Source: Syntrophomonadaceae bacterium
GTDB lineage: Bacteria > Bacillota > Dethiobacteria > DTU022
Length of the DNA stretch: 64,000 bases
Direction of reading: 5' to 3'
Assembly: GCA_003567725.1 (NCBI GenBank)
Contig: PWYU01000057.1
Location: 1-64,000, forward strand
Made by a program: the position numbers and the translations under genes
The notes under the pieces: generated by a model
What the model was told of the DNA's origin: nothing
The model's database searches: none
What the model saw: only the letters and a program-made list of their open reading frames with translations
Shown here: one piece after another, positions 1-64,000 of the stretch
How the letters are laid out: every line of letters starts with the position of its first letter
Numbering within the stretch: position 1 is the first letter of the stretch

Positions 1-2
1 GC

Positions 3-362
3 CGGGACTTAGATGCGGAAATATATGCCGCCCGGCTGAATGCCGCCGGTTTAGAGGGAGTGGAATTTATACCGGAAGAAAGAAGTGAAGCCGGCGGGGC
101 CAGGCTTGAAATAACCGACTATCACAGTTTCAACCCGGCCCGGACGGGAATTTATATCCTCTCCTATGCTTTTGAACTGGGTGATTTTACGGTACCTAAA
201 AGCAATGATGTAATTGTCATGTTTGATAAAATTATGGGCACCGATAAGATGGGCCTTTACCTGGAACAGGGGCTTGCCCCTGAGGAAATCGAGGAGCGCT
301 TTGCTCCCGCTATCGAAGAGTTTAAAGTAGAGAGGGAGAAGTATCTTTTACCCCGGTATTAA
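3..362 (+). CDS. C-terminal fragment of DUF1343/NamZ-like exo-beta-N-acetylmuramidase
   Basis: Reading frame 3 is open from the window edge to TAA at 360, so the gene begins upstream; a GTG at 60 is internal. The 119 visible residues match the end of the DUF1343 family: an ITDYHSFNPARTG segment, a FDKIMGTDKMGLYLEQG segment, then an EFKVEREKYLLPRY tail, the usual position for that family's end. Family members such as NamZ remove N-acetylmuramic acid from peptidoglycan fragments, normally as secreted or periplasmic enzymes. The active site and any signal peptide lie outside the window, so the activity is inferred from family similarity recalled from memory. A dispersed repeat copy follows the stop. 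Confidence 0.7.
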   Translation, partial: RDLDAEIYAARLNAAGLEGVEFIPEERSEAGGARLEITDYHSFNPARTGIYILSYAFELGDFTVPKSNDVIVMFDKIMGTDKMGLYLEQGLAPEEIEERFAPAIEEFKVEREKYLLPRY

Positions 363-392
363 TTAAAACAAGCATAAATACTTTAAGCCACT

Positions 393-561
393 CGGACAGT
401 TCCATCGTCTTACCTTCGGCCTGCGCTGCGCTTCGGGACGCTCGAACCGTCCCCATGGCACCGCTTAACTCTTAATCTATCGCTGTAGGACTGGATTTAT
501 GTCCTTGTTGAATGACAACCGTCCCCTGTAGCTTAGCCGGCTATGCCTGAATAATCAACTA
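393..561. repeat. MITE-like dispersed repeat, copy 1 (diverged)
   Basis: This gap carries a segment shared with 47100-47244 (inverted relative to it) and 39878-39953. Shared parts are CTCGAACCGTCCCCATGGC, TGTCCTTGTTGAATGA and CCGTCCCCTGTAGCTTAGC, followed by GGCTATGCCTGA. The ends here are degraded compared with the other copies. It encodes nothing evident. Confidence 0.6.
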
Positions 562-623
562 CTTGGAAGGGTCCGAACAAGTTTAGATCTTTCTTGTAAA
601 GGCAATTAACTTAAAGGAGCTGA

Positions 624-1562
624 ATGATGGTGTCTGAACAATGGTATGTTGCGAGAAGCGGGGAAAAGCACGGCCCTTTTAGCTGGGAGCAGGTTGCCTA
701 TAACTACCGCGAAGGTAAAATCAGAAATGATGATCTGTTATGGAGCGAGTCTACTGTTGACTGGATTCGTGCTGATCAATTGCAGGCCCTGTCAGGGAAA
801 AGAAGTGAGCCTCAGCAGGCTGGAAGATCCGGGCAGAGCAGTGGTTCTACAAGTCGCGTCGGTCAGAGGGTTTCCGGCTTAAATTATCAAATCCTGGGCT
901 CTGTTATGCCCATGGTTGAGATCAGGTTAAAAAGAGATGAACGGCTTTATGCCCAGAGCGGGGCCATGCAGTGGATGGATCAGAATATTAATATGGAGAC
1001 TGAAATGAAAGGTGGAGTTATCGGGGCTTTGAAGCGACAGGTATCCGGTGAATCCATGTTTGTCCAGTATTTTACGGGTATGGCAGATAGCGCTGTAGTG
1101 GCTTTTGGCCACACTTATCCGGGCAATATTATTCCTGTAGATGTAACAAATGGTCCGATTATCTGCCAGCGCAGGGCTTTTTTGTGTGCCTTTGAAACAG
1201 TGCAGTATGATGTATTTTTTCAGAAGCGGTTAGGAGCCGGTTTTTTTGGTGGAGAAGGTTTTATCATGCAAAAAGTGTCAGGACAGGGGACCGTTTTTTT
1301 AGAAATAGATGGGGAATGCATTGAGAAAGAGCTTGGGCCCGGTGAAAAGATTCGCGTAGAAACCGGTTCTGTGGGAGCCTTTGAAGAAAGCATAGATTTT
1401 AATATTGAGAGAGTAAAGGGTATTAAGAATATGTTCCTCGGTGGAGAAGGGTTGTTTTTAACCACTTTAACCGGACCGGGTAAAATCTGGCTTCAAACCA
1501 TGCCCATCCAAAGCATGTCTGCAGAGCTGTTTCAATACCTGCCCAGCAGCAGGAGCAGTTAA
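624..1562 (+). CDS. GYF_2-domain plus AIM24/TIGR00266-family protein
   Basis: A 312-residue protein in two parts. Residues about 5-55 (EQWYVARSGEKHGPFSWEQV onward) resemble the GYF_2/DUF4339 domain. After a Ser/Gln/Gly-rich linker, residues about 85-305 are the AIM24/TIGR00266 beta-sandwich family, with the typical YAQSGAMQWMD, GGEGFIMQKVSGQG and GGEGLFLTTLTGPG repeats. The function of the bacterial family is not established; no catalytic residues or signal peptide are seen. The start is the first ATG of an ATG-ATG pair behind TTAAAGGAG. It lies 35 bases before the methyltransferase gene, so the two are probably co-transcribed. Confidence 0.85.
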   Translation: MMVSEQWYVARSGEKHGPFSWEQVAYNYREGKIRNDDLLWSESTVDWIRADQLQALSGKRSEPQQAGRSGQSSGSTSRVGQRVSGLNYQILGSVMPMVEIRLKRDERLYAQSGAMQWMDQNINMETEMKGGVIGALKRQVSGESMFVQYFTGMADSAVVAFGHTYPGNIIPVDVTNGPIICQRRAFLCAFETVQYDVFFQKRLGAGFFGGEGFIMQKVSGQGTVFLEIDGECIEKELGPGEKIRVETGSVGAFEESIDFNIERVKGIKNMFLGGEGLFLTTLTGPGKIWLQTMPIQSMSAELFQYLPSSRSS

Positions 1563-1597
1563 TCAAAACCAGTTATGATGGAGGAGAAAGGCAAAAT

Positions 1598-2641
1598 ATG
1601 AATTTAGATCAAATCCTGGCCAGGAACCTGCCGGATCCGCTGTTACGGCTGGCGGTGAGAATGATCCTGCGGGCCAGGATTAAAAACCAGGCTATTGAAA
1701 GCGTTGAGCAAAGACAGGTTTTTAAAGAAGAATTTGTTAAAAGCTTAAAAAAAGGCCCTATCGCCATTCATACCGCAGATGCCAATGTGCAGCATTATGA
1801 ATTGCCGCCTGAATTTTTTAAAGTTGTCCTGGGGAAAATGATGAAATACAGCTGTGGCTACTGGCCGGAAGAGGTTGAAGTATCACAAGCTGCTGAAAGG
1901 CTTGATCAGTCTGAAGAGGAAATGCTAAAGCTGACCTGCAGGCGGGCGAAGCTCTGTGAGGGGCAGAAAATTCTGGATTTGGGCTGTGGCTGGGGCTCAA
2001 TGGCTCTTTACCTGGCCCGCATCTACCCATCTTCTGAAATAATGGCGGTTTCGAATTCAGCTGATCAGATCAACTATATTCGAAGAAAAACTGAAGAAGA
2101 GAGCCTGGGCAATCTTTCAGCCATGAAAGCTGACATCAATGATCTGGCATTACCATCGAAGTTTGACCGGGTGGTGTCGGTGGAAATGTTTGAGCACATG
2201 CGCAACTATGAGGCCTTGTTAGAAAAAGTGGCCGGTTTCCTGAAGCCCAAGGGCAAGCTATTTATTCATATTTTCAGCCATCACACCTATCCTTTCCTTT
2301 ATGAAGACCGGAGCGGCAGGGATTGGATGGCCAGGCATTTTTTCAGCGGTGGAACTATGCCCAGCCAGGATTTATTTCACTATTTCCAGAATAGTTTTGC
2401 CTTAGAAAAGCAGTGGGCTCTTTCCGGGAATCATTACCGCCTGACCCTGGAGGCCTGGCTTAAGAAGATGGACCGGCAAAAAGCACAGATTATGCCGCTC
2501 TTTAAAGCTACTTACGGGCCTGAAGAAGCGGAAAAATGGTGGAATTACTGGCGCCTTTTTTTCCTTGCATGTGCGGAGTTTTTTGCTTTCAATAACGGAA
2601 ATGAATGGTTTATCAGCCATTACCGGTTTACTCGGAGATAA
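1598..2641 (+). CDS. Cyclopropane-fatty-acyl-phospholipid synthase-family SAM methyltransferase
   Basis: The 347 residues show the SAM-binding motif LDLGCGWGSMALYLAR near residue 130, the upstream HTADANVQHYELPPEFF segment typical of CFA-synthase-like enzymes, and VSVEMFEHM around residue 195. The family transfers a methylene or methyl group from S-adenosylmethionine to lipid acyl chains or other small substrates at the membrane. The protein is shorter than E. coli Cfa, and the substrate cannot be told from sequence. The ATG is preceded by GGAGGAGAAAGG. Confidence 0.85.
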   Translation: MNLDQILARNLPDPLLRLAVRMILRARIKNQAIESVEQRQVFKEEFVKSLKKGPIAIHTADANVQHYELPPEFFKVVLGKMMKYSCGYWPEEVEVSQAAERLDQSEEEMLKLTCRRAKLCEGQKILDLGCGWGSMALYLARIYPSSEIMAVSNSADQINYIRRKTEEESLGNLSAMKADINDLALPSKFDRVVSVEMFEHMRNYEALLEKVAGFLKPKGKLFIHIFSHHTYPFLYEDRSGRDWMARHFFSGGTMPSQDLFHYFQNSFALEKQWALSGNHYRLTLEAWLKKMDRQKAQIMPLFKATYGPEEAEKWWNYWRLFFLACAEFFAFNNGNEWFISHYRFTRR

Positions 2642-2770
2642 GATTACCAAAGGCAAGAAAAAAGCGCTTCTCTATTAAACTTCAGATGGCTGCTGCAGCC
2701 GGGAGTTTTTTGCGCTGATGGGTTATGCTTGATGCTTGCTGGTATTATTTAGAATGGGAGGATTGATGTA

Positions 2771-3634
2771 ATGAAAGTGCTGGCCTTAGCCGATGTGCAC
2801 CAATCAGAGCAGCACTGGGATATGTTAAATAGAGCAGTGCAGGAAGAGAGTCCTGCCCTGGTTTTGATCGCCGGTGATTTACTGCCCAAGTATGAAGGAA
2901 TCCTGGCTCAAGTATCTTTCGTGCCCCGCCTCAGGGAGTATGCCTCCTCCATCAGGGCGAAGGGTGCTGAGCTGATCCTGACTTTAGGCAATGATGACAA
3001 TCAGCTGGTTATCCCGGAGATGGAAAAAGGGGACCGGGAAGGGCTCTGGCATTATATCCCCGACCAGGTCAGGGAAGTTAAGAAGTATGATTTTTGCGGG
3101 TGCCCCTGGGTCAGGGATTACCCCTTTGCTTATAAATACTGGGTGGCTCCGGATAGCCCTGGAGAATTATTTATTGATCCTGTTCAGCTCGGGCCCCCGG
3201 CGATAATCAATGCAGACAATGAAATTGAACAGATTGCAGATCTTAAAGCATATCTGGAAGACAAGCTCTCCGTAACGGATTCGCTTGATAGTATGGCGGA
3301 GCAGGTTAGTGATTTAAAGCGCTCAATCTGGTTGATTCACGATCCGCCAGGCGGCTTTGAGCTGGACCTCTGCGCTACAGGGAACCGGGTCGGAAGCCCT
3401 GCGGTTTACCGTTTTTTAAAAGAAAAACAACCTCTGTTATCCATACACGGTCATATCCATGAAGCGCCCACTTACAATGGCGGGATCTGGACTGTCAAAA
3501 TAGGCAAAACCCGCTGTATCCAGGCCGGCCAGGTAGAAAATGACCTCAGTTATGTAACCTTTGACCTGTTGGAAGGAGAGATAGATAACCTTAAGCATTC
3601 TCTCTATGGTTATCCTGGTGGCGAAGCAAGCTGA
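2771..3634 (+). CDS. Metallophosphoesterase of the calcineurin-like superfamily
   Basis: The 287-residue protein has the dinuclear metal motifs in order: DVH at residues 8-10, IAGDL near 36, LGNDD near 76 in place of the usual GNHD/E, and HGHIHEAP near 227. It also contains LIHDPPG around residue 195. No signal peptide or membrane segment is seen, so it is probably a cytoplasmic phosphomonoesterase or phosphodiesterase of unknown substrate. The ATG follows GGGAGGATTGATGTA. The next gene converges on it with a 22-base gap. Confidence 0.8.
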   Translation: MKVLALADVHQSEQHWDMLNRAVQEESPALVLIAGDLLPKYEGILAQVSFVPRLREYASSIRAKGAELILTLGNDDNQLVIPEMEKGDREGLWHYIPDQVREVKKYDFCGCPWVRDYPFAYKYWVAPDSPGELFIDPVQLGPPAIINADNEIEQIADLKAYLEDKLSVTDSLDSMAEQVSDLKRSIWLIHDPPGGFELDLCATGNRVGSPAVYRFLKEKQPLLSIHGHIHEAPTYNGGIWTVKIGKTRCIQAGQVENDLSYVTFDLLEGEIDNLKHSLYGYPGGEAS

Positions 3635-3656
3635 GCGAAGGCTTTTAGTCAATTTC

Positions 3657-5135
3657 TTAAAGTATTTTATTTGTATTAAGTTCTTCTTGCAGATAGCCGA
3701 TAAATTCCTCAGCTTTTTCTAAGGGCGGTTTTGTGACCAGGCTGACTCCAATAAACAGGGTGGTTGAAATAAGAGCACTCCATACTCCGGGCCATAGGCC
3801 CAGGGGATAATACCCGGTATATTGAAAAATAGTTGCGGCGCTTCCCCCAAAGATGCAGCTAACCAGAACGGCTGCTGCGGTGCCCCTTTTCCAGAAAAAA
3901 GCACCAAACAGGGCAGGGACCATAACCAGCAGGCCGGCTGAGGAAGCTACTGAGAGGGCGGCGATTAGATCGAGGCGAAGAGTGGCAAAAACGAGGATCA
4001 CAGCCGTGAATAATGGCACAAAGATCCGGCCCACCATGAGTTCCTTTTTATCATCGACTTTTCTTCCCAGATTTTTAACAACATCACGCGTAATCATGGA
4101 AGATAAGGTTAAAATGATCGAGTTGATGGTAGAAATTGCGGCGGCGCTAATGCCGAGCATTACCAAAAGGGAAATGGCAGAAGGGATTAGATCCAGGCTG
4201 AGCAAAGCCGGGGTGGCTGAGTCTGCTGTTTCAAGGTTCGGTAAGAGCAGCCGGGCGGAAAACCCCCAAAATATGGAGACCAGGGTATAAATAAAGCCAA
4301 AAATGAGGAACCCCATGACCATGATTCGCATCTGTCCCAAGGAACGGGGCATAAAAAGGCGCTGGCTTACCTGGGGGTTGGATAGCGAAAAGAAAAACCA
4401 GGGCAGGGTCAGGCCGACAAAAGCATTGATGTTAAAAAAACCCGGCCCTGGAACAGTTAGCCAGGCTGGATATTCGGTTTCCAGCTGGGCAAACATTGTT
4501 CCAAAACCGCCAAATCCCCGGTAGACTACAAAGAAAACCGAAGCAGTGGCTACTATAAGCATCATAGCGCCCTGTAGTGAGTCAGTCCAGGCTACAGCTC
4601 GCAATCCTCCTGTCCAGGTCCAGTATACAGCAATTAATGCAGCAATAAAGACACCTGCCATAAAGGGTACCGTGCCGCCGGATATACCTTCCAACAGGGC
4701 GCCGATTCCGGTTAACTGGACTGCACTGTAAGGAATGAGAAACAGTATTGATGCGATAGATGTTACAGTAGAGACTGCCCTGCTCCGGTAGCGGTCACCA
4801 AGCAGTTCTGTTGGGGTGAGGTAATTGTATCGCTTCCCTGCCAGCCAGAACCGGGGTCCGAAAAAGGCAACCAGGACCAGTCCCGATAGGTAGATCAGTT
4901 CGAATCCAAGGGCCCCAACTCCGCCGATGTATGTAAAGCCGGCCAGCCCGATTAGCATAAAAGCGCTGTAAGTAGTTGCGCTGTAAGTAAGAGCGGCGAC
5001 GATGCCGCCCAGTGTTCTTCCGGCCAGGAAAAAATCATTAACTCCTGTGCCCATTTTTCGGCGGGCGTAGCGGGCAATGATTGTGCCTACAATAAAATAT
5101 AAGAATAAGGTCAAATAGATGGTGCTAGCGCTCAT
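3657..5135 (-). CDS. Sodium:solute symporter (SSS family)
   Basis: This 492-residue, very hydrophobic protein has the SSS-family start (FIVGTIIARYARRKMGTGVN then DFFLAGRTLGG), a TYSATTYSAFMLIG segment, and about 13 membrane segments. It should import an organic solute with Na+ across the cytoplasmic membrane. Substrate is unknown; carboxylates are plausible from context. The 67-residue gene upstream overlaps it by 11 bases, the usual arrangement for a symporter with a small membrane partner. Confidence 0.9.
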   Translation of the reverse strand: MSASTIYLTLFLYFIVGTIIARYARRKMGTGVNDFFLAGRTLGGIVAALTYSATTYSAFMLIGLAGFTYIGGVGALGFELIYLSGLVLVAFFGPRFWLAGKRYNYLTPTELLGDRYRSRAVSTVTSIASILFLIPYSAVQLTGIGALLEGISGGTVPFMAGVFIAALIAVYWTWTGGLRAVAWTDSLQGAMMLIVATASVFFVVYRGFGGFGTMFAQLETEYPAWLTVPGPGFFNINAFVGLTLPWFFFSLSNPQVSQRLFMPRSLGQMRIMVMGFLIFGFIYTLVSIFWGFSARLLLPNLETADSATPALLSLDLIPSAISLLVMLGISAAAISTINSIILTLSSMITRDVVKNLGRKVDDKKELMVGRIFVPLFTAVILVFATLRLDLIAALSVASSAGLLVMVPALFGAFFWKRGTAAAVLVSCIFGGSAATIFQYTGYYPLGLWPGVWSALISTTLFIGVSLVTKPPLEKAEEFIGYLQEELNTNKIL

Positions 5136-5328
5136 CGAAATTTCTCCACTTTGCAGTTATTAGGCCAAGGCAGATGATTATAATTATGGCAAAGACACTC
5201 CAAAACAAAAAAGCACCGTATAAGCTGGTTAAATCGCTTAGTAGAGGGGTAAAAGGAATAATAAATGATGCCAGGATCATTAAAAGGAAAAGGGCGGTCC
5301 AGAATAACCGCTGTTTTTTTAGTGACAT
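5125..5328 (-). CDS. Small two-helix membrane protein, symporter partner
   Basis: A 67-residue protein with two hydrophobic segments (residues about 8-27 and 36-57) and a charged tail ending KWRNFDER. It resembles the small membrane proteins commonly encoded just before SSS-type symporters. Its stop overlaps the start of the symporter by 11 bases, implying translational coupling. The role is inferred from position only; it has no recognisable motif. Confidence 0.7.
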   Translation of the reverse strand: MSLKKQRLFWTALFLLMILASFIIPFTPLLSDLTSLYGAFLFWSVFAIIIIICLGLITAKWRNFDER

Positions 5329-5631
5329 TTTAATCCCTCGCTTATGTTAAAGTAACTTAAACTATTCTTTTACTATAATATCATGTTACTGGATCCAGGT
5401 GAATGCGGATTAAGATTATACCCATATAGTTAAGTAATATTGATTGATCAGGCTCGGCCTTGCTTAATGTTTAAAACAAAAAGAGCTTAAAAAGTCCGGC
5501 ATTTGTTGGTTTTTAATATCAGCTTTAAGGCGGAAGTGGCAGCTCAGCCTGTTTTACTTTAATCCGGCAGGCCCTTTAATCAACAGCCCGGCAGTGGCTG
5601 AAACATAGATAGTTTAATTCCAGTTGAGGGT

Positions 5632-6295
5632 TTACAGATCTTTTAAAAGCTGGTTCTGATCGGATTTATCAATTAGCTTATAGAAATCATGAAGAGCGGT
5701 TTTCAGTTTATTTCTTCTGCCTGAGTGTTTAGATAAACTGTAGCCACACTGGCCATGATGAAATAAAGAGGGATGATAAAGATCATAGCAAAATAATCAC
5801 TCAACTTACGGGATAAAGGCCTGCCTTTGCTGACCTGCCAGATTTCATTAAAGGATTTTTCGATATTATTTAGAAGCATGGTGATAGTGTAAATCAGGGT
5901 AACCAGCCCGAAAACGGCCAGGGTGCCCCCGTGAATTTCTGCAAGCAGTCTTTCAGTCAGTTCCATTAACCAGTAAAAACTTCTTCCTGCCCGGCCAGGA
6001 TTGACTGGAGCTGCACTTCCAGGTACCTCTCGAGGCCAAAGCCCTGGGCGATGCCAAAGGCCAGGGCTGCCACCGGGACAATACTGAATAATGAATAAAA
6101 GGATAGAGCCGGAGCTCTCAGCATAACCTTATCTTCCTGAATTCCCCTTATAGCTAAAATAAAGACGCGCAGCTGGTTAAGAAGGATGCTTTTGCCGGGA
6201 GAAAGTTTTTCTGAAGGGATACGCCAGATATCGACCATTAAAAAATGAACAATATTTTTTAGCGCATAAATGAGTTCCAGAAAAAATTTCTTCAT
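5632..6295 (-). pseudogene. Broken YihY/BrkB-family membrane protein gene
   Basis: The minus strand encodes the start of a YihY/BrkB protein (LMVDIWRIPSEKLSPGKS, then RAPALSFYSLFSIVPVAALA) up to a TAA at 5966-5968. The family sequence continues in another frame from the overlapping ATG at 5964 (ERLLAEIHGGTLAVFGLVTL, MLLNNIEKSFNEIW), which points to a one-base frameshift at TTAATG. That part stops at 5703, well short of the usual length. A third frame (5704-5632) reads LKTALHDFYKLIDKSD to a TAA and may be the original C-terminus after an internal deletion. A sequencing error could explain the first lesion but not the missing third of the protein. Confidence 0.75.
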
Positions 6296-6641
6296 TTTTA
6301 TTTTTATTGCCCCGCTTTCTGGCTTTTGATGGATCTATTGTAATGGTAAATTTATCATGGCCTTACATATATATCAAGAAAAAGGAGCAGCCTAGCCAGC
6401 TGCCTACTTGCTTAATTAATCAGCCTGTGGCAGGAACAAATGAGGACCATCCGGCGCTGCGAGTTTCAGTGTTGCAGGGCTGCAGCCAACATGAAACCGC
6501 CCAGGAAGAGAAAGACTATCGAATCGACATAGCCGGTAGTTGTTTTTTAAAAATCCATTAACCCGGGTATAGTAATTAGCAGCAATTTGCGGTTTTTTGG
6601 TGAGATTGAGGGTGCTTTGAAGATGATCAGTAATGGGGAAG
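6296..6641. other. Gap without a supported gene
   Basis: The 346 bases between the broken YihY gene and the MFS gene hold only short frames without family features or good ribosome sites. I see no clear terminator or repeat. Confidence 0.5.
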
Positions 6642-7916
6642 TTATGAATGGTAATCAGTAGAGGCAAGCTGCAGGTTCAAGAAGAATGAAACTACAGCTC
6701 CCAGCAAGGCGCCAAAAGCGGCCAGCAGGAAGGCCAGGGAAAAGGAAGCGGTTAAATCGGCCAGGTAGCCGGCAATGGCCGGCCCTAAAGCCTGGCCGAT
6801 ACCAAAAATCAGGGTGACAAAACCCAGTCCGGCCGGGGCCAACCGGCTCCCGAGGTGATCACCGGCAGTTGCGGCCATGACCCCGGGGATGCTCCAGGCG
6901 GTCAGGCCGAATAAGAAAGAAGAGATTAAATATCCGGTAAAACTAATAGTTTGGGAAAAGATCAAAAAAGAGATGAACTGCAGGGTAAAAATGGCCACAA
7001 AGCCGGTCCGCCGTCCGAAACGATCCGAGAAAATACCCCAAAGCAGACCGCTAAATATACTGAGAACGCCGATTAAAGCCCACAGATTACCGGCAGTGGT
7101 TTCAAGCATGCCTCTTTCGTCAACTAAAAATGAGGCAAAAAAGGTGGAATATATAATATAGGAAAAGCCAAAAAGAAAATATATTACGGCCATATGCCAG
7201 ATAGTCCTGGAGCCGTAAACAAGTGACCACTGCAAGGAAGAGGCTTTTTCGCCACTTTCAGGTTCTTTTTCTCCTCCGACGGGGGGCAGGCCAATTTGGC
7301 CAGGCCGGTTTACCAGGAATCTATAAGCTAAAATAGCAATTACGAAGACCAGTCCGCCGAGTAGATACCAGCCAATCCGCCAGCCAAAGTCACCGTAGTA
7401 GCCAAAAATCCTGGGAAGGATTATACCTACCAGCACCAGGCCGATTCCACTTCCGCCGGACATTAAGCCGGTAGCCATACCTCTTTTGCGCGGAGAAAAC
7501 CAGGATGAAGCCAGCCCCATCATGGGGACATTGCTGCCCCCGCTGCCCAGACCGGTGATCAAGCGCATGAAAAAAGCCAGGGCAAACCCCTGGACAAAAC
7601 CGGTTCCGATCATGGCGATAGCGACCATGAACAGGGAATAGGAGATAACTATTTTGGGGCCGTAACGACTGGCCAGGATTCCTCCGAGCAGGGAAAAGAT
7701 CAGGTAACCGGTCAGGTTGCCGGTGGCCAGTAACCCCATTTCGGTTGAGCTTAGTTCCAGGCTGCGCTGCATAACCGGCAGAATCATGGTATAACCGAAA
7801 CGGGCAAAGCCCAGTGAACCAACGACAATAATGGTTCCAATGCTAATAATCACATACCCGTAATGAATGCCCGGCCCATTTTCTTTGGAAAACAACTTGC
7901 CTATCACTATAATCAC
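6642..7916 (-). CDS. MFS transporter, YbfB/YjiJ-like
   Basis: A 424-residue protein with 12 hydrophobic segments. MFS hallmarks include RLITGLGSGGSNVPMMGLAS in segment 4, the SDRFGRRTGF loop between the halves, and GLTAWSIPGVMAATAGDHL late in the protein. It should be a secondary transporter of a small organic solute in the cytoplasmic membrane. Next to an aromatic catabolic operon it is a candidate aromatic-acid carrier, but nothing in the sequence fixes the substrate. The GTG start at 7916 follows AAGGAATAG; a second GTG nine bases on is also possible. Confidence 0.85.
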   Translation of the reverse strand: MIIVIGKLFSKENGPGIHYGYVIISIGTIIVVGSLGFARFGYTMILPVMQRSLELSSTEMGLLATGNLTGYLIFSLLGGILASRYGPKIVISYSLFMVAIAMIGTGFVQGFALAFFMRLITGLGSGGSNVPMMGLASSWFSPRKRGMATGLMSGGSGIGLVLVGIILPRIFGYYGDFGWRIGWYLLGGLVFVIAILAYRFLVNRPGQIGLPPVGGEKEPESGEKASSLQWSLVYGSRTIWHMAVIYFLFGFSYIIYSTFFASFLVDERGMLETTAGNLWALIGVLSIFSGLLWGIFSDRFGRRTGFVAIFTLQFISFLIFSQTISFTGYLISSFLFGLTAWSIPGVMAATAGDHLGSRLAPAGLGFVTLIFGIGQALGPAIAGYLADLTASFSLAFLLAAFGALLGAVVSFFLNLQLASTDYHS

Positions 7917-8025
7917 CTATTCCTTCTAGTTTTTTTAAGGCCGGGGACTTGGTTGGTGCTTGAGCAGTATGAACTTTATGCTATTTCGGGATTGTAAGTT
8001 TAATGTTTTGATCTATTCTAGTTAT

Positions 8026-8304
8026 TTATCCGCCGGCCATAAAAATCAGGAAAATCAGCTCATCTCCGTCTTTTACCCTGGCTTCCTTATCTTCAGGCCA
8101 TGAAAGGCGCTTGCCGTTAAGAAAAATTTGATAGGCATAGTCGATGCTTCCATCAGTATAAAACATTTCGTCTTTCAAGCCAGGATATAACCTGATTAGT
8201 TCTTGCATTGTTTTTTCAAAGGTGTTGAAAGATTTGTCCAGGGTAGTTTTTGAGGCGCCGGTAATATCTTTCAACCCTGATTTAAATTCTATTTTGATCG
8301 CCAC
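8026..8304 (-). CDS. MoaD/ThiS-family sulfur carrier protein
   Basis: A 92-residue protein ending FLIFMAGG, with the C-terminal Gly-Gly that MoaD/ThiS-type carriers need for adenylation and thiocarboxylation. The LNGKRLSWPEDKEARVKDGD segment fits the beta-grasp fold just before the tail. It is the last gene of the aldehyde oxidoreductase operon, so it most likely delivers sulfur for the metal-binding pterin of that tungsten enzyme. The GTG start has GGGAG eight bases upstream. Confidence 0.85.
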   Translation of the reverse strand: MAIKIEFKSGLKDITGASKTTLDKSFNTFEKTMQELIRLYPGLKDEMFYTDGSIDYAYQIFLNGKRLSWPEDKEARVKDGDELIFLIFMAGG

Positions 8305-8387
8305 AGCTAAAACTCCCTTACTTTATCCTGATTATAAAGGTTATTACAAGTTAGGATAATATAGCTATCAAAACTTTACCAGGCTTA

Positions 8388-8855
8388 TCAGGTTACAGAA
8401 GGCCCGGAGAAGAAAGGCTTTTCATGCGCATCTTCCCTGTCTTCATATACGAGAGCTCCGGTGGGGCAGGCTTCAACGCATACCGGCCTGTCCAGGTCCT
8501 GGCATTGATCGCACTTAACAGCCATTTGCTTAACCAGGTTTCTTTTCATGCTGCCGTAAGGGCAGACCATCACACACATCCAGCAGCCTACACAGCGGTC
8601 ATCATTGGTGACAATCCCAGTTTCTTCATCTTTTTCTATGCAGCCAACCATGCAGGCGTCGAGACAGGGAGGTTCGTCACAGTGACGGCAAAGTTCCTGA
8701 TATTCGTAGCGTTCATAAAGGTTCTGGCGGATGCCGATCCTTCCCTGGCGCGGGTTTGCCACTCCTTCATGGGCCATGGCACAGGCGTTGGCGCAAATCC
8801 GGCACCCGATGCATAGCGCGGGGCGGCAGTAGATTTGTTTTTGTTTTACGGCCAT
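8388..8855 (-). CDS. Polyferredoxin subunit of the aldehyde oxidoreductase, four [4Fe-4S] sites
   Basis: The 155-residue protein has Cys clusters CIGCRICANAC, CRHCDEPPCLDAC, CVGCWMCVMVCPYG and CDQCQDLDRPVCVEACPTG, enough for four [4Fe-4S] clusters of the DMSO-reductase subunit B type. It sits directly after the aldehyde oxidoreductase gene and should carry electrons between that enzyme and the FAD oxidoreductase or ferredoxin. No export signal is seen, so it is cytoplasmic. The ATG is preceded by GGGGATTGAGAAA. Confidence 0.9.
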   Translation of the reverse strand: MAVKQKQIYCRPALCIGCRICANACAMAHEGVANPRQGRIGIRQNLYERYEYQELCRHCDEPPCLDACMVGCIEKDEETGIVTNDDRCVGCWMCVMVCPYGSMKRNLVKQMAVKCDQCQDLDRPVCVEACPTGALVYEDREDAHEKPFFSGPSVT

Positions 8856-8868
8856 TTTCTCAATCCCC

Positions 8869-10728
8869 CTATTTGTCAGTCAGATCTCTGAGCCGGTTTA
8901 GTTCTTCAATTCTTTCCCTGGAAAGCATACCATCCCGATCCCATCCGGCCAGGTCATAGTATTCGTCGAGCATCTTGTTAAAACCTTCCCGGTCGATATG
9001 GCTGCCTTTAGCGCGAGCGCTGGGCATGGGTTCATCAAAATAACGGGCCGGAAGGGTGTCATCTTTCCGGGATATGTTTTTTTCCTGGTAATTGATCAGC
9101 CTTTCCTGATCGATAACCCTGCGTCCTACCTTTTTCAAATCGTCCTTGCTGAATGCCAGGCCGGTAGCCAGTTTGGTTAGTTCGCTGAAGTGATCATAGT
9201 TCAGATTGCGAGGGCTGTTGAATCCATGGCATACAAATTTACAGATACCCATACAGTCTACAACGGCGTAGATAGTTTCACTGAAATTGACCACTGTACT
9301 TTTTGATTGATACGAAGTTGGATTGGGGTCTACCGGTTCGCCGTACAGCTGAGTGGTGAATGATACCGGCAGATCGAGTATTTCCAGGGTAGGCCTGCTC
9401 CGGAGGTGGTCAGCGCCGCGGGATGAGGTGGCAATCCCGAGGGCAAAGCCTTTCAGGTAGCGCACATCATGCGGGTCGGACTGGGGCAGCCCTTTTATGG
9501 CAATCAGGAAGTCCGCCGTTTCCGGGCCGTACTTTTGAACCAGCCTGCTTCCTTCGGCCAGGGTATCGCCCAGGCCTTTCCGGTAAGCAATATCGTAGAT
9601 TAGCTTTTTGGCCATATCATAATCGCCGAACCTGAGGATGCGTCCTGCTGTTTCTTCGTTCAAATAACCTTTTTCAAACAGTTCGATGGCCCAGGCAATG
9701 TAAGTTCCGGTGGAAGAGACATCCAGGCCAAGATCGTTTACGATATTGTTTAAATCGATCATTTTTGCCGTATCAGCCACCCCAATATTTGCGCCCAGCA
9801 GTACTTCGGTTGTATATTCTGGCCCTTCACCGCCTAAAGTATTACGGTGCCTGCAGTGAACCACACAGCCGTAACAGCCGATCATTTTTTCGACGTGTTT
9901 ATGCACTTCTTCGGCATTAAGTGTATCAAAGAAAACGGTTTGCTGGCTGTTGTGGGTCCTGATGGCGCCCAGGTAGTTGCTAACATCGTAAAGCAGTGGT
10001 GTGCCTACCCGGCCCAGGACGTTGATCACCTTGGATTCCTTGAGGTAATCTCTGAGCTCAATGTATTTATCGATCATCCCTTGAGGATCGGCTACAGGAA
10101 GCCCGCGGTTTCCTCTGGCTACAACGGCTTTTAAGTTTTTGGAGCCCCATACCGCTCCGGTTCCGCAGCGCCCGGCGGCATTTTTTACACCGTAGCGGGT
10201 ACAGGCAAAACGAACCAGGTTTTCCCCGGCCGGCCCGATGGATTGGACTTCTACATCGGAACCCAGATCGTAATGGAATTTGGCCTCAGTTTCGCTGCAT
10301 AGCAGCCCCCAGTAATCTGTGGCGTCGCGAATTTCAATCTTGCCATCTTCTAAATAGAGATAAACCGGCTTGTCTGCTTTGCCAAGGATAATCAGTCGGT
10401 CTATACCGGCAAAACGCATCTCCGGGCCCAGGAAGCCCCCAATGTTGGAATCACCGATGATCCCTGATTCTGGTGATTTGCAGGTAACGCTGTGCCGCCC
10501 GGTATTGGGGGCCAGAGTGCCGGTTAAAATTCCGGTACCCAGGATCAAGACATTATCAGGAGATAAGGGGTCGGCCTGCGGTTTCAGGTATTTGTAAAGG
10601 TAGTACATATTTAGGCCTCGGCCGCCAACGAAGTTTTTAATTATTTCTTCAGGAGTTTCCAAAAAATCGACTGTGCGGTCGGTAAGGTTAACAACTGCAT
10701 TGACACAAAGCGGTCTTGTTTCTTCCAC
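8869..10728 (-). CDS. aor: Tungsten-dependent aldehyde:ferredoxin oxidoreductase
   Basis: This 619-residue protein is full length for the AOR family. It has the N-terminal NFVGGRGLNMYYLYKYLKP and LILGTGILTGTLAPNTGRH segments that bind the bis-pterin tungsten cofactor, RCGTGAVWGSKNLKAVVARG, and Cys pairs MIGCYGCVVHC and CMGICKFVCHG for the [4Fe-4S] cluster. It oxidises aldehydes to acids with ferredoxin, or reduces acids in reverse. Its gene set (FAD protein, AOR, polyferredoxin, MoaD) resembles NAD-linked AORs of aromatic degraders. I prefer GTG at 10728, eight bases after AGAGAGG, over the GTG at 10737 that lies inside that site. Confidence 0.93.
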   Translation of the reverse strand: MEETRPLCVNAVVNLTDRTVDFLETPEEIIKNFVGGRGLNMYYLYKYLKPQADPLSPDNVLILGTGILTGTLAPNTGRHSVTCKSPESGIIGDSNIGGFLGPEMRFAGIDRLIILGKADKPVYLYLEDGKIEIRDATDYWGLLCSETEAKFHYDLGSDVEVQSIGPAGENLVRFACTRYGVKNAAGRCGTGAVWGSKNLKAVVARGNRGLPVADPQGMIDKYIELRDYLKESKVINVLGRVGTPLLYDVSNYLGAIRTHNSQQTVFFDTLNAEEVHKHVEKMIGCYGCVVHCRHRNTLGGEGPEYTTEVLLGANIGVADTAKMIDLNNIVNDLGLDVSSTGTYIAWAIELFEKGYLNEETAGRILRFGDYDMAKKLIYDIAYRKGLGDTLAEGSRLVQKYGPETADFLIAIKGLPQSDPHDVRYLKGFALGIATSSRGADHLRSRPTLEILDLPVSFTTQLYGEPVDPNPTSYQSKSTVVNFSETIYAVVDCMGICKFVCHGFNSPRNLNYDHFSELTKLATGLAFSKDDLKKVGRRVIDQERLINYQEKNISRKDDTLPARYFDEPMPSARAKGSHIDREGFNKMLDEYYDLAGWDRDGMLSRERIEELNRLRDLTDK

Positions 10729-10757
10729 TGTAATCACCTCTCTAAAAGGCCGGATAT

Positions 10758-12134
10758 TTACCGCCAGGCCCTTTTATCCAGCTCTCTTTCGGTCCAGCTT
10801 TTTTCATTGAAGCTTTTTTCGTAACGCCTGCCTGATGAGTGGCTCTCCGGCCACTCGATCGCGGTGCCTTCCAAGTCGGCTTCTCTTTTTTTGCGCAGAT
10901 AATCGTATAGTTGATATTTTTCTTCCAGGAAAGAATCCTTGATGATGCCGACCAGGTTTTGCTCCCTGATTAAATCGTTAATTGCGCCTGCATAGCTGAT
11001 GTCGCCGATCAGAATGGCCCCTTTGAGGCGGTTGTCTTTAAAGACCAGCTTTTGATAAAGATTGTTCTTTTCACTGATTCTCTCTTTTGTTTCTGTACCT
11101 TTTAGACCCTCAGATTCAGGGTCGAAAAGGCCCATAGATATGACTGGCATGTTAAAGAAAGATACTGAATTCATACCAACTGAGCCCGGGTAGCGCTTCA
11201 TATCCCCGGCCATACACAATCCTGCATAGCGGCCCTGTTCGTAAGCGTTGGGCCAGTTGGCATTAACCATACTGCTTTGCCTGGGGATGTCGTGAGTTTC
11301 GGCTACGTCTCCGGCAGCAAAAATATTGGAGAATGAGGTTTGAAAGTAAGGGTTAACGACAATACCCATATTAATTTCTATCAGGGTGTTTTCGGCCAGG
11401 GTGGTATTGGGTGCTACTCCGGTGGCGATAATTACTATGTTACAGGCAATCTTTTCCCCGTTTTTAAGGGTTACCCCGGTTACTCCAGCGGTTTTGTTCC
11501 CGGTTATTTCCTGAACGGCACAGCTGGTTATAACATTGATTCCGCCTTCTTCCAGGCTCTTTTTAACCATTTCTGAACCTTTTTGATCGAGAACCCTGCT
11601 CGCTATCCGGGGCAGTAGTTCGATCAAGGTTACTTCGGCCCCGGCTTCCTGAAGCCCGTAAGCTGCTCGCAGTCCGATCAAACCTGCTCCGATTACAACG
11701 GCCCGGTTTCCTTTTTTGAGCCGTTCCAGAATTTGCCTGACATCTTCATAGGTCTGAAATATGCCTACTCCTTCATAATCATCACAGCCCGCTATGGGTG
11801 GAACATTGACCCTTGAGCCAGTGGTTAAAAGCAGGCGATCATATTTAAGTTTTGATCCGTCTTCCAGGCAGACTTGTTCGGCCAGGGAATCCACTTCTGT
11901 TACTGTTCTTTCAAGCATTAACTTAACCCGGTGCTTATTATAGAAGTCTTCCGGGCGGTAAGGCATGCGGTCTTCTTCTACATCTCCGGCCAGGTAATGA
12001 GCGATTAAGGGCCGGGAATAAACGTGTTCTGGTTCATTGCTAACCACGGTCAGGTTGCTGTTTTGATCAATCCGCCTGATTGATTCGATTGATCCTACCG
12101 CGGCGGCGCTGTTGCCAACAATTACATATTCCAC
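10758..12134 (-). CDS. FAD-dependent pyridine-nucleotide oxidoreductase, probable NAD(P)H module of AOR
   Basis: A 458-residue protein of the NADH:rubredoxin/nitrite-reductase-type flavoprotein family. It has the FAD motif VGNSAAAVGSIESIRR at the N-terminus, an NAD(P)H-binding VVIGAGLIGLRAAYGLQEAG near residue 150, and the second FAD motif NIFAAGDVAE near 278. It lies 30 bases upstream of the AOR gene and probably passes electrons between AOR ferredoxin sites and NAD(P). The start is GTG after GGAGG with a nine-base spacer. The last 60 residues are an extra charged tail. Confidence 0.85.
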   Translation of the reverse strand: MEYVIVGNSAAAVGSIESIRRIDQNSNLTVVSNEPEHVYSRPLIAHYLAGDVEEDRMPYRPEDFYNKHRVKLMLERTVTEVDSLAEQVCLEDGSKLKYDRLLLTTGSRVNVPPIAGCDDYEGVGIFQTYEDVRQILERLKKGNRAVVIGAGLIGLRAAYGLQEAGAEVTLIELLPRIASRVLDQKGSEMVKKSLEEGGINVITSCAVQEITGNKTAGVTGVTLKNGEKIACNIVIIATGVAPNTTLAENTLIEINMGIVVNPYFQTSFSNIFAAGDVAETHDIPRQSSMVNANWPNAYEQGRYAGLCMAGDMKRYPGSVGMNSVSFFNMPVISMGLFDPESEGLKGTETKERISEKNNLYQKLVFKDNRLKGAILIGDISYAGAINDLIREQNLVGIIKDSFLEEKYQLYDYLRKKREADLEGTAIEWPESHSSGRRYEKSFNEKSWTERELDKRAWR

Positions 12135-12204
12135 ATCTATCTGCCTCCCCGTAACTTTCTTCCCCCGGCTTAAACCGCTTTAATCGGTAAAAGTGGTAAG
12201 AAGT

Positions 12205-12243
12205 ATCCCCTCCCAGCCTTTAAAATCAGGCAGGGAGAGGGAT
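12205..12243. terminator. Hairpin between bamQ and the FAD oxidoreductase gene
   Basis: An ATCCCCTCCC arm at 12205-12214 pairs with GGGAGAGGGAT at 12233-12243 with one bulge. The better T-run is on the plus strand, so on the transcribed minus strand it may only pause or process the message between the Bam genes and the AOR genes. Confidence 0.35.
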
Positions 12244-12323
12244 TCTTTTCAAAAGAAGTTTGTATGTTTTATCTTGAATGATCTGCCGGATTAGCTTATT
12301 TTGCATATGATTAGTTTTAGTGC

Positions 12324-13391
12324 TTAGAAATCAGGTTGTAAAATCACCCGTTTCATTAGTTTTCCGGCGTGAGATTCTTCAAAGGACTTTGCGATCTGGC
12401 TCATTGGCCGCACCTCTACAAATGGTTCAATTTTAATCTTGTTATCCATTACCATCTGTAAAACTTCTTTATAATAGCGGGGCAGGCAGCCCCAGGTTCC
12501 GATGATTTCGGCATCAAAAGCCATTAACTTGGAAAGCATATATTCTACTTTTTGCATTCCAAATCCTACAACAATTAACTTCCCGGTAAAAGATAGCAGT
12601 TCAAGTCCTATTTCCTGGCCTGCCTTGGAACCGGAGCACTCGAATATTTTCCACCCGTGGCCGGGTAACCCGTTTTCCTTGCAGTACCCCTTGTAGGTAT
12701 TTTTGATATCCTTTACGCCCTGGTCCAGGGTACTGATGGTATGGGTGGCCCCAAAATCCAGAGACCGTTTTAGCTTTTCCTTGCTTCTGGCTATGGCGAT
12801 TACCGATTCTGCTCCAAGCGCATGGGCAATTTGGGTCATATATACCCCAATGCCCCCGGTAGCACCGATAATGACTACCCGGTCTCCGGGTTGGATGTCG
12901 GCCCTTTTTGCGGCCTGATAGGGGGATGTAATAGCATCAGCCACAACAGAAAGATATTCAAGAGGCATTCCATTCCGATTTTCCACTACGCACAGGTCTT
13001 CTGATGGAACCGGGATATAGTTGGAAAAGCCGCCATAAATGCCCATACTGTTGCCGGGCATTTTTTGTTTAAGGCAGCGGTTGTTTCTGCCTGCTGCACA
13101 AATATCGCATTTATTGCAGGGCATAACTGCCGGGATGATAACTTCCTTTCCGATTAAATTTTCATCTCCTGCGACAACCTTCCCGCTGATTTCATGGCCC
13201 AGGGTCAGCGGGGGATCGTTGACTGTGGGAACCCCATCATAAAAATAACCGACATCAGTATGGCAAACTCCGCATCCGGCAACTTCCACCAGGGCTTCTC
13301 CTGGCTGCAGCTCAGGCGTATCAATAGTGGTTTTTTCCAGCTTTCCAGGTTCTTTCATTTGCCATGTTTCAATTTTTGCCGGCACGCTCAT
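12324..13391 (-). CDS. bamQ: 6-hydroxycyclohex-1-ene-1-carbonyl-CoA dehydrogenase
   Basis: A 355-residue zinc alcohol dehydrogenase: GCGVCHTDVGYFYDG for the catalytic zinc, PCNKCDICAAGRNNRC for the structural zinc, and GATGGIGVYMTQIAHALGA for NAD. Sequence details and the neighbours identify it as Had/BamQ, which oxidises 6-hydroxycyclohex-1-ene-1-carbonyl-CoA to the 6-oxo compound with NAD+ in the cytoplasm. It lies between the hydratase gene (33 bases upstream) and the AOR genes. The ATG follows GGAGGTTTTACCTC. A generic medium-chain dehydrogenase is the alternative, made unlikely by the adjacent bamR and bamA. Confidence 0.92.
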   Translation of the reverse strand: MSVPAKIETWQMKEPGKLEKTTIDTPELQPGEALVEVAGCGVCHTDVGYFYDGVPTVNDPPLTLGHEISGKVVAGDENLIGKEVIIPAVMPCNKCDICAAGRNNRCLKQKMPGNSMGIYGGFSNYIPVPSEDLCVVENRNGMPLEYLSVVADAITSPYQAAKRADIQPGDRVVIIGATGGIGVYMTQIAHALGAESVIAIARSKEKLKRSLDFGATHTISTLDQGVKDIKNTYKGYCKENGLPGHGWKIFECSGSKAGQEIGLELLSFTGKLIVVGFGMQKVEYMLSKLMAFDAEIIGTWGCLPRYYKEVLQMVMDNKIKIEPFVEVRPMSQIAKSFEESHAGKLMKRVILQPDF

Positions 13392-13424
13392 GAGGTAAAA
13401 CCTCCTTTGCTTTGTTATACTCTA

Positions 13425-14189
13425 TTATTTTCCTTTCCAGACTGGTTTGCGTTTTTCCATGAAAGCCTTAAGGCCTTCTACGGCATCTTCTGTTTTCATG
13501 ACTTCATCAAGGTAGATCCGGTCTATAACTTTCAAGCCTTCTTTAAAATCTTTATCCAGGCCCGCCAGGGCGGCTTTCTTGGTCAGAGGGACCACCGCCG
13601 GGCTTAGCTTTGTAAAGCGCTTCAGGAAATCTTTAGCTTCGGCCTGAAAGTTTTCTGCTGGAACAACCTTGTTTACAAGGCCCATCTGTTTTCCTTTTGC
13701 TGCTTCAAAGGTATCACCGCTCAGCAGTATTTCTATGGCCAGGGGCCAGGAAACCAGCCGGGGCAGGATATAACAGGCAATTGGGGGAAACACCCCCACC
13801 TGTATTTCCGGCTGTCCCAACTTGGCCTTTTCTGAAGCCACCACCAGGTCGCAGAAAAGGACAATTTCATAGCCACCACCAAGCGCTGCCCCGTTAACCA
13901 GGGCGACAATTGGTTTATTGATTTCAGACATGGTAAAAAAAAGACGGTCAAACACATCGATCATGGATTCTACTTTTTCAGGAGTGTGGTCGGCTATATC
14001 TACACCGGCGGAAAAAGCTTTTCCTTCACCTGTGATGGCCACCACAGATTCGGATTGTTCATTGGCCCATTTCAGAGCCTGGATTAGTTCTTCCATCATT
14101 TCAATATTTAAGACATTAAGGGGAGGATGGTCCAGAGTGATGGTGGCTACCCCGTTTTCATTTTTGGTCTGTAAATAGTTATAACCCAA
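13425..14189 (-). CDS. bamR: Cyclohexa-1,5-diene-1-carbonyl-CoA hydratase
   Basis: A 254-residue crotonase-family enzyme with AFSAGVDIADHTPEKVESM at residues about 59-77, a signature I associate with dienoyl-CoA hydratases (Dch/BamR), and the oxyanion segment NGAALGGGYEIVLFCDLV. It adds water to the diene made by benzoyl-CoA reductase, giving 6-hydroxycyclohex-1-ene-1-carbonyl-CoA, the substrate of the next gene's product. The TTG start is seven bases after AGAGGTG. A perfect hairpin separates it from bamA upstream. Confidence 0.92.
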   Translation of the reverse strand: MGYNYLQTKNENGVATITLDHPPLNVLNIEMMEELIQALKWANEQSESVVAITGEGKAFSAGVDIADHTPEKVESMIDVFDRLFFTMSEINKPIVALVNGAALGGGYEIVLFCDLVVASEKAKLGQPEIQVGVFPPIACYILPRLVSWPLAIEILLSGDTFEAAKGKQMGLVNKVVPAENFQAEAKDFLKRFTKLSPAVVPLTKKAALAGLDKDFKEGLKVIDRIYLDEVMKTEDAVEGLKAFMEKRKPVWKGK

Positions 14190-14234
14190 AACAATTCACC
14201 TCTTTTTGCCTGCTGCTAAATTTCCAGGAGGAGC

Positions 14235-14292
14235 GGTGTTCCCGGATGCATTACTTCACTTTGGTAAATGATTCTGCACGACCGGGAACACC
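14235..14292. terminator. Perfect 11-bp inverted repeat between bamA and bamR
   Basis: GGTGTTCCCGG at 14235-14245 pairs exactly with CCGGGAACACC at 14282-14292 across a 36-base loop. On the transcribed minus strand no T-run follows, so an mRNA stability or processing element is as likely as a terminator. Confidence 0.45.
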
Positions 14293-14332
14293 TTTATTTT
14301 TCAGCAGTAAAAAATAAACTCCGGGCAGGTTG

Positions 14333-15463
14333 TTATTCCTGTTTTTCTCCCATTACCGCATCGATCAGTTCTTGATCGAATGGATGGGCTTCTGCAAGCA
14401 ACTGGCGGTATTTGATGAAATCGATGGTGTCCTGGCCGGTCAGTTTCTTGGTATTAAAAGCATTGAAACCGAGGTAAGCTTCTGTCTGCATATTCGCAGC
14501 CAGCCAGTGACGGCTTGGTAATTTGGCTTGATCCCAGAAATATTTCTTTTTCTGACGGATACCGTCAATAGACATCATCAGGCAGTTGGGGAAAAGGTTG
14601 CTGAGGGTCAAGATTACTTTAGCAACTTCTTGATCTAACAAAGTGAAGTCTGTTTCACCGGATTTAAGCATTTCTTTACCCCTGTCTTTTTGTTCGCGCC
14701 CGCCTATTTCTCCATACACGATTTCTCCATCTTCTACATATTTATCGGTGATTACCAGGGGATTACGGACAAATTCGCCATTTACTTTGAGAACCGGGGC
14801 CACTTTGGAGATCAGGCCCAGGCGAAGCATCTTGTAAGAGCTCCACATTTCACATGAAATACAGCTCCACATGGCCTGTTCCATGGTTAAATAAACGGGA
14901 AGAAAGTCGGTGGAACCGCCTACCGGGGCGGAGCCGTGCTTGGGTCCGGCCTGCCCGAACATAGCCAGGTCGGAAGAAATTGTAATATCACAGGCCATTC
15001 CTATTTCCTGTCCACCTGCAACCCGCATTCCGTTAACGCGGCAGATAACCGGTTTTTTACACATTAAGATGGAATCGACCATTCCATTGAAAAGATCCAT
15101 GTATGCGCCGTATTCGCTGGGGTTGCCACTGTAATATTCGGCATATTCTTTGGTATTGCCGCCGGTGCAAAAAGCCCTGTCTTCAGCTCCGGTAAATACT
15201 ACGGCCACCACGGAACGGTCCATGGAAGCATTGTGCATCCCAGCAATAACTCCTTTGACCATTTCAGTGGTATAAGAGTTAAGTTGTTTGGGGTTGTTCA
15301 ACGTTACCCAGGCTGTATAAAGGCCATCTACTTCTGCACCTGCAGAATCAAGAACCGGTTTTTTTTCATAGATTACGCAGGGAGGTTCTGTGCCGAAATA
15401 ATCATCGCCGTAAAGTTGGTGATCGACTATTCCATCCTGGCGGGGCCATTTATTAAGATCCAT
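14333..15463 (-). CDS. bamA: 6-oxocyclohex-1-ene-1-carbonyl-CoA hydrolase (ring-cleaving)
   Basis: A 376-residue crotonase-superfamily protein, longer than ordinary enoyl-CoA hydratases, as is usual for Oah/BamA. Segments typical of BamA are LNNPKQLNSYTTEMVKGVI, EDRAFCTGGNTKEYAEYYSG, NGMRVAGGQEIGMACDIT and FGQAGPKHGSAPVGGSTDFL. It hydrates and hydrolytically opens the ring to 3-hydroxypimeloyl-CoA, the last ring-specific step of the benzoyl-CoA pathway and a widely used marker of anaerobic aromatic degraders. The ATG follows GGAGGATTAGC. Confidence 0.96.
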   Translation of the reverse strand: MDLNKWPRQDGIVDHQLYGDDYFGTEPPCVIYEKKPVLDSAGAEVDGLYTAWVTLNNPKQLNSYTTEMVKGVIAGMHNASMDRSVVAVVFTGAEDRAFCTGGNTKEYAEYYSGNPSEYGAYMDLFNGMVDSILMCKKPVICRVNGMRVAGGQEIGMACDITISSDLAMFGQAGPKHGSAPVGGSTDFLPVYLTMEQAMWSCISCEMWSSYKMLRLGLISKVAPVLKVNGEFVRNPLVITDKYVEDGEIVYGEIGGREQKDRGKEMLKSGETDFTLLDQEVAKVILTLSNLFPNCLMMSIDGIRQKKKYFWDQAKLPSRHWLAANMQTEAYLGFNAFNTKKLTGQDTIDFIKYRQLLAEAHPFDQELIDAVMGEKQE

Positions 15464-15596
15464 GCTAATCCTCCTTATAAGTTAATGATTTAGAATTTAA
15501 TTATCAGCCATTTTTTAAGGTCCGACTTAATGTCGAATTTTTGGTTTTCCACCCCCTTTATTTCGGCATACTGGTGTAAAATACTTTTTGACTAGC

Positions 15597-16010
15597 TTAA
15601 GATGCCGGTTTAAATTCGTAACTGATTCGCCCGTCGTTAAAAGTTATAGGTTCTACAGTGACCTCCATTCCTCGGGATAAATCCTTTTCGGTAAAACCTT
15701 CTTTGAAGCGGCCGAAAACTTTGGTTCCGTTAAATTCAGCTACGGCCAGGACGTAGGGGACGTCTTCTTCAAAGCCGGTTGGAGCAAAATAAGATCTGGT
15801 GAAGCTGATCAATTTGCCCCTGGGAGAGATTTTAATCCATTCCATCTCACTGCCCAGGCAGGAATAACAGTCAGTTCGTGGAGGGAAAAAGGTGAGCCCG
15901 CAGGGGCTGCACCGGGTGGCATAAAGATCTCCTTGTTCCAGGTAATCGACGAAAGCGCTTGTTTTGGTCTGGGAAGTAAAGCTTAACCTCCCAAATTGTT
16001 CAAAACCCAT
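15597..16010 (-). CDS. DUF35 zinc-ribbon/OB-fold acyl-CoA-associated protein
   Basis: A 137-residue protein with an N-terminal zinc ribbon (CSPCGLTFFPPRTDCYSC, residues about 36-53) and an OB-fold half (GKLISFTRSYFAPTGFEED). DUF35 proteins usually act as partners of thiolases or acyl-CoA handling enzymes. No thiolase is adjacent; it lies between the aryl-CoA ligase and bamA. The thiolases at 28590 and 37750 are possible partners. The ATG follows GGAGGTAAAGAAA. Confidence 0.85.
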   Translation of the reverse strand: MGFEQFGRLSFTSQTKTSAFVDYLEQGDLYATRCSPCGLTFFPPRTDCYSCLGSEMEWIKISPRGKLISFTRSYFAPTGFEEDVPYVLAVAEFNGTKVFGRFKEGFTEKDLSRGMEVTVEPITFNDGRISYEFKPAS

Positions 16011-16195
16011 TTTCTTTACCTCCTCCGGCAGAAGATCGCCCGGTGTCTTTTGCCTTTGTTATAGACTTTGCTTTTGGACTGTTAAGTGCTGTGGTTCTAA
16101 ATATGCTTTTCACTATTTGCCGGGTGGAATAGCGATAACTGTTAAGGCTGTTTATTACCTTTCCTTTTAGCTTAATAAAAGACAGTTGTTTTAAA

Positions 16196-16253
16196 AATCC
16201 CTTAAAAGCATGGAAACAAGGTTAAATTGGGGTGAAATAAGGGCTAACCCCTA
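16196..16253 (+). repeat. AAGCATGGAAACAAGG repeat, copy 1
   Basis: About 58 bases with the core AAAGCATGGAAACAAGGTTA, then a GTGAAATAAGGGCTAACCCC tail. It recurs at 31209-31267 (same strand) and 49261-49318 (inverted), always between transcription units. Confidence 0.7.
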
Positions 16254-16270
16254 CGATTAAACCTCCTGGA

Positions 16271-17566
16271 TCAAGTCCGGTGATCAATGACCCGGACCGC
16301 TTTTCCTTCAAAGCGCGGCAGGCTGCCGATGGGTTTGATTTCAACATTGCACTTTTTGGCCAGCTGTTGGTGTAGTTCTTTTTCTAAAAATCGGATAAAA
16401 TGTTCGTCTACGTCTGTCCAGGTGGCAGGCTCTATTTCAACTTTAATGGTATGAAGGCCTTTTTTCTCTCCCACTACGATCTGCCAGTTTTCACTGAGCT
16501 CGCTATGGTTTAACAGTATATATTCAATCTGGCAGGGAAAGATATTGGTTCCGCCCACCAGGATCATATCGTCCAAACGGCCCAAAAAGCTAGTGATGCG
16601 GGGATGGTTGCGCCCGCATGAGCATTCTTCATAATTGACTATAACATGGTCTCCGGTACGGTATCGTAACAGGGGCATAACTTCAAAGCTGAGGTTGCTG
16701 ATTACCAGTTCACCCGGTTGATCTTTTCCGGCCGGTTCCATGGTTTCGGGATCAAGGACTTCAACCAGGTAATGATCGGCCCAGAGATGGATTCCCCTTT
16801 CATATTCACAGTCCATAGCTATTGGGCCGCCCATTTCGGTAAGGCCGTAACAGCGCCGCATTCCTCCTCCGTGGGCATTATAACCGAGTCTTTCATTAAT
16901 CCTTTCTCTTAATTCATCTGAACAGGGTTCACCGCCGTGAAAACCCAGGCGCAGTTTAAGATCGTTAACCGGATCAATACCTTTTTCAGCAGCGAATTCG
17001 GCTATATAGACAGCATAAGAAGGGGTGCCTGTAAAAACGGTAGTTCCCCATTCCCTCATCAAGCGCAGCTGCCTTTCCGTGCCGCCCGCTCCAGTGGGAA
17101 TGATTTTTGCGCCCACAGCTTCCATCCCGTAATGAAAGCCAAAACCTCCTGTAAAAAGGCCGTAGCCGTGTGATTGTTGAATGATATCGTCTTTTTTTAA
17201 GCCGCCGGCGGTGAAATTGCGGGCCATGCAGGCGGTCCAAACGTCCAGATCATTTTTACTGTACATCATGGGGGTTGGTACTCCAGTAGTGCCGGAAGTC
17301 ATATGAACCCGGACCACGTCTTGCCAATTGCCTGATACCAGCCCATTAGGGTAATTGTCTCTTAAATCGGCCTTTGACATAAAGGGGACCTCTTTTATAT
17401 CTTCCCAGTTTTTAATATCCCCGGGTACCAGACCTTTATCAGCGAAACGGTGTTTGATAAAAGAGTTGTTGTAAACCAGATGAGTCTGCGCTTTAAATTT
17501 TTCGAACTGAATATTCTGCAGTTCATCACGGGACATAGTTTCCCACTTTTCTTCAAAAAAAGGCAT
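16271..17566 (-). CDS. PaaK-type aryl-CoA ligase (phenylacetate/benzoate-CoA ligase family)
   Basis: The 431-residue adenylating enzyme has the AMP-binding loop VHMTSGTTGVPTPMMYSK at residues about 87-104, YGLTEMGGPIAMDCEY, and the C-terminal LGRLDDMILVGGTNIFPCQI hinge. Length and motifs match phenylacetate-CoA ligases, which make aryl-CoA from the acid, ATP and CoA. As first gene of the operon with bamA, bamR and bamQ it may activate benzoate or a substituted benzoate; the exact substrate cannot be read from sequence. The ATG follows GAGGAGGAAAGAATATA. Confidence 0.88.
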   Translation of the reverse strand: MPFFEEKWETMSRDELQNIQFEKFKAQTHLVYNNSFIKHRFADKGLVPGDIKNWEDIKEVPFMSKADLRDNYPNGLVSGNWQDVVRVHMTSGTTGVPTPMMYSKNDLDVWTACMARNFTAGGLKKDDIIQQSHGYGLFTGGFGFHYGMEAVGAKIIPTGAGGTERQLRLMREWGTTVFTGTPSYAVYIAEFAAEKGIDPVNDLKLRLGFHGGEPCSDELRERINERLGYNAHGGGMRRCYGLTEMGGPIAMDCEYERGIHLWADHYLVEVLDPETMEPAGKDQPGELVISNLSFEVMPLLRYRTGDHVIVNYEECSCGRNHPRITSFLGRLDDMILVGGTNIFPCQIEYILLNHSELSENWQIVVGEKKGLHTIKVEIEPATWTDVDEHFIRFLEKELHQQLAKKCNVEIKPIGSLPRFEGKAVRVIDHRT

Positions 17567-18080
17567 TATATTCTTTCCTCCTCGAAGTAATAACGCATCT
17601 TAGTTTTTCTGAAACATACCGGTTTATAGGGCCCAAAACCTTTTAGAGCCGGGTTTGTTGTTAAAACGGGATTATCAATTGCCAGAGGGTTGACCCTGCT
17701 TATTATGGCTCCATGTTATTAAGGTTGCCAAAAGGATATAAATAGTCCAAGCAAGAGCCGACAGTAAAATATAGATTTAACTTGCACTGCTTATCTGTTT
17801 ATGACCTCCTTAAATATTTTAGAAAATACATTATGAAGGGAAGATAAAAAAAACTTCTTATAAAGTTAATATTATAAAATCTGAGCCCATTTTTCTATCA
17901 CCTAAAAGAAGTATTTTTTTCTGCAGAGTGTGATATATGGGCTACCTCTGCTTTTAGGCCTTTCTCAGGAAGGGAAATATTTAATAATGAAGAATAATTG
18001 TTATTAATATATGATAAAGATTTTTCTCACATTTAATCCGGTGCATTAATCTAAAAATACTTAGTGGGAGTGGGGATACA
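17567..18080. other. Divergent intergenic region between two ligase genes
   Basis: About 510 AT-rich bases between the minus-strand PaaK-type ligase and the plus-strand acyl-CoA ligase. It must hold promoters in both directions. I see no clear dyad operator; a ribosome site GTGGGAGTGGGG precedes the ATG at 18081. Confidence 0.5.
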
Positions 18081-19667
18081 ATGACAATGAGCAAGTGGAT
18101 GCATGTCGGTACCGTTCTTAAAAATAATGCCTATAATTACCCCGAACATCTTGGATGCCAGGACAAGGATAAAAGCTTTACATTCAAAGAGTGGAATAAC
18201 AGGGCCTGCCGTATCGCCAACGGACTTAAAGAGAAAGGGGTGGGTTACGGGGACCGGGTGGCCATCCTGGCTTACAACCGGGCTGAATGGATGGAGATGT
18301 ATGCCGCCTGTGCCAAAGGAGGGCAGATAGCTGTCCCGATCATGTTCCGGCTTACACCGCGTGAATATCAATATATTGTAAATCATGCCGAATGCAAGGC
18401 CTTTATCGTTGAATCTCCCTTCGTAGAAGGCGTTAGCAGCATCAGCAGTAGTCTGAAAACTATTCCCGATGACAATTATATCTGTATCGGTGATGAAAAA
18501 GCGCCGGCGGGTTTTGTCGATTATGAGGAATTTATCGAGCAAAGCCCTTCCGGTGAACCCGATGTTTTGGTTGATGCAGCTGATGTCTGGACAATTATGT
18601 ATACCTCTGGAACCACGGGTAAACCCAAAGGTGCGGTGAGGACCCATGAGAGTTATATGGCTCAGTACATGCTCAGCAATGTCAATATGGGGGTCCGTTC
18701 AGAAGATAAAATCCTCCTGGTTATGCCGATGTGCCATGTTAATTCTATCTACTATTCTTTTGCTTACACTCTTCTGGCTGCGCCGGTTATGGTTTATAAC
18801 GTAAGCTCTTTTGATCCCGAAGATTTTTTAAAAACAATTTCTGAGTACAAGGTTACTTATGCTTCTCTTGTACCAACGCATTATATTACTATCCTCAGCC
18901 TTCCAGATGATGTTAAACAGAAATATGATGTCAGCGGTATGAGACAATTATTGATATCTTCCGCTCCGGCCAGGAAAGATCTGAAACTGGCGATCATGGA
19001 GTATTTTAAGTCAGCGGAGCTCTGGGAAGCTTACGGCTCCACCGAAGCCGGCCTGGTTACCTACCTGCGCCCGGAAGAGCAATTTACCAAACTTGGCTCC
19101 ATCGGTAGAGAGATTTTTGGTTCAGACCGTATCAAGTTGCTTGATATAACCAGGGAAGAAGTTCCTGACGGGGAAGTAGGGGAGCTCTTCAGCCGTTCGC
19201 CAATTGTTTTCAAGGAGTACTGGAAAGATCAAGAGAAAACGGAAATTGCTTTTCACGGCGACTGGTGTTCAGCCGGTGATATGGCTCGCAGGGATGAGGA
19301 CGGTTATTACTACCTGGTTGATCGCAAACAAAATATGATTATCACCGGCGGTGAAAATGTTTATCCCTCGGAGGTTGAAAATGTGGTTGGCGGTCACCCG
19401 GCAGTTAAAAACATTGCGGTAATCGGCATTCCCGATGATAAATGGGGAGAGGCGATTAAAGCAGTGATTGTTCCTTATGACGGTTATGAACCCGGGGATG
19501 ATCTGGAAAGGGAAATTATTGATTATTGCCGCGATAAAATTGCCGGTTATAAGCGTCCCAAATCAATTGAATTTATCAAAGAAAATGAGATGCCGGTAAC
19601 AGCTACAGGGAAGATCCTGCATCGGGTTTTGCGGGAAAAATACGGTAGCTGGAATACCGGAAGCTAA
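18081..19667 (+). CDS. AMP-dependent acyl-CoA synthetase
   Basis: The 528-residue ANL-family enzyme has the P-loop IMYTSGTTGKPKGAVRTHES near residue 170, EAYGSTEAGLVTYL near 315, YYLVDRKQNMIITGGENVYP near 415, and the catalytic Lys region PVTATGKILHRVLREKYG at the C-terminus. It converts a carboxylic acid to its CoA thioester. Substrate is unknown; its place beside the benzoyl-CoA operon suggests an aromatic, alicyclic or medium-chain acid. It is a single plus-strand gene flanked by minus-strand operons. Confidence 0.9.
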   Translation: MTMSKWMHVGTVLKNNAYNYPEHLGCQDKDKSFTFKEWNNRACRIANGLKEKGVGYGDRVAILAYNRAEWMEMYAACAKGGQIAVPIMFRLTPREYQYIVNHAECKAFIVESPFVEGVSSISSSLKTIPDDNYICIGDEKAPAGFVDYEEFIEQSPSGEPDVLVDAADVWTIMYTSGTTGKPKGAVRTHESYMAQYMLSNVNMGVRSEDKILLVMPMCHVNSIYYSFAYTLLAAPVMVYNVSSFDPEDFLKTISEYKVTYASLVPTHYITILSLPDDVKQKYDVSGMRQLLISSAPARKDLKLAIMEYFKSAELWEAYGSTEAGLVTYLRPEEQFTKLGSIGREIFGSDRIKLLDITREEVPDGEVGELFSRSPIVFKEYWKDQEKTEIAFHGDWCSAGDMARRDEDGYYYLVDRKQNMIITGGENVYPSEVENVVGGHPAVKNIAVIGIPDDKWGEAIKAVIVPYDGYEPGDDLEREIIDYCRDKIAGYKRPKSIEFIKENEMPVTATGKILHRVLREKYGSWNTGS

Positions 19668-19803
19668 ATGTAAAGCGAAATGAAGCTGTAAGTGATCTGA
19701 CCAGGGCGAATGGGTCGAATGCATTTATACTTATTTGTTGAGTTAAAATTACAGTACTACTTCAGGATATTATTTACCGGTTCCTGTTAGTACGATAAAA
19801 GGA

Positions 19804-19826
19804 GGGGGTGCCTGTTCTGCACCCCC
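19804..19826 (-). terminator. Terminator between convergent ligase genes
   Basis: GGGGGTGC (19804-19811) and GCACCCCC (19819-19826) form a perfect 8-bp GC-rich stem with a 7-base loop. The minus strand continues TCCTTTTAT, so it should end the minus-strand operon whose last gene stops at 19866. Confidence 0.7.
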
Positions 19827-19865
19827 AATTTGCTGTCCCCTTGATTATGCCAAATCAACTTTTGC

Positions 19866-21434
19866 TTAATCTTCCTCGATATATTTTTCTCTTAAACGGG
19901 GTTTGTCAATTTTACCGGTAACATTACGCATAACCTGGTCGAAAACAATTTTTTCGGGCCATTTATAGCGGGCCAGGCCCTCTTCTTTACAGAAATCGAG
20001 GACTTCCTGCTTGGTCATTTCTTCTTCCGGGTAAAGTTGGACCACAGCCATGGCGATTTCCACATAGCGCTCATGAGGGTAACCGATTACGGCCACATCG
20101 GCAATCTTTGGATTGCGTCGTAAAACATCTTCGATTTCTACAGGGAAGATGTTTTCACCGCCTCTGATGATCAGGTCTTTCTTACGGTCGGCAATATATA
20201 CATATCCGTCTTCGTCCTGGCGGACCAGGTCTCCGGTATAGAGCCAGCCATCTTTGATGGCCCTTTCGGTCATTTCCGGGTTCTTAAAGTATTCTTTCAT
20301 GTTGCGGGGGCCTTTTAACAGCAATTCCCCCACCTCTCCGACCGGGACATCAACACCGTGGTCGTCAACCACGCGGGCCGAGACGTTGAAAGTAGGTTTG
20401 CATATAGAACCAGGCCGATCGAGGACGTCTTCATCGTAAAGATTGAAGGTTCCACCGCCGCCTCCTTCTGTAATGCCGTAGATATTGCCGGTTTTAAAGG
20501 GCAGCAGCTTTTTCATATCTTTAAACAAAGCTGACGGAACCGGCTGAGCCCCGATGACAATGTTTCCCGTAACAGGCGATAAATCATAATTGTTAATATC
20601 AATTTTGCCCTTCTTTATGGCATTAATAGAATCTGACATAGTGGGAACCGTTACCCAACCGTTGTTAATTTTTTCGTTGGCTATGGTTTTAATTAGATAA
20701 CTGGGATCGCTTAGATCCAGGAGTAAGACAATTTTCCCACCGGCCAGGTATGAGGGGAATGATAGGAAAAGGCTGCCGCTGTGGTAAAGTGGATGTGCGG
20801 CTAAGTATACAGTTTCATGTCCTTCAGAATATGTCAGGGCATTGCCGAGGCCGATCTCGTATAAGGTTTTATGGGCCTGGCAGACTGGCTTTGGTGGGCC
20901 GGTAGTGCCGGATGTAAACATTAATTCAGCCGGATCTTCTGCGTCGACTTCAACCAGGAGATCCTCGTTCTTTGAGCTTTCTAGGACACTGGCGTAGGGA
21001 ATCATGTCACCAGGGGCGTTGTCGCCAATGCAGATGTATGATTCGATTGTTTTCATTTCACCCCGGATGGGTTCTACTTTTTCCAGGAAGCCGTCACTCA
21101 GGATAAAGGCCTTGGGATTACTGGCTTCGGCGGCATATTTGATATCAGAGCTGGCAAAACGAAAGTTAAGGGGAACTGCTACTGCTCCCGCCCTCAGGAT
21201 GGCATGATAAGTGATCATCCACTCCAGGCTGTTCATCTGCAGGTGTAAAACAAAATCGCCTTTTTTTATGCCCAGCTGATCTTTTAGGTAGTTGGCTACA
21301 AGGTTGGTTTGATTATTGAATTCTTTCCAGGTGAGCACCCGGCGCTGGTCTTTTGATGGAGTGTATTCAATCAAAAATTCCTTTTCCGGATACTTGTGGG
21401 CATTAATAATACCATAAGATGCGAAATTCACCAT
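19866..21434 (-). CDS. AMP-dependent acyl-CoA synthetase, second paralogue
   Basis: The 522-residue ANL enzyme has LMFTSGTTGPPKPVCQAHKT near residue 177, IYGITEGGGGGTFNLYDED near 318, YIADRKKDLIIRGGENIFPV near 415 and a C-terminal RNVTGKIDKPRLREKYIEED with the catalytic Lys. The P-loop ends PPKPV instead of the more common PKGV. It is the last gene before the terminator and lies 149 bases after the indolepyruvate oxidoreductase beta gene. Substrate is unknown; an aryl or arylacetic acid is possible from context. Confidence 0.9.
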   Translation of the reverse strand: MVNFASYGIINAHKYPEKEFLIEYTPSKDQRRVLTWKEFNNQTNLVANYLKDQLGIKKGDFVLHLQMNSLEWMITYHAILRAGAVAVPLNFRFASSDIKYAAEASNPKAFILSDGFLEKVEPIRGEMKTIESYICIGDNAPGDMIPYASVLESSKNEDLLVEVDAEDPAELMFTSGTTGPPKPVCQAHKTLYEIGLGNALTYSEGHETVYLAAHPLYHSGSLFLSFPSYLAGGKIVLLLDLSDPSYLIKTIANEKINNGWVTVPTMSDSINAIKKGKIDINNYDLSPVTGNIVIGAQPVPSALFKDMKKLLPFKTGNIYGITEGGGGGTFNLYDEDVLDRPGSICKPTFNVSARVVDDHGVDVPVGEVGELLLKGPRNMKEYFKNPEMTERAIKDGWLYTGDLVRQDEDGYVYIADRKKDLIIRGGENIFPVEIEDVLRRNPKIADVAVIGYPHERYVEIAMAVVQLYPEEEMTKQEVLDFCKEEGLARYKWPEKIVFDQVMRNVTGKIDKPRLREKYIEED

Positions 21435-21583
21435 TTTCCCTCCTCATGATTAAATATTTTGTATCTGTTCAGCCGCTACCGGCCTGCTCAGGCTTGTTCG
21501 GTGGCAGAGACCTGTTGATTTAAGATCTTTGGTCAGTAACCATATTTTTTTAATAATCCAGCTAAACCGGATAGCCGGACAGT

Positions 21584-22168
21584 TTAATCGGTAACCTCAC
21601 GGCCAGCAATAAAGGCTTTTTTGTTTAATTCAATGAATTTTTGCGGCACCATACGTCCGACAACATCGAGCCAGGCTTCTTCTTCTCCGCCAACCAGGTT
21701 GGAGAGAGACCCAAGCAAAACTACGCCGACCATGGCCGGGTTTCCTAAATCTTTGGCAATTCCGGTTCCCTTTACCCAAAGAACTTTTCCGGCTCTTTCC
21801 AGGAGCAGGGCTTCTATTTCTTTTTTTGAAGGATAACTGGCTTTACCCAGGTTTACCAGGGGCGGGTTAATCCGGTAATCGTTAACCAGGGCCAGGGATT
21901 TTTCCTTCAAATAATGGGGGAATCGGGCTGCTTCAAGCATTTCAAAACCGATCAGGTAATCGGCGCTATTTTCTTCTACCAGGGGTGAATAAACCTTTTC
22001 TCCCCATCGAATGTGGCTGTCTACCTGTCCGCCCCGCTGAGCCATTCCGTGTACTTCTGCTTTTTTAACATCATACCCGAGCTGCAGCCCTACTTCGGCC
22101 AGGATGTTGCTGGCCAGGATTGTACCCTGACCGCCCACACCGGCCATTAAAAAGTCAATGTTTTTCAT
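21584..22168 (-). CDS. iorB: Indolepyruvate:ferredoxin oxidoreductase, beta subunit
   Basis: The 194-residue gamma-domain-type subunit has GVGGQGTILASNILAEVG at residues 11-28 and KAEVHGMAQRGGQVDSHIRW, both typical of IorB. With the alpha subunit it oxidatively decarboxylates aryl-2-oxoacids to aryl-acyl-CoA and reduced ferredoxin. It lies 43 bases after iorA. The ATG follows GGGAGGCAAGAAGAT. Confidence 0.93.
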   Translation of the reverse strand: MKNIDFLMAGVGGQGTILASNILAEVGLQLGYDVKKAEVHGMAQRGGQVDSHIRWGEKVYSPLVEENSADYLIGFEMLEAARFPHYLKEKSLALVNDYRINPPLVNLGKASYPSKKEIEALLLERAGKVLWVKGTGIAKDLGNPAMVGVVLLGSLSNLVGGEEEAWLDVVGRMVPQKFIELNKKAFIAGREVTD

Positions 22169-22211
22169 ATCTTCTTGCCTCCCTTAAAGATTATTTCAAG
22201 GCTGCTTAAAT

Positions 22212-23960
22212 TTACTTTTCGATAATAGCCTCCTGGGGACATACTTTTACGCAAAGGCCGCAGCCGTTACATAACATGGTATCGATGCGAACATGATCTT
22301 CTTCCTGGACCAGCGGGGAGCACCCGATCTCCAGGCAGATGCCGCAGTTGATACAGATATCGGGATCCACTTCCGGCGGAGTGTGTTTTTCCCTGGTGCT
22401 CAGCACGCAGGGGTGGCGGGAAATGATCACCGATGGTTCTTTACTCTCGACATGGTCCTTAAGGATCTTTTGCATTTTGTCGATGTCGTAAGGGTCGCAG
22501 ATATCTATTTTTTCATAACCGAGACCGCGAACCAGTTTTTCGGGGTCGACCACTTTAGTTTTCTGGCCTTGAATAGTTTTACCGGTTCCGGGGTGTTCCT
22601 GGAAACCGGTCATGGCTGTGGCATTATTGTCCGATATAATCGTAGTGGTGTTGCCCTGGTTATAAAGAACGTCGATAACGGGATGGATTCCTGAATGCAG
22701 GAATGTAGAGTCTCCGAGGACGGCTACTACATCATCTTTAACACCGGCCTTATCAATACCATGCGCTACACCGATGCTGGCTCCCATGCAGCCGGTGGTA
22801 TGCATGGCGCTTAGAGGCGGTGCAAAGGCCAGTGTGTAGCAGCCAATATCTCCGGTTACCAGCACTCCTTCTTCCCTGAGCACGTGAAATAGGGCGCGAT
22901 GTCCGCATCCCGGGCAGAGCATGGGCGGACGGATAGGGCGTTCCAGATCGCTTTTTAGCTCGGGTGGTGCCGGAGGCGCGTCAATTAAACCGGCTTTCAC
23001 AGCACAGCTGCGTATCAGGGAGGGGCTAAATTCGCCCAGAATGGGGAAGATATCCTTGCCCTGTACTTCAAAGCCCATCAGCTTCAACATTTCCTCCAGG
23101 AAGGGATCGAGCTCTTCAATAACAATAATCTTTTCCACTTGTTCTGCAAATTCGCGGATCAGTTTTTCGGGCAGGGGATAGACCATGCCCAGTTTTAGAA
23201 AGGTAGCATCAGGAAATACTTCCCGGGCATAGTGGTAACTAATCCCGGCGCTGACGATACCCAATTTGCTATTACCCGGTTCAATATAGTTAATTGGCGT
23301 GGTTTCGGCAAAATCGGCCAGCTCTTTCAAGCGTTCTTCCACCACCGGGTGGCGCCGCCTGGCATTGGCAGGAACCATGACAAATTTTTGCGGATCCCGT
23401 TTGTAAACGTTAAGCTCCTCCGGCGGTGAAGGGGGGCCTTCCTCTGTATATTCTACAGGCGTGGAAGAGTGTGACAGGCGGGTGACGCTGCGGACGATAA
23501 CCGGGGTATCGAACTGTTCGCTCATGTCAAGGGCGATGCCAACGAACTGTTTTGCTTCTTCACTGTCCGATGGTTCAATCATCGGGCACTTGGCGAACTT
23601 GGCGTAATTCCGGTTGTCCTGCTCATTCTGGGAGCTGTGCATGTTGGGGTCATCGGCACAGACAATAACCAGGCCGGCTTTCACGCCGGTATAGACGGCA
23701 TAAAAAAGGGAGTCTGCGGCCACATTCATACCGACATGCTTCATGGTGCTCATAGCTCGTGTACCGGCATAAGCCGCTCCAATGGCTACATCGAGAGCCA
23801 CTTTTTCATTGGGAGACCATTCGGCAAATACGTTCGGGTAATTGGCATAATTAGCCAGTATTTCCGAACTGGGAGTTCCGGGGTAGGCAGCTGCAACCCT
23901 GACCCCGTGTAAATAGGCTCCGTAAGCGAAGGCCTCATTTCCGGTCATTAATTTTTTCAA
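22212..23960 (-). CDS. iorA: Indolepyruvate:ferredoxin oxidoreductase, alpha subunit
   Basis: A 582-residue thiamine-diphosphate enzyme: AAAYPGTPSSEIL at the N-terminus, PPMLCPGCGHRALFHVL and VTGDIGCYTLAFAPP in the TPP half, and two ferredoxin clusters at the end (CINCGICLEIGCSPL, CNGCGLCVKVCPQEAI). It acts on indolepyruvate or phenylpyruvate and needs CoA and ferredoxin. The TTG start follows AAGGAGGGTTAGCA. Reduced ferredoxin from this step could feed low-potential enzymes nearby; that link is inference. Confidence 0.93.
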   Translation of the reverse strand: MKKLMTGNEAFAYGAYLHGVRVAAAYPGTPSSEILANYANYPNVFAEWSPNEKVALDVAIGAAYAGTRAMSTMKHVGMNVAADSLFYAVYTGVKAGLVIVCADDPNMHSSQNEQDNRNYAKFAKCPMIEPSDSEEAKQFVGIALDMSEQFDTPVIVRSVTRLSHSSTPVEYTEEGPPSPPEELNVYKRDPQKFVMVPANARRRHPVVEERLKELADFAETTPINYIEPGNSKLGIVSAGISYHYAREVFPDATFLKLGMVYPLPEKLIREFAEQVEKIIVIEELDPFLEEMLKLMGFEVQGKDIFPILGEFSPSLIRSCAVKAGLIDAPPAPPELKSDLERPIRPPMLCPGCGHRALFHVLREEGVLVTGDIGCYTLAFAPPLSAMHTTGCMGASIGVAHGIDKAGVKDDVVAVLGDSTFLHSGIHPVIDVLYNQGNTTTIISDNNATAMTGFQEHPGTGKTIQGQKTKVVDPEKLVRGLGYEKIDICDPYDIDKMQKILKDHVESKEPSVIISRHPCVLSTREKHTPPEVDPDICINCGICLEIGCSPLVQEEDHVRIDTMLCNGCGLCVKVCPQEAIIEK

Positions 23961-23991
23961 TGCTAACCCTCCTTATTGTATTGGTCTTGCT

Positions 23992-25188
23992 TCAGTTTAA
24001 TTGTTCAAAAAATGGTTCCAGCTTAGCCAAAACCTGGTCTTCAGAAAACAAGCGTAAATCAGACATATCCGCTTCAAATACCGCGCCGGGCCGGCCGGTT
24101 TTTTCCCTGATCAATTTGCTTTTGGCGTAAAGGCCAAAAGCACTGGGTTTACAGCTGCGGTTGGAAAATAATACGAAGCCGTCCACATTGTATTTTTTCA
24201 TAAAGCTAATCTTCCGCCGGACCCGGTAATCAAAGCAGCGGTTTACAAATTCATGGGTATAGTTTTCAGCCAGGCTTTCCAGGGGGCGCTCAAGGTCAAA
24301 TGAATAAGCCCATGAATGAGTGTACTGGGAAGCCACAACCAGCGCCCCCTTTGAAGCAAAAAGTTCAGAAAACCAGCGCAGTTTTGGCCAGCAGGGGATG
24401 TGGTCAAAGTAGATCTTATGACGCTCCTTTGGTATGGCGGTTATTTTTTTCTCGATACGTTCGTCGATTTCCTTTTTTAGGGCCCGGTAATAGTCAACTG
24501 CCTCCCGGGTACCTCTGAGGGTGACAATTGGAGCCATGTGGAAACAGGCGTCGAAAAACCCGAAGGGAGCCGGTTTCAGGGCGGCTGAATCAAGAATTTC
24601 GTTCCAAAGGCGGCAGGCTTCGTTGGAAAGACTTAAAACTTCTGTGAGGCGGTCATAATCAAATGGTTGGCCGGTTTGCTTCTCAATAAATTTAATCATT
24701 TCTTTTAGCTGTTCGATAAAATACTCAATACAGAGACGGTCAGTTTCCAGACCCACCCGGGGTGAATCAAGCAGGAAATATGGGGCATCATAGAAGCGGC
24801 TTGCTACTTCGAACCACTTGGGCAAACTCCCGCACTGGGTGTTACAACAAAACAGCAGGTCAGGCTCTAAGATTCTACCCACCGGGTGTTCCTCCGAGAA
24901 AGCATCCCCGATACCGCAGCGGGCATATCCGCATAGGTCGCTGGCATAGCCTTTGCCTTCGGCGGCTGCCGATAGCTCATGAGCAATCTTTTTGGCTGCG
25001 GCAACAGCACCAAAATTTTCCGGATAATAGGGGAAAAGCCCGGCAGCGTAAATGAGTTCTACCGGAAAGACGGCGGTAACCCAGGCTACCGGCCGGCCTT
25101 CTTTTTTCGCTTTTTGCCCACTTTCGTGGTAATTTTTCATCATTTCTTTCATCAAGGCAGCAGTTTTAAAGATATTTTTTGTGCTCAA
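23992..25188 (-). CDS. 2-hydroxyacyl-CoA dehydratase/benzoyl-CoA reductase family subunit (BcrB/HgdB-like), larger
   Basis: The 398-residue protein belongs to the HgdB/BcrB/BcrC family of [4Fe-4S] proteins. Seen are AWVTAVFPVELIYAAGLFPY at the N-terminus and the Cys-containing ASDLCGYARCGIGDA and LLFCCNTQCGSLPKW segments that would hold the cluster. Its TTG start overlaps the stop of the partner gene by four bases (TTGA), so the two form a heterodimer-type pair. Such pairs need an ATP-hydrolysing activator (HgdC or BcrA/D type), and none is encoded in this window. Substrate could be an aryl-acyl-CoA or 2-hydroxyacyl-CoA. Confidence 0.82.
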   Translation of the reverse strand: MSTKNIFKTAALMKEMMKNYHESGQKAKKEGRPVAWVTAVFPVELIYAAGLFPYYPENFGAVAAAKKIAHELSAAAEGKGYASDLCGYARCGIGDAFSEEHPVGRILEPDLLFCCNTQCGSLPKWFEVASRFYDAPYFLLDSPRVGLETDRLCIEYFIEQLKEMIKFIEKQTGQPFDYDRLTEVLSLSNEACRLWNEILDSAALKPAPFGFFDACFHMAPIVTLRGTREAVDYYRALKKEIDERIEKKITAIPKERHKIYFDHIPCWPKLRWFSELFASKGALVVASQYTHSWAYSFDLERPLESLAENYTHEFVNRCFDYRVRRKISFMKKYNVDGFVLFSNRSCKPSAFGLYAKSKLIREKTGRPGAVFEADMSDLRLFSEDQVLAKLEPFFEQLN

Positions 25189-26327
25189 CGGCTTTCACCT
25201 CCAACCATTTCCATAAAAGCATGGATTCTGGTACGGATTTGTCCCAGCCCTGCGCCGCCAAATTGTGTTTCAATGCGGATAGCCGGAAGGCCTTCATCCT
25301 GCATAGCCTTCAGGTTGTCGTAGCTATCAAAATTTTCGGGTTCGCAAAAAGTGAGGTGCAGGAATATTGCGCCCACTGCTTTTTTCTCTTTAGCCAGGCC
25401 GGTAAGGAAATATCTTCTCGGGTTTTGCTCAATATCAAATACTGCCGATGGGATACGCTTTAACTGCCGGTCGGCCAGTGCTTTTAACGGATCGGTTGCG
25501 GTACTTACATCAGCTTCAATATAGCGGTACCCGTTCTGAAAATCATCTGCGATCACTGTTCCTCCAAATTCTTCCAGGTAGTCTAATACCTCAAAGGGTT
25601 CAAGCAAGGTTCCGGACATTAAAAGAGGCAAGTACTGGGCGCTGCTTTCATTGATTGGTTTTTGCTCTAAGTCTTCCAAAGCTAATTTTAAAAGCCTGTT
25701 TACTTCTTCCCTGGGCATAATCATGGCTGCGTTTATAACAGTATATAACTGGCGGGAATTGATCAGGTTTGGGCTATGATTATGAAGTTCTGTCAGCCTG
25801 CGCAATAGCAGCCGGTTTTGGTTGTAAAGTTTAATACTTTCCTGGAGTTCACCCTTTTCGATGGGTGAACCGCGGTATATTTCAAGCCCCTTTTTTATCC
25901 TTTCCAGTTCACCCACTAGATACTGTCCGGCGCTGGCCCGGTTTACCTGCCGGGGGAGGCGGAAGTTTTCCATATAAGGCAGAGGGCGGAGATGTTCCCA
26001 GAGATCAAGCAGCATCCGCATAGTGTCACAGGTATGGGGTATGATCAACCCGTCCAGGAAATCCAGTTCTCCTTCCAGGGCGCGGGCTAAAGCGCTTCTG
26101 GAGTTAGAACAAGCCCAGGACTGAAGGTGAGCGTTGGCTTCTTCCAGGTTTGTGCTGCCACCGACAATGGCATAGGGGAAAAACCCTGCGGCATGGATCA
26201 TTTCTTCAGGGACATCACTTAAAAGAAAGCCGATTGCCTTCCCCCCGGACTCCTTTTTCCACTGCTTCACAGCTTCGGAGCGGTTTATGATAGCGTTTTC
26301 AAATGGCGCGAAATGGTTGCTTTTAAT
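25185..26327 (-). CDS. 2-hydroxyacyl-CoA dehydratase/benzoyl-CoA reductase family subunit (BcrC/HgdA-like), smaller
   Basis: Partner of the preceding subunit. It shows GFLLSDVPEEMIHAAGFFPY, the WACSNSRSALARALEG cysteine segment and LIIPHTCDTMRMLLDLWEH with a second Cys, as expected for cluster-binding members. The nearest usual start is GTG at 26270, which has no ribosome site. An in-frame ATT at 26327 lies seven bases after AGGAGAGG and adds 19 residues that fit the family's N-terminal length; I used it. An in-frame stop lies a little upstream of that site, and no ATG, GTG or TTG lies between it and the ATT. Confidence 0.8.
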   Translation of the reverse strand: MKSNHFAPFENAIINRSEAVKQWKKESGGKAIGFLLSDVPEEMIHAAGFFPYAIVGGSTNLEEANAHLQSWACSNSRSALARALEGELDFLDGLIIPHTCDTMRMLLDLWEHLRPLPYMENFRLPRQVNRASAGQYLVGELERIKKGLEIYRGSPIEKGELQESIKLYNQNRLLLRRLTELHNHSPNLINSRQLYTVINAAMIMPREEVNRLLKLALEDLEQKPINESSAQYLPLLMSGTLLEPFEVLDYLEEFGGTVIADDFQNGYRYIEADVSTATDPLKALADRQLKRIPSAVFDIEQNPRRYFLTGLAKEKKAVGAIFLHLTFCEPENFDSYDNLKAMQDEGLPAIRIETQFGGAGLGQIRTRIHAFMEMVGGESR

Positions 26328-26364
26328 AAATAGCCTCTCCTTTTTTATAGCTTAATAGAAACAT

Positions 26365-27387
26365 TTATTGTTTGAGCCACTGTGGATTCCCCTCAAAGCC
26401 TGGTACCACGTTTAGGAGCGGTTCTCCGTTTAAGAAACGTTCAATATTGTCTGTAAAAGCTCCTCCGAACCTGGCTGCATACATATCTGTCCAACTTGAA
26501 ATATGAGGTGTAATCAAGATATTATCGCAATCCCAGAGCTCATCTTCCGGAGGTAGATATGACGGCAGGGGGTTTTTAATCCATTGAGTGTCATTGGCCG
26601 CACCGGCTATCCAGCCTTCTTTCAAAGCTTTAATTAAATCCTCTTTGATGATCAGTGTGCCCCGGGCACAATTAATAAGGTAGGCTGTATTCTTCATAAG
26701 TTTAAAAGTCCTCTCATTCATCATGCCCTGGGTTTCTTTAGTTTCAGGACAGGAGAGGACCAGGAAATCGCTCTGACGGATTACTTCATCGACCTGTTCG
26801 TTTAAGTATAATTCATCGACATGAGGAATGTCCATCTTCATAATGTCTGTGCCGATCACATGCATATCAAAGGCTTTGGCCCGTTTTGCTATTTGCCTGC
26901 CGATACCTCCAAGACCAACAATGCCAATGGTTTTTCCATATAACTCTTCCCCCCGGACCCGGATAAAATTCCTTTCTTTTTGTTGATCCCAAAGCAGGTT
27001 ATATTTTTTGGCCAGGTTTAACATCAAGCCGATTACGAATTCGGAAACCGGTATGCCCGAACCGCCGGGCAGGCAGGTCAAGGGAACATGTGAGGGAAGT
27101 TTTCCCCACTTGGCCCAATGATCTATGCCGGCGCTAAAGGACATAATCCACTGCAGGTCTTTCATTTCCGGCACTCTTTCTACAATGACTCCCGCTCCAA
27201 CAATGTGGGTGTCTAAATAGTCATCTGGAATTGATTTGGCTGAGCCGTCCTGCAGTAACCGGATATTGATTTCTCCTCTTGCTATTTTTTCTGGAAACTT
27301 ATCTTCAATAATATCTTTATAATCTTCAGGGCTGCCCAAACCGGGCTGAAGGGCAACCAGTATATTCAGGGGATTGTATTTCGTCAT
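26365..27387 (-). CDS. D-isomer-specific 2-hydroxyacid dehydrogenase
   Basis: The protein (340 residues from ATG at 27387, chosen because GGAGGTGTCTCAG precedes it) has the NAD-binding motif GIVGLGGIGRQIAKRAKAF near residue 145, the substrate-binding NCARGTLI arginine near 238, and LITPHISSW with the catalytic His near 300. It interconverts a 2-oxoacid and an (R)-2-hydroxyacid. With indolepyruvate oxidoreductase and the 2-hydroxyacyl-CoA dehydratase-like pair it could belong to an aryl-2-oxoacid or aryl-lactate route; that link is inference. Confidence 0.88.
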   Translation of the reverse strand: MTKYNPLNILVALQPGLGSPEDYKDIIEDKFPEKIARGEINIRLLQDGSAKSIPDDYLDTHIVGAGVIVERVPEMKDLQWIMSFSAGIDHWAKWGKLPSHVPLTCLPGGSGIPVSEFVIGLMLNLAKKYNLLWDQQKERNFIRVRGEELYGKTIGIVGLGGIGRQIAKRAKAFDMHVIGTDIMKMDIPHVDELYLNEQVDEVIRQSDFLVLSCPETKETQGMMNERTFKLMKNTAYLINCARGTLIIKEDLIKALKEGWIAGAANDTQWIKNPLPSYLPPEDELWDCDNILITPHISSWTDMYAARFGGAFTDNIERFLNGEPLLNVVPGFEGNPQWLKQ

Positions 27388-27725
27388 CTGAGACACCTCC
27401 ATAATTTTATGCGCATGAATGAACCAGCTAATCCTCCGGTCCAATATCTCGCGCATGATCCGATCCTGGACGGGGTAGAGCCCGTACTACCTTATTACAT
27501 GTGTTCATTGACAGGCAGGCAAAGAGACATCCATTCTACCGTGCTGCAAAGTTATTTTTAACCAGAGCCTGTCTTAACCACTCAAGATAATTTAGAATGA
27601 AGCTCTTCAGGCCTTAAGGACACCTCCTCTGCATCGTTTCAATATTCTTGATTCACCATTGAAAAATTTTCCCCTTCTTTTGCCTAACTTTTTAATTTAC
27701 AATATTATCACTCTTCAACTTTTTT
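27388..27725. other. Gap without a supported gene
   Basis: About 340 bases between the amidohydrolase stop and the dehydrogenase start. A pyrimidine-rich stretch follows the amidohydrolase stop on the minus strand side. No repeat or convincing hairpin was found. Confidence 0.45.
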
Positions 27726-28556
27726 TCAGAGCCCCAGGAGCCTCGATGCATTACCACCGAGGATATTTTGAATTGTTTCACTGCCCAAAGGCAATTTTTT
27801 AATGGCTCTAATATTACCTGCCGGATCGGTTATGCCAGGCCAGTCTGTTCCAAAAAGGACTTTGCCTGATACCCGTTCAAGTTCCGGGAAATATGTTAAG
27901 AGTTTCTGAGGAGGCAGTCCGGCTACTTCCATGTAGACGTTCTCATGAATACGGGTTAAAACAAAAGCCTGATCATACCAGAAGCCCCTTCCACTGTGGA
28001 CCAGGATTATCGGGAGGCCGGGAAAATCAACAGCTACTTCATCCAGGTAGAGCGGATCTCCATATTTTAACTTGGCTCCTTTAAAAATCGAAGTGCCGGT
28101 GTGGACCATTACTGGAATTTTCAGTTCTTCAGCCTGGCTGTAGAGCGGGTAAAGCCTGCGGTCATTGGGATAGCAGTGTTGATAGGTGGGATAGAGCTTG
28201 ACACCTTGAAATCCCTGTTCAATGAGCAGGTTCAGTTCCAGGCCGGTGTTTACGGTCAAGCTGGGGTTAATGCTGGCGAAAGGAATCAGCATTTTTTTAT
28301 CCTGGCAAAACCGCAGGACATATTCATTACTGCAAACTCCGGTTACCATGGGTGATATTTCCGCCATTACAACACCATAGTCAATGCCATTGTTCTGCAG
28401 GAATTTGCATAGATAATCCGGATCGGAAAAATCTTTGTAAAATTGGTCCCAATCTTTATCGGCATGCATTTTTTTGATCCAGTTTAGGGCCGTTTCGACA
28501 TAAAACTGATCATAGACTATGGGATGAATATGAAAATCAATGACTGGAGTTTTCAA
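27726..28556 (-). CDS. Amidohydrolase-2 family (TIM-barrel) hydrolase or decarboxylase
   Basis: The 276 residues show VIDFHIHP at the start (metal ligands), MVHTGTSIFKGA, ILVHSGRGFWYDQAF and VLFGTDWPG near residue 235. This set marks the amidohydrolase-2 superfamily, which includes aromatic-acid decarboxylases and hydrolases of ring-cleavage products. The substrate is not determined. The start is TTG at 28556 after GGGGACGGGCTTTA. It lies between a thiolase and a 2-hydroxyacid dehydrogenase, so a catabolic role is likely. Confidence 0.8.
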   Translation of the reverse strand: MKTPVIDFHIHPIVYDQFYVETALNWIKKMHADKDWDQFYKDFSDPDYLCKFLQNNGIDYGVVMAEISPMVTGVCSNEYVLRFCQDKKMLIPFASINPSLTVNTGLELNLLIEQGFQGVKLYPTYQHCYPNDRRLYPLYSQAEELKIPVMVHTGTSIFKGAKLKYGDPLYLDEVAVDFPGLPIILVHSGRGFWYDQAFVLTRIHENVYMEVAGLPPQKLLTYFPELERVSGKVLFGTDWPGITDPAGNIRAIKKLPLGSETIQNILGGNASRLLGL

Positions 28557-28589
28557 TAAAGCCCGTCCCCTTTAGAGCATAATTTCTCA

Positions 28590-29744
28590 TTATGCTTCCA
28601 TAATAATGACATTGGCATAAATGCCTACTCCGCCAATATTGTGAACCAGGCCGGTTTTTGCGCCGGGTACCTGGATCTCTCCCGCTTCGCCCCGGAGCTG
28701 CTGGACGATAGTCCTGACCTGGGAACCACCGGTAGCTCCAATTGGATGACCCTTGGAGAGGAGCCCGCCGTCGACGTTTACTGGAATTTTGCCTTCAAGG
28801 TAGGTTTCTTTTTTGCGGATTAACTCTACCCCACTACCGGGTTCAGCAAAACCCAGGTTTTCATAAGCCATTAATTCAGCGATGGTAAAACAGTCATGGA
28901 CTTCTGCGACATCGATATCTTGTGGTTTCACCGCTGCCATCTCATAGGCTTGAAGTGCAGCTAACCGGGCGCTTTCCAATCCGGCGTAAGCATCTCTGCC
29001 GGTTATGCTGTAAGAGGCAGTAGCGGAACCAATGCCCCGGATCCAGACTGGACGTGTTGAAAGATCTTTAGCCTTTTTCGCCGATGCCAGGATAATGCAG
29101 GAAGAGCCGTCGGCGTTGGCGCAGCAGTCGAACCTTTTTAAAGGGCTGGAAACGTAATCGCTCTCCATTATTTTGGTCATAGGGAGATCTTTTCTGTAAA
29201 CAGCCTTTTCATTTAGTTGTCCGTATTTGGCCGCTTTGATTCTGATCAAAGCAAGATCTTCTTCAGTGGTGCCGAATGTATCAAAGTGAGCCCTGGCATG
29301 CATGGCATAGTAGGCAGGCATGGTGGTGCCAAAAGGAGATTCCCACATTATATCTGCACCGCGGCCCATGCGTTCCTGGGAGTCGGCAGAAGATATCTCT
29401 GACATTTTCTGAAAGCCAATTATTACCACTGCTTCATGTAAGCCGCTTTTAATCAAGCTATAAGCAGTTTTAAGGCCGGTTGTACTTGATGAGCATACGC
29501 TTTCCACTGCAAAAGTCGGCTGGGGATTTAAGCCCAAATATTCAGCAATCAAACCGGAAGGGCTGCGCTGTTTATCATATTCCGGAGCGGAACAGATTAT
29601 TGATGCGTCGAGATCTTTGGCCGTAGCGCCTGCATCCTGCATCGCTTCTCTGTAAGCTTCAAAAGCAAGCTCCCTGATTGAACCTTCATAGTTCCTGACA
29701 AAATTGCTCTGCCCAACCCCGATTATGGCCACATCGTTAGGCAT
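28590..29744 (-). CDS. Thiolase-family acyltransferase (SCP2-type)
   Basis: The 384-residue protein has the nucleophile Cys in VESVCSSSTTGLKTAYSL near residue 84, VAEVHDCFTIAELMAYENLG near 280 and the GHPIGATGGSQVRT loop near 335. These place it with the SCP2-type or single-gene thiolases that often need a DUF35 partner. It probably cleaves or forms a 3-oxoacyl-CoA. The DUF35 protein encoded at 15597-16010 may be that partner. The ATG follows GGAGGAGGAATAATC. Confidence 0.87.
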   Translation of the reverse strand: MPNDVAIIGVGQSNFVRNYEGSIRELAFEAYREAMQDAGATAKDLDASIICSAPEYDKQRSPSGLIAEYLGLNPQPTFAVESVCSSSTTGLKTAYSLIKSGLHEAVVIIGFQKMSEISSADSQERMGRGADIMWESPFGTTMPAYYAMHARAHFDTFGTTEEDLALIRIKAAKYGQLNEKAVYRKDLPMTKIMESDYVSSPLKRFDCCANADGSSCIILASAKKAKDLSTRPVWIRGIGSATASYSITGRDAYAGLESARLAALQAYEMAAVKPQDIDVAEVHDCFTIAELMAYENLGFAEPGSGVELIRKKETYLEGKIPVNVDGGLLSKGHPIGATGGSQVRTIVQQLRGEAGEIQVPGAKTGLVHNIGGVGIYANVIIMEA

Positions 29745-29839
29745 GATTATTCCTCCTCCAATTATTGATCTAGGTAAAATTTTTTATAGTAGCTGTACAC
29801 CTGATACCTGGATTTTTCAATTCCAAGAATTGGTGGGTT

Positions 29840-30586
29840 TTAGGGCATAATCATTCCTCCATCAATGCAAAGGGTTTGCCCTGTGATATAGCTTGATTCA
29901 TCTGAAACCAGAAATACTACCGCCGGCCCAATCTCTTCAGGTTTCCCAAACCGCTTAAGAGGGATGCGCTCCAGGTATTTTTCTTTAAATTTGGGATCGG
30001 AGGCAATAACCTGTGTCATATCGGTTTCGGCCAGGGGAGAAATTGTATTCACTCTAATGTTGTAGCGGGCCAGTTCTTTGGCAGCTGATTTAGTCATGGC
30101 GTATACTCCGCCTTTGGCTGCCGTATAGTTTATTTGGCCGATAGTTCCCATCAACCCTGCTGAAGAAGTGACATTGATAATCGAACCTTTTTTTTGATCG
30201 ATCATCGGTTTGGCTACAGCTTGAAGGCAGTAGAAAGATCCACTCAGATTTATCCTCAATACTTCTTCCCACTGGTCCGGTGTCATCTTCCAGAGCATAG
30301 CCGGTTTGAAAATGCCGGCGTTATTAAAGAGAGCATCGATATGACCGTATGTTTCAAGTGCCCTGTTAACCATCTCAGATACCTGGCTGCTGTTACCAAC
30401 ATCTACCTGCTGGATCAGGGCCTGACGGCCCATATTTTCAATTTCTTTAACTACCCGGTCTTCCTTTTTTATGCTGCGGCTGGCCAGGACCAGGTTGGCA
30501 CCTTCCGAAGCTAGAGCCAGGGATACTGCTTCACCGATACCCTTGCTGGCGCCTGTTACAATAACCACTTTATCCTTTAAACGCAC
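29840..30586 (-). CDS. Short-chain dehydrogenase/reductase (FabG-like)
   Basis: A 248-residue classical SDR: VTGASKGIGEAVSLALA for NAD(P), NNAG, the catalytic Ser in NVTSSAGLMG, YTAAKGG with the catalytic Tyr and Lys, and a C-terminal YITGQTLCIDGG. In this setting it probably oxidises a 3-hydroxyacyl-CoA ahead of the thiolase. GTG start after GGGAGGTGTTTAA. It is the first gene of the minus-strand SDR-thiolase-amidohydrolase run. Confidence 0.9.
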   Translation of the reverse strand: MRLKDKVVIVTGASKGIGEAVSLALASEGANLVLASRSIKKEDRVVKEIENMGRQALIQQVDVGNSSQVSEMVNRALETYGHIDALFNNAGIFKPAMLWKMTPDQWEEVLRINLSGSFYCLQAVAKPMIDQKKGSIINVTSSAGLMGTIGQINYTAAKGGVYAMTKSAAKELARYNIRVNTISPLAETDMTQVIASDPKFKEKYLERIPLKRFGKPEEIGPAVVFLVSDESSYITGQTLCIDGGMIMP

Positions 30587-30934
30587 TTAAACACCTCCCG
30601 GTTGATTTTAGCTTTAAAAAGCGATTCTATGCGGCCTGCAATGGTTAAGCTGCACTATATTTTGCCGGCATATCCTATTTACCGATATGGTCTTACTGCC
30701 GTTACTGGTAGCAAGCGGAAATTCCATCAAAGTGAACCTCCCTTGAAATTCAAAAGATCATATTTTTACTTGAAATTTCTTGATTAGATTTGCATATTGC
30801 ACAGTATATACTTTTACTTAACACGGGCAGATATATTATTAATCAAATGAGATGTGATTAATGCCGCAGGCACTGCTGGGCTGCCTGCTATTCACCGTAT
30901 TGCTTGCAGATCGAACAGACGGGACTTCTAGTGT

Positions 30935-31180
30935 TTCAGCATTTGCCTTTTGCCCGGACTTCTTTTGTGATAAGCTCTATTCTAAGCTCTCACACGGTGG
31001 CGGCATCCTCTCTGCCAGCCTTCTTCTGGTCTCTTTTTGCAGGCAATTTCAAGCTTTCAATTGATGCGGGCCTGAATATTAATATCAGGTTTGCTGTCTT
31101 AATAAAAAGAAAGCTTAGCAGTCACGTTTGATTTTTTTATAAGCGACCGCGAGGTATTTGTTACACTATTGCCATTTTAA
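30935..31180. repeat. Diverged dispersed repeat, copy A; possible integrase-type transposase relic
   Basis: It aligns over about 240 bases with 62890-63125: GCCCGGACTTCTTTTGTGAT here against GCCCGGGCTTCCTTCATGAT there, then GGCAATTTCAAGCTTTCAAT against GGCAAATTTAAACCTTCACT. Both minus strands read a similar, broken peptide (LKLPAKRDQKKAGRED here, FKFAGEAKPKRSSRPE there) faintly like the Lys/Arg-rich part of integrase-type transposases. The coding origin is a guess. Confidence 0.4.
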
Positions 31181-31208
31181 TTAAGTTTAAATAAAAACAA
31201 ACATAGTG

Positions 31209-31267
31209 GAAATCCCTAAAAAGCATGGAAACAAGGTTAAAAAGTATGAAATCAGGGCTAACCCCTT
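31209..31267 (+). repeat. AAGCATGGAAACAAGG repeat, copy 2
   Basis: Second copy of the 58-base repeat, with AAAGCATGGAAACAAGGTTA then ATGAAATCAGGGCTAACCCC. Nearly identical to 16196-16253. Confidence 0.7.
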
Positions 31268-31418
31268 AGGATGAACACCCGGGACAGCCAGGGCAAAAGC
31301 AGAATAAAAAAGGCCGTTCGTGATATTAAAAGCAGGTTTTTGATATCCGTATACTGAATATTCATATTGGTGTAAAGTTTTATCAAACCTCCTGCTCCAG
31401 GAAAAAGGCGGTGGTCAG

Positions 31419-33134
31419 TTGAAGGGCCAGAATGTTTATCAGGTGGAGTGGAAAGAGAAGCCGGAATTAATTCTCATATGCAAAGTTAGTCCTAACTTTG
31501 AATCAATTGAACAGGTAGATACTTCCCTGCAGCGCACTCTGCAGGCTTCAGTAGATTATTTTGATTTTTGCAAGGCTACCTTGATGCTGCTTCGTGAAGG
31601 CAAAATGCCAGTTTGCTGGCATGCTTCCAAAGACAAAAAGAATCCTGGCAGCGGGACTGTAGTTCATTCTGAGCGCTGTATCCAGTTAAATGATTATCTT
31701 TCCGATCCGGAAAACAGCAGTAAGAAGAAACTTCTTGATCCCCTTTCGCCAATTATATCGACAACCTTGCCGGTATTTTTAAAAGCCGGGGATCCGGTAG
31801 GAAAGATGGAAATCGGCATCTTCAATACAGATTATCAAACCGGGGAGTACATGCTTGCCAAAGCTGTTTCTTTGGGCAGACACATGGCTGATATTATTCA
31901 GGAATCGCTTTTCCACAGGCAAAAAGATCGCCACTTGAGAAAGTTTTCTATCTGGTTGGAAATGATTAACACGATCAGCTCCACTCTTGACATCAGGCAG
32001 GTTCTTCATGTTGTGGCTCAGTTAACGGCGGATCTTTTTTCAGCAAGAAGCTGTATTTATTTACTTGATAATGAAGAAGAAACCTTGATTCCAACTGTAG
32101 CGGTGGGTAGTTATGACCCGGTTTTGAAAAAAAAATTTAAAGCGCTTCAAGGTAGGAAATTATTCCCAGCTATGCAAAAAGCGATTAAGGTTGAGCAGCC
32201 GGTTGTGGTGACGCCTAAAAACAGTGAAAAAATGCTAACCAGAGAAATTGTGAATGATTTTGACTACGGCTGGGTTGTTTTGGCCCCTATAATGAGCAAA
32301 GAAAAAACTATTGGCATTATGCAGGTGGATCAACCTCCTGAGGCTGAAGGCTTTGATAGTGAGGAGGTCGAAATTATATTTGCAATTGCTCGCGCTACTG
32401 CTGTGGCCATAGAGAATGCCAGGCTAATCGATATGCTTGGTCAAAAGGAACAACTCCTGCATCAGTTAGTCAATAAACTGATTACAGCCCAGGAAGATGA
32501 GCGCAAATTTATAGCCGCCGATTTGCATGATGGAATTATACAATCCCTTTTAGCGATTTGGTACCGCTTGCAGCGTCTTTCAGCGGATGAAGAGATGAAA
32601 CCGCAAAAATGGCAGGGCGAAATAACAGAATTAACGGGAGTGCTCAATGATCAGATTCAGGAAATCAGGCGAATCTTATATGATTTACGGCCGATTATAC
32701 TGGACAATTATGGACTGATCCCGGCTGTTGAGGCTCATGTCAATCATATTAGTGAAAAGCAAGATTTACCCGTTGAGCTAAATATCAGTGGTGTAAAGCA
32801 AAGGCTGGCCTCCAAAACGGAGGTGGCCCTGTTTAGAATATTGCAGGAAGCGTTGACCAATGTGATCAAACACGCTGGTGCTTCACATGTTAAAGTTAGC
32901 CTTGAGCTGGGAGAAGAAAGCGTAGTTTTGGTTGTCGAAGATGATGGTTCCGGTATAAACAATAATCATAATGATCAAAAAAATCCATTGCACCGCCTGG
33001 GCCTGGCCGGGATCAATGAGCGGGCCCTGCTTCTGGGCGGCAACTGCAAAATCGACTCCAGACCCGGCAAAGGGACAAAAATAAAAGTCAGCATTCCCGT
33101 TAAAACCACATCCAGGGAGGAGCCAGGAAAGTGA
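31419..33134 (+). CDS. Cytoplasmic GAF-domain sensor histidine kinase (NarL-system type)
   Basis: The 571-residue protein has no membrane segment. Residues about 185-345 form a GAF domain (MINTISSTLDIRQVLHVVAQ to ATAVAIENARLI). The HisKA_3 box IAADLHDGIIQSL puts the phosphorylated His near residue 370, and the HATPase domain has LFRILQEALTNVIKHAGAS and VVEDDGSGIN. It should phosphorylate the regulator encoded next, whose GTG overlaps its stop by four bases. The N-terminal 180 residues may be another sensory domain; the ligand is unknown. The start is TTG at 31419, with only a modest ribosome site. Confidence 0.9.
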   Translation: MKGQNVYQVEWKEKPELILICKVSPNFESIEQVDTSLQRTLQASVDYFDFCKATLMLLREGKMPVCWHASKDKKNPGSGTVVHSERCIQLNDYLSDPENSSKKKLLDPLSPIISTTLPVFLKAGDPVGKMEIGIFNTDYQTGEYMLAKAVSLGRHMADIIQESLFHRQKDRHLRKFSIWLEMINTISSTLDIRQVLHVVAQLTADLFSARSCIYLLDNEEETLIPTVAVGSYDPVLKKKFKALQGRKLFPAMQKAIKVEQPVVVTPKNSEKMLTREIVNDFDYGWVVLAPIMSKEKTIGIMQVDQPPEAEGFDSEEVEIIFAIARATAVAIENARLIDMLGQKEQLLHQLVNKLITAQEDERKFIAADLHDGIIQSLLAIWYRLQRLSADEEMKPQKWQGEITELTGVLNDQIQEIRRILYDLRPIILDNYGLIPAVEAHVNHISEKQDLPVELNISGVKQRLASKTEVALFRILQEALTNVIKHAGASHVKVSLELGEESVVLVVEDDGSGINNNHNDQKNPLHRLGLAGINERALLLGGNCKIDSRPGKGTKIKVSIPVKTTSREEPGK

Positions 33135-33862
33135 CCATTAGCATAATTATAGTTGACGACCACCCGATGGTCAGAGAAGGATTGACCAACATGCTCGATA
33201 ATTGCGAAGAGATAACCGTGACCGGAAGCTGCGGAGACAGTAGAGAAGCTCTAGAAAAAGCTGAAACACTTAATCCCGAGATCATCTTGATGGATATCAA
33301 AATGGAGGGAATAAACGGGATTGAATCAGCCCGGCAGATTTTAGCTCGAAAACCTGATATTAAAATTATTTTTTTGACTGTTTTCGAAGATGCCGAATCA
33401 ATTCGCCTGGCTCTGCAGGCCGGAGCTTCCGGTTACATCCTCAAGCATGTCAGCCGTCAGAACCTGATTGATACAATCAAAAGGGTGCATGCCGGTGAGA
33501 CCATTATCGATCAATCTGTGTTCAAACAAATAGTAAACGACTATACCCGCTTGAGCAAAAAGCATACCGAAGTTAAATCCTTTAATAAAGAAGAGGAGCC
33601 GGTTGAATTAACCCCCAGGGAGCAGGAAATATTAAGGCACCTGGTTCGGGGCCTAACCAATAAAGAAATATCGTCAGCTACAAACCTGGCCGTTGATACA
33701 GTAAAAACACATCTGCGCAACATTTATCGAAAACTTCAGGTTAAAAACAGGACCCAGGCTATTTCAATGGCTGTAAAATTGAGCAGAAATAGTGCAGATA
33801 GCCTGTTCATTATTGAAAGGCCTACATTCGAAGATTTTAGTGATGATAATACAGATACTTGA
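33131..33862 (+). CDS. NarL/LuxR-family response regulator
   Basis: The 243-residue protein has a receiver domain (IIVDDHPMVREGL; phospho-acceptor Asp in ILMDIKMEG near residue 54; Lys in ASGYILKHVSRQ) and a C-terminal LuxR helix-turn-helix (LTPREQEILRHLVRGLTNKE, then VDTVKTHLRNIYRKL). A linker of about 25 charged residues and a tail of about 25 residues are extra. Its GTG start overlaps the kinase stop. Targets are unknown; the neighbouring TRAP and catabolic genes are candidates. Confidence 0.93.
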   Translation: MTISIIIVDDHPMVREGLTNMLDNCEEITVTGSCGDSREALEKAETLNPEIILMDIKMEGINGIESARQILARKPDIKIIFLTVFEDAESIRLALQAGASGYILKHVSRQNLIDTIKRVHAGETIIDQSVFKQIVNDYTRLSKKHTEVKSFNKEEEPVELTPREQEILRHLVRGLTNKEISSATNLAVDTVKTHLRNIYRKLQVKNRTQAISMAVKLSRNSADSLFIIERPTFEDFSDDNTDT

Positions 33863-34015
33863 TGCTATTTTACCAGCATAACAAAATGCTTATCTAAACT
33901 CTAATATTCAAATGATCTGAGATTTATTTTTACTGATAGATTGATGATGAGATTTTTCCCATGCGTTATAAGCTGCAATTTATTGCATTTCCCTGGCTCT
34001 GGTGTCCTGAGAAGA

Positions 34016-34058
34016 ACAAGAGACATACCGCAAAATTCTATTCCGGTATGTCTCTTGT
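34016..34058. terminator. Bidirectional terminator between the response regulator and TRAP genes
   Basis: ACAAGAGACATACCG (34016-34030) pairs perfectly with CGGTATGTCTCTTGT (34044-34058), loop 13 bases, midway between convergent genes. Confidence 0.75.
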
Positions 34059-34112
34059 ATATTGCTTCATCCTTCTATTATCAAAGCTTTTAAGCTAAGA
34101 TTTTCAAAGTTC

Positions 34113-35417
34113 CTAATCGGCAAAACTCGGCAGGTAAAGGGCAATTTGGGGAAAGGCCGTAATAAGGATGGCACAGATAATAATTGCCACTAAGTACCAT
34201 CCGACTCCGCGGAATATTTCCATCACCGGAGTTTCCCTGTCCACACCTGCCACAACATATACATTAGCTCCTACCGGAGGCGTTATAACCCCCATACCCA
34301 GGGCCAATACAATAATTACCCCAAACCAGATCGGGTCGAAACCCAGTTCAACGGCCACCGGGTAGAAAATTGGCACTGTTAGTAAAATCAAAGCCAGCGC
34401 GTCTATAAAAAAACCAAGGATCAGGTATATTAAAAGGATTACAGCGATGATCGCTACAGGAGGAAGGGGCAGTTCTACGGCCCAGGTGGCAAGGCCTCTG
34501 GGAAGCCCGGTGACACCCAGAAAGCGGCCGTATATAGCCGCTGCGGCAACGAGAAACATGATCATAGCCGAGATGCGGACAGAATCTGTCAGAGATTTCT
34601 TAAAGCCGTCCCAGCTCAGCTGGCGCCTGATCAGGGCCACTACCAGGGTAGAAAATACCCCTACCGCTCCTGCTTCGGTAGGAGTAAAGATGCCGCCAAA
34701 AAGGCCTCCCATCACCGCGATAAAGATAATAATTACTTCGACCCCGCCACTTATTACAGCTCTGATCTTTTCGGACCAGGCCACGCTTTCCCCTGCCGGT
34801 GCCAGTTCAGGTTTACGGACAGTTTGTAAGTAGGCAGCCAGCATAAAAAGGACCATTAAGAGTATTCCAGGGAAAATACCAGCCATAAAAAGGCGGCGGA
34901 TAGACTCACCGGCGGAAACTCCATAGAGGATAAAAATGACACTGGGCGGAATCATTACGCCCAGAATGGCGGCAGCGGCGATTGTGGCTGTGGAAATAGA
35001 ACGATTGTAGTTATATTTTTTCATTTCCGGAAGGGCTACGGCGCTCATAGTGGCAGCAGTAGCGGTTGTCGAGCCGCAAATTGCTCCAAATGCTGTACAG
35101 GCCGCAATGGTTGCCAAAAGCAAACCTGCTTTTAAACTGCCCATAACTTTATAAGTGGCATCGTAGATCCGCGAGCTTAAACCGGAGTAAAAGGCAATAT
35201 AGCCCATCCAAACAAACATAGGAACCACTAGAAGAGAGTAGGAAGCGAAGGTATTATAAATAGCCTGGCTTGAAACTGAAAACATGGCTTCTGGAGTTCT
35301 GACAATGGCAAATCCTGTCATTCCAACCACCAGCATAACATAGGCTACTGGCATTCGGGCGAAAAGGAAAATGAACACGAATAAGATTGATATGATCCCG
35401 ATCTGGATTGGGCTCAT
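34113..35417 (-). CDS. dctM: TRAP transporter large permease (DctM)
   Basis: The 434-residue membrane protein has about 12 hydrophobic segments and DctM features: TAFGAICGSTTATAATMSAV near residue 105, ILGVMIPPSVIFILYG near 150, TPTEAGAVGVFSTLVVAL near 248 and MGVITPPVGANVYVVAG near 375. With DctQ and DctP it imports an organic acid using an ion gradient. Its start overlaps the dctQ stop by four bases (ATGA-type). Confidence 0.95.
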   Translation of the reverse strand: MSPIQIGIISILFVFIFLFARMPVAYVMLVVGMTGFAIVRTPEAMFSVSSQAIYNTFASYSLLVVPMFVWMGYIAFYSGLSSRIYDATYKVMGSLKAGLLLATIAACTAFGAICGSTTATAATMSAVALPEMKKYNYNRSISTATIAAAAILGVMIPPSVIFILYGVSAGESIRRLFMAGIFPGILLMVLFMLAAYLQTVRKPELAPAGESVAWSEKIRAVISGGVEVIIIFIAVMGGLFGGIFTPTEAGAVGVFSTLVVALIRRQLSWDGFKKSLTDSVRISAMIMFLVAAAAIYGRFLGVTGLPRGLATWAVELPLPPVAIIAVILLIYLILGFFIDALALILLTVPIFYPVAVELGFDPIWFGVIIVLALGMGVITPPVGANVYVVAGVDRETPVMEIFRGVGWYLVAIIICAILITAFPQIALYLPSFAD

Positions 35418-35914
35418 GGGGCTTCACTTCCTTTTACGACGGTAATTGCAGCTTTGATCATGTCCAGCAGCAGAACAAGGACTAACATGATAAAACCAAA
35501 AGCAACCAGGTAAATAGAAGGTGCAATAGGAATTCTCAAATGTCCGGTTTCATAACCGGCTATCATCCGTTCGTGGGCAAAAAAAACTAATTCTCTGGCC
35601 AGTATATAGGAGAAGAAAAGAGCGATAATACAGACAAATAGTTCAATCAATCCCTGGACACGTGGTGAAAAACGTTCCACCAGGATTCCGACCATTATGT
35701 GGCCTTTCATAATGGCTGTATAGGCCACTCCCAACCCGAGCAGGACAGCTCCTGACATCTCTACCATTTCCACAGCTCCACCTATAGGCCGCCATGGTAT
35801 GCGAATAATCACGTTGGTCACAGTAATGGCCATGACTACGACCATGGCCAGTTGGGCTACCTGGGCTGTTCGCCAGGTTAGATTTTGCACAAATCTGTCA
35901 AATAAGTTTAGCAA
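35414..35914 (-). CDS. dctQ: TRAP transporter small permease (DctQ)
   Basis: The 166-residue protein has four hydrophobic segments and the DctQ-like VEMVEMSGAVLLGLGVAY and KGHIMVGILVERF stretches. I prefer TTG at 35914 because AGGGGG lies nine bases upstream. GTG at 35977 extends it by 21 residues but has no ribosome site. It is coupled to dctM. Confidence 0.88.
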   Translation of the reverse strand: MLNLFDRFVQNLTWRTAQVAQLAMVVVMAITVTNVIIRIPWRPIGGAVEMVEMSGAVLLGLGVAYTAIMKGHIMVGILVERFSPRVQGLIELFVCIIALFFSYILARELVFFAHERMIAGYETGHLRIPIAPSIYLVAFGFIMLVLVLLLDMIKAAITVVKGSEAP

Positions 35915-36071
35915 GTATAACCGCCCCCTGTTGTAAGCATTTTTAAATGTACTGATTTGATTAGAGAGGGCTTCCACTTTTACAAGGGTTAAAGCCTCGA
36001 GGACGGTGTAAGCCCTCTCCTTAGGACTGGCAGATCATTGAAACAAGTTAGCAGCTCATAGCCGTTAAAGC

Positions 36072-37211
36072 CTAATTGCCATAGCCTCCATATTCATCTG
36101 AATGCTTGGCATCGAGTTCCCGGGCAAGATCCATGATTTCATCTCCCGGTAATCCGGCAGCATTTGCATTTTCAACCCACTCTTCCATGATCGGATCGAT
36201 TAAATCAACCCAGCGATCCCATTCATCTTCGTCGAGTTCGATTACTTCCATACCGTGTTCTTCGACACCAAACCGCTGGCCTTCCACGGTGTGATCTGTT
36301 CTCAACTGACCATACTCAATAACATATTTTTCATTTACTTCGTCGAAAATTTGCTGAACTGATTCAGGAAAGGCGTTCCAGGTATCCCAGTTCATCACTT
36401 TCATAAAAATGATGTTATAAGTAGGCGGGCACTTGGTAATATAATCAGTTACCTCCGCCAGGCGGAAGCCCTTAAGTGTATCGGTCGGGGCAAGCAGCCC
36501 GTCGACAACCCCGGTTTCAATATTCTCGTACGAGGCTCCCATTCCGAATGAAACCGGGTTAGCCCCAAGGGCGGTAACCCAGGGAATGGTTCCCCCGACG
36601 GCCCTGATGTCAAGGCCAGCCAGGTCATCCATTGTTTCAACCCTGGTATTGGTCATGAAATCGCCGGGACCGGTAGCCCAGAAGTGCATAATTTTAACAT
36701 CAGCATATTCTTCCTGAAGCGGTCCATATTGTTTCCAGGCTTCATGCATGGTCACAGCAGCTACCAGGGCGTTGTCGTTCTTGAAGCCGGGCTGTTCAAA
36801 AGCATCTGTTATAGGGAATACGCCCGGCGTATAGGCAGGGCAGGGGGTCCCAATGTCAGCAACCCCATCGGCAACCCCGCCGTAAATCTCGGGCATTTCA
36901 AGCAAAGCCTGGGCGTAATGCCAGTTAAAATCAATACTGTGCGGAGTTTCTGCTTCCACACGGTCCGAGATTTCCTGGGCCCAGCCTTTATGGCCGTCCG
37001 CTACCTGAAAATCGCCTTCGGGCCAGAAAGTGGCGAATTCCAGAATGAAACTCTGACCTTCTTCTTCTGGTTCATCAGGTTCATCAACCGGGTCGTCATC
37101 CGGTTCATCAATCGGATCCTCTTCCGGCTCTTCATCTGCTTCACAACCGCTGATTGCGGGTACTATCACCAGTATTAGAATAAGCATTAACAAGAGAAGC
37201 TTGGTCTTCAT
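36072..37211 (-). CDS. dctP: TRAP transporter solute-binding lipoprotein (DctP)
   Basis: This 379-residue protein has a lipoprotein signal peptide with lipobox AISGC (Cys 23), so it is tethered outside the membrane, as expected in a Gram-positive. Residues 24-52 are an unusual acidic spacer of repeated D/E-P units. The rest is a DctP fold (RVEAETPHSIDFNWHYAQAL, LAGLDIRAVGGTIPWVTALG, GVVDGLLAPTD). It captures an organic acid for DctQM. It lies 158 bases upstream of dctQ; the ATG follows AGGAGGGTCAAGTA. Confidence 0.93.
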   Translation of the reverse strand: MKTKLLLLMLILILVIVPAISGCEADEEPEEDPIDEPDDDPVDEPDEPEEEGQSFILEFATFWPEGDFQVADGHKGWAQEISDRVEAETPHSIDFNWHYAQALLEMPEIYGGVADGVADIGTPCPAYTPGVFPITDAFEQPGFKNDNALVAAVTMHEAWKQYGPLQEEYADVKIMHFWATGPGDFMTNTRVETMDDLAGLDIRAVGGTIPWVTALGANPVSFGMGASYENIETGVVDGLLAPTDTLKGFRLAEVTDYITKCPPTYNIIFMKVMNWDTWNAFPESVQQIFDEVNEKYVIEYGQLRTDHTVEGQRFGVEEHGMEVIELDEDEWDRWVDLIDPIMEEWVENANAAGLPGDEIMDLARELDAKHSDEYGGYGN

Positions 37212-37749
37212 TACTTGACCCTCCTTCTGAAATTAAAAATCTCTACACAATACACTTTAAAGCCCTCGACGCTTTTCATTGATATTTTACTATAGAACCA
37301 CCTTCTTTATTATTTTTATCTAAAAAGCCTTGCCAGAAGCGATTCAGTTAAAAATATGAAGTAACTGTAAAGAAAATTAAGCTCATTAGTTAAAGATCAA
37401 AAAGTTAAAGCCAACAGAGGTTCTCAGTCCGGGTAGGTAAGACAGGCTTAAATGCACAAATATTTCTGATAATAATATGCTTTAGGCTAACACAAATTTT
37501 TTTAATAGTCAATACTGATTTTTTATTAAAATAACTATATACTGCTAAGTATCATATTGTTAAATAATGCTCAACTTTTTAGCTTAAATGTTCTCCAGTA
37601 AAGAAAAGCCGTGTAACCTTTACAAAAAGGCTTAAATTTTATTTCTTAATATGGCAGGAATGAGAAAAAAAATGGCGAAAAAAATATGTGAATAAACAAA
37701 ATCTTGACAATAGGATAAATTAGTTTAATTAACTAAAGGGAGGCAAAAA
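37212..37749. other. Divergent AT-rich promoter region between dctP and a thiolase gene
   Basis: About 540 very AT-rich bases containing promoters for both directions. The right end holds a promoter and dyad for the thiolase gene (37704-37736). No gene or repeat was found. Confidence 0.5.
37704..37736 (+). promoter_or_regulatory. Candidate promoter with overlapping dyad operator
   Basis: TTGACA at 37704-37709 is a perfect -35 box. A weak -10-like TTTAAT sits at 37724. TTAGTT-TAATT-AACTAA at 37720-37736 is a perfect 6-bp inverted repeat over the -10 region and just before the ribosome site GGGAGG, a plausible repressor site. Confidence 0.45.
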
Positions 37750-38946
37750 ATGTATTCAAAAGCATATATTCCGTACCGGGGTTACTACAGCACCCCGTTT
37801 TCCCGCTGGCAGGGAAGCCTGGCCAATGAAAATGCAATTGAACTGGGCGCAACTACAGCAAAAAGATGGTTTGGAGAAAAAAAGATCACGCCTGAAATTT
37901 TTGATTACCTGGTTTTTGGTAAAACAATCGGCCAACCTTACACCTTCTATTCATCACCCCTGGCGGCAGGAATGATGGGGGCGGAAAGAATTTCTGCAGT
38001 TCATATTTCTCAGGCCTGTTCAACCTCTACAACATGTATAAACATGGCTGCGATGGGAATCGAAACAGGGCTTCACGAAACCGTATTTTGTTTGATGGTC
38101 GATCGCACATCAAATGGGCCGCATACGGTCTGGCCCAATCTTTTTGGGCCCGGAGGGCAGGTCATTTCGGAAGATTGGGTGATGGATCATTTTGGCAAAG
38201 ATCCCTGGGGTGGGACCTCCATGATTGAGACCGCCGAGAACGTAGTTCGCATGGCCGGTAATATCACCAGGGAGCAGTGTGATAATGTAACCCTGAAAAG
38301 ATATGAACAGTACCAAGATGCAATAAAAAATGATCGGGAATTTCAAAAGCGCTATCTGTTTCCGGCAGAGTATACAATTAGCAGAAAAGAGAAGGGGTTG
38401 CTTGAGACTGATGAAGGGATAACCCGTACTTCGCAAGAAGGGCTGCAGAAGCTTAAACCGCTGCTTCCAGACGGGGTCCATACATTTGGATCACAAACCC
38501 ATCCGGCAGACGGTAATTGTGGATTAATAGTAACAAATAAGGAACAAGCTTCAGAATTAAGTGAAGATCCAAATCTAGAAATAAAGATTGTTGCTTATGG
38601 TTTTAGCCGGGCTCCAAAGGCACACATGGCGATTTCACCAGTTCCTTCTGCCAGGATGGCCCTGGAAAAGGCTGGCCTGAACATCAGTGATATCAAGGTA
38701 ATTAAAACCCACAACCCTTTTGCTGCCAATGATATTTACATGGCCAATGAATTTGGAATTGATGTAATGGGTTTTAACAATTACGGAAGCCCGATTATAT
38801 TTGGCCATCCTCAGGGCCCAACAGCGGGCCGTTGTATTATTGAGATGATTGAAGAACTGGTTATCTCAGGTGGGGGTTATGGTTTATTTACAGGCTGTGC
38901 TGCCGGCGATACCGGGGCAGCTATGGTTGTAAAAGTAAACGGTTAG
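37750..38946 (+). CDS. Thiolase-family acetyl-CoA acyltransferase
   Basis: The 398-residue protein has the nucleophile in HISQACSTSTTCINMAAMG near residue 97, THNPFAANDIYMANEFG near 320, FGHPQGPTAGRCIIEM near 355 and the last Cys in FTGCAAGDTGAA near 385. The GHPQGPTAG loop differs from the usual GHPIGATG, so its substrate may be unusual. It probably serves beta-oxidation of ring-cleavage products. The ATG follows AAGGGAGGCAAAAA. It stands alone, divergent from the TRAP operon. Confidence 0.87.
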   Translation: MYSKAYIPYRGYYSTPFSRWQGSLANENAIELGATTAKRWFGEKKITPEIFDYLVFGKTIGQPYTFYSSPLAAGMMGAERISAVHISQACSTSTTCINMAAMGIETGLHETVFCLMVDRTSNGPHTVWPNLFGPGGQVISEDWVMDHFGKDPWGGTSMIETAENVVRMAGNITREQCDNVTLKRYEQYQDAIKNDREFQKRYLFPAEYTISRKEKGLLETDEGITRTSQEGLQKLKPLLPDGVHTFGSQTHPADGNCGLIVTNKEQASELSEDPNLEIKIVAYGFSRAPKAHMAISPVPSARMALEKAGLNISDIKVIKTHNPFAANDIYMANEFGIDVMGFNNYGSPIIFGHPQGPTAGRCIIEMIEELVISGGGYGLFTGCAAGDTGAAMVVKVNG

Positions 38947-39344
38947 AGAGTACTACCTTAAACTGATTAAGTGATTAAACAGATTGTAGTGCTAAATCTA
39001 AAGACACGGGTGGCATGCTATTTTGTTGTACACCCGTGTTTAGTTTTATCCGAATTTACAGGGTGTGAATGTAATCCTGTTAATCTGTCCGGGGCTATAC
39101 AATGGTCTACGTTTTTATCAACAATAGCTATGGTTTCAGATTATTATTGCAGCGAAAAGCAAAAAGCCCGGCAGTTTCTTTAGGGAAAGGTCCGCTTGTC
39201 ACCGTAGCGAAGCAATAATCGGTCAGGGAAGACATTTTGATCATCCTCCTGGTATGGTAAATTATTGCATATAGCTCTAAACTGCTGCAGTGCTATTTAC
39301 TAAAACAGTTATTCGAGCGACACAGCGCTGATCAGGAATTATTA
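38947..39344. other. Gap with a terminator only
   Basis: About 400 bases without a supported gene. ACACGGGTG (39004-39012) pairs with CACCCGTGT (39031-39039), followed by TTAGTTTTA, a likely terminator for the thiolase gene. The remainder shows nothing clear. Confidence 0.5.
39004..39048 (+). terminator. Probable terminator of the thiolase gene
   Basis: A perfect 9-bp stem, ACACGGGTG with CACCCGTGT, around an 18-base loop and followed by a T-rich stretch. Confidence 0.55.
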
Positions 39345-39773
39345 TTATTTAATAATCATAAGATTATTGTTGAGGCAGTTGGCTACAGCATTGCTAACGC
39401 TGCCCAAAAGGACACCGCTGATTTTGCCCAGCCCTCTGCCTCCCAAAATTACAAGATCAAAATTTTCTTTTTGGGCAATTTCACAAATGATATCAGACGG
39501 GTTTCCTTTTTCCAGCCTGGTTTTTACTTTGACACCCTGTTCTTCGAAAGACTCCGCTGCTTTTTTTAAGACATTTTCCCCGGCATGGAGCAGTTCTTCT
39601 TCCTTTGTCCGGTAAGAGGCGAAGAAATCATATCCTTGTTGAGGATTGACTTCTATAACGTAAAGAACTGTAACTTCAGTATCAAACTTTTTGGCCAGCT
39701 TGATAGCCTGGTCGATTGTTTTAGCTGAATGCCTGGATCCATCCGTTGCCAGTAGTATTTTATCCATACCCAT
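39345..39773 (-). CDS. Universal stress protein (UspA family)
   Basis: The 142-residue protein has the UspA start MDKILLATDGSRHSAKTIDQ and the ATP-binding C-terminus LVILGGRGLGKISGVLLGSV. Such proteins bind ATP and help in stress and energy limitation; a specific role is not known. Single gene, ATG after AAAGGGTGTTGA. Confidence 0.92.
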   Translation of the reverse strand: MGMDKILLATDGSRHSAKTIDQAIKLAKKFDTEVTVLYVIEVNPQQGYDFFASYRTKEEELLHAGENVLKKAAESFEEQGVKVKTRLEKGNPSDIICEIAQKENFDLVILGGRGLGKISGVLLGSVSNAVANCLNNNLMIIK

Positions 39774-40399
39774 TCAACACCCTTTCATTTTAAATTTGCT
39801 ATCCATATGCCTGTTTTTTTGAAATACATAAAAAGCTGATAGCCTATTCCTATAAGCTAAGCAGAATAAGATTATTTGTAACCATTCAGCCTATTGTCCT
39901 TGTTGAATGATAACCATACCTTTTGGCTTAGCGGGCTAGGCCTGAGCAGTTACAATTATTTTTAATGGGGCAGGGTTTAGGAAAAGACGGTTGAATGATA
40001 AATTACATTAATCACCCGCTTACCGCTTATATCTACCTTGACTGGTCCAAAAGTAGGATTATGCTCTAATTGCTTGATTTAATTTAGTTTTAAGGACTAG
40101 AGCATGCTTGCAACATTAGTATACAGTAAATTTAGAATATAAACAAGGATATCAAACATAAATATAATGCCTGAAAGTATTATGAACCGGTTTGATGTCA
40201 AAACTGGCTTGTCCAGGTTGAGCTTGACAATAATTTACATTGTTTTGATTTGTAAAAAAGTAACCCTACAGCCTGTGCTGTCATGATACAGTAAAGCTCA
40301 GTAAAGAAAGCTGAAGCGGGCACAGTTTTTTCAGCTGGCAACCGCAGCTAAATATGGTTGAGTTGATATAAAAAAATAAGTTCAACGGTCCATTTATGG
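39774..40399. other. Gap holding a short repeat copy
   Basis: About 626 AT-rich bases without a supported gene. It contains the MITE-like copy at 39878-39953. ACTGGCTTGTCCAGGTTGAG near 40205 resembles ACTGGCCCGTCCAGGTTAGG near 63179, possibly another short repeat. Confidence 0.5.
39878..39953 (+). repeat. MITE-like dispersed repeat, copy 2 (short form)
   Basis: The 76-base element has imperfect ends GTAACCATTCAGCCT and AGGCCTGAGCAGTTAC. It contains TGTCCTTGTTGAATGATAAC, as in copy 1 at 501, and lacks the middle hairpin part of the 47100 copy. Confidence 0.65.
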
Positions 40400-40927
40400 T
40401 CAATTATCTGCTTTGCCAATGTTCTGCTCAAGGTAAGTATTGGCCATTTCCCGGTAATATTCAGCGCTTGATTCCACCCACATCAGCGAGGCTCCGGCAA
40501 TTTCTTTTTTCACCCTGGCTGGAGTGCCGGCGGCCAGGTGTCGGGGCGGAATTTCCATATGGTCTGATACAACGCTGCCAGCCGCCACCATGGCCTGCTC
40601 ACCGATTACACTAAAGTCCAGCAATACGGCATTAAGGCCAATTATTGCGCCGTTCTTAACGGTGCAATTGTGCAGGACCGATCCGTGGGCCACGGTAACC
40701 TTATCTCCGATGATAGTTTCACCTTCGGCCATAGTGTGGACGACCACATTATCCTGGATACTGGTATTTTTACCGACGATGATACGGCCAAAATCGCCGC
40801 GCAGGACGGCCCCAAACCAGATGCTGGCTCCTTCTTCGATTACTACATCGCCAATAATTGCTGCGGTAGGAGCTATAAAAACCCCGGTAGCGATTTGCGG
40901 TTTTTTTCCGCTAAATTCCATGATCAT
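40400..40927 (-). CDS. Gamma-carbonic-anhydrase-like hexapeptide-repeat protein
   Basis: The 175-residue protein is made of left-handed beta-helix repeats (IAPTAAIIGDVVIEEGASIW and on). The three His of the gamma-class metal site can be seen in VVVHTMAEG and VAHGSVLHNC. It could be a carbonic anhydrase or a related metal-binding or acyltransferase-like trimer; many such proteins are uncharacterised. ATG after AGGAGAAATTC with a long spacer. Confidence 0.88.
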   Translation of the reverse strand: MIMEFSGKKPQIATGVFIAPTAAIIGDVVIEEGASIWFGAVLRGDFGRIIVGKNTSIQDNVVVHTMAEGETIIGDKVTVAHGSVLHNCTVKNGAIIGLNAVLLDFSVIGEQAMVAAGSVVSDHMEIPPRHLAAGTPARVKKEIAGASLMWVESSAEYYREMANTYLEQNIGKADN

Positions 40928-41061
40928 AGTAAAGAATTTCTCCTTTCTTTCTGAAATGGCAGGTTAAAGCCTTTTCAGGTGCGGGATTAATAGCTGCTAT
41001 TGTTTCTTTTCAGGTTGCCGGCATTTATTTATTTATGAGGTGAAAACAATTAAAACAAGAT

Positions 41062-41463
41062 TTATTTCCTGAAGACAGTTCCCCTTAAAAAAGCTACCTT
41101 TTCTTCGCCCCGGTATACAGTCATCCGGTATATTCCAGTAGAGCGGGTCAGATGTTCTTCTTCTGCTATGGCGGTTAATTGGTCACCGCTGACGGTTCCT
41201 TTGACGTAGTTAATGCTAATGTGCATGGCCAGGGCCGTTCCCCGGGTGTTTGAGGCCAGCCCAAAAGCGGTGTCGGCCAGGGTAAAAATGGCTCCGCCGT
41301 GTGTCACACCGTTAAAATTATGCATATCCGGGGTCACGAACATGCTTACCCGGGCATAACCGGCCCGGACATCTTCAAGTTCAATTCCGAGCTTACAGGG
41401 GAAGCGATCTTCTTTGTATCGTTCCCTTAACATTTTTGAGCGGTCTGTTTCCCGGTAATGCAA
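41062..41463 (-). CDS. PaaI-family hotdog thioesterase
   Basis: The 133-residue protein shows the PaaI pattern HNFNGVTHGGAIFTLADTAF with the catalytic Asp, then ALAMHISINYVKG. PaaI-type enzymes hydrolyse phenylacetyl- or other aryl-CoA thioesters to release trapped CoA, which fits an aromatic degrader. I take TTG at 41463, seven bases after GGGAGG; a TTG at 41490 would add nine residues upstream of that site. Confidence 0.88.
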   Translation of the reverse strand: MHYRETDRSKMLRERYKEDRFPCKLGIELEDVRAGYARVSMFVTPDMHNFNGVTHGGAIFTLADTAFGLASNTRGTALAMHISINYVKGTVSGDQLTAIAEEEHLTRSTGIYRMTVYRGEEKVAFLRGTVFRK

Positions 41464-41551
41464 ATTAAATCCTCCCAGCCTTCGGTGCAAGCTAATTTAA
41501 GTATACTTGATGTTTGACTAGTTTGAAAGTCCCGTCATTTTTAGAATCACC

Positions 41552-41712
41552 GAACGATAATTATGCCCTGTGGCAGGGTCTGAGCAACACGCTCAGTATC
41601 GCCAGATGTAGTTTTAATCACGTGTCTGGCGCGAATCGAAGGACCGAATACCGGTCTGTTGTCCTGAACTACCAGGATGCATGATGTCTATTGAACACGT
41701 GAGGATGTCACG
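41552..41712 (+). repeat. Hairpin-rich repeat, copy 1: possible right end and RNA scaffold of an IS200/IS605-type element
   Basis: About 160 bases closely match the reverse complement of 62452-62611. The segment folds into successive hairpins: CCCTGTGGCAGGG, CTGAGC with GCTCAG, CGCCAGA with TCTGGCG, and ACGTGA with TCACGT at the end. Similarity stops at GAGGATGTCAC, suggesting an element boundary. No transposase gene is attached here. Confidence 0.55.
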
Positions 41713-41756
41713 TAATTCAATGCTTAAAACAGATGAAATTTTAACCGTAATAAGCA

Positions 41757-41781
41757 AACCCCGGCTTAAAAAACCGGGGTT
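41757..41781 (-). terminator. Terminator after copA
   Basis: AACCCCGG and CCGGGGTT form a perfect 8-bp stem around a 9-base loop, 36 bases past the copA stop. The T-run lies in the loop on the minus strand. Confidence 0.6.
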
Positions 41782-41817
41782 AATTTAAAAAGTTAGAGGA
41801 GTAAAGTAAAATCTAAG

Positions 41818-44331
41818 CTACTGATGTTTAAAACCGGGATCCAGATTGATTTTTCTCAGCCGCAGTGAATTAAGGACCACATTCAAAGAGCTGGCCGCCA
41901 TCGCTCCAGCCCCGATAATGGGGTGGAGTAAACCCAGGAAAGCTACCGGTATGGCAATACTGTTATAAAACCAGGCCCAGAAATAATTCTGGCGGATTTT
42001 CTTGAAAGTGGCCTGAGACAGCTTGATCGCTGAAACTACAGCTCCCAAATCTCCACGCACCAGGGTAATATCGGCCGCCTCAATGGCTACGTCAGTTCCG
42101 GTGCCGATAGCTATTCCCACATTAGCCTGTTTTAAAGCCGGGGCATCGTTGATGCCATCCCCTACCATGGCCACCATCTTATATTGATCCTGCAGTCTTT
42201 TTATTTCATCCACTTTGCCTTCGGGAAGGACTTCGGCCAGGACTTTGCTGATGCCAATCTGCCGGGCAATCGCATTTGCCGTGGTCCAATTATCACCGGT
42301 TATCATGGCTGTTTTGAAGCCCATTCGCTCAAGCTCCTTTGCAGCAGCGGCACTTTCGTCCTTGATCGTATCAGCTACCGCAACAATGCCCGCCAGTTTA
42401 CCGTCAATTGCAGTAAGAATAGCAGTCTTCCCTTCGGCTTCTAGTTTTTCCATCGTACTGCCGGCATTATTCATCTTAACCTCACGGCTTTCAATTAAAC
42501 GCTTGCTACCGACCAGTACATTCTTACCTTCGATCCTGCCTTCGACCCCCTGACCGGTCAGCGAGCTAAATTCACTAACTTCTCCCGGTTTAATACCGTC
42601 ATTTGATGCCTTTTCAACTACCGCAGAGCCAAGAGGATGTTCCGAAACCGCTTCCACTCCGGCGGCATAATAAAGAAGCTCTTTTTGATTATAGCTGTTA
42701 ATCGGAATAATATCTGTAACCTGGGGTTTGCCCCTGGTCAGGGTGCCCGTTTTATCAAAAGCAACTATCTTAATATCTTTCATGGTCTGGATGGCCTCGC
42801 CGCTTCTGATCAAAATTCCCTTTTCAGCGCCCATTCCACTGCCGACCATCAGGGCTGTTGGGGTAGCCAGTCCCAAAGCGCATGGACAGGAAATTACCAG
42901 GACCGCTGTTGCCGCCATAAAGGCCAGGGTGATGGTTGGGGCATCAAGATTAGCCCAGGGGGGATTAAAAAAAGCAACAATTGAACCGTGAAAATCAGGA
43001 AAGAGCAACCATGAAGTAAATGAAGCCATAGCAATAATAATCACCACAGGAACAAAATATCCGGTAATCCGATCAGCAAATTCCTGGATGGGAACCTTGG
43101 AACCCTGGCATTCCTCAACCATTTTTATTACCTGGGCCAGGAAAGTATCTTTTCCAATTTTAGTAGCCTTGACCTTAAGAGCTCCCTGGCGATTGATGGT
43201 TGCTCCGATTACCTCATCGCCTTCCTTTTTTTCAACAGGCATAGATTCACCGGTAGCCATGGATTCATCAATACTGCTCTGGCCACTAATCACGATCCCG
43301 TCGGTAGGGATTTTCTCCCCAGGCCGGATGACCATGATCTGGCCCGGGCTAAGCTCTTCAAGGGGTATTTCCTTTTCTTCATCCTTATCAATGATGCGAG
43401 CTGTTTTTGCTTCCATGGCCAGTAATTTTTTTATCGCCTGCGAAGCTCTCCCTTTGGATTTTGTTTCCAGGAAACGCCCCACCAGATGCAGGGCCATAAT
43501 ACTGGCCGCCATTTCAACAAAAGTCGTCAGAGGGAACCAGAAACTAAGCACACTGAGCAGGTAAGGCGGAGCCGACCCCATGGTAATCAAGGTGTCCATA
43601 TTGGCACTGCCTCTTTTTAAGGCTATCAGGGTGCCCCGGTGGGTATCGTAACCGGCAATAAAGATGGCCGGAAAAGCGAGAATCAGGGTAATTTCGAAAT
43701 ATGCTGGAATGGAAACTACAAACATATGAATCATCATCAGGATCATGATTACGCCGGCGAAACAAACGGCAAACCACATCTTACCCGCTGCCCGCTTGAT
43801 TGTAGCCTCATCGCGATCAATTTCACTCTTCTTCTCTCCGGTAGCAGTTCCCTTAGCTTTTTCAAACTCATCGGAGCCATCTTCAATTATCATTCTGTAT
43901 CCGGCACTTTCAACCAGGTTTGACAAGACTGCCGGACCGGTTTGATTTTTGTTATATTTTACTGCTGCTTTTTCAGCAGCAAAATTAATTGATGCTTCGA
44001 TAACTCCGGTTTCATTCTGTAAGGTGGCTTCCAAGCCCCGGGCACAGGAGGCACAGCTCATTCCCTCTATTCTAAAAACTGCATCAATTAGCGGATCGGT
44101 TTTAAGTTCATCCTCACTGCCTTCAAGAGTACCTTCAAAACCGGTATCTTTAACTGTTTGCAGAATTTGCGCACTGTTAACAGTATCAGAGTCATAGCTT
44201 ACATGAGCCTTGGCGGATGCAAAATTCACCGAAGCTTCTTCCACACCCGGCTTTTCCTGAAGCGCTTTTTCCAGGCTCCGGGAACAGCTAGCACAGCTCA
44301 TACCATCGATTAACAAAGTTATTTTTTTCAT
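41818..44331 (-). CDS. copA: Cu(+)-transporting P1B-type ATPase
   Basis: The 837-residue pump has two N-terminal heavy-metal domains, each with GMSCASC (residues about 9 and 88), the intramembrane CPCALG metal site near residue 482, the phosphorylation motif DKTGTLT near 521, the [11 protein letters not shown] hinge near 735 and [10 protein letters not shown] in the nucleotide domain. It exports monovalent copper from the cytoplasm using ATP. It lies 42 bases after the rrf2 gene and is probably co-transcribed with it and cysK. Confidence 0.95.
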
Positions 44332-44373
44332 TTAAAATAAACCTCGCCTTTCATAATACATCCAACCATAAAG

Positions 44374-44826
44374 CTATTCTTTCTCCGTTGATTGATCTTT
44401 TTTCATCGTCTGATGGATCAATCTCTGTCTTTCAGCCAGTTCAGCCAGCGAAATTTTGCTAAGCTCATTATAAATAGCTTCTTTCAAACCAACCCAAACC
44501 TTGCGGGTAACACAATTATCAATCCGTTGGCAAGTATCAGGATTATCAACACAGTCAACCGGAGAAAGAGAACCTTCCACTGTCTTAACAATATCATACA
44601 TATTGATTTCTTGCGGCGGTTTAGCCAGAACATACCCGCCCTTGCTGCCTTTGTGGGTCTTGACATAACCACTGATCCGCAAAGGAAACATCACCTGCTC
44701 CAGGTATTTTAAAGATATCTCCTGCCTGGCTGCAACATCTTTTAACTTAACTGGCTTTTGTCCATATTCCAAAGCCAGCTCCACCAGCGCCCGGGCCGCA
44801 TAACGGGATTTTGTTGAAAGCTGCAT
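44374..44826 (-). CDS. Rrf2-family transcription regulator (IscR/CymR-like)
   Basis: The 150-residue protein has the Rrf2 start MQLSTKSRYAARALVELALE, a winged helix (LKDVAARQEISLKYLEQVM) and three Cys in VDCVDNPDTCQRIDNC, which could hold an Fe-S cluster as in IscR. CymR, the cysteine regulator of Firmicutes, lacks these Cys and works with CysK. The cysK gene lies just upstream, so control of sulfur or Fe-S metabolism is likely. ATG after AGGAGGATTAGATA. Confidence 0.9.
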   Translation of the reverse strand: MQLSTKSRYAARALVELALEYGQKPVKLKDVAARQEISLKYLEQVMFPLRISGYVKTHKGSKGGYVLAKPPQEINMYDIVKTVEGSLSPVDCVDNPDTCQRIDNCVTRKVWVGLKEAIYNELSKISLAELAERQRLIHQTMKKDQSTEKE

Positions 44827-44883
44827 TATCTAATCCTCCTTAATTACCCTCCTGTTAAAATGAAAACCGTCTTTACTAACTGC

Positions 44884-45816
44884 TCAACCTTCTAAATCAT
44901 TAAACAAAGCTGTCGACATATACCGTTCAGCGAGATCAGGAAAAATTGTTACTACCAGCTTTCCTTTATTCTCAAAACGCCCGGCAACCTGCAGCGCGGC
45001 AGCACATGCTGCCCCGGAAGAAATACCGACGAATAGCCCTTCTTCTTTAAACAGCCGAGTAGCCATTTCCAGGGCATCTTGATCAGAAATTTTTATGATT
45101 TCATCCAGCAAATCCAGGCGCATAATCTCGGGGATAAAACCGGCCCCTATACCCTGGATTTTATGAGGAGCAGGGTTTCCCCCTGAAAGAACAGGTGAAG
45201 CCTCAGGCTCAACAGCCACCGTTTCTAAGGAAGGTTTTCTTTCTTTTAAAACTTCAGTAACCCCGGTGATGGTGCCTCCTGTTCCTACTCCACTAACCAG
45301 AATGTCTATTTTCCCTTCGGTGTCAGTCCAAATTTCCTCTGCCGTAGTCTGGCGGTGCGCCTCAGGATTGGCAGGATTGGAAAACTGAAGAGGGATAAAA
45401 TAGCGATCATCATGATCGGCTAATTCCCGGGCTTTATTTACAGCACCGTTCATACCTTTTTCGCCAGGCGTAAGAATCAGCTCTGCACCCAGTTTTCTTA
45501 GCAACCTGATTCTTTCTAAGCTCATCGTTTCGGGCATGGTCAGGGTCAATTTATAACCTTTTACAGCGCACACTATGGCTAACCCGATACCAGTATTTCC
45601 GCTGGTAGGTTCCAGGATTACTGTTTCCGGGCCAATTAAACCCTTTTTTTCTGCAGCTTCAATCATACTCATAGCAATCCTGTCTTTAATACTGCCACCC
45701 GGGTTATAAGACTCGATCTTAGCCACAACATCTGCACTGCAACCCCCGGTCAGTTTCTTTAAATATACCATTGGAGTTTTGCCGATCAGTTCAGTTACAT
45801 CATTAGCAATGTTCAT
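44884..45816 (-). CDS. cysK: Cysteine synthase (O-acetylserine sulfhydrylase)
   Basis: The 310-residue PLP enzyme has the Lys in [20 protein letters not shown] near residue 42, the [12 protein letters not shown] loop near 68, [14 protein letters not shown] for phosphate binding and [18 protein letters not shown] near the end. It makes cysteine from O-acetylserine and sulfide. It heads a likely cysK-rrf2-copA operon. ATG after GGAGGGTTAAA. Confidence 0.95.
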
Positions 45817-45883
45817 TTTAACCCTCCAAATTTTAACCCTGCTCCAGTTTTTCTACTAAATATATAGGTTATCTTTTATTATT

Positions 45884-46342
45884 CTAAGGAATTTTCCCTG
45901 AAATGTCAACTTTAGTCCTGATTGAAGTAGAAATAATATGAATATCCTTCACAAAACCGCGATGGCCGCCTATTTCAACCTGGTCACCAATCTTTACCGG
46001 CCGCTCGCCCATCAAAAAGAGGCCCGAAATCAAGTTGCCGATAATACTCTGGCTGGCAAAACCTAAGGCCAGGGCTACAATCCCTCCGCCCACCATCAGG
46101 CCGGAAGGTTCAATACCGATAGTAGATATAATTCAGAGCACAGCAATGACCATAATTCCATAACACACCAATTTAGTGATCATTTCCAGGTGTTCTTTCT
46201 TCATCTTGTCTTTAATAGTACGTCGTAACTGAACGGTGATTATTTTAGAGAAGATCAGGGAAACCTGGAATATAATAAATGCGATTATTAAGTTAAGCCA
46301 GGTTACGTCGGCATATAAAGTACGGTTTAGCCATTCAATCAT
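45884..46342 (-). pseudogene. Truncated MscS-type mechanosensitive channel gene with in-frame TGA
   Basis: From ATG at 46342 (GGAGGAGGGGTTTTG before it) the frame encodes an MscS-like N-terminus, meets TGA at 46133-46135 after MVIAVL, and continues in the same frame as IISTIGIEPSGL and GGIVALALGFASQSIIGNLI, the pore-helix motif. It then stops at 45884 just after the start of the cytoplasmic beta domain, losing roughly the last third. The combination of the stop and the truncation indicates a decayed gene. Confidence 0.75.
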
Positions 46343-46345
46343 CAA

Positions 46346-46656
46346 AACCCCTCCTCCATAGCTGTCTTTGCCGGCAGGCCTATTAACCTCGGAGTAAACT
46401 GTTCCAAAGCTTTATACATACCTTTATTTAGAGGTTCGTCGATAAAGTTAGTATCTGCGTTCCAGAGGTAACCGGCAATTGCTCTATGTTTTTCTTATGA
46501 ACAGCCGGGAGCATCCAAAAACTGGAGCCGTCTAGAACTTAAAAACCGCGAATACGGGCTACACGATATATTTTGAAATATCAATTTGTTTATATTCATT
46601 ACAATATCGATTTATTATGGTATAATCATGTTTAAAGATTATAGAAAGGACTGATT
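46346..46656. other. Gap with a promoter
   Basis: About 310 bases between the mscS relic and the zinc-ribbon gene. The right end contains TTACAA (46599) and TATAAT (46621) with a 16-base spacer, a good sigma-A type promoter for the plus-strand gene. No gene is supported. Confidence 0.55.
46599..46626 (+). promoter_or_regulatory. Sigma-A-type promoter of the small zinc-ribbon-like gene
   Basis: TTACAA and a perfect TATAAT are 16 bases apart. A start of transcription near 46633 leaves a short leader with AGAAAGGA at 46643-46650. Confidence 0.6.
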
Positions 46657-46659
46657 ATC

Positions 46660-46989
46660 ATTAAGATTGAACTTCAAAAAAGCCAGGTAGTATTATCGCC
46701 GGAGAATGATGAAGAGAAAGCCAAACTAACCGCTTTATGGAAAATATTGGTGGATTGTGTTGGAGACAGCAGGAAACTCGTGCCGGTAGGTGAGTTTATT
46801 CCCCAAAAAAATAATCAGGGCGCTTCTTTTCACATCGAAGGCCTTGATCCGCAGGACAATTCTTTTGTCGAAGTAAAGGCAGAAGAAGATGCTCAGGTTT
46901 ATTGCAGGACCTGTAACAAACTGCAAAGCTTAAAAGCTGGGGAGGTTATCCCCATTTGCTGCGGTAAGATGATGAGCATCATCGATTAA
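46660..46989 (+). CDS. Small uncharacterised protein with C-terminal Cys motif
   Basis: About 109 residues with C-terminal YCRTCNKLQSLKAG and PICCGKMM, four cysteines in a zinc-ribbon or rubredoxin-like arrangement. I do not recognise the family. The nearest usual start is TTG at 46747, but the frame is open upstream and reads IKIELQKSQVVLSPENDEEK. AGAAAGGA lies six to nine bases before ATC (46657) and ATT (46660), and the promoter lies just upstream, so a non-AUG start there is likely. A strong terminator follows. Confidence 0.65.
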   Translation: MKIELQKSQVVLSPENDEEKAKLTALWKILVDCVGDSRKLVPVGEFIPQKNNQGASFHIEGLDPQDNSFVEVKAEEDAQVYCRTCNKLQSLKAGEVIPICCGKMMSIID

Positions 46990-47036
46990 AAGTACGGTTA
47001 AAAAAGAGAACAAAGTGTGGATCCTTGCATTAACTT

Positions 47037-47076
47037 AAGAAAGGGTTTTATACAATCTGGCTATAAACCCTTTCTT
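47037..47076 (+). terminator. Terminator after the small Cys-motif gene
   Basis: AAGAAAGGGTTT (47037-47048) pairs perfectly with AAACCCTTTCTT (47065-47076), followed by ATTATTTTT. Confidence 0.8.
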
Positions 47077-47099
47077 ATTATTTTTGTAACTGCCCAGCC

Positions 47100-47244
47100 G
47101 TAACTACTCAGGCATAGCCAGCTAAGCCACAGGGGACGGTTCCACCGTCTCCCCTTCGGCCTTAAAGCTATGCTTGAAGGGACGTTCGAACCGTCCCCAT
47201 GGCGCCGTTTATCATTAAGCAAAGACAATAGGCTGAGTAGTTAC
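47100..47244 (-). repeat. MITE-like dispersed repeat, copy 3 (145 bp, best preserved)
   Basis: Ends GTAACTACTCAG and CTGAGTAGTTAC are perfect 12-bp inverted repeats. Inside, GGGGACGGTTC pairs with GAACCGTCCCC around CCTTCGGCCTT. It has no coding capacity. Copies 1 and 2 share parts of it, so it looks like a non-autonomous mobile element. Confidence 0.75.
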
Positions 47245-47327
47245 TTATTTTTAATTATACCTCTGTTCAGAGCTTAGAGCCTGTTTAACAAACAACAGGC
47301 CATCTAACCAAAAGCTGACTCGTTCAT

Positions 47328-47367
47328 TTCTTACTTACCATAACCGATTCTTACTTACCATAACCGA
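47328..47367. repeat. Two tandem copies of a 20-base unit
   Basis: The unit TTCTTACTTACCATAACCGA occurs twice in direct succession in a non-coding gap. Confidence 0.8.
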
Positions 47368-47598
47368 TTATGTGCCGGTATTGACCTAATCTCATTTAAA
47401 ATCCTGACTTTCATGTCATTCCAATAAACGCAATTTCAACTGCGGCAAAACCCAAACTGTTATTTTCATAATGCGTTCTGCACTTTCCGGTTCTGCAATT
47501 TCCTTCAAAGAAGACTTGACATCGCTTCATTCATAACCGGATAATAGAGGTAGTATGAAATGACTTAAGCCTATAATAAAAAGAAAAGGGTGTTATAT

Positions 47599-48552
47599 AT
47601 GTCAAAAAAATATCCCCTTCATTTTATATTTATGGTCATTCTTTTCGTGGCGTTTTTAACTCTTATCGGCTGCACTACGGAAGAAGAAGCCTTTGAAATG
47701 GATACGGATGAAGAATTCCAACAGGCTTTAGAAATCGCAGTGGAAAGATTTTTAAGAAATGATGATCCAAACACCATTATAAATGATCTTAACAAATTAT
47801 TTGCTGAACGCTACTCCGAAGAGGAGATTGAAGCATATCTATCAGCCAGGGTCGAAGAAGAAATGGCAGAAATTGAGACCCAACGTGAAGAACTGGAACA
47901 AAGAATAGCCGAAGCAGAAAAAAATGCCAATGAGCTTAAGTCTAGATTGGAAGACAAACTGGACGAAGAAGCTTTTGAAAAAACAAATGAAAATTTAAAG
48001 CCATTATATGATTGGCTTGAAAAGCTGGATGATAAGATCGAAGAAGCATCAGATCCCGGCCGGATAGTTGAATTAATGGAAGAAAAAATCAACACCTACA
48101 ATCAACTATCATCAATAATTACAGATAAATTAGATTCCCAAAAGGAGAGTTCAAATAGCAGCAACCAGGAGAAAAATGATTATCTTGAATATTACCACTC
48201 CATTGAGTACATCCTTGAAAAAGAAGAAGCCGTTTTAGCAGACTATGAAAGAGTAACCGGAGATAATTACATTAGCGATCAGGTCATTCATGATCAATTA
48301 AGAAAATCCATTATATCTGAAGCCAGGGATCTATATGATCAACTAAGACGGGTACGGGTCGGCGATAGTAAAATTGAAAACCTCCATGAAACTTATACAA
48401 AAGCCTGGGATTTGAAAAGACAAGGCTTTATGAAACTGGCTGAAGCCATACAGATCAATGATAGTGTCAGAAAAGCAGATGCTGAAGATCTGATCGAAGA
48501 AGGATCACGCTTGAGAGAAGAGTTTCATAATGAACTTGAACGTTTGCTTTAG
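47599..48552 (+). CDS. Lipoprotein with extended coiled coil, unknown function
   Basis: The 317-residue protein starts with a lipoprotein signal peptide ending LTLIGC (Cys 25), so it is probably anchored outside the cytoplasmic membrane. Residues about 70-150 are Glu/Lys/Leu-rich with heptad character (EIETQREELEQRIAEAEKNA), a likely coiled coil; the rest is also helical and charged. I do not recognise a family. ATG at 47599 has AAAAGGG eight bases upstream; GTG at 47590 overlaps that site. Confidence 0.75.
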   Translation: MSKKYPLHFIFMVILFVAFLTLIGCTTEEEAFEMDTDEEFQQALEIAVERFLRNDDPNTIINDLNKLFAERYSEEEIEAYLSARVEEEMAEIETQREELEQRIAEAEKNANELKSRLEDKLDEEAFEKTNENLKPLYDWLEKLDDKIEEASDPGRIVELMEEKINTYNQLSSIITDKLDSQKESSNSSNQEKNDYLEYYHSIEYILEKEEAVLADYERVTGDNYISDQVIHDQLRKSIISEARDLYDQLRRVRVGDSKIENLHETYTKAWDLKRQGFMKLAEAIQINDSVRKADAEDLIEEGSRLREEFHNELERLL

Positions 48553-48625
48553 AATCACCAGGAAGAAATAAGGCCCAACAGAAAAGAAGGTTGGATTAAT
48601 TATAATAAATGAAAGGATGATAAAA

Positions 48626-49099
48626 ATGGGCTTTGCTCTCTCCAAACTGCAATTGAAAAGCTTGGCTTTTGAAGCACTCGGCAAAATTCCCAGAAAACAC
48701 ACCGGAGAAGGTGAAGATGTTTCTCCGGCCCTGGAATGGTCTAACGCTCCTGATGGCACGGCTTCTGTTGCTGTAATATGTCACGATCCCGATGCTCCCC
48801 TGGTCTTACCGGGAACCTATGGATTTGTCCATTGGGTCCTATATAACATTCCCGGTTCGGTGACCACCCTAGAAGAAGCAACGCAAGATTATACTGCCGG
48901 GATAAATGATGCTAAAAAACAAGGTTACATGGGTCCTATGCCACCTGAAGGGCACGGCATCCATCATTACTTTTTTTGGGTGCTGGCCTTAGACAAAGAG
49001 CTTAACCTGGAGCCGGATTTGAACATGTGGCAGCTGCTGGAAAAAATTGAGCCTCATGTAATCGGCATGAACCGGCTGGTGGGCACCTATGAAAGATAA
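48626..49099 (+). CDS. YbhB/YbcL-family PEBP (Raf-kinase-inhibitor-like) protein
   Basis: The 157-residue protein has the PEBP motifs GEDVSPALEWSNAP, CHDPDAPLVLPGTYGFVHWV and the later GIHHYFFWVLALD. Bacterial members have no settled function; they bind small anions or phospholipid headgroups. ATG at 48626 is eight bases after AAAGG; ATG at 48617 overlaps that site. Confidence 0.92.
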   Translation: MGFALSKLQLKSLAFEALGKIPRKHTGEGEDVSPALEWSNAPDGTASVAVICHDPDAPLVLPGTYGFVHWVLYNIPGSVTTLEEATQDYTAGINDAKKQGYMGPMPPEGHGIHHYFFWVLALDKELNLEPDLNMWQLLEKIEPHVIGMNRLVGTYER

Positions 49100-49179
49100 C
49101 TTGAATTACTTTTCACTCTTGTTTCCTGCAACACTTTAAATCGTAATTTCTTACCGAGTAAAACACATCCTAAGCTGTC

Positions 49180-49218
49180 AAAAGAGCTGTCTCGCTACCG
49201 AACCGAGACAGCTCTTTT
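49180..49218 (+). terminator. Strong terminator after the PEBP gene
   Basis: AAAAGAGCTGTCTCG (49180-49194) pairs perfectly with CGAGACAGCTCTTTT (49204-49218), a 15-bp stem with a 9-base loop. Confidence 0.85.
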
Positions 49219-49260
49219 GCGTTAATTACGCTTTTGGTTTTTAAAGGTTATCATTCTAAA

Positions 49261-49318
49261 GTGTTAACCCTTATTTTACTCTTTTTTCACCTTGCTTCCA
49301 TGCTTATTAGCGATTTTA
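49261..49318 (-). repeat. AAGCATGGAAACAAGG repeat, copy 3 (inverted, diverged)
   Basis: On the minus strand it reads TAAGCATGGAAGCAAGGTGA and then AAAATAAGGGTTAAC, matching the copies at 16196 and 31209. It lies in the gap before the bam operon; the rest of that gap (to 49597) shows no gene. Confidence 0.6.
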
Positions 49319-49597
49319 TTTTAGTACCTGTTCTTATAAAGTAGGATTAAAAGAAACCGTCTACTTAGAAGCAAAAGATAAATAAAACGTATTCCCCAGT
49401 TTGTCCTGTAGCAGTTTGTTGTATCACTTAAACTATTATTCCAAGCAAAACGGATATTTACAAAGGCCGGGGAGATCTTCAAAACAGGTTAAATAAAAGT
49501 ATGAGAGTAGAAAGCGGCAAATCAGTTAAAAGTATATTTAGTTTCAACATTGTAAATAGCTGTCTAAAGTAAAAAACCGACCTAAGAGGTGTTAAAA

Positions 49598-51589
49598 ATG
49601 AGATATGCTGAAACCGGTTATAACCTGGAAATTGACCTGTCCAGCGGAAACATTGAAAAAATTGAAACCGACCCGGCGATAACGGAACTGCACCTGGGGG
49701 GGCTGGGGACCAATGCCCGGATTTTATGGGACCGGGTCCCACCCGAAACGGCCCCCCTTTCCCCGGAGAACCTGCTCATTTTCGGAACCGGCCTGCTGGC
49801 CGGTACACCGGCGCCCGGCGCCAACCGAACCATAGTAACAACCTATTCACCCCAGACCCTTTTATTGGCCTACTCGATGATGGGAGGCTTTTGGGCCCCT
49901 GAGCTGAAACATGCCGGATACGATAAAGTTATATTCAGCGGCCGTTCGCCCGAACTGGTTTACCTCTGGATCAATAACGACCAGGTGGAAATACGCGACG
50001 CCTCCCACCTGCAGGGTAAGGGCGTGGTGGAAACCGAAGAACTGATCAAACGCGAATTAGAGGACCAGGATATCCAGATTGCCTCCATAGGGCTGGCCGG
50101 AGAAAATACCGTTTATTATGCTTCCATAGAGCACGCCCGTTCCAGCGCCAGCCGGGCCGGAATCGGGGCTGTTATGGGCTCCAAAAATTTAAAGGCGGTA
50201 GCGGTCCGGGGAACAAAAGATATCAATATCGCCCAGCCGAAAAAATTTATCGGTCTGTGCAACGAAGTTCTGGATTATATCCAGTGGCGGGCTGAAAATC
50301 CGGTCAAAAATGTCCCGCCCATTTTAGCGGGGCTCGGTTCACCGCAGGAAATGGCCATCCACGATGAAGCATGGCACACCACGGCCTTCTCCTGGGGCAA
50401 TGCCCGCTACAGGAGGAAGGGTTTCTGGACCGAAGAAGTGGAAGAAGAATGGTCCAATATCCAGGACAGCGCTGTGCAGCGGCTGATCAGCTGCTACAAC
50501 TGCCCCATGAAATGCGGGGCCATCATAGCCTACCCGAGCCTGGAACTTTCAAAGTATATGATGAAATGCTATTCGAAGCTTACTTACGTGATGGGCGCCA
50601 TGGTCGACGACCTTGATTTTGGTTTCAGAATTGCCGGGTTGGCCCAGGGTTACGGGGTAGACTCCTACACCGCCCCGCAGGTAATGGCCTTTGCCATTGA
50701 GCTTTATGAAAACGGCATATTAACCGACGAGGATTTGCCGGATTTCCCCCCTGATAGTGAAGGCCGGTTTTTCTACCTCCTGGAAAAAATTGTCCACCGG
50801 GAAGGAATTGGCGATGTCCTGGCCAACGGTGTTTACTGGGCTGCCCGCCAGATCGGAAAAGGAGCGGAAGCTTACGACAGCAATACCATCAAGAAACACG
50901 AACAGATCCCCATCAAGCTGAGCATGTTAAACCCGATTTTCTTCCTGCTGCACTCGACGGGAGAGAAAATAAATATTACCCAGATTGAAGGCCAGCTGCC
51001 CCAGGCTCCCTTCCCGGAAAAAGAAGACCGGGAAGAGTTTGTCAAGGACTGGATCCAGGCTCCAAGCGAAAATATCAAGGACTTTTTCGTCAAGTGGGAG
51101 CCGCGGGGAGAATACGCCTTCCCCTACTTCCCCGATTTCCAGACCGCCTGCGAGCTGGTTGAATGGCAGGAAACGATGCACTATATCGATGACTCCACCG
51201 GCATCTGCGCCGGGCTGTCATCCTTTCCCATCAAACCGCCTTATCACATCCACAACCTGCCCACCCTGATCTCCGCCGGGTCCGGGCTGGAAGTTGATAA
51301 AGAAAAGCTGTGGAACAAAATTGTCAAAAGAAACCGCTCCCTGCTCAGGGCCATTAACTCCAGGAGGGGCCTGAGGCGAAAAGACGATCGGCCCCCGGAA
51401 GATCACTGGAAGAAGCGGTTCCCCGAACACGAAGCTAAATTACTTGATGAATATTACAAGTTTAAAGGCTGGAACGAGGAAGGAATCCCGACCAGGGAAA
51501 CCCTGAAATCTCTGGACCTGGACTTTGTCGGGGAAGATTTAGAAAAGCGAGGGATATATAACCATGGCCAAAGTGAAAAAGAAAGTTAA
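49598..51589 (+). CDS. bamB: Class II benzoyl-CoA reductase, tungsten catalytic subunit
   Basis: The 663-residue protein is AOR-family but distinct from the AOR at 8869. It has IFGTGLLAGTPAPGANRTIV for the pterin cofactor, GNARYRRKGFWTEEVEEEW, and SCYNCPMKCGAIIAYPSL with the cluster Cys, close to BamB of Geobacter as I recall it. BamB reduces benzoyl-CoA to cyclohexa-1,5-diene-1-carbonyl-CoA at the tungsten site without ATP. Seven further bam genes follow in order, which settles the call. ATG at 49598 is seven bases after AGAGGTG. The base composition is richer in G+C than the genes before it. Confidence 0.93.
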   Translation: MRYAETGYNLEIDLSSGNIEKIETDPAITELHLGGLGTNARILWDRVPPETAPLSPENLLIFGTGLLAGTPAPGANRTIVTTYSPQTLLLAYSMMGGFWAPELKHAGYDKVIFSGRSPELVYLWINNDQVEIRDASHLQGKGVVETEELIKRELEDQDIQIASIGLAGENTVYYASIEHARSSASRAGIGAVMGSKNLKAVAVRGTKDINIAQPKKFIGLCNEVLDYIQWRAENPVKNVPPILAGLGSPQEMAIHDEAWHTTAFSWGNARYRRKGFWTEEVEEEWSNIQDSAVQRLISCYNCPMKCGAIIAYPSLELSKYMMKCYSKLTYVMGAMVDDLDFGFRIAGLAQGYGVDSYTAPQVMAFAIELYENGILTDEDLPDFPPDSEGRFFYLLEKIVHREGIGDVLANGVYWAARQIGKGAEAYDSNTIKKHEQIPIKLSMLNPIFFLLHSTGEKINITQIEGQLPQAPFPEKEDREEFVKDWIQAPSENIKDFFVKWEPRGEYAFPYFPDFQTACELVEWQETMHYIDDSTGICAGLSSFPIKPPYHIHNLPTLISAGSGLEVDKEKLWNKIVKRNRSLLRAINSRRGLRRKDDRPPEDHWKKRFPEHEAKLLDEYYKFKGWNEEGIPTRETLKSLDLDFVGEDLEKRGIYNHGQSEKES

Positions 51590-52121
51590 GGTTATCAATA
51601 TTGACCTTGAAAAATGCAACGGTTGCCGGGCCTGCGAAGTAATTTGCTCCGCTTTCCACGCGCCCGAAAAATACAGCTTGAACAACCCGGCCCGGTCCCG
51701 CATCCGTATGATCCGCAAACCGCTGGATGATATTTATCTTCCCGTTTATGCGGGCGAATATACCGCATCCGAATGCATGGGCAGGGACAAGTATGTTATC
51801 GACGGCAGGGAATACGACGAATGCGACTTTTGCCGGGCTTCCTGCCCCTCAAGAGACGCCTTCAAGGAGCCTGATTCCGGCCTGCCCCTTAAGTGCGACA
51901 TGTGTGAAGATGACCCAGCGCAGGAAGAACCCCTTTGTGTTAAATGGTGCTTATCGGACGCCCTCACTTACGAAGAACGGGAAGAGGAAGTGGAAGAGGA
52001 AGAAGAGCAAGCCCAGGATCTAACCCAGGAGGAAATGGAGAAAGGCTTAAAAGCTTTAGCCGATAAGTACGGCCTGGATGAAGTGGCTAACAGCATGGCC
52101 CGGATGTTAAAGAAGGAATAA
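51564..52121 (+). CDS. bamC: Class II benzoyl-CoA reductase Fe-S subunit
   Basis: This 185-residue ferredoxin-like protein has CNGCRACEVICSAFH, CDFCRASCPSRDAF and CDMCEDDPAQEEPLCVKWC for several [4Fe-4S] clusters, then an acidic tail. BamC forms the BamBC unit that takes electrons to the tungsten site. Its start lies 26 bases inside the end of bamB, so translation is coupled. Confidence 0.9.
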   Translation: MAKVKKKVKVINIDLEKCNGCRACEVICSAFHAPEKYSLNNPARSRIRMIRKPLDDIYLPVYAGEYTASECMGRDKYVIDGREYDECDFCRASCPSRDAFKEPDSGLPLKCDMCEDDPAQEEPLCVKWCLSDALTYEEREEEVEEEEEQAQDLTQEEMEKGLKALADKYGLDEVANSMARMLKKE

Positions 52122-52154
52122 ATAGACCACGGCGAAAGAAGGGATTACTACATC

Positions 52155-53306
52155 GTGGATACTGAAACTCCAATCAAAGAGGTTATTGAGGAAATAAAAG
52201 AATTTGGCGGCGAGGCCGTAAAGTACTGCTACCAGTGCGGAAAATGCGATACCCTGTGCCCCTGGAATAAAGTGATCAATTTTAGTATCCGCAGGCTGAT
52301 CCGGGAAGCGGCTTTCGGGATCCCCGAAATCGAACTGGAAGAAGTGTGGCGCTGCACCACCTGCGGGAAATGCCCCCAGGAATGCCCCAGGGACGTCAAA
52401 CAGATCGACGACGTGGTGGCCATGCGCCGCATTGCCGCCGAATACGGTGTTTCTTCCACCCTGTTAAAACCGGTCCGTTCAGCCAGCGCCAGCCTGGCCG
52501 CGGAAGGCAATCCCTTTGTCCAGGACCGCTCCAAACGGGCCGACTGGGCGGAGGGCCATAATGTCAAACCATTTGACGAAACGATGGAAATTCTATATTT
52601 TCCCTGCTGCTATGTATGCTATGACCAGCGATTGATGGAAATTGCCCGGGCTACAGCCGGGATCCTCAATAAGGCCGGGGTAGAATTCGGCATCCTGGGC
52701 ACCGAGGAAAACTGCTGCGGAGAAAGTATCCGCAAAACAGGCAACGAAGATGTTTTCAAAACCCTGGCCCGGGAAAATATCAAAACTTTTATCGATCACG
52801 GGGTGAAAAAAATTCTTGTCTCTTCGCCGCACTGCTACCACACCTTTAAAAATGAGTACCCCGAGTTCAAGGCCAACTTTGAGGTGGTCCATATCTCGGA
52901 ATATTTAAATGAACTGATCAAAAAAGGCCGCCTTAAAATAAACGGCGAGTATAATAAAAGGGTTGCCTATCATGACCCCTGCTACCTGGGCCGGCACAAC
53001 GGCATTTATGATCCGCCCAGGGAAATATTGCAGGCAATCCCCGGCCTGGAATTTTGCGAGCTTTACGAGGCCCGGGAAGAAAGCCTCTGCTGCGGCATGG
53101 GCGGCGGCAGGATCTGGATCGACACCAAGATGTCGGAGCGCTTTTCCAACCTCCGGCTGGAGCAGGCTATCGAGATTGGGGTCGAGGTGCTGGCCACTGC
53201 CTGCCCTTACTGCGTTGATGCCCTGGAAGAAAGCAGGTCGGGCCTGAATTATGAAGAAACTATTTTGGTTAGAGATATCACTGAAATTATTAATGAATTA
53301 AGCTGA
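52155..53306 (+). CDS. bamD: HdrD/HdrBC-like Fe-S subunit of the benzoyl-CoA reductase complex
   Basis: The 383-residue protein has two [4Fe-4S] sites (CYQCGKCDTLCPWN, CTTCGKCPQECPRD) and two CCG domains (ending NCCGESIRKTG and LCCGMGGGRIW, with CPYC near the end), the HdrC+HdrB layout in one chain. In HdrABC-type complexes these domains hold the site that accepts the higher-potential electron. Here it would link BamE to BamC. GTG start after AGAAGGGATTACTACATC. Confidence 0.9.
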   Translation: MDTETPIKEVIEEIKEFGGEAVKYCYQCGKCDTLCPWNKVINFSIRRLIREAAFGIPEIELEEVWRCTTCGKCPQECPRDVKQIDDVVAMRRIAAEYGVSSTLLKPVRSASASLAAEGNPFVQDRSKRADWAEGHNVKPFDETMEILYFPCCYVCYDQRLMEIARATAGILNKAGVEFGILGTEENCCGESIRKTGNEDVFKTLARENIKTFIDHGVKKILVSSPHCYHTFKNEYPEFKANFEVVHISEYLNELIKKGRLKINGEYNKRVAYHDPCYLGRHNGIYDPPREILQAIPGLEFCELYEAREESLCCGMGGGRIWIDTKMSERFSNLRLEQAIEIGVEVLATACPYCVDALEESRSGLNYEETILVRDITEIINELS

Positions 53307-53339
53307 TCTTTAACCTGAAACCTGGCGAGGTGAAATATA

Positions 53340-56300
53340 TTGGATCAGATGATGGAACTAAAAGGCGAACAGCTGCTTAAAAGTCTTGCCGGCGGTAATT
53401 TCGGAGACGTCATGGTGGTCGGCGGAGGGGTCAGCGGGATCCAGGCTTCCCTGGACCTGGCCGCAGTGGGCTTCAAGGTTTACCTGGTTGACAGGGCTCC
53501 CGCCATCGGGGGCCACATGGCCCAGCTGGATAAAACCTTCCCCACCAATGACTGTTCGATGTGAATACTCTCGCCCAAGCTGGTCGAGGTCGACCGGCAC
53601 ACCAACATCGAAGTCATTTCCTATACTGAAGTTGACAGCGTAGAGGGGGAAGCGGGTAATTTCAGGGTCAGGCTGAGGAAAAAGCCCCGCTATATCCGGG
53701 AAGACAAGTGCACCGGCTGCACCGTGTGCACAGAATACTGCCCGGTCCAGTACCCAGATGAATTTAACCAGGATATTTCGAACAACAAGGCTATCCATAT
53801 CTATTACTCTCAGGCCATACCTTTGATAACTTACATTGATGAAAACTGCCTCTACTTAAAAGAGGGGAAATGCCTGATTTGCGAGGCGGTCTGTCAAAAT
53901 GAAGCGATAGATTTCAGCCAAACTGAAGAAATAATGGAAATTAATGTCGGGGCGGTAATTTTAGCCCCCGGTTATGAAGAATATGATCCCATGATCAGGG
54001 GAGACTATGGAGCCGGAAAGTACGAAAACGTGGTCTCCAGTATGGACTACGAGCGGCTAACCGATTCCACCGGCCCTTACGAGGGGCAGGTCCTGCGCCC
54101 TTCGGACCTGGAGCATCCCCGTAAAGTGGCCTGGATCCAGTGTGTTGGCTCCAGGCAGGTCAACCCGCCGGGAGCCAACAGCTACTGCTCTTCGGTATGC
54201 TGTACTTACACCCAGAAACAGGTCATTTTAACCAAGGAGCATGACCCGGAAACCGAATGCACCGTTTTCCACAACGATATCCGTTCCTACGGCAAAGATT
54301 TTGAAAGGTTTTACCAGAGGGCGGAAGAAATGCCGGGGGTCAGGTTTTTCAGGAGTTATGTGTCAGTGGTCAGAGAAGATCCGGAAACCAAAAACGTGAC
54401 TATAAAATATACCACCCCCGAGGAGGGGGTAAAAGAAGAAGAATTTGACCTGGTGGTTCTGTCAGTAGGCCTGAGCCCGCCGCCGGATGTAGAAGGGCTG
54501 GCTAAAAAGTTCGGGCTCGAATTAAATGACCACGGTTTTTGCAAAACCAACCCGGTCAACCCCATAGAAACATCGCGTCCGGGCTTCTACATCAGCGGGG
54601 CATTCCAGGGCCCGCTCGATATCCCCGAATCGGTAGTTACCGCCAGCGGCGCCGGATCACAGTGCGGCGAACTGCTAAATTACCGCAAAGGCGACCTGTC
54701 CGTGGAAAGGGTCTACCCGCCGGAAAAAGACGTTTCCCTGGAAGAACCGCGGATCGGAGTCTTTGTCTGTCACTGCGGGGCCAATATCGGCCGAGTGGTT
54801 GATGTCCCTTCAAATGTCGAGTACGCATTAACCCTGCCCAATGTTGTATATGCCCAGGAACAGCTTTTTTCCTGCGCCACCAACAGTGCCGAAGAAATAA
54901 CCGAAAAAATCAAGGAAGAAAATCTCAACCGGGTTATCGTCGCCGCCTGTTCCCCGAGAACCCTCGAGATGCTTTTCCGGGACACCCTGAGGGAAGCGGG
55001 CATCAACCAGTACTATTACGAGATGGCCAATATCAGGGAACATTGCTCCTGGGTCCATCCCAAGCAAAAAGATGAAGCCACTCAAAAAGCGAAAGATATC
55101 ATCAGGATGGCCGTGGCAAGGACCCGCTACCTGGAACCGCTGATGGAGATCGATCTGCCGGTGGACAAAAGGGCCCTGGTAGTTGGGGCCGGCGTAGCCG
55201 GGATGACCTCTGCCCTGTCCATTGCCGAACACGGCCACCATGTCTACCTGGTGGAAAAAGAACCCGTCCTCGGGGGAACGGCCAGGAAAGTTTATGACAC
55301 CCTGGAAGGCCTTGATGTCCAGGAATTCCTGCGCGATCTGATCGAAAGAGTCTACCGGCATCCCCTGATCCATGTTTATACCGGGGCCGAGATTACCGGG
55401 ACTGCCGGTTACATCGGCAACTTTGCGACCAAAGTCCAGTCCGGCCGGGGCAGCGTCGAGATAAAACACGGGGCCACGGTGATCGCAACCGGGGCTGACG
55501 TTTACACTCCCACCGAGTATCTCTACGGTGAAGACGAGCGGGTTATGACCCAGCTGGAACTGGAAGAAAAAATTACCACCGGAGACGAAATAGTGGCCCA
55601 TGCAGAAAACGTGGTCATGATCCAGTGCGTGGGCTGCAGAAACGAGGATCGCAATTACTGCAGCCGGATCTGCTGCAACGAATCAGTCAAAAATGCCCTG
55701 ACTTTAAAAGAAAAGAACCCCGATCAGGATGTCTACATCCTTTTCAGGGATATGAGAACTTACGGTTACAACGAAGACTATTACCGGGAAGCCGCCGACA
55801 AAGGGGTCGTATTTATCCGCTATGAACCCGGACAGGAACCGCAGCTTGAACCGGCCGAAGAAGAAGGGCGCCCGGTTTTAAAAGTGACCCTGCCCGATTA
55901 CGTGCTGCAAAAAAATATCGAAATAGATGCCGACCTCATCGCCCTGGCCGCTGCGGTTATTCCTTCCGCCGGGACCAGGAAAATAGAAAATCTATTCAAG
56001 GTGGGCCTGAACCCGGATGGCTTTTTCAAGGAAGCGCATGTCAAGTTAAGGCCGGTGGAGTTCGCCGCTGAAGGAGTCTATCTGTGCGGTATAGCCCACT
56101 ACCCCAAACTGATTACAGAAACTGTCAGCCAGGCTTTCGGCGCCGCCGGCAGGGTCCTGGCCCTGCTTTCAAACGACATTGTCACCGCTTCCGGGGCGAT
56201 ATGCGAAGTGGAAGAAAACAAATGTGTTACCTGCGGGGCCTGCATCGATGTCTGCGCCTACGGGGCCATAGCATTCCAGGAAACAGAAACCGGCCTTACG

Positions 56301-56465
56301 GCGGCCGTAAACCCGGTCCTGTGCAAAGGAGACGGTCTCTGCAATGCCGTCTGCCCAACAGGTGCAATCCAGTTAAAACACTTTACCGATGAGGAGCTGC
56401 TCAGTCAAATCGATGCGGCCGCTCCCGAAGAAGAAAGCGCAGATAAAAAAGAAGCGGCCGTTTAA
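53340..56465 (+). CDS. bamE: HdrA-like FAD/Fe-S subunit, selenoprotein (Sec75)
   Basis: The gene spans a TGA at 53562-53564 and encodes 1041 residues if it is read as selenocysteine. Upstream is [20 protein letters not shown] for FAD and NDCSM; downstream the same frame goes on as [17 protein letters not shown], so U75 replaces the Cys in the HdrA motif. Later come [12 protein letters not shown] (residue 124), CLICEAVC, a second FAD motif ([20 protein letters not shown], 615), [17 protein letters not shown], and two ferredoxin sites ([11 protein letters not shown], 961; [12 protein letters not shown]). HdrA-type flavins can bifurcate electrons. TTG start after GGCGAGGTG. A gene caller would split or truncate it. 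Confidence 0.93.
53562..53598 (+). promoter_or_regulatory. UGA selenocysteine codon and SECIS-like hairpin of bamE
   Basis: GCTGGTC (53579-53585) pairs with GACCGGC (53592-53598), with one G-T pair, leaving the loop GAGGTC. The GGUC loop resembles that of the E. coli fdhF SECIS, and lies about five bases further from the UGA than there. Confidence 0.7.
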
Positions 56466-56518
56466 AAACAGATAAACGGCGGTAAAGGTGAATATACTAA
56501 ACCAGGAGGTGGCGGCGG

Positions 56519-57283
56519 ATGAGTGAAAAGCACACATTCAAACCGAAAGTAATTGGCTTCGTATGCCAGTGGTGAGGATATGGAGCTGCGGACTTGGCTG
56601 GAGTTTCCAGACTACAATATACAACTGAAATCAGGCTGATTCGGGTCATGTGCAGCGGGCGGATCGATCTGTCCCACCTGTTCAGGGCCTTTTCGAACGG
56701 GATGGACGGCGTGTTCATCGGCGGCTGTCACTTAAAAGAGTGCAACTATGTTACCCAGGGTAATTACCATGCCCTGAACCTGGTCTTATTGAGCAAGCGG
56801 ATTATGAAACATATCGGGCTGAACCCCGACCGCTTGAGGATAGAATTTATGTCTTCCGGCGAAGGGAACCTGTTTGCCCGGGCTGTGGATGATTTTGTAA
56901 AAACGGTCAGGGAAGCGGGGCCGCTCGGCATCAGTGAAGGGCTGGACCGGGAAACCCTAAAGCTTAATATAAAAGCTGTTTCCAAACTGATCCCTTATAT
57001 CAGGCTGGTAGAAAGCGAAAGGTTAAGGGGCCATTTTGAAACCCAGGATCAGTTTAAAGCCTTTTATAACAGCGAGGAATTTGAAAGACTTTTTAAAGAG
57101 TTGATCGCCGATAAACTGGCCATCAGCCAGATCATGTCCCTTTTAAAGGAAAAACCCTTATCCACCGGGGAAATTTCGGAAATCCTGGGCCTTAGTCCAT
57201 CCGATATATCAAAACACCTGAAGAATTCGGCCAAGCAGGGATTAGTCAGGTATGAAGAAAACCAGAAACGCTTCGCTTTATGA
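56519..57283 (+). CDS. bamF: MvhD-like selenoprotein (Sec19) with C-terminal winged helix
   Basis: ATG at 56519 follows CCAGGAGGTGGCGGCGG. The frame reads FVCQW, TGA (56573-56575), GYGAADLAG, the MvhD N-terminal Fe-S motif with selenocysteine in place of Cys. It continues with VMCSGRIDLSHLFRAF and GVFIGGCHLKECNY. The full product has 254 residues. MvhD proteins pass electrons between a flavin or hydrogenase unit and HdrA. Residues about 195-254 form a helix-turn-helix (LSTGEISEILGLSPSDISKH) that ordinary MvhD lacks. Sec in the BamF homologue of Geobacter is, as I recall, known. Confidence 0.92.
56573..56610 (+). promoter_or_regulatory. UGA selenocysteine codon and possible SECIS of bamF
   Basis: After the UGA the best local hairpin is CTGGA with TCCAG (56598-56610). 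It is short, so the SECIS assignment here rests more on the protein motif than on the fold. Confidence 0.5.
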
Positions 57284-57348
57284 GGGATTAGTTGAAATTA
57301 TGTTGATCAGGGCATGATCAGGATCAAGGAGGAAATCATATAGAGGCC

Positions 57349-57801
57349 ATGGATATCAATAGAATTGATCAAATCATAGACCGGCATAACTGTGAAGCCA
57401 GTTCCTTAATCCAGGTTTTACTGGAAATTCAAAGCGAGAACCACTGGCTGCCCAAACAGGTCCTGGAGAGGATCAGCGAAAGGTTAGAGGTGCCCTTATC
57501 CCGGATCCAGCATATTGCCACTTTTTACAAAGCCTTTAGCCTTGTGCCCAAAGGCCGTAATGAAATTCACATCTGCATGGGTACTGCCTGCCATGTTCGC
57601 GGAGCCCAGAACATTCTCAGCGCCGTGGAAGACCTGACCGGCATAAAACCCGGCGAAACAGACCTGGATTTAAAATTCAGCCTGGAGACCGTAAACTGCC
57701 TGGGATGCTGCGCTCTGGGGCCGGTGATGGATGTTAATGGGCAGATTCACGGTAATCTCTCGCCGGCTGATACCGAAGAAGCGATAAAAAAATATGAGTG
57801 A
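57349..57801 (+). CDS. bamG: NuoE-like [2Fe-2S] subunit of the benzoyl-CoA reductase complex
   Basis: A 150-residue thioredoxin-like ferredoxin with CMGTACHVRGAQNI and CLGCCALGP, the four Cys of the NuoE [2Fe-2S] site. It belongs to the NADH-reacting GHI module. The ribosome site AAGGAGGA is 16 bases before the ATG, too far. An in-frame ATA at 57340 is seven bases from it, so the protein may start there with three more residues. Confidence 0.92.
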   Translation: MDINRIDQIIDRHNCEASSLIQVLLEIQSENHWLPKQVLERISERLEVPLSRIQHIATFYKAFSLVPKGRNEIHICMGTACHVRGAQNILSAVEDLTGIKPGETDLDLKFSLETVNCLGCCALGPVMDVNGQIHGNLSPADTEEAIKKYE

Positions 57802-57810
57802 GGGAAATCT

Positions 57811-59739
57811 ATGCCACGGATAAATTCACCTGATGAGCTGGAAAAAGTCAGAAATGATATATTATCCCAAAAAGATTCAAATAAACCCTGTATTTCTATA
57901 TGCGCCGGCACCGGTTGTCTCGCCTGTGGGGCAGCCGAAGTAATTGCCGCCTTTAAAGAAGAACTAAATAAACAGGGTCTGGAGGTCGATATCGATACCA
58001 AAGGGACCGGTTGCCCCGGTTTTTGCGAAAGAGGCCCCATCCTGGTCATTTATCCTGAAGAGATCTGTTATCTCCAGGTTAAGCCTGAAGATGTACCTGA
58101 AATCATTGCTCAGACCATTAAAGAGAAAAAAGTTTTAGAGCGCCTTCTTTATCTTGATCCAACTACAAATGAAAGTGCAACCAGGGAATCAGAAATTCCT
58201 TTTTACAATAATCAGGAACGAATTATTATCAGTAATAATATTAAAATTGATTCTAAGCGCATTGAGGATTATCTGGCTATCGGTGGTTACTCTGCTTTGG
58301 CGAAAACTCTTTTCCAGATGACTCCTGAGCAGGTGCTGGAAGAAGTTAAAAAAACCAATCTGAGGGGTAGAGGAGGTGGCGGTTTTCCGGCAGCATTAAA
58401 GTGGGAAGGATCACGGAATGCCCCTGATCCTGAAAAATATGTAATTGTCAATGCCGACGAAGGTGATCCAGGAGCCTTCATGGACAGAGCATTGCTTGAA
58501 GGAAACCCGCATTTAATCCTTGAGGGCTTAATGATTGGTGCTTATACTATCGGCGCCCGTAAAGGTTATATTTATGTCCGGCAGGAATACCCCCTGGCAG
58601 TAGAAAATGTGACCATCGCCATCAGGCAGGCTGAAGAATACGGTTTTTTGGGAAATAATATTCTTGGTTCCGGTTTTGATTTTACCGTCGAGGTTCATCA
58701 GGGCGCAGGCGCATTTGTCTGCGGTGAATCAAGTGCCTTGATGACCGCACTGGAAGGCAAGACAGGGGAACCCAGGCCGAAATATATTCGCTCCAACATC
58801 AGGGGCCTGTGGGAAAAACCAACCGTTCTAAACAATGTTGAAACCTGGGCCAACGTGCCTTTGATCATCAATAATGGCGCCGACTGGTTTAACAGTCATG
58901 GAACAGATAGTAGCAAGGGAACAAAAATCTTTTCCCTGGTAGGTAAAATCAATAATACCGGCCTCGTAGAAATTCCGATGGGCATGACCCTGCGGGATAT
59001 TATTTATAAGGTCGGCGGTGGTATTCCGGAAAATAAAAAATTTAAAGCTGTCCAGACCGGTGGTCCCTCCGGTGGATGTCTGCCCGACAGTATGTTGGAC
59101 TTAGAGGTTAGTTTCGATGAGCTGATCAACGCCGGATCAATGATGGGCTCCGGCGGGATGATTGTTATGGATGAGGATACCTGCATGGTCGATGTGGCCA
59201 GGTACTTTTTAGATTTCCTAACCGATGAATCCTGCGGCAAATGCGTGCCCTGCCGCGAGGGCGTCAAGCAAATGTTGAAAATCCTGACCAATATTACAAA
59301 AGGCCAAGGCAAAGAAGGCGACCTTGAACTTTTAGAACAGCTGAGCGAGGTAGTCCAGGAAATATCCCTTTGCGCCCTGGGGCAGACTGCTCCCAATCCA
59401 TTCCTCAGCACTTTGAAATATTTCAGAGAGGAATACGAAGCGCATATCGAGGGGAAAAGATGCCCGGCTCTCTACTGTAAAGAATTAATTTCCTACTATA
59501 TTGACCCGGAAAAATGCCAGGCCTGCATGGCCTGCCTTAAAAAATGCCCTTCAGATGCCATTATAGGCGGTAAGAAAACCATCCATATCATTGATCAGGA
59601 TAAATGCACCAAATGCAATACCTGTATCGATGTTTGCCCACCCCGCTTTAAGGCGGTGAGAAAAATTTCCGGCGAGCCCGTCCCGCCTCCTATTCCTGAA
59701 GAAGAAAGAACCATTACCAGGGGGAGTAAAGAAAAATGA
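57811..59739 (+). CDS. bamH: NuoF-like NADH/FMN subunit of the benzoyl-CoA reductase complex
   Basis: The 642-residue protein has an N-terminal [2Fe-2S] thioredoxin-like domain (CAGTGCLACGA, GCPGFCERGP), the NADH and FMN motifs GRGGGGFPAALKWEG and NADEGDPGAFMDRALLEGNP, the [4Fe-4S] site CGKCVPCREGVKQM near residue 475, and two C-terminal ferredoxin sites (CQACMACLKKCP, CTKCNTCIDVCP). It exchanges electrons with NAD(H) for the complex. The 5' two thirds are AT-richer than bamB-bamF. It starts 9 bases after bamG ends and overlaps bamI by four. Confidence 0.93.
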   Translation: MPRINSPDELEKVRNDILSQKDSNKPCISICAGTGCLACGAAEVIAAFKEELNKQGLEVDIDTKGTGCPGFCERGPILVIYPEEICYLQVKPEDVPEIIAQTIKEKKVLERLLYLDPTTNESATRESEIPFYNNQERIIISNNIKIDSKRIEDYLAIGGYSALAKTLFQMTPEQVLEEVKKTNLRGRGGGGFPAALKWEGSRNAPDPEKYVIVNADEGDPGAFMDRALLEGNPHLILEGLMIGAYTIGARKGYIYVRQEYPLAVENVTIAIRQAEEYGFLGNNILGSGFDFTVEVHQGAGAFVCGESSALMTALEGKTGEPRPKYIRSNIRGLWEKPTVLNNVETWANVPLIINNGADWFNSHGTDSSKGTKIFSLVGKINNTGLVEIPMGMTLRDIIYKVGGGIPENKKFKAVQTGGPSGGCLPDSMLDLEVSFDELINAGSMMGSGGMIVMDEDTCMVDVARYFLDFLTDESCGKCVPCREGVKQMLKILTNITKGQGKEGDLELLEQLSEVVQEISLCALGQTAPNPFLSTLKYFREEYEAHIEGKRCPALYCKELISYYIDPEKCQACMACLKKCPSDAIIGGKKTIHIIDQDKCTKCNTCIDVCPPRFKAVRKISGEPVPPPIPEEERTITRGSKEK

Positions 59740-60356
59740 GCAAAATCCTGTTAAAAATTGACGGAAAAGAAATCGAAGCAGAAGAAGGCATGACTCTCCT
59801 GGAGGCAGCCCGGGACGGGGGTATTGAAATCCCGGCCCTCTGTCACCACGAAAAACTCGAACCCTACGGAGCCTGCCGGATCTGCACGGTGGAAGCAGAA
59901 AAAAACGGCCGTTCGAAGCTTGTCGTTTCCTGCGTTTACCCGGTCGAAAAAGGGCTGAACGTAACAACCAGGTCCGAAAAAATTGACCGGGTCCGCAAAA
60001 CAATCCTGGAACTGCTTTTATCCCATGCCCCCGATTCTGAAAAACTCCTGGAGCTGGCCGCAGAATACGGTGCCAACAAAGATCGCTTCGAGAAGGAACC
60101 TTCATTTTGCATTCACTGCGGCCTTTGCGTGCGCTACTGCGCCGAAATAAAGGGGAAATTTGCGGTTGGCTTTATCAACCGGGGATCCAGGCGCGAGATA
60201 AACTTTATCCCGGAACTGGCCGCTACCGAGTGCTGGAATTGCAAGGAATGCTTTCCCCTGTGCCCGACTTCGGCCCTGCAGGCTGCCTATGTATTTACAG
60301 AAGCCCAGTTTTCCGAAAATCCTGCTTTCGAAGCCAATTCAGGCAAGAAAAATTAA
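59736..60356 (+). CDS. bamI: NuoG-like short Fe-S subunit of the benzoyl-CoA reductase complex
   Basis: The 206-residue protein has an N-terminal [2Fe-2S] domain (ALCHHEKLEPYGACRICTVE and SCVYPV) and two [4Fe-4S] sites, CIHCGLCVRYC and CWNCKECFPLCP. It is only the N-terminal part of a NuoG, without the molybdopterin domain, as in BamI and in bifurcating hydrogenases. ATGA overlap with bamH. It is the last gene of the operon and converges on the next gene with a 6-base gap. Confidence 0.92.
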   Translation: MSKILLKIDGKEIEAEEGMTLLEAARDGGIEIPALCHHEKLEPYGACRICTVEAEKNGRSKLVVSCVYPVEKGLNVTTRSEKIDRVRKTILELLLSHAPDSEKLLELAAEYGANKDRFEKEPSFCIHCGLCVRYCAEIKGKFAVGFINRGSRREINFIPELAATECWNCKECFPLCPTSALQAAYVFTEAQFSENPAFEANSGKKN

Positions 60357-60362
60357 ACTTGG

Positions 60363-62321
60363 TTATTTTTCCTGGAAGGCAAGTTCAATCATATAAACGC
60401 CGGAAGAAAATTTCTTGTCCGTTATATGGCCGGTTTTTTCCAGCAGGTGCAGAACATGCTTGTTGTCAGGCAGGATCTCGGCCGTAAAGCCGGTCAGACC
60501 CTGCTTCTGGGCAATATTGGCCAGGTAAGACAGGAGCTCGGAACCAAGGCCCTGACCCTGGTAATCATCCCTGATCACCAGCGCTACCTGGGCGGTCAGG
60601 GTCCCCTCCAGGATTACATACTGGCCCACCCCGATCGCAATCTCGGCCCCTTCATGCTCAATGGTGGCCAGGATCACCATTTCACGGGTATAATCGATCA
60701 CCAGGAACAGATCCTGCAGCATATCGCGGGGCATATCTTCGCGCCGCGATAAAAAGCGATTATACCTGGTTTTCTCCGATAAGCTGTAAAAGAAATCTTT
60801 CAGGATAGGTTCATCACTGATTTTCACCGGGCGCATGAAAAATTTTAGGCCCGCTTTAGTCGTCCTCCGCGTTTCCAGTTCAGCGGGATACTTGCCTTTT
60901 TCCCCGGGCACATAAGCCTGATCTTTGTATATTAAAGCTGCTTCTTTTGCTTCCTCGATCAACCAGGGCTGGAAAGATGGATGAGCAATGGATATCAAGG
61001 CCATGGCCCTCTCCCTGACGTTCTTGCCGTGCAGGTAAGCGATGCCGTATTCTGTGACCACGTAGTGGATATCTCCCCGGGTCAAAGTTACACCAGCTCC
61101 CTCCCGGAGGAAAGGAACAATCCTTGACAGTTCACCATCCCGGCTGGTTGAAGGCAGAGCCAGGATACTCCGGCCCCTTTTGGCCAGCACCGCTCCTCGC
61201 ATAAAATCAGCCTGGCCGCCAATGCCGCTAAAAAAATACCGGCCCAGAGATTCAGCCGTGGCCTGACCGGTCAGATCTATTTCCAGGGCCGTATTTATAG
61301 CCACTATATTCTTGTTCATGGCAATGTTGACTGGATCATTGGTATAATCGATGGTCCTGAATTCTATAGCCGGATTGTCATCGAGATAGCGGTAAGTATC
61401 TTTGCTGCCAATACAAAAAGAAGCAACGGTTTTATCGCGGTCAACGGTTTTCCTGGAGTTGTTAACCACACCTCTCTTCATCAAGTCGATAATACCGTCA
61501 CCCAGCAGCTCTGAATGAATGCCAAGATCTTTTTTATGCCTGAGGTTAGAGAGGATTGCATTGGGCAACGCCCCGTAACCGACCTGGATTGTATCACCAT
61601 CGTCAATAATCCTGGATACATACTCGCCTATATTTTTGACTGCTTCCAGAGACGGTTTGGAGGCCTCATTCTCAAGGAGCGGCTCATCATGAGGCACCAA
61701 AAAATCTACCTCATCGATATGGATAAAAGTATCTCCGTGAATTCGGGGCATTTCCTTATTTACCTGGGCAATAATTATAGAAGCATTTTCAACCGCAGTT
61801 TTAGTAATATCAATACTGATACCCAGGCTCATGAAACCGTGTAAATCCGGTGGTGAAACCTGAACTAAGGCTATATCGACCGGAACCAGCTTTCGTTTGA
61901 AAAGATCTGGAATATCAGAAGCAAAAATGGGCGTATAATCGGCAAGGCCCCTGTTTACCGCTTCCCTTGCGTTTTCTGCAATGAAAAATGTGTTATGGCG
62001 AAAATTTTTCCTGAATTTTCGATCTGTATAAGGCGCCACTCCGAGAGTCCAGACATGAAGAATTTCAGCATCAAAAAAAGCCTTGGGGTTTGATTCCACG
62101 AATTTAATCATAGCCTGAACCAGGTACTGCGGTTCTCCGCAGGCCGTGCCGATAAAAATCCGGTCACCGGCATGGATATTGCTGAAAATTTCATCCTCAG
62201 GCACAAATTTTTCCGGATATTTTTCTTTTAATTTTTCAAGAGAAGCTTTTCTTACTCCACTTTCTGTCTTATCGCCCTTGTTTTCCTCTGCTTTGCGGTA
62301 CTTCCCATCCCCGGCTCTCAT
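60363..62321 (-). CDS. Acetyl-CoA hydrolase/transferase fused to a GNAT domain
   Basis: The 652-residue protein has a class I CoA-transferase/acetyl-CoA hydrolase body (residues about 30-460: IHAGDRIFIGTACGEPQYLV, GYGALPNAILSNLRHKKDLG, FSGIGGQADFMRGA with the region of the catalytic Glu) and a C-terminal GNAT acetyltransferase (about 475-652: QVALVIRDDYQGQGLGSELL). It may move CoA between acetyl-CoA and an aromatic or fatty acid, saving ATP on activation; that link to the bam operon is inference. ATG after GGAGGTAAACTAT. Confidence 0.9.
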   Translation of the reverse strand: MRAGDGKYRKAEENKGDKTESGVRKASLEKLKEKYPEKFVPEDEIFSNIHAGDRIFIGTACGEPQYLVQAMIKFVESNPKAFFDAEILHVWTLGVAPYTDRKFRKNFRHNTFFIAENAREAVNRGLADYTPIFASDIPDLFKRKLVPVDIALVQVSPPDLHGFMSLGISIDITKTAVENASIIIAQVNKEMPRIHGDTFIHIDEVDFLVPHDEPLLENEASKPSLEAVKNIGEYVSRIIDDGDTIQVGYGALPNAILSNLRHKKDLGIHSELLGDGIIDLMKRGVVNNSRKTVDRDKTVASFCIGSKDTYRYLDDNPAIEFRTIDYTNDPVNIAMNKNIVAINTALEIDLTGQATAESLGRYFFSGIGGQADFMRGAVLAKRGRSILALPSTSRDGELSRIVPFLREGAGVTLTRGDIHYVVTEYGIAYLHGKNVRERAMALISIAHPSFQPWLIEEAKEAALIYKDQAYVPGEKGKYPAELETRRTTKAGLKFFMRPVKISDEPILKDFFYSLSEKTRYNRFLSRREDMPRDMLQDLFLVIDYTREMVILATIEHEGAEIAIGVGQYVILEGTLTAQVALVIRDDYQGQGLGSELLSYLANIAQKQGLTGFTAEILPDNKHVLHLLEKTGHITDKKFSSGVYMIELAFQEK

Positions 62322-62451
62322 ATAGTTTACCTCCTCATATCGCTCCAGGGTTTAGCATAGCGCCTGATAATATGAAAATACGCTCAATTTCTTGACCTAT
62401 TACCATTCGCTGCTACTGTTATTTTAACATAACATTAGATCCTTGAAACAA

Positions 62452-62611
62452 GTGACATCCTCACGGGGTCAGTAGAACCCATGCATCCTGGTAGTTCAGG
62501 ACAACAGAACGGTATTCGGTCCTTTAATTCGCGCCAGACACGGGATTAAAACTACATCTGGCGATACTGAGCATGTTGCTCAGATCCTGCCACAGGGTAT
62601 AATTATCGTTC
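62452..62611 (-). repeat. Hairpin-rich repeat, copy 2
   Basis: Inverted near-identical copy of 41552-41712. The same hairpins are kept: CTGAGC with GCTCAG, and CGCCAGA with TCTGGCG. Here the upstream side of the element on the minus strand continues into a broken reading frame, so this copy keeps more of its parent element. Confidence 0.6.
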
Positions 62612-62840
62612 TTTAAGAAATTTAAAAAAGAATTGATATTACAATCTGTCTTGAAACCACACTTTGGACAATCACATACTCTCATTTTTGGGGTATTTGA
62701 TTGACCAGACGATATGATACCAAATATTATCAAACCTTGAGCCATAACATACAGCCTTTATTCCGGCTTTTATCTCGAAGTCGATAGACCCCAAAAATTC
62801 CCGCCGGAGATTCTAAAATAAAGATATTTGCTCAAAACCG
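62524..62840 (-). pseudogene. Remnant of an IS200/IS605-like element
   Basis: One minus-strand frame reads RVCDCPKCGFKTDCNINSFL, like the C-terminal zinc site of TnpB proteins. Another frame, upstream and overlapping, reads YGSRFDNIWYHIVWSIKYPK, like the start of IS200-type TnpA. Both are too short to work and are broken by stops. The family call is tentative. Confidence 0.4.
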
Positions 62841-62889
62841 CAAGGCCCTGTTTTGTAGCAAAAAGAAAGCTGCCTTTCGGGTAGAAATT

Positions 62890-63125
62890 GCAGTTACTCG
62901 GCTTCAGATCTTCGCCCGGGCTTCCTTCATGATAAGTTCATTATTTGTTCTCGCCCGGTGGCTGGTTTCGGGCCGACTACTCCGCTTAGGCTTTGCCTCG
63001 CCGGCAAATTTAAACCTTCACTTAATGCTTGGCCTTTGTTTTAATCAAAATGATTACTGGTTTAGGCCTTTAAAGCTAAAATTCTGCGCAAATTTGGCAA
63101 GATATTTTTAGCGATCCCTGAAACG
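62890..63125. repeat. Diverged dispersed repeat, copy B
   Basis: Partner of the segment at 30935-31180, alignable but with many changes; both lie in long intergenic gaps next to other repeats. Confidence 0.4.
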
Positions 63126-63319
63126 CTGGTGTACATTCTTATTATAAGGGATCTTTTTAAAAACAAATTTTTATGGAACTGGCCCGTCCAGGTTAGGTTT
63201 TGAGTTAAGTTCTGGTTTTGGGGTTGAAATAAATCTGTATAATATAGTAATAATAATTCTTAATAATAGCAGGAGTTATTATTAATGTAGAGAATAATAT
63301 ATAAAAAGGAGGTTTTAAT

Positions 63320-63916
63320 ATGACGGTAAAAGTAGGTCAGGCAGCCCCTGATTTTGAAGCTAATGCCTATGTAGATGGCGGTTTTAAACAAATTAAGCTT
63401 TCCGATTATAAAGACAAATGGGTGGTGCTGTGTTTTTATCCTGGCGATTTTACCTTTGTCTGACCAACTGAGTTGGCGTCAGTTGCCGCCAGGTATAAAG
63501 AACTGCAGGATCTGGGCGTTGAAGTGCTTTCATGCAGCGTAGACAGCCAGTTTACTCACAAGGTTTGGCAGGAAGTAGAATTATCCAAGATGGTTGATGG
63601 TGGCGTGCCATTTCCCATGCTTTCTGATACAGGAGGTAAAATAGGCACTTTGTATGGTGTATACGATGAAGAAGCTGGCGTAAATGTAAGAGGCCGCTTC
63701 CTAATTGACCCGGATGGCAAAATCCAGGCTATGGAAATCCTTACACCCCCAGTCGGCCGGAATTTTTCCGAATTAATTCGGCAGGTACAGGCCTTCCAGC
63801 ATGTGCGTGCAACTGGAGAACCGACTCCAGCCGGCTGGCAGCCGGGCAAGAAGACCCTGAAACCCGGCCCGGAACTGGTAGGTAAAGTTTGGGAAACCTG
63901 GAAGATTGGTGATTAA
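63320..63916 (+). CDS. Peroxiredoxin, selenoprotein (Sec48)
   Basis: ATG at 63320 follows AAAAGGAGGTTTTAAT. The frame reads [19 protein letters not shown], then [12 protein letters not shown] at 63461-63463, [15 protein letters not shown]48 stands exactly at the peroxidatic Cys of the FTFVCPTE motif. The product has 198 residues and a normal AhpC/Prx C-terminal half. Selenocysteine peroxiredoxins are known from Clostridia such as Eubacterium acidaminophilum. It reduces peroxides in the cytoplasm. The next gene starts 20 bases later and is probably a partner. Confidence 0.93.
63461..63491 (+). promoter_or_regulatory. UGA selenocysteine codon and SECIS-like hairpin of the peroxiredoxin
   Basis: TGGCG (63474-63478) pairs with CGCCA (63487-63491) around the loop TCAGTTGC. 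The loop lies about 16-23 bases past the UGA, the usual distance for bacterial SECIS elements. Confidence 0.6.
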
Positions 63917-63936
63917 TAGCAGAGGAGAGAAGAGAA

Positions 63937-64000
63937 ATGTTTAAATTTTACTGTTTTCCGACTTGAAATACTTGCCGTAAAGCGAAAGCGTGGCTTTCAG
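63937..64000 (+). CDS. Spx/ArsC-like selenoprotein (Sec10), cut by the window edge
   Basis: ATG at 63937 follows GAGGAGAGAAGAGAA. The visible frame is MFKFYCFPT, TGA (63964-63966), NTCRKAKAWLS. This is the start of the ArsC/Spx thioredoxin fold, with U at position 10 and Cys at 13 giving UxxC in place of the CxxC of Spx-like proteins. Only 20 residues besides Sec are visible, so the subfamily (regulator or reductase) is not determined. It is probably co-transcribed with the peroxiredoxin gene. Confidence 0.8.

Follow-up and report, generated by a model that had tools for sequence, protein, structure and literature searches.

A predicted ArsC/Spx-fold selenoprotein encoded directly behind a selenocysteine peroxiredoxin in anaerobic Bacillota

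Introduction

The window analysed here, a contig stretch of 64,000 nucleotides, breaks off just inside an open reading frame that starts a few bases behind a gene for a selenocysteine (Sec) peroxiredoxin and has a UGA as its tenth codon. The locus raises the question of what this frame encodes, whether its UGA is read as Sec, and whether the two neighboring genes form a functional unit.

Sec-containing ArsC-like proteins as such are already known, having been reported since 2005–2008. ArsC-family proteins with a UxxS motif were found in the Sargasso Sea (PMC1088965), ArsC-like selenoproteins appear in genome surveys (PMC1794560), the Global Ocean Sampling data contributed a UxxC protein called 'Arsenate reductase 2' and assigned to cd03032 (PMC2398784), and a 2026 review lists the UxxC family NF041106 (PMC13188914). 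The operon section of that review describes peroxiredoxin genes with SelW-like genes and peroxiredoxin-like genes with AhpD-like genes, but a peroxiredoxin with an ArsC gene is absent from it, and for the Clostridia that it tabulates PMC1794560 gives no ArsC-like selenoprotein. Our search of the literature on PrxU and Spx/ArsC selenoproteins, which had most subscription papers outside its range, returned nothing on a prxU–arsC(Sec) pair. Both the ArsC-like subfamily and the pair therefore appear to be so far undescribed.

Results

The contig (105849 bases) extends past the window, and the frame can be followed to its end. It opens on the forward strand with an ATG at 63937, occupies positions 63937–64000 of the window and closes at a UGA at contig positions 64282–64284, giving a protein of 115 residues with the sequence MFKFYCFPTUNTCRKAKAWLSDNNVDFEYRDILELPLIKEELDELAKLGSTSIKDLLNPGSKGFKELKLDLDMINDQEAAELIKKNPKIMKRPLLTDGKKLALGFKIEEYEALIR. 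The UGA of codon 10 (Sec10, hereafter U10) lies at 63964–63966, Cys13 is encoded at 63973–63975 and a further cysteine, Cys6, at 63952–63954. We discarded the idea that the terminal UGA also encodes Sec, because near relatives terminate within a few codons of the same place with TAA or TAG; the last UGA is a stop.

The complete protein matches the Spx/MgsR family model TIGR01617 from end to end with 95.1 bits (cut-off 75) and scores 71.6 bits against Pfam ArsC, and the PDB chains that its sequence matches are Spx and ArsC-like proteins. An AlphaFold model built with 22 aligned members as input has a pLDDT of 95.7, and the closest solved structures found with Foldseek are Spx, a Bacteroides ArsC-like protein and YffB. 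With a whole-length match and the corresponding fold, the protein belongs to the ArsC/Spx superfamily. From the opening codons, the initial annotation had read the start of an Spx/ArsC protein whose first active-site residue is Sec; the full 115-residue fold and the retention of the UGA in relatives bear this out, and the sequence beyond position 64,000 excludes an early closure of the frame without that fold.

The reading of codon 10 depends on how widely its UGA is kept. A plain protein query of contigs recovered two congeners only, and an alignment search of whole genomes proved far more sensitive, finding the UGA in register in 45 distinct ArsC-like sequences across the phylum. The protein occurs with UGA at the same codon in 31 of the 98 genomes of the source genome's class; of 399 genomes drawn from the phylum, 17 contain it, always with the UGA, and 14 of these lie outside the class. 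A UGA shared at one codon by 31 of 98 class genomes and by 14 more in the phylum excludes a chance in-frame triplet. Cysteine forms exist as one orthologue (L054) and a set of paralogues, and in the tree a long, well-supported branch separates all 45 members, Sec forms as well as the one Cys form, from these paralogues.

Immediately behind the UGA the coding sequence carries a SECIS-like stem-loop (63984–63998, forward strand; GAAAGC-GUG-GCUUUC), the apical loop of which begins 26 nt downstream from the U of that codon. The codons at +6 to +10, GCG AAA GCG TGG CTT, are nearly unchanged in 22 sequences, although the other proteins are only 50–78% identical to that of the window, and at other places in these genes the residues concerned are written with mixed codons. 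These fixed codons form the stem C-GAAAGC/GCUUUC-G around the loop GUG. Across the 45 distinct sequences, pairing is found in 90.8% of cells, with three pairs altered on both sides; shifting the partner by 1–3 columns as a control lowers pairing to 22–58%. L054, the only close relative in which Cys replaces Sec, has lost the stem (CTG for CTT, ACG for GCG). Folding single 54-nt windows by minimum energy gave inconsistent results, and the stem was settled with a short window, synonymous re-encoding and the covariation count; copies with a 6-bp rather than a 7-bp stem, including that of the window, have an unexceptional single-sequence folding energy. The gene has the features of a bacterial SECIS, namely a stem-loop directly behind the UGA whose small apical loop contains a G (PMC1088965). 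Behind the UGA, two distant members (L078 and L081) have different codons, which nonetheless pair into a stem in a shifted register; these sequences suggest that the SECIS stem has been replaced as a whole.

The source genome encodes a Sec insertion set of SelA, SelB, SelD and tRNA-Sec. SelB and a tRNA-Sec with anticodon UCA score over their cut-offs, SelA was assigned by reading the sequence of the frame adjoining selB, and SelD, encoded near selB, was assigned by its AIRS domains. The selD gene (L113:6957-8006, contig C36) lies directly behind selA and selB and itself contains an in-frame UGA (SAGUAAK). That codon 10 of the ArsC-like gene is a true stop or a sequencing error, with no selenoprotein made, has nothing that speaks for it and next to no probability given the conservation in 45 distinct sequences, the selection at synonymous sites behind the UGA, the control provided by the Cys relative and the complete Sec machinery, and we reject it. 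Judged by this comparative evidence, the codon is a selenocysteine codon.

The earlier figure of four UGA-Sec genes in about 10.4 kb is correct, the UGAs lying at 53562, 56573, 63461 and 63964 in genes for HdrA-like, FlpD/MvhD-like, PrxU and ArsC-like proteins, respectively. The HdrA-like frame spans 53343–56465, with the UGA in the context TNDCSMUILS. The FlpD/MvhD-type frame (56519–57283) encodes a CQWU motif and a C-terminal ArsR-type HTH domain (PF01022), so that an electron-transfer subunit is joined to a DNA-binding domain, which is unusual. Elsewhere in the source genome, two thioredoxin-like frames with one in-frame TGA each (G000:C120:18566-18850 and C84:11164-11457; L123 and L124) are candidate selenoproteins.

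The fold admits two familiar functions, a Spx-type transcription factor and an arsenate reductase, and we reject both. As a Spx regulator the protein would carry a selenenylsulfide switch in place of the C10–C13 disulfide, a reading consistent with the TIGR01617 score and with the best structural matches, which are to Spx: the model superposes on the Bacillus subtilis protein (PDB 1z3e, 3gfk and 7f75) with TM 0.87–0.88, and U10 and C13 fall exactly at Spx Cys10 and Cys13. However, Spx absolutely requires Gly52 to bind the C-terminal domain of the RNA polymerase alpha subunit and needs Arg60 for activation (PMC2801614). Position 52 of the ArsC-like protein is Ser, with Gly in none of the 22 aligned members, and position 60 is Gly, with mostly residues other than Arg in relatives. 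The protein also scores under the cut-offs of the Spx models NF002459, NF009210 and NF009885, is ∼16 residues shorter and lacks the C-terminal tail, and it has the additional Cys6, which is invariant among aligned members and missing from Spx. With Gly52 and Arg60 both gone, a regulatory role of this kind is highly improbable; what stands of the name Spx/ArsC-like is the fold with its UxxC motif, and what falls is the implied Spx regulator. Reduction of arsenate, or of another oxyanion, by means of Sec is likewise very unlikely. Membership of Pfam ArsC speaks for it, as does one copy (L059) whose back-to-back neighbors are arsR, a permease gene and acr3, but the score against the arsC equivalog model TIGR00014, 48.5 bits, is less than half of the cut-off (106.05). 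The Escherichia coli enzyme needs three arginines (PMC3169414), of which, by sequence alignment rather than superposition, only R92, preceding the cis-proline P93, is evident and invariant, with no clear counterpart of Arg60 or Arg106/107. The locus moreover contains no ars genes, and acr3 of the source genome is on another contig, with arsR and with no ArsC gene within 1.5 kb.

Several other known proteins come close to the present one. YffB-type ArsC-related proteins (PDB 1rw1 and 2kok), proposed to be thiol reductases (PMC3169414), likewise keep one of the three ArsC arginines, but Brucella YffB has a single Cys where the present protein has U10, C13 and Cys6. NF041106 (ArsC_rel_Se_1, ArsC family (seleno)protein) combines the ArsC fold with UxxC, but the present protein reaches only 21 bits against its cut-off of 85 and belongs to another subfamily. 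A further point of comparison is cd03032, which we take to be the Spx-type ArsC domain. The 42 'Arsenate reductase 2' sequences assigned to it (PMC2398784) resemble the present protein, by description rather than by sequence, in their ArsC family and in having Sec first in UxxC; they differ in being marine metagenome reads, with no Sec-peroxiredoxin neighbor reported in the accessible part of that paper. The Desulfotalea/Desulfuromonas ArsC-like and distant ArsC selenoproteins are early genomic examples of the same kind but come from Deltaproteobacteria, and the accessible part of their source (PMC1794560) reports no pairing.

The upstream gene, prxU (63320–63916, forward strand), encodes a 198-residue protein with a UGA at 63461–63463 (Sec48). 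It scores 372 bits against NF040737 (cut-off 270), has Sec at the peroxidatic position and is an ordinary PrxU; the new part is its neighbor. Its UGA is retained in 25 of 25 distinct short-type sequences tested, and a SECIS-like stem-loop of its own (63474–63491, forward strand; UGGCG-UC-AGUU-GC-CGCCA) coincides with a stretch, codons +4 to +9 behind the UGA, in which the choice among synonymous codons is fixed in these 25 sequences. At the position of the resolving Cys, PrxU has Thr (GEPTPAGW, compared with GEVCPAGW in human peroxiredoxin 2), and this holds for both short and long types. Lacking a resolving Cys, PrxU needs an outside thiol or selenol partner to resolve its oxidized Sec. The long type (L105–L112) carries a MPEEFKPGCQRP extension at its N-terminus; its SECIS stem is another one, although the AGUU tip is shared, and no ArsC-like gene lies beside it in the stretches fetched.

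The two genes are separated by exactly the 20 bases that had been noted (63917–63936), which include a strong ribosome-binding site (AGAGGAGAG). The gap is 14–23 bases in near relatives and 61–73 in others. Intact same-strand prxU–arsC(Sec) pairs are found in 14 genomes from six genera, which belong to three families of the order. Two more genomes have a decayed ArsC-like gene, truncated or broken, behind an intact PrxU (L093 and L104), with UGA and stem surviving in the L093 remnant. Such decay has left a congener with PrxU and no more than the 5′ part of the ArsC-like gene. In L066 a PrxU remnant precedes an intact ArsC-like gene. In at least nine genomes of the order, short-type PrxU has no ArsC-like gene behind it and is followed by a different gene, often a macro-domain gene, which also follows the pair in the source genome. 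For the 14 members outside the class, the 1.5 kb fetched contains no PrxU gene. The paired members fall in two parts of the ArsC-like tree. From the tree and the distribution of pairs, the ArsC-like selenoprotein is wider and probably older than the pairing, which is local to the order.

In most genera the ArsC-like gene is solitary, and its neighborhoods vary. It adjoins genes for desulfoferrodoxin (superoxide reductase) and a Fur/PerR-type regulator in L060 and L061, with rubrerythrin close by; desulfoferrodoxin and a flavin reductase-rubredoxin are encoded near it in L063, and rubrerythrin about 1.7 kb away in L064. An EVE-domain-type gene lies downstream of the solitary copy in several genera (L059, L061, L062, L065, L069 and L070), assigned by Pfam in L059 and by eye in the others.

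Discussion

Taken together, fold, motif and gene neighborhoods point to a small selenol–thiol:disulfide oxidoreductase, glutaredoxin- or thioredoxin-like, that probably serves in the peroxide and oxygen defence of anaerobic Bacillota and would help to recycle PrxU in this lineage; we favor this reading, if with some reserve. Chemistry of the thioredoxin/glutaredoxin type would take place at U10-x-x-C13, beside the extra invariant Cys6, and the fold class suggests U10 as nucleophile and C13 as resolver. Peroxide would turn Sec48 of PrxU into a selenenic acid. Since PrxU has no C-terminal resolving Cys, a thiol or selenol from outside would have to take over, and U10 would be a suitable attacker. 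C13 could then resolve the mixed bond with PrxU, after which thioredoxin, which is present in the source genome, would re-reduce the U10–C13 pair. UGA conservation, the SECIS-like element, the fold and the co-directional pairing with PrxU are read directly from the sequences; the electron path from thioredoxin through the ArsC-like protein to PrxU is suggested by the pairing and the missing resolving Cys.

A narrower version, which we put forward tentatively, would make the two proteins a selenium-to-selenium peroxide-reducing relay, in which a dedicated ArsC-fold Sec donor resolves the one-Sec PrxU and both are made from one transcript. We know of no ArsC-fold member with such a PrxU-resolving activity. 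It is also possible, if rather doubtful, that the protein is a general selenol oxidoreductase linked to reactive oxygen, acts on other substrates such as protein disulfides or mixed disulfides of CoA or low-molecular-weight thiols, and stands beside PrxU through shared stress expression. The solitary genes of most genera, the stress-gene neighbors in places without PrxU and the independent loss of the two genes agree with this, but the retention of the pair in three families, on the same strand and with short gaps, does not. The desulfoferrodoxin, rubrerythrin, Fur/PerR-type regulator and flavin reductase-rubredoxin genes near unpaired copies support the peroxide-defence part of our preferred reading, an oxidoreductase that assists PrxU. 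Against this reading stand the PrxU-only genomes, the remnants, the varied solitary neighborhoods and the arsR/acr3 neighbors in L059, and the independent losses argue against an obligate pair. PrxU-only genomes, single-gene remnants and the lack of pairing outside the class indicate that neither gene absolutely depends on the other, and PrxU is a probable, but not an obligate, partner in this lineage. The two-gene selenium redox module proposed by the initial annotation holds in so far as the pair is kept intact in 14 genomes and three families; a survey of other genomes limits it to one order, with many genomes carrying one gene alone and no pairing outside the class within 1.5 kb. It is better described as a gene arrangement of local extent than as two parts that require each other.

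The subfamily falls below the cut-off of every curated NCBIfam selenoprotein model and occurs in roughly one in three genomes of its class, where ordinary annotation would probably cut the gene at the UGA. The conserved pair singles out a specific candidate electron donor for a Sec peroxiredoxin without a resolving Cys, and provides a testable case in which two Sec active sites may hand electrons directly to one another.
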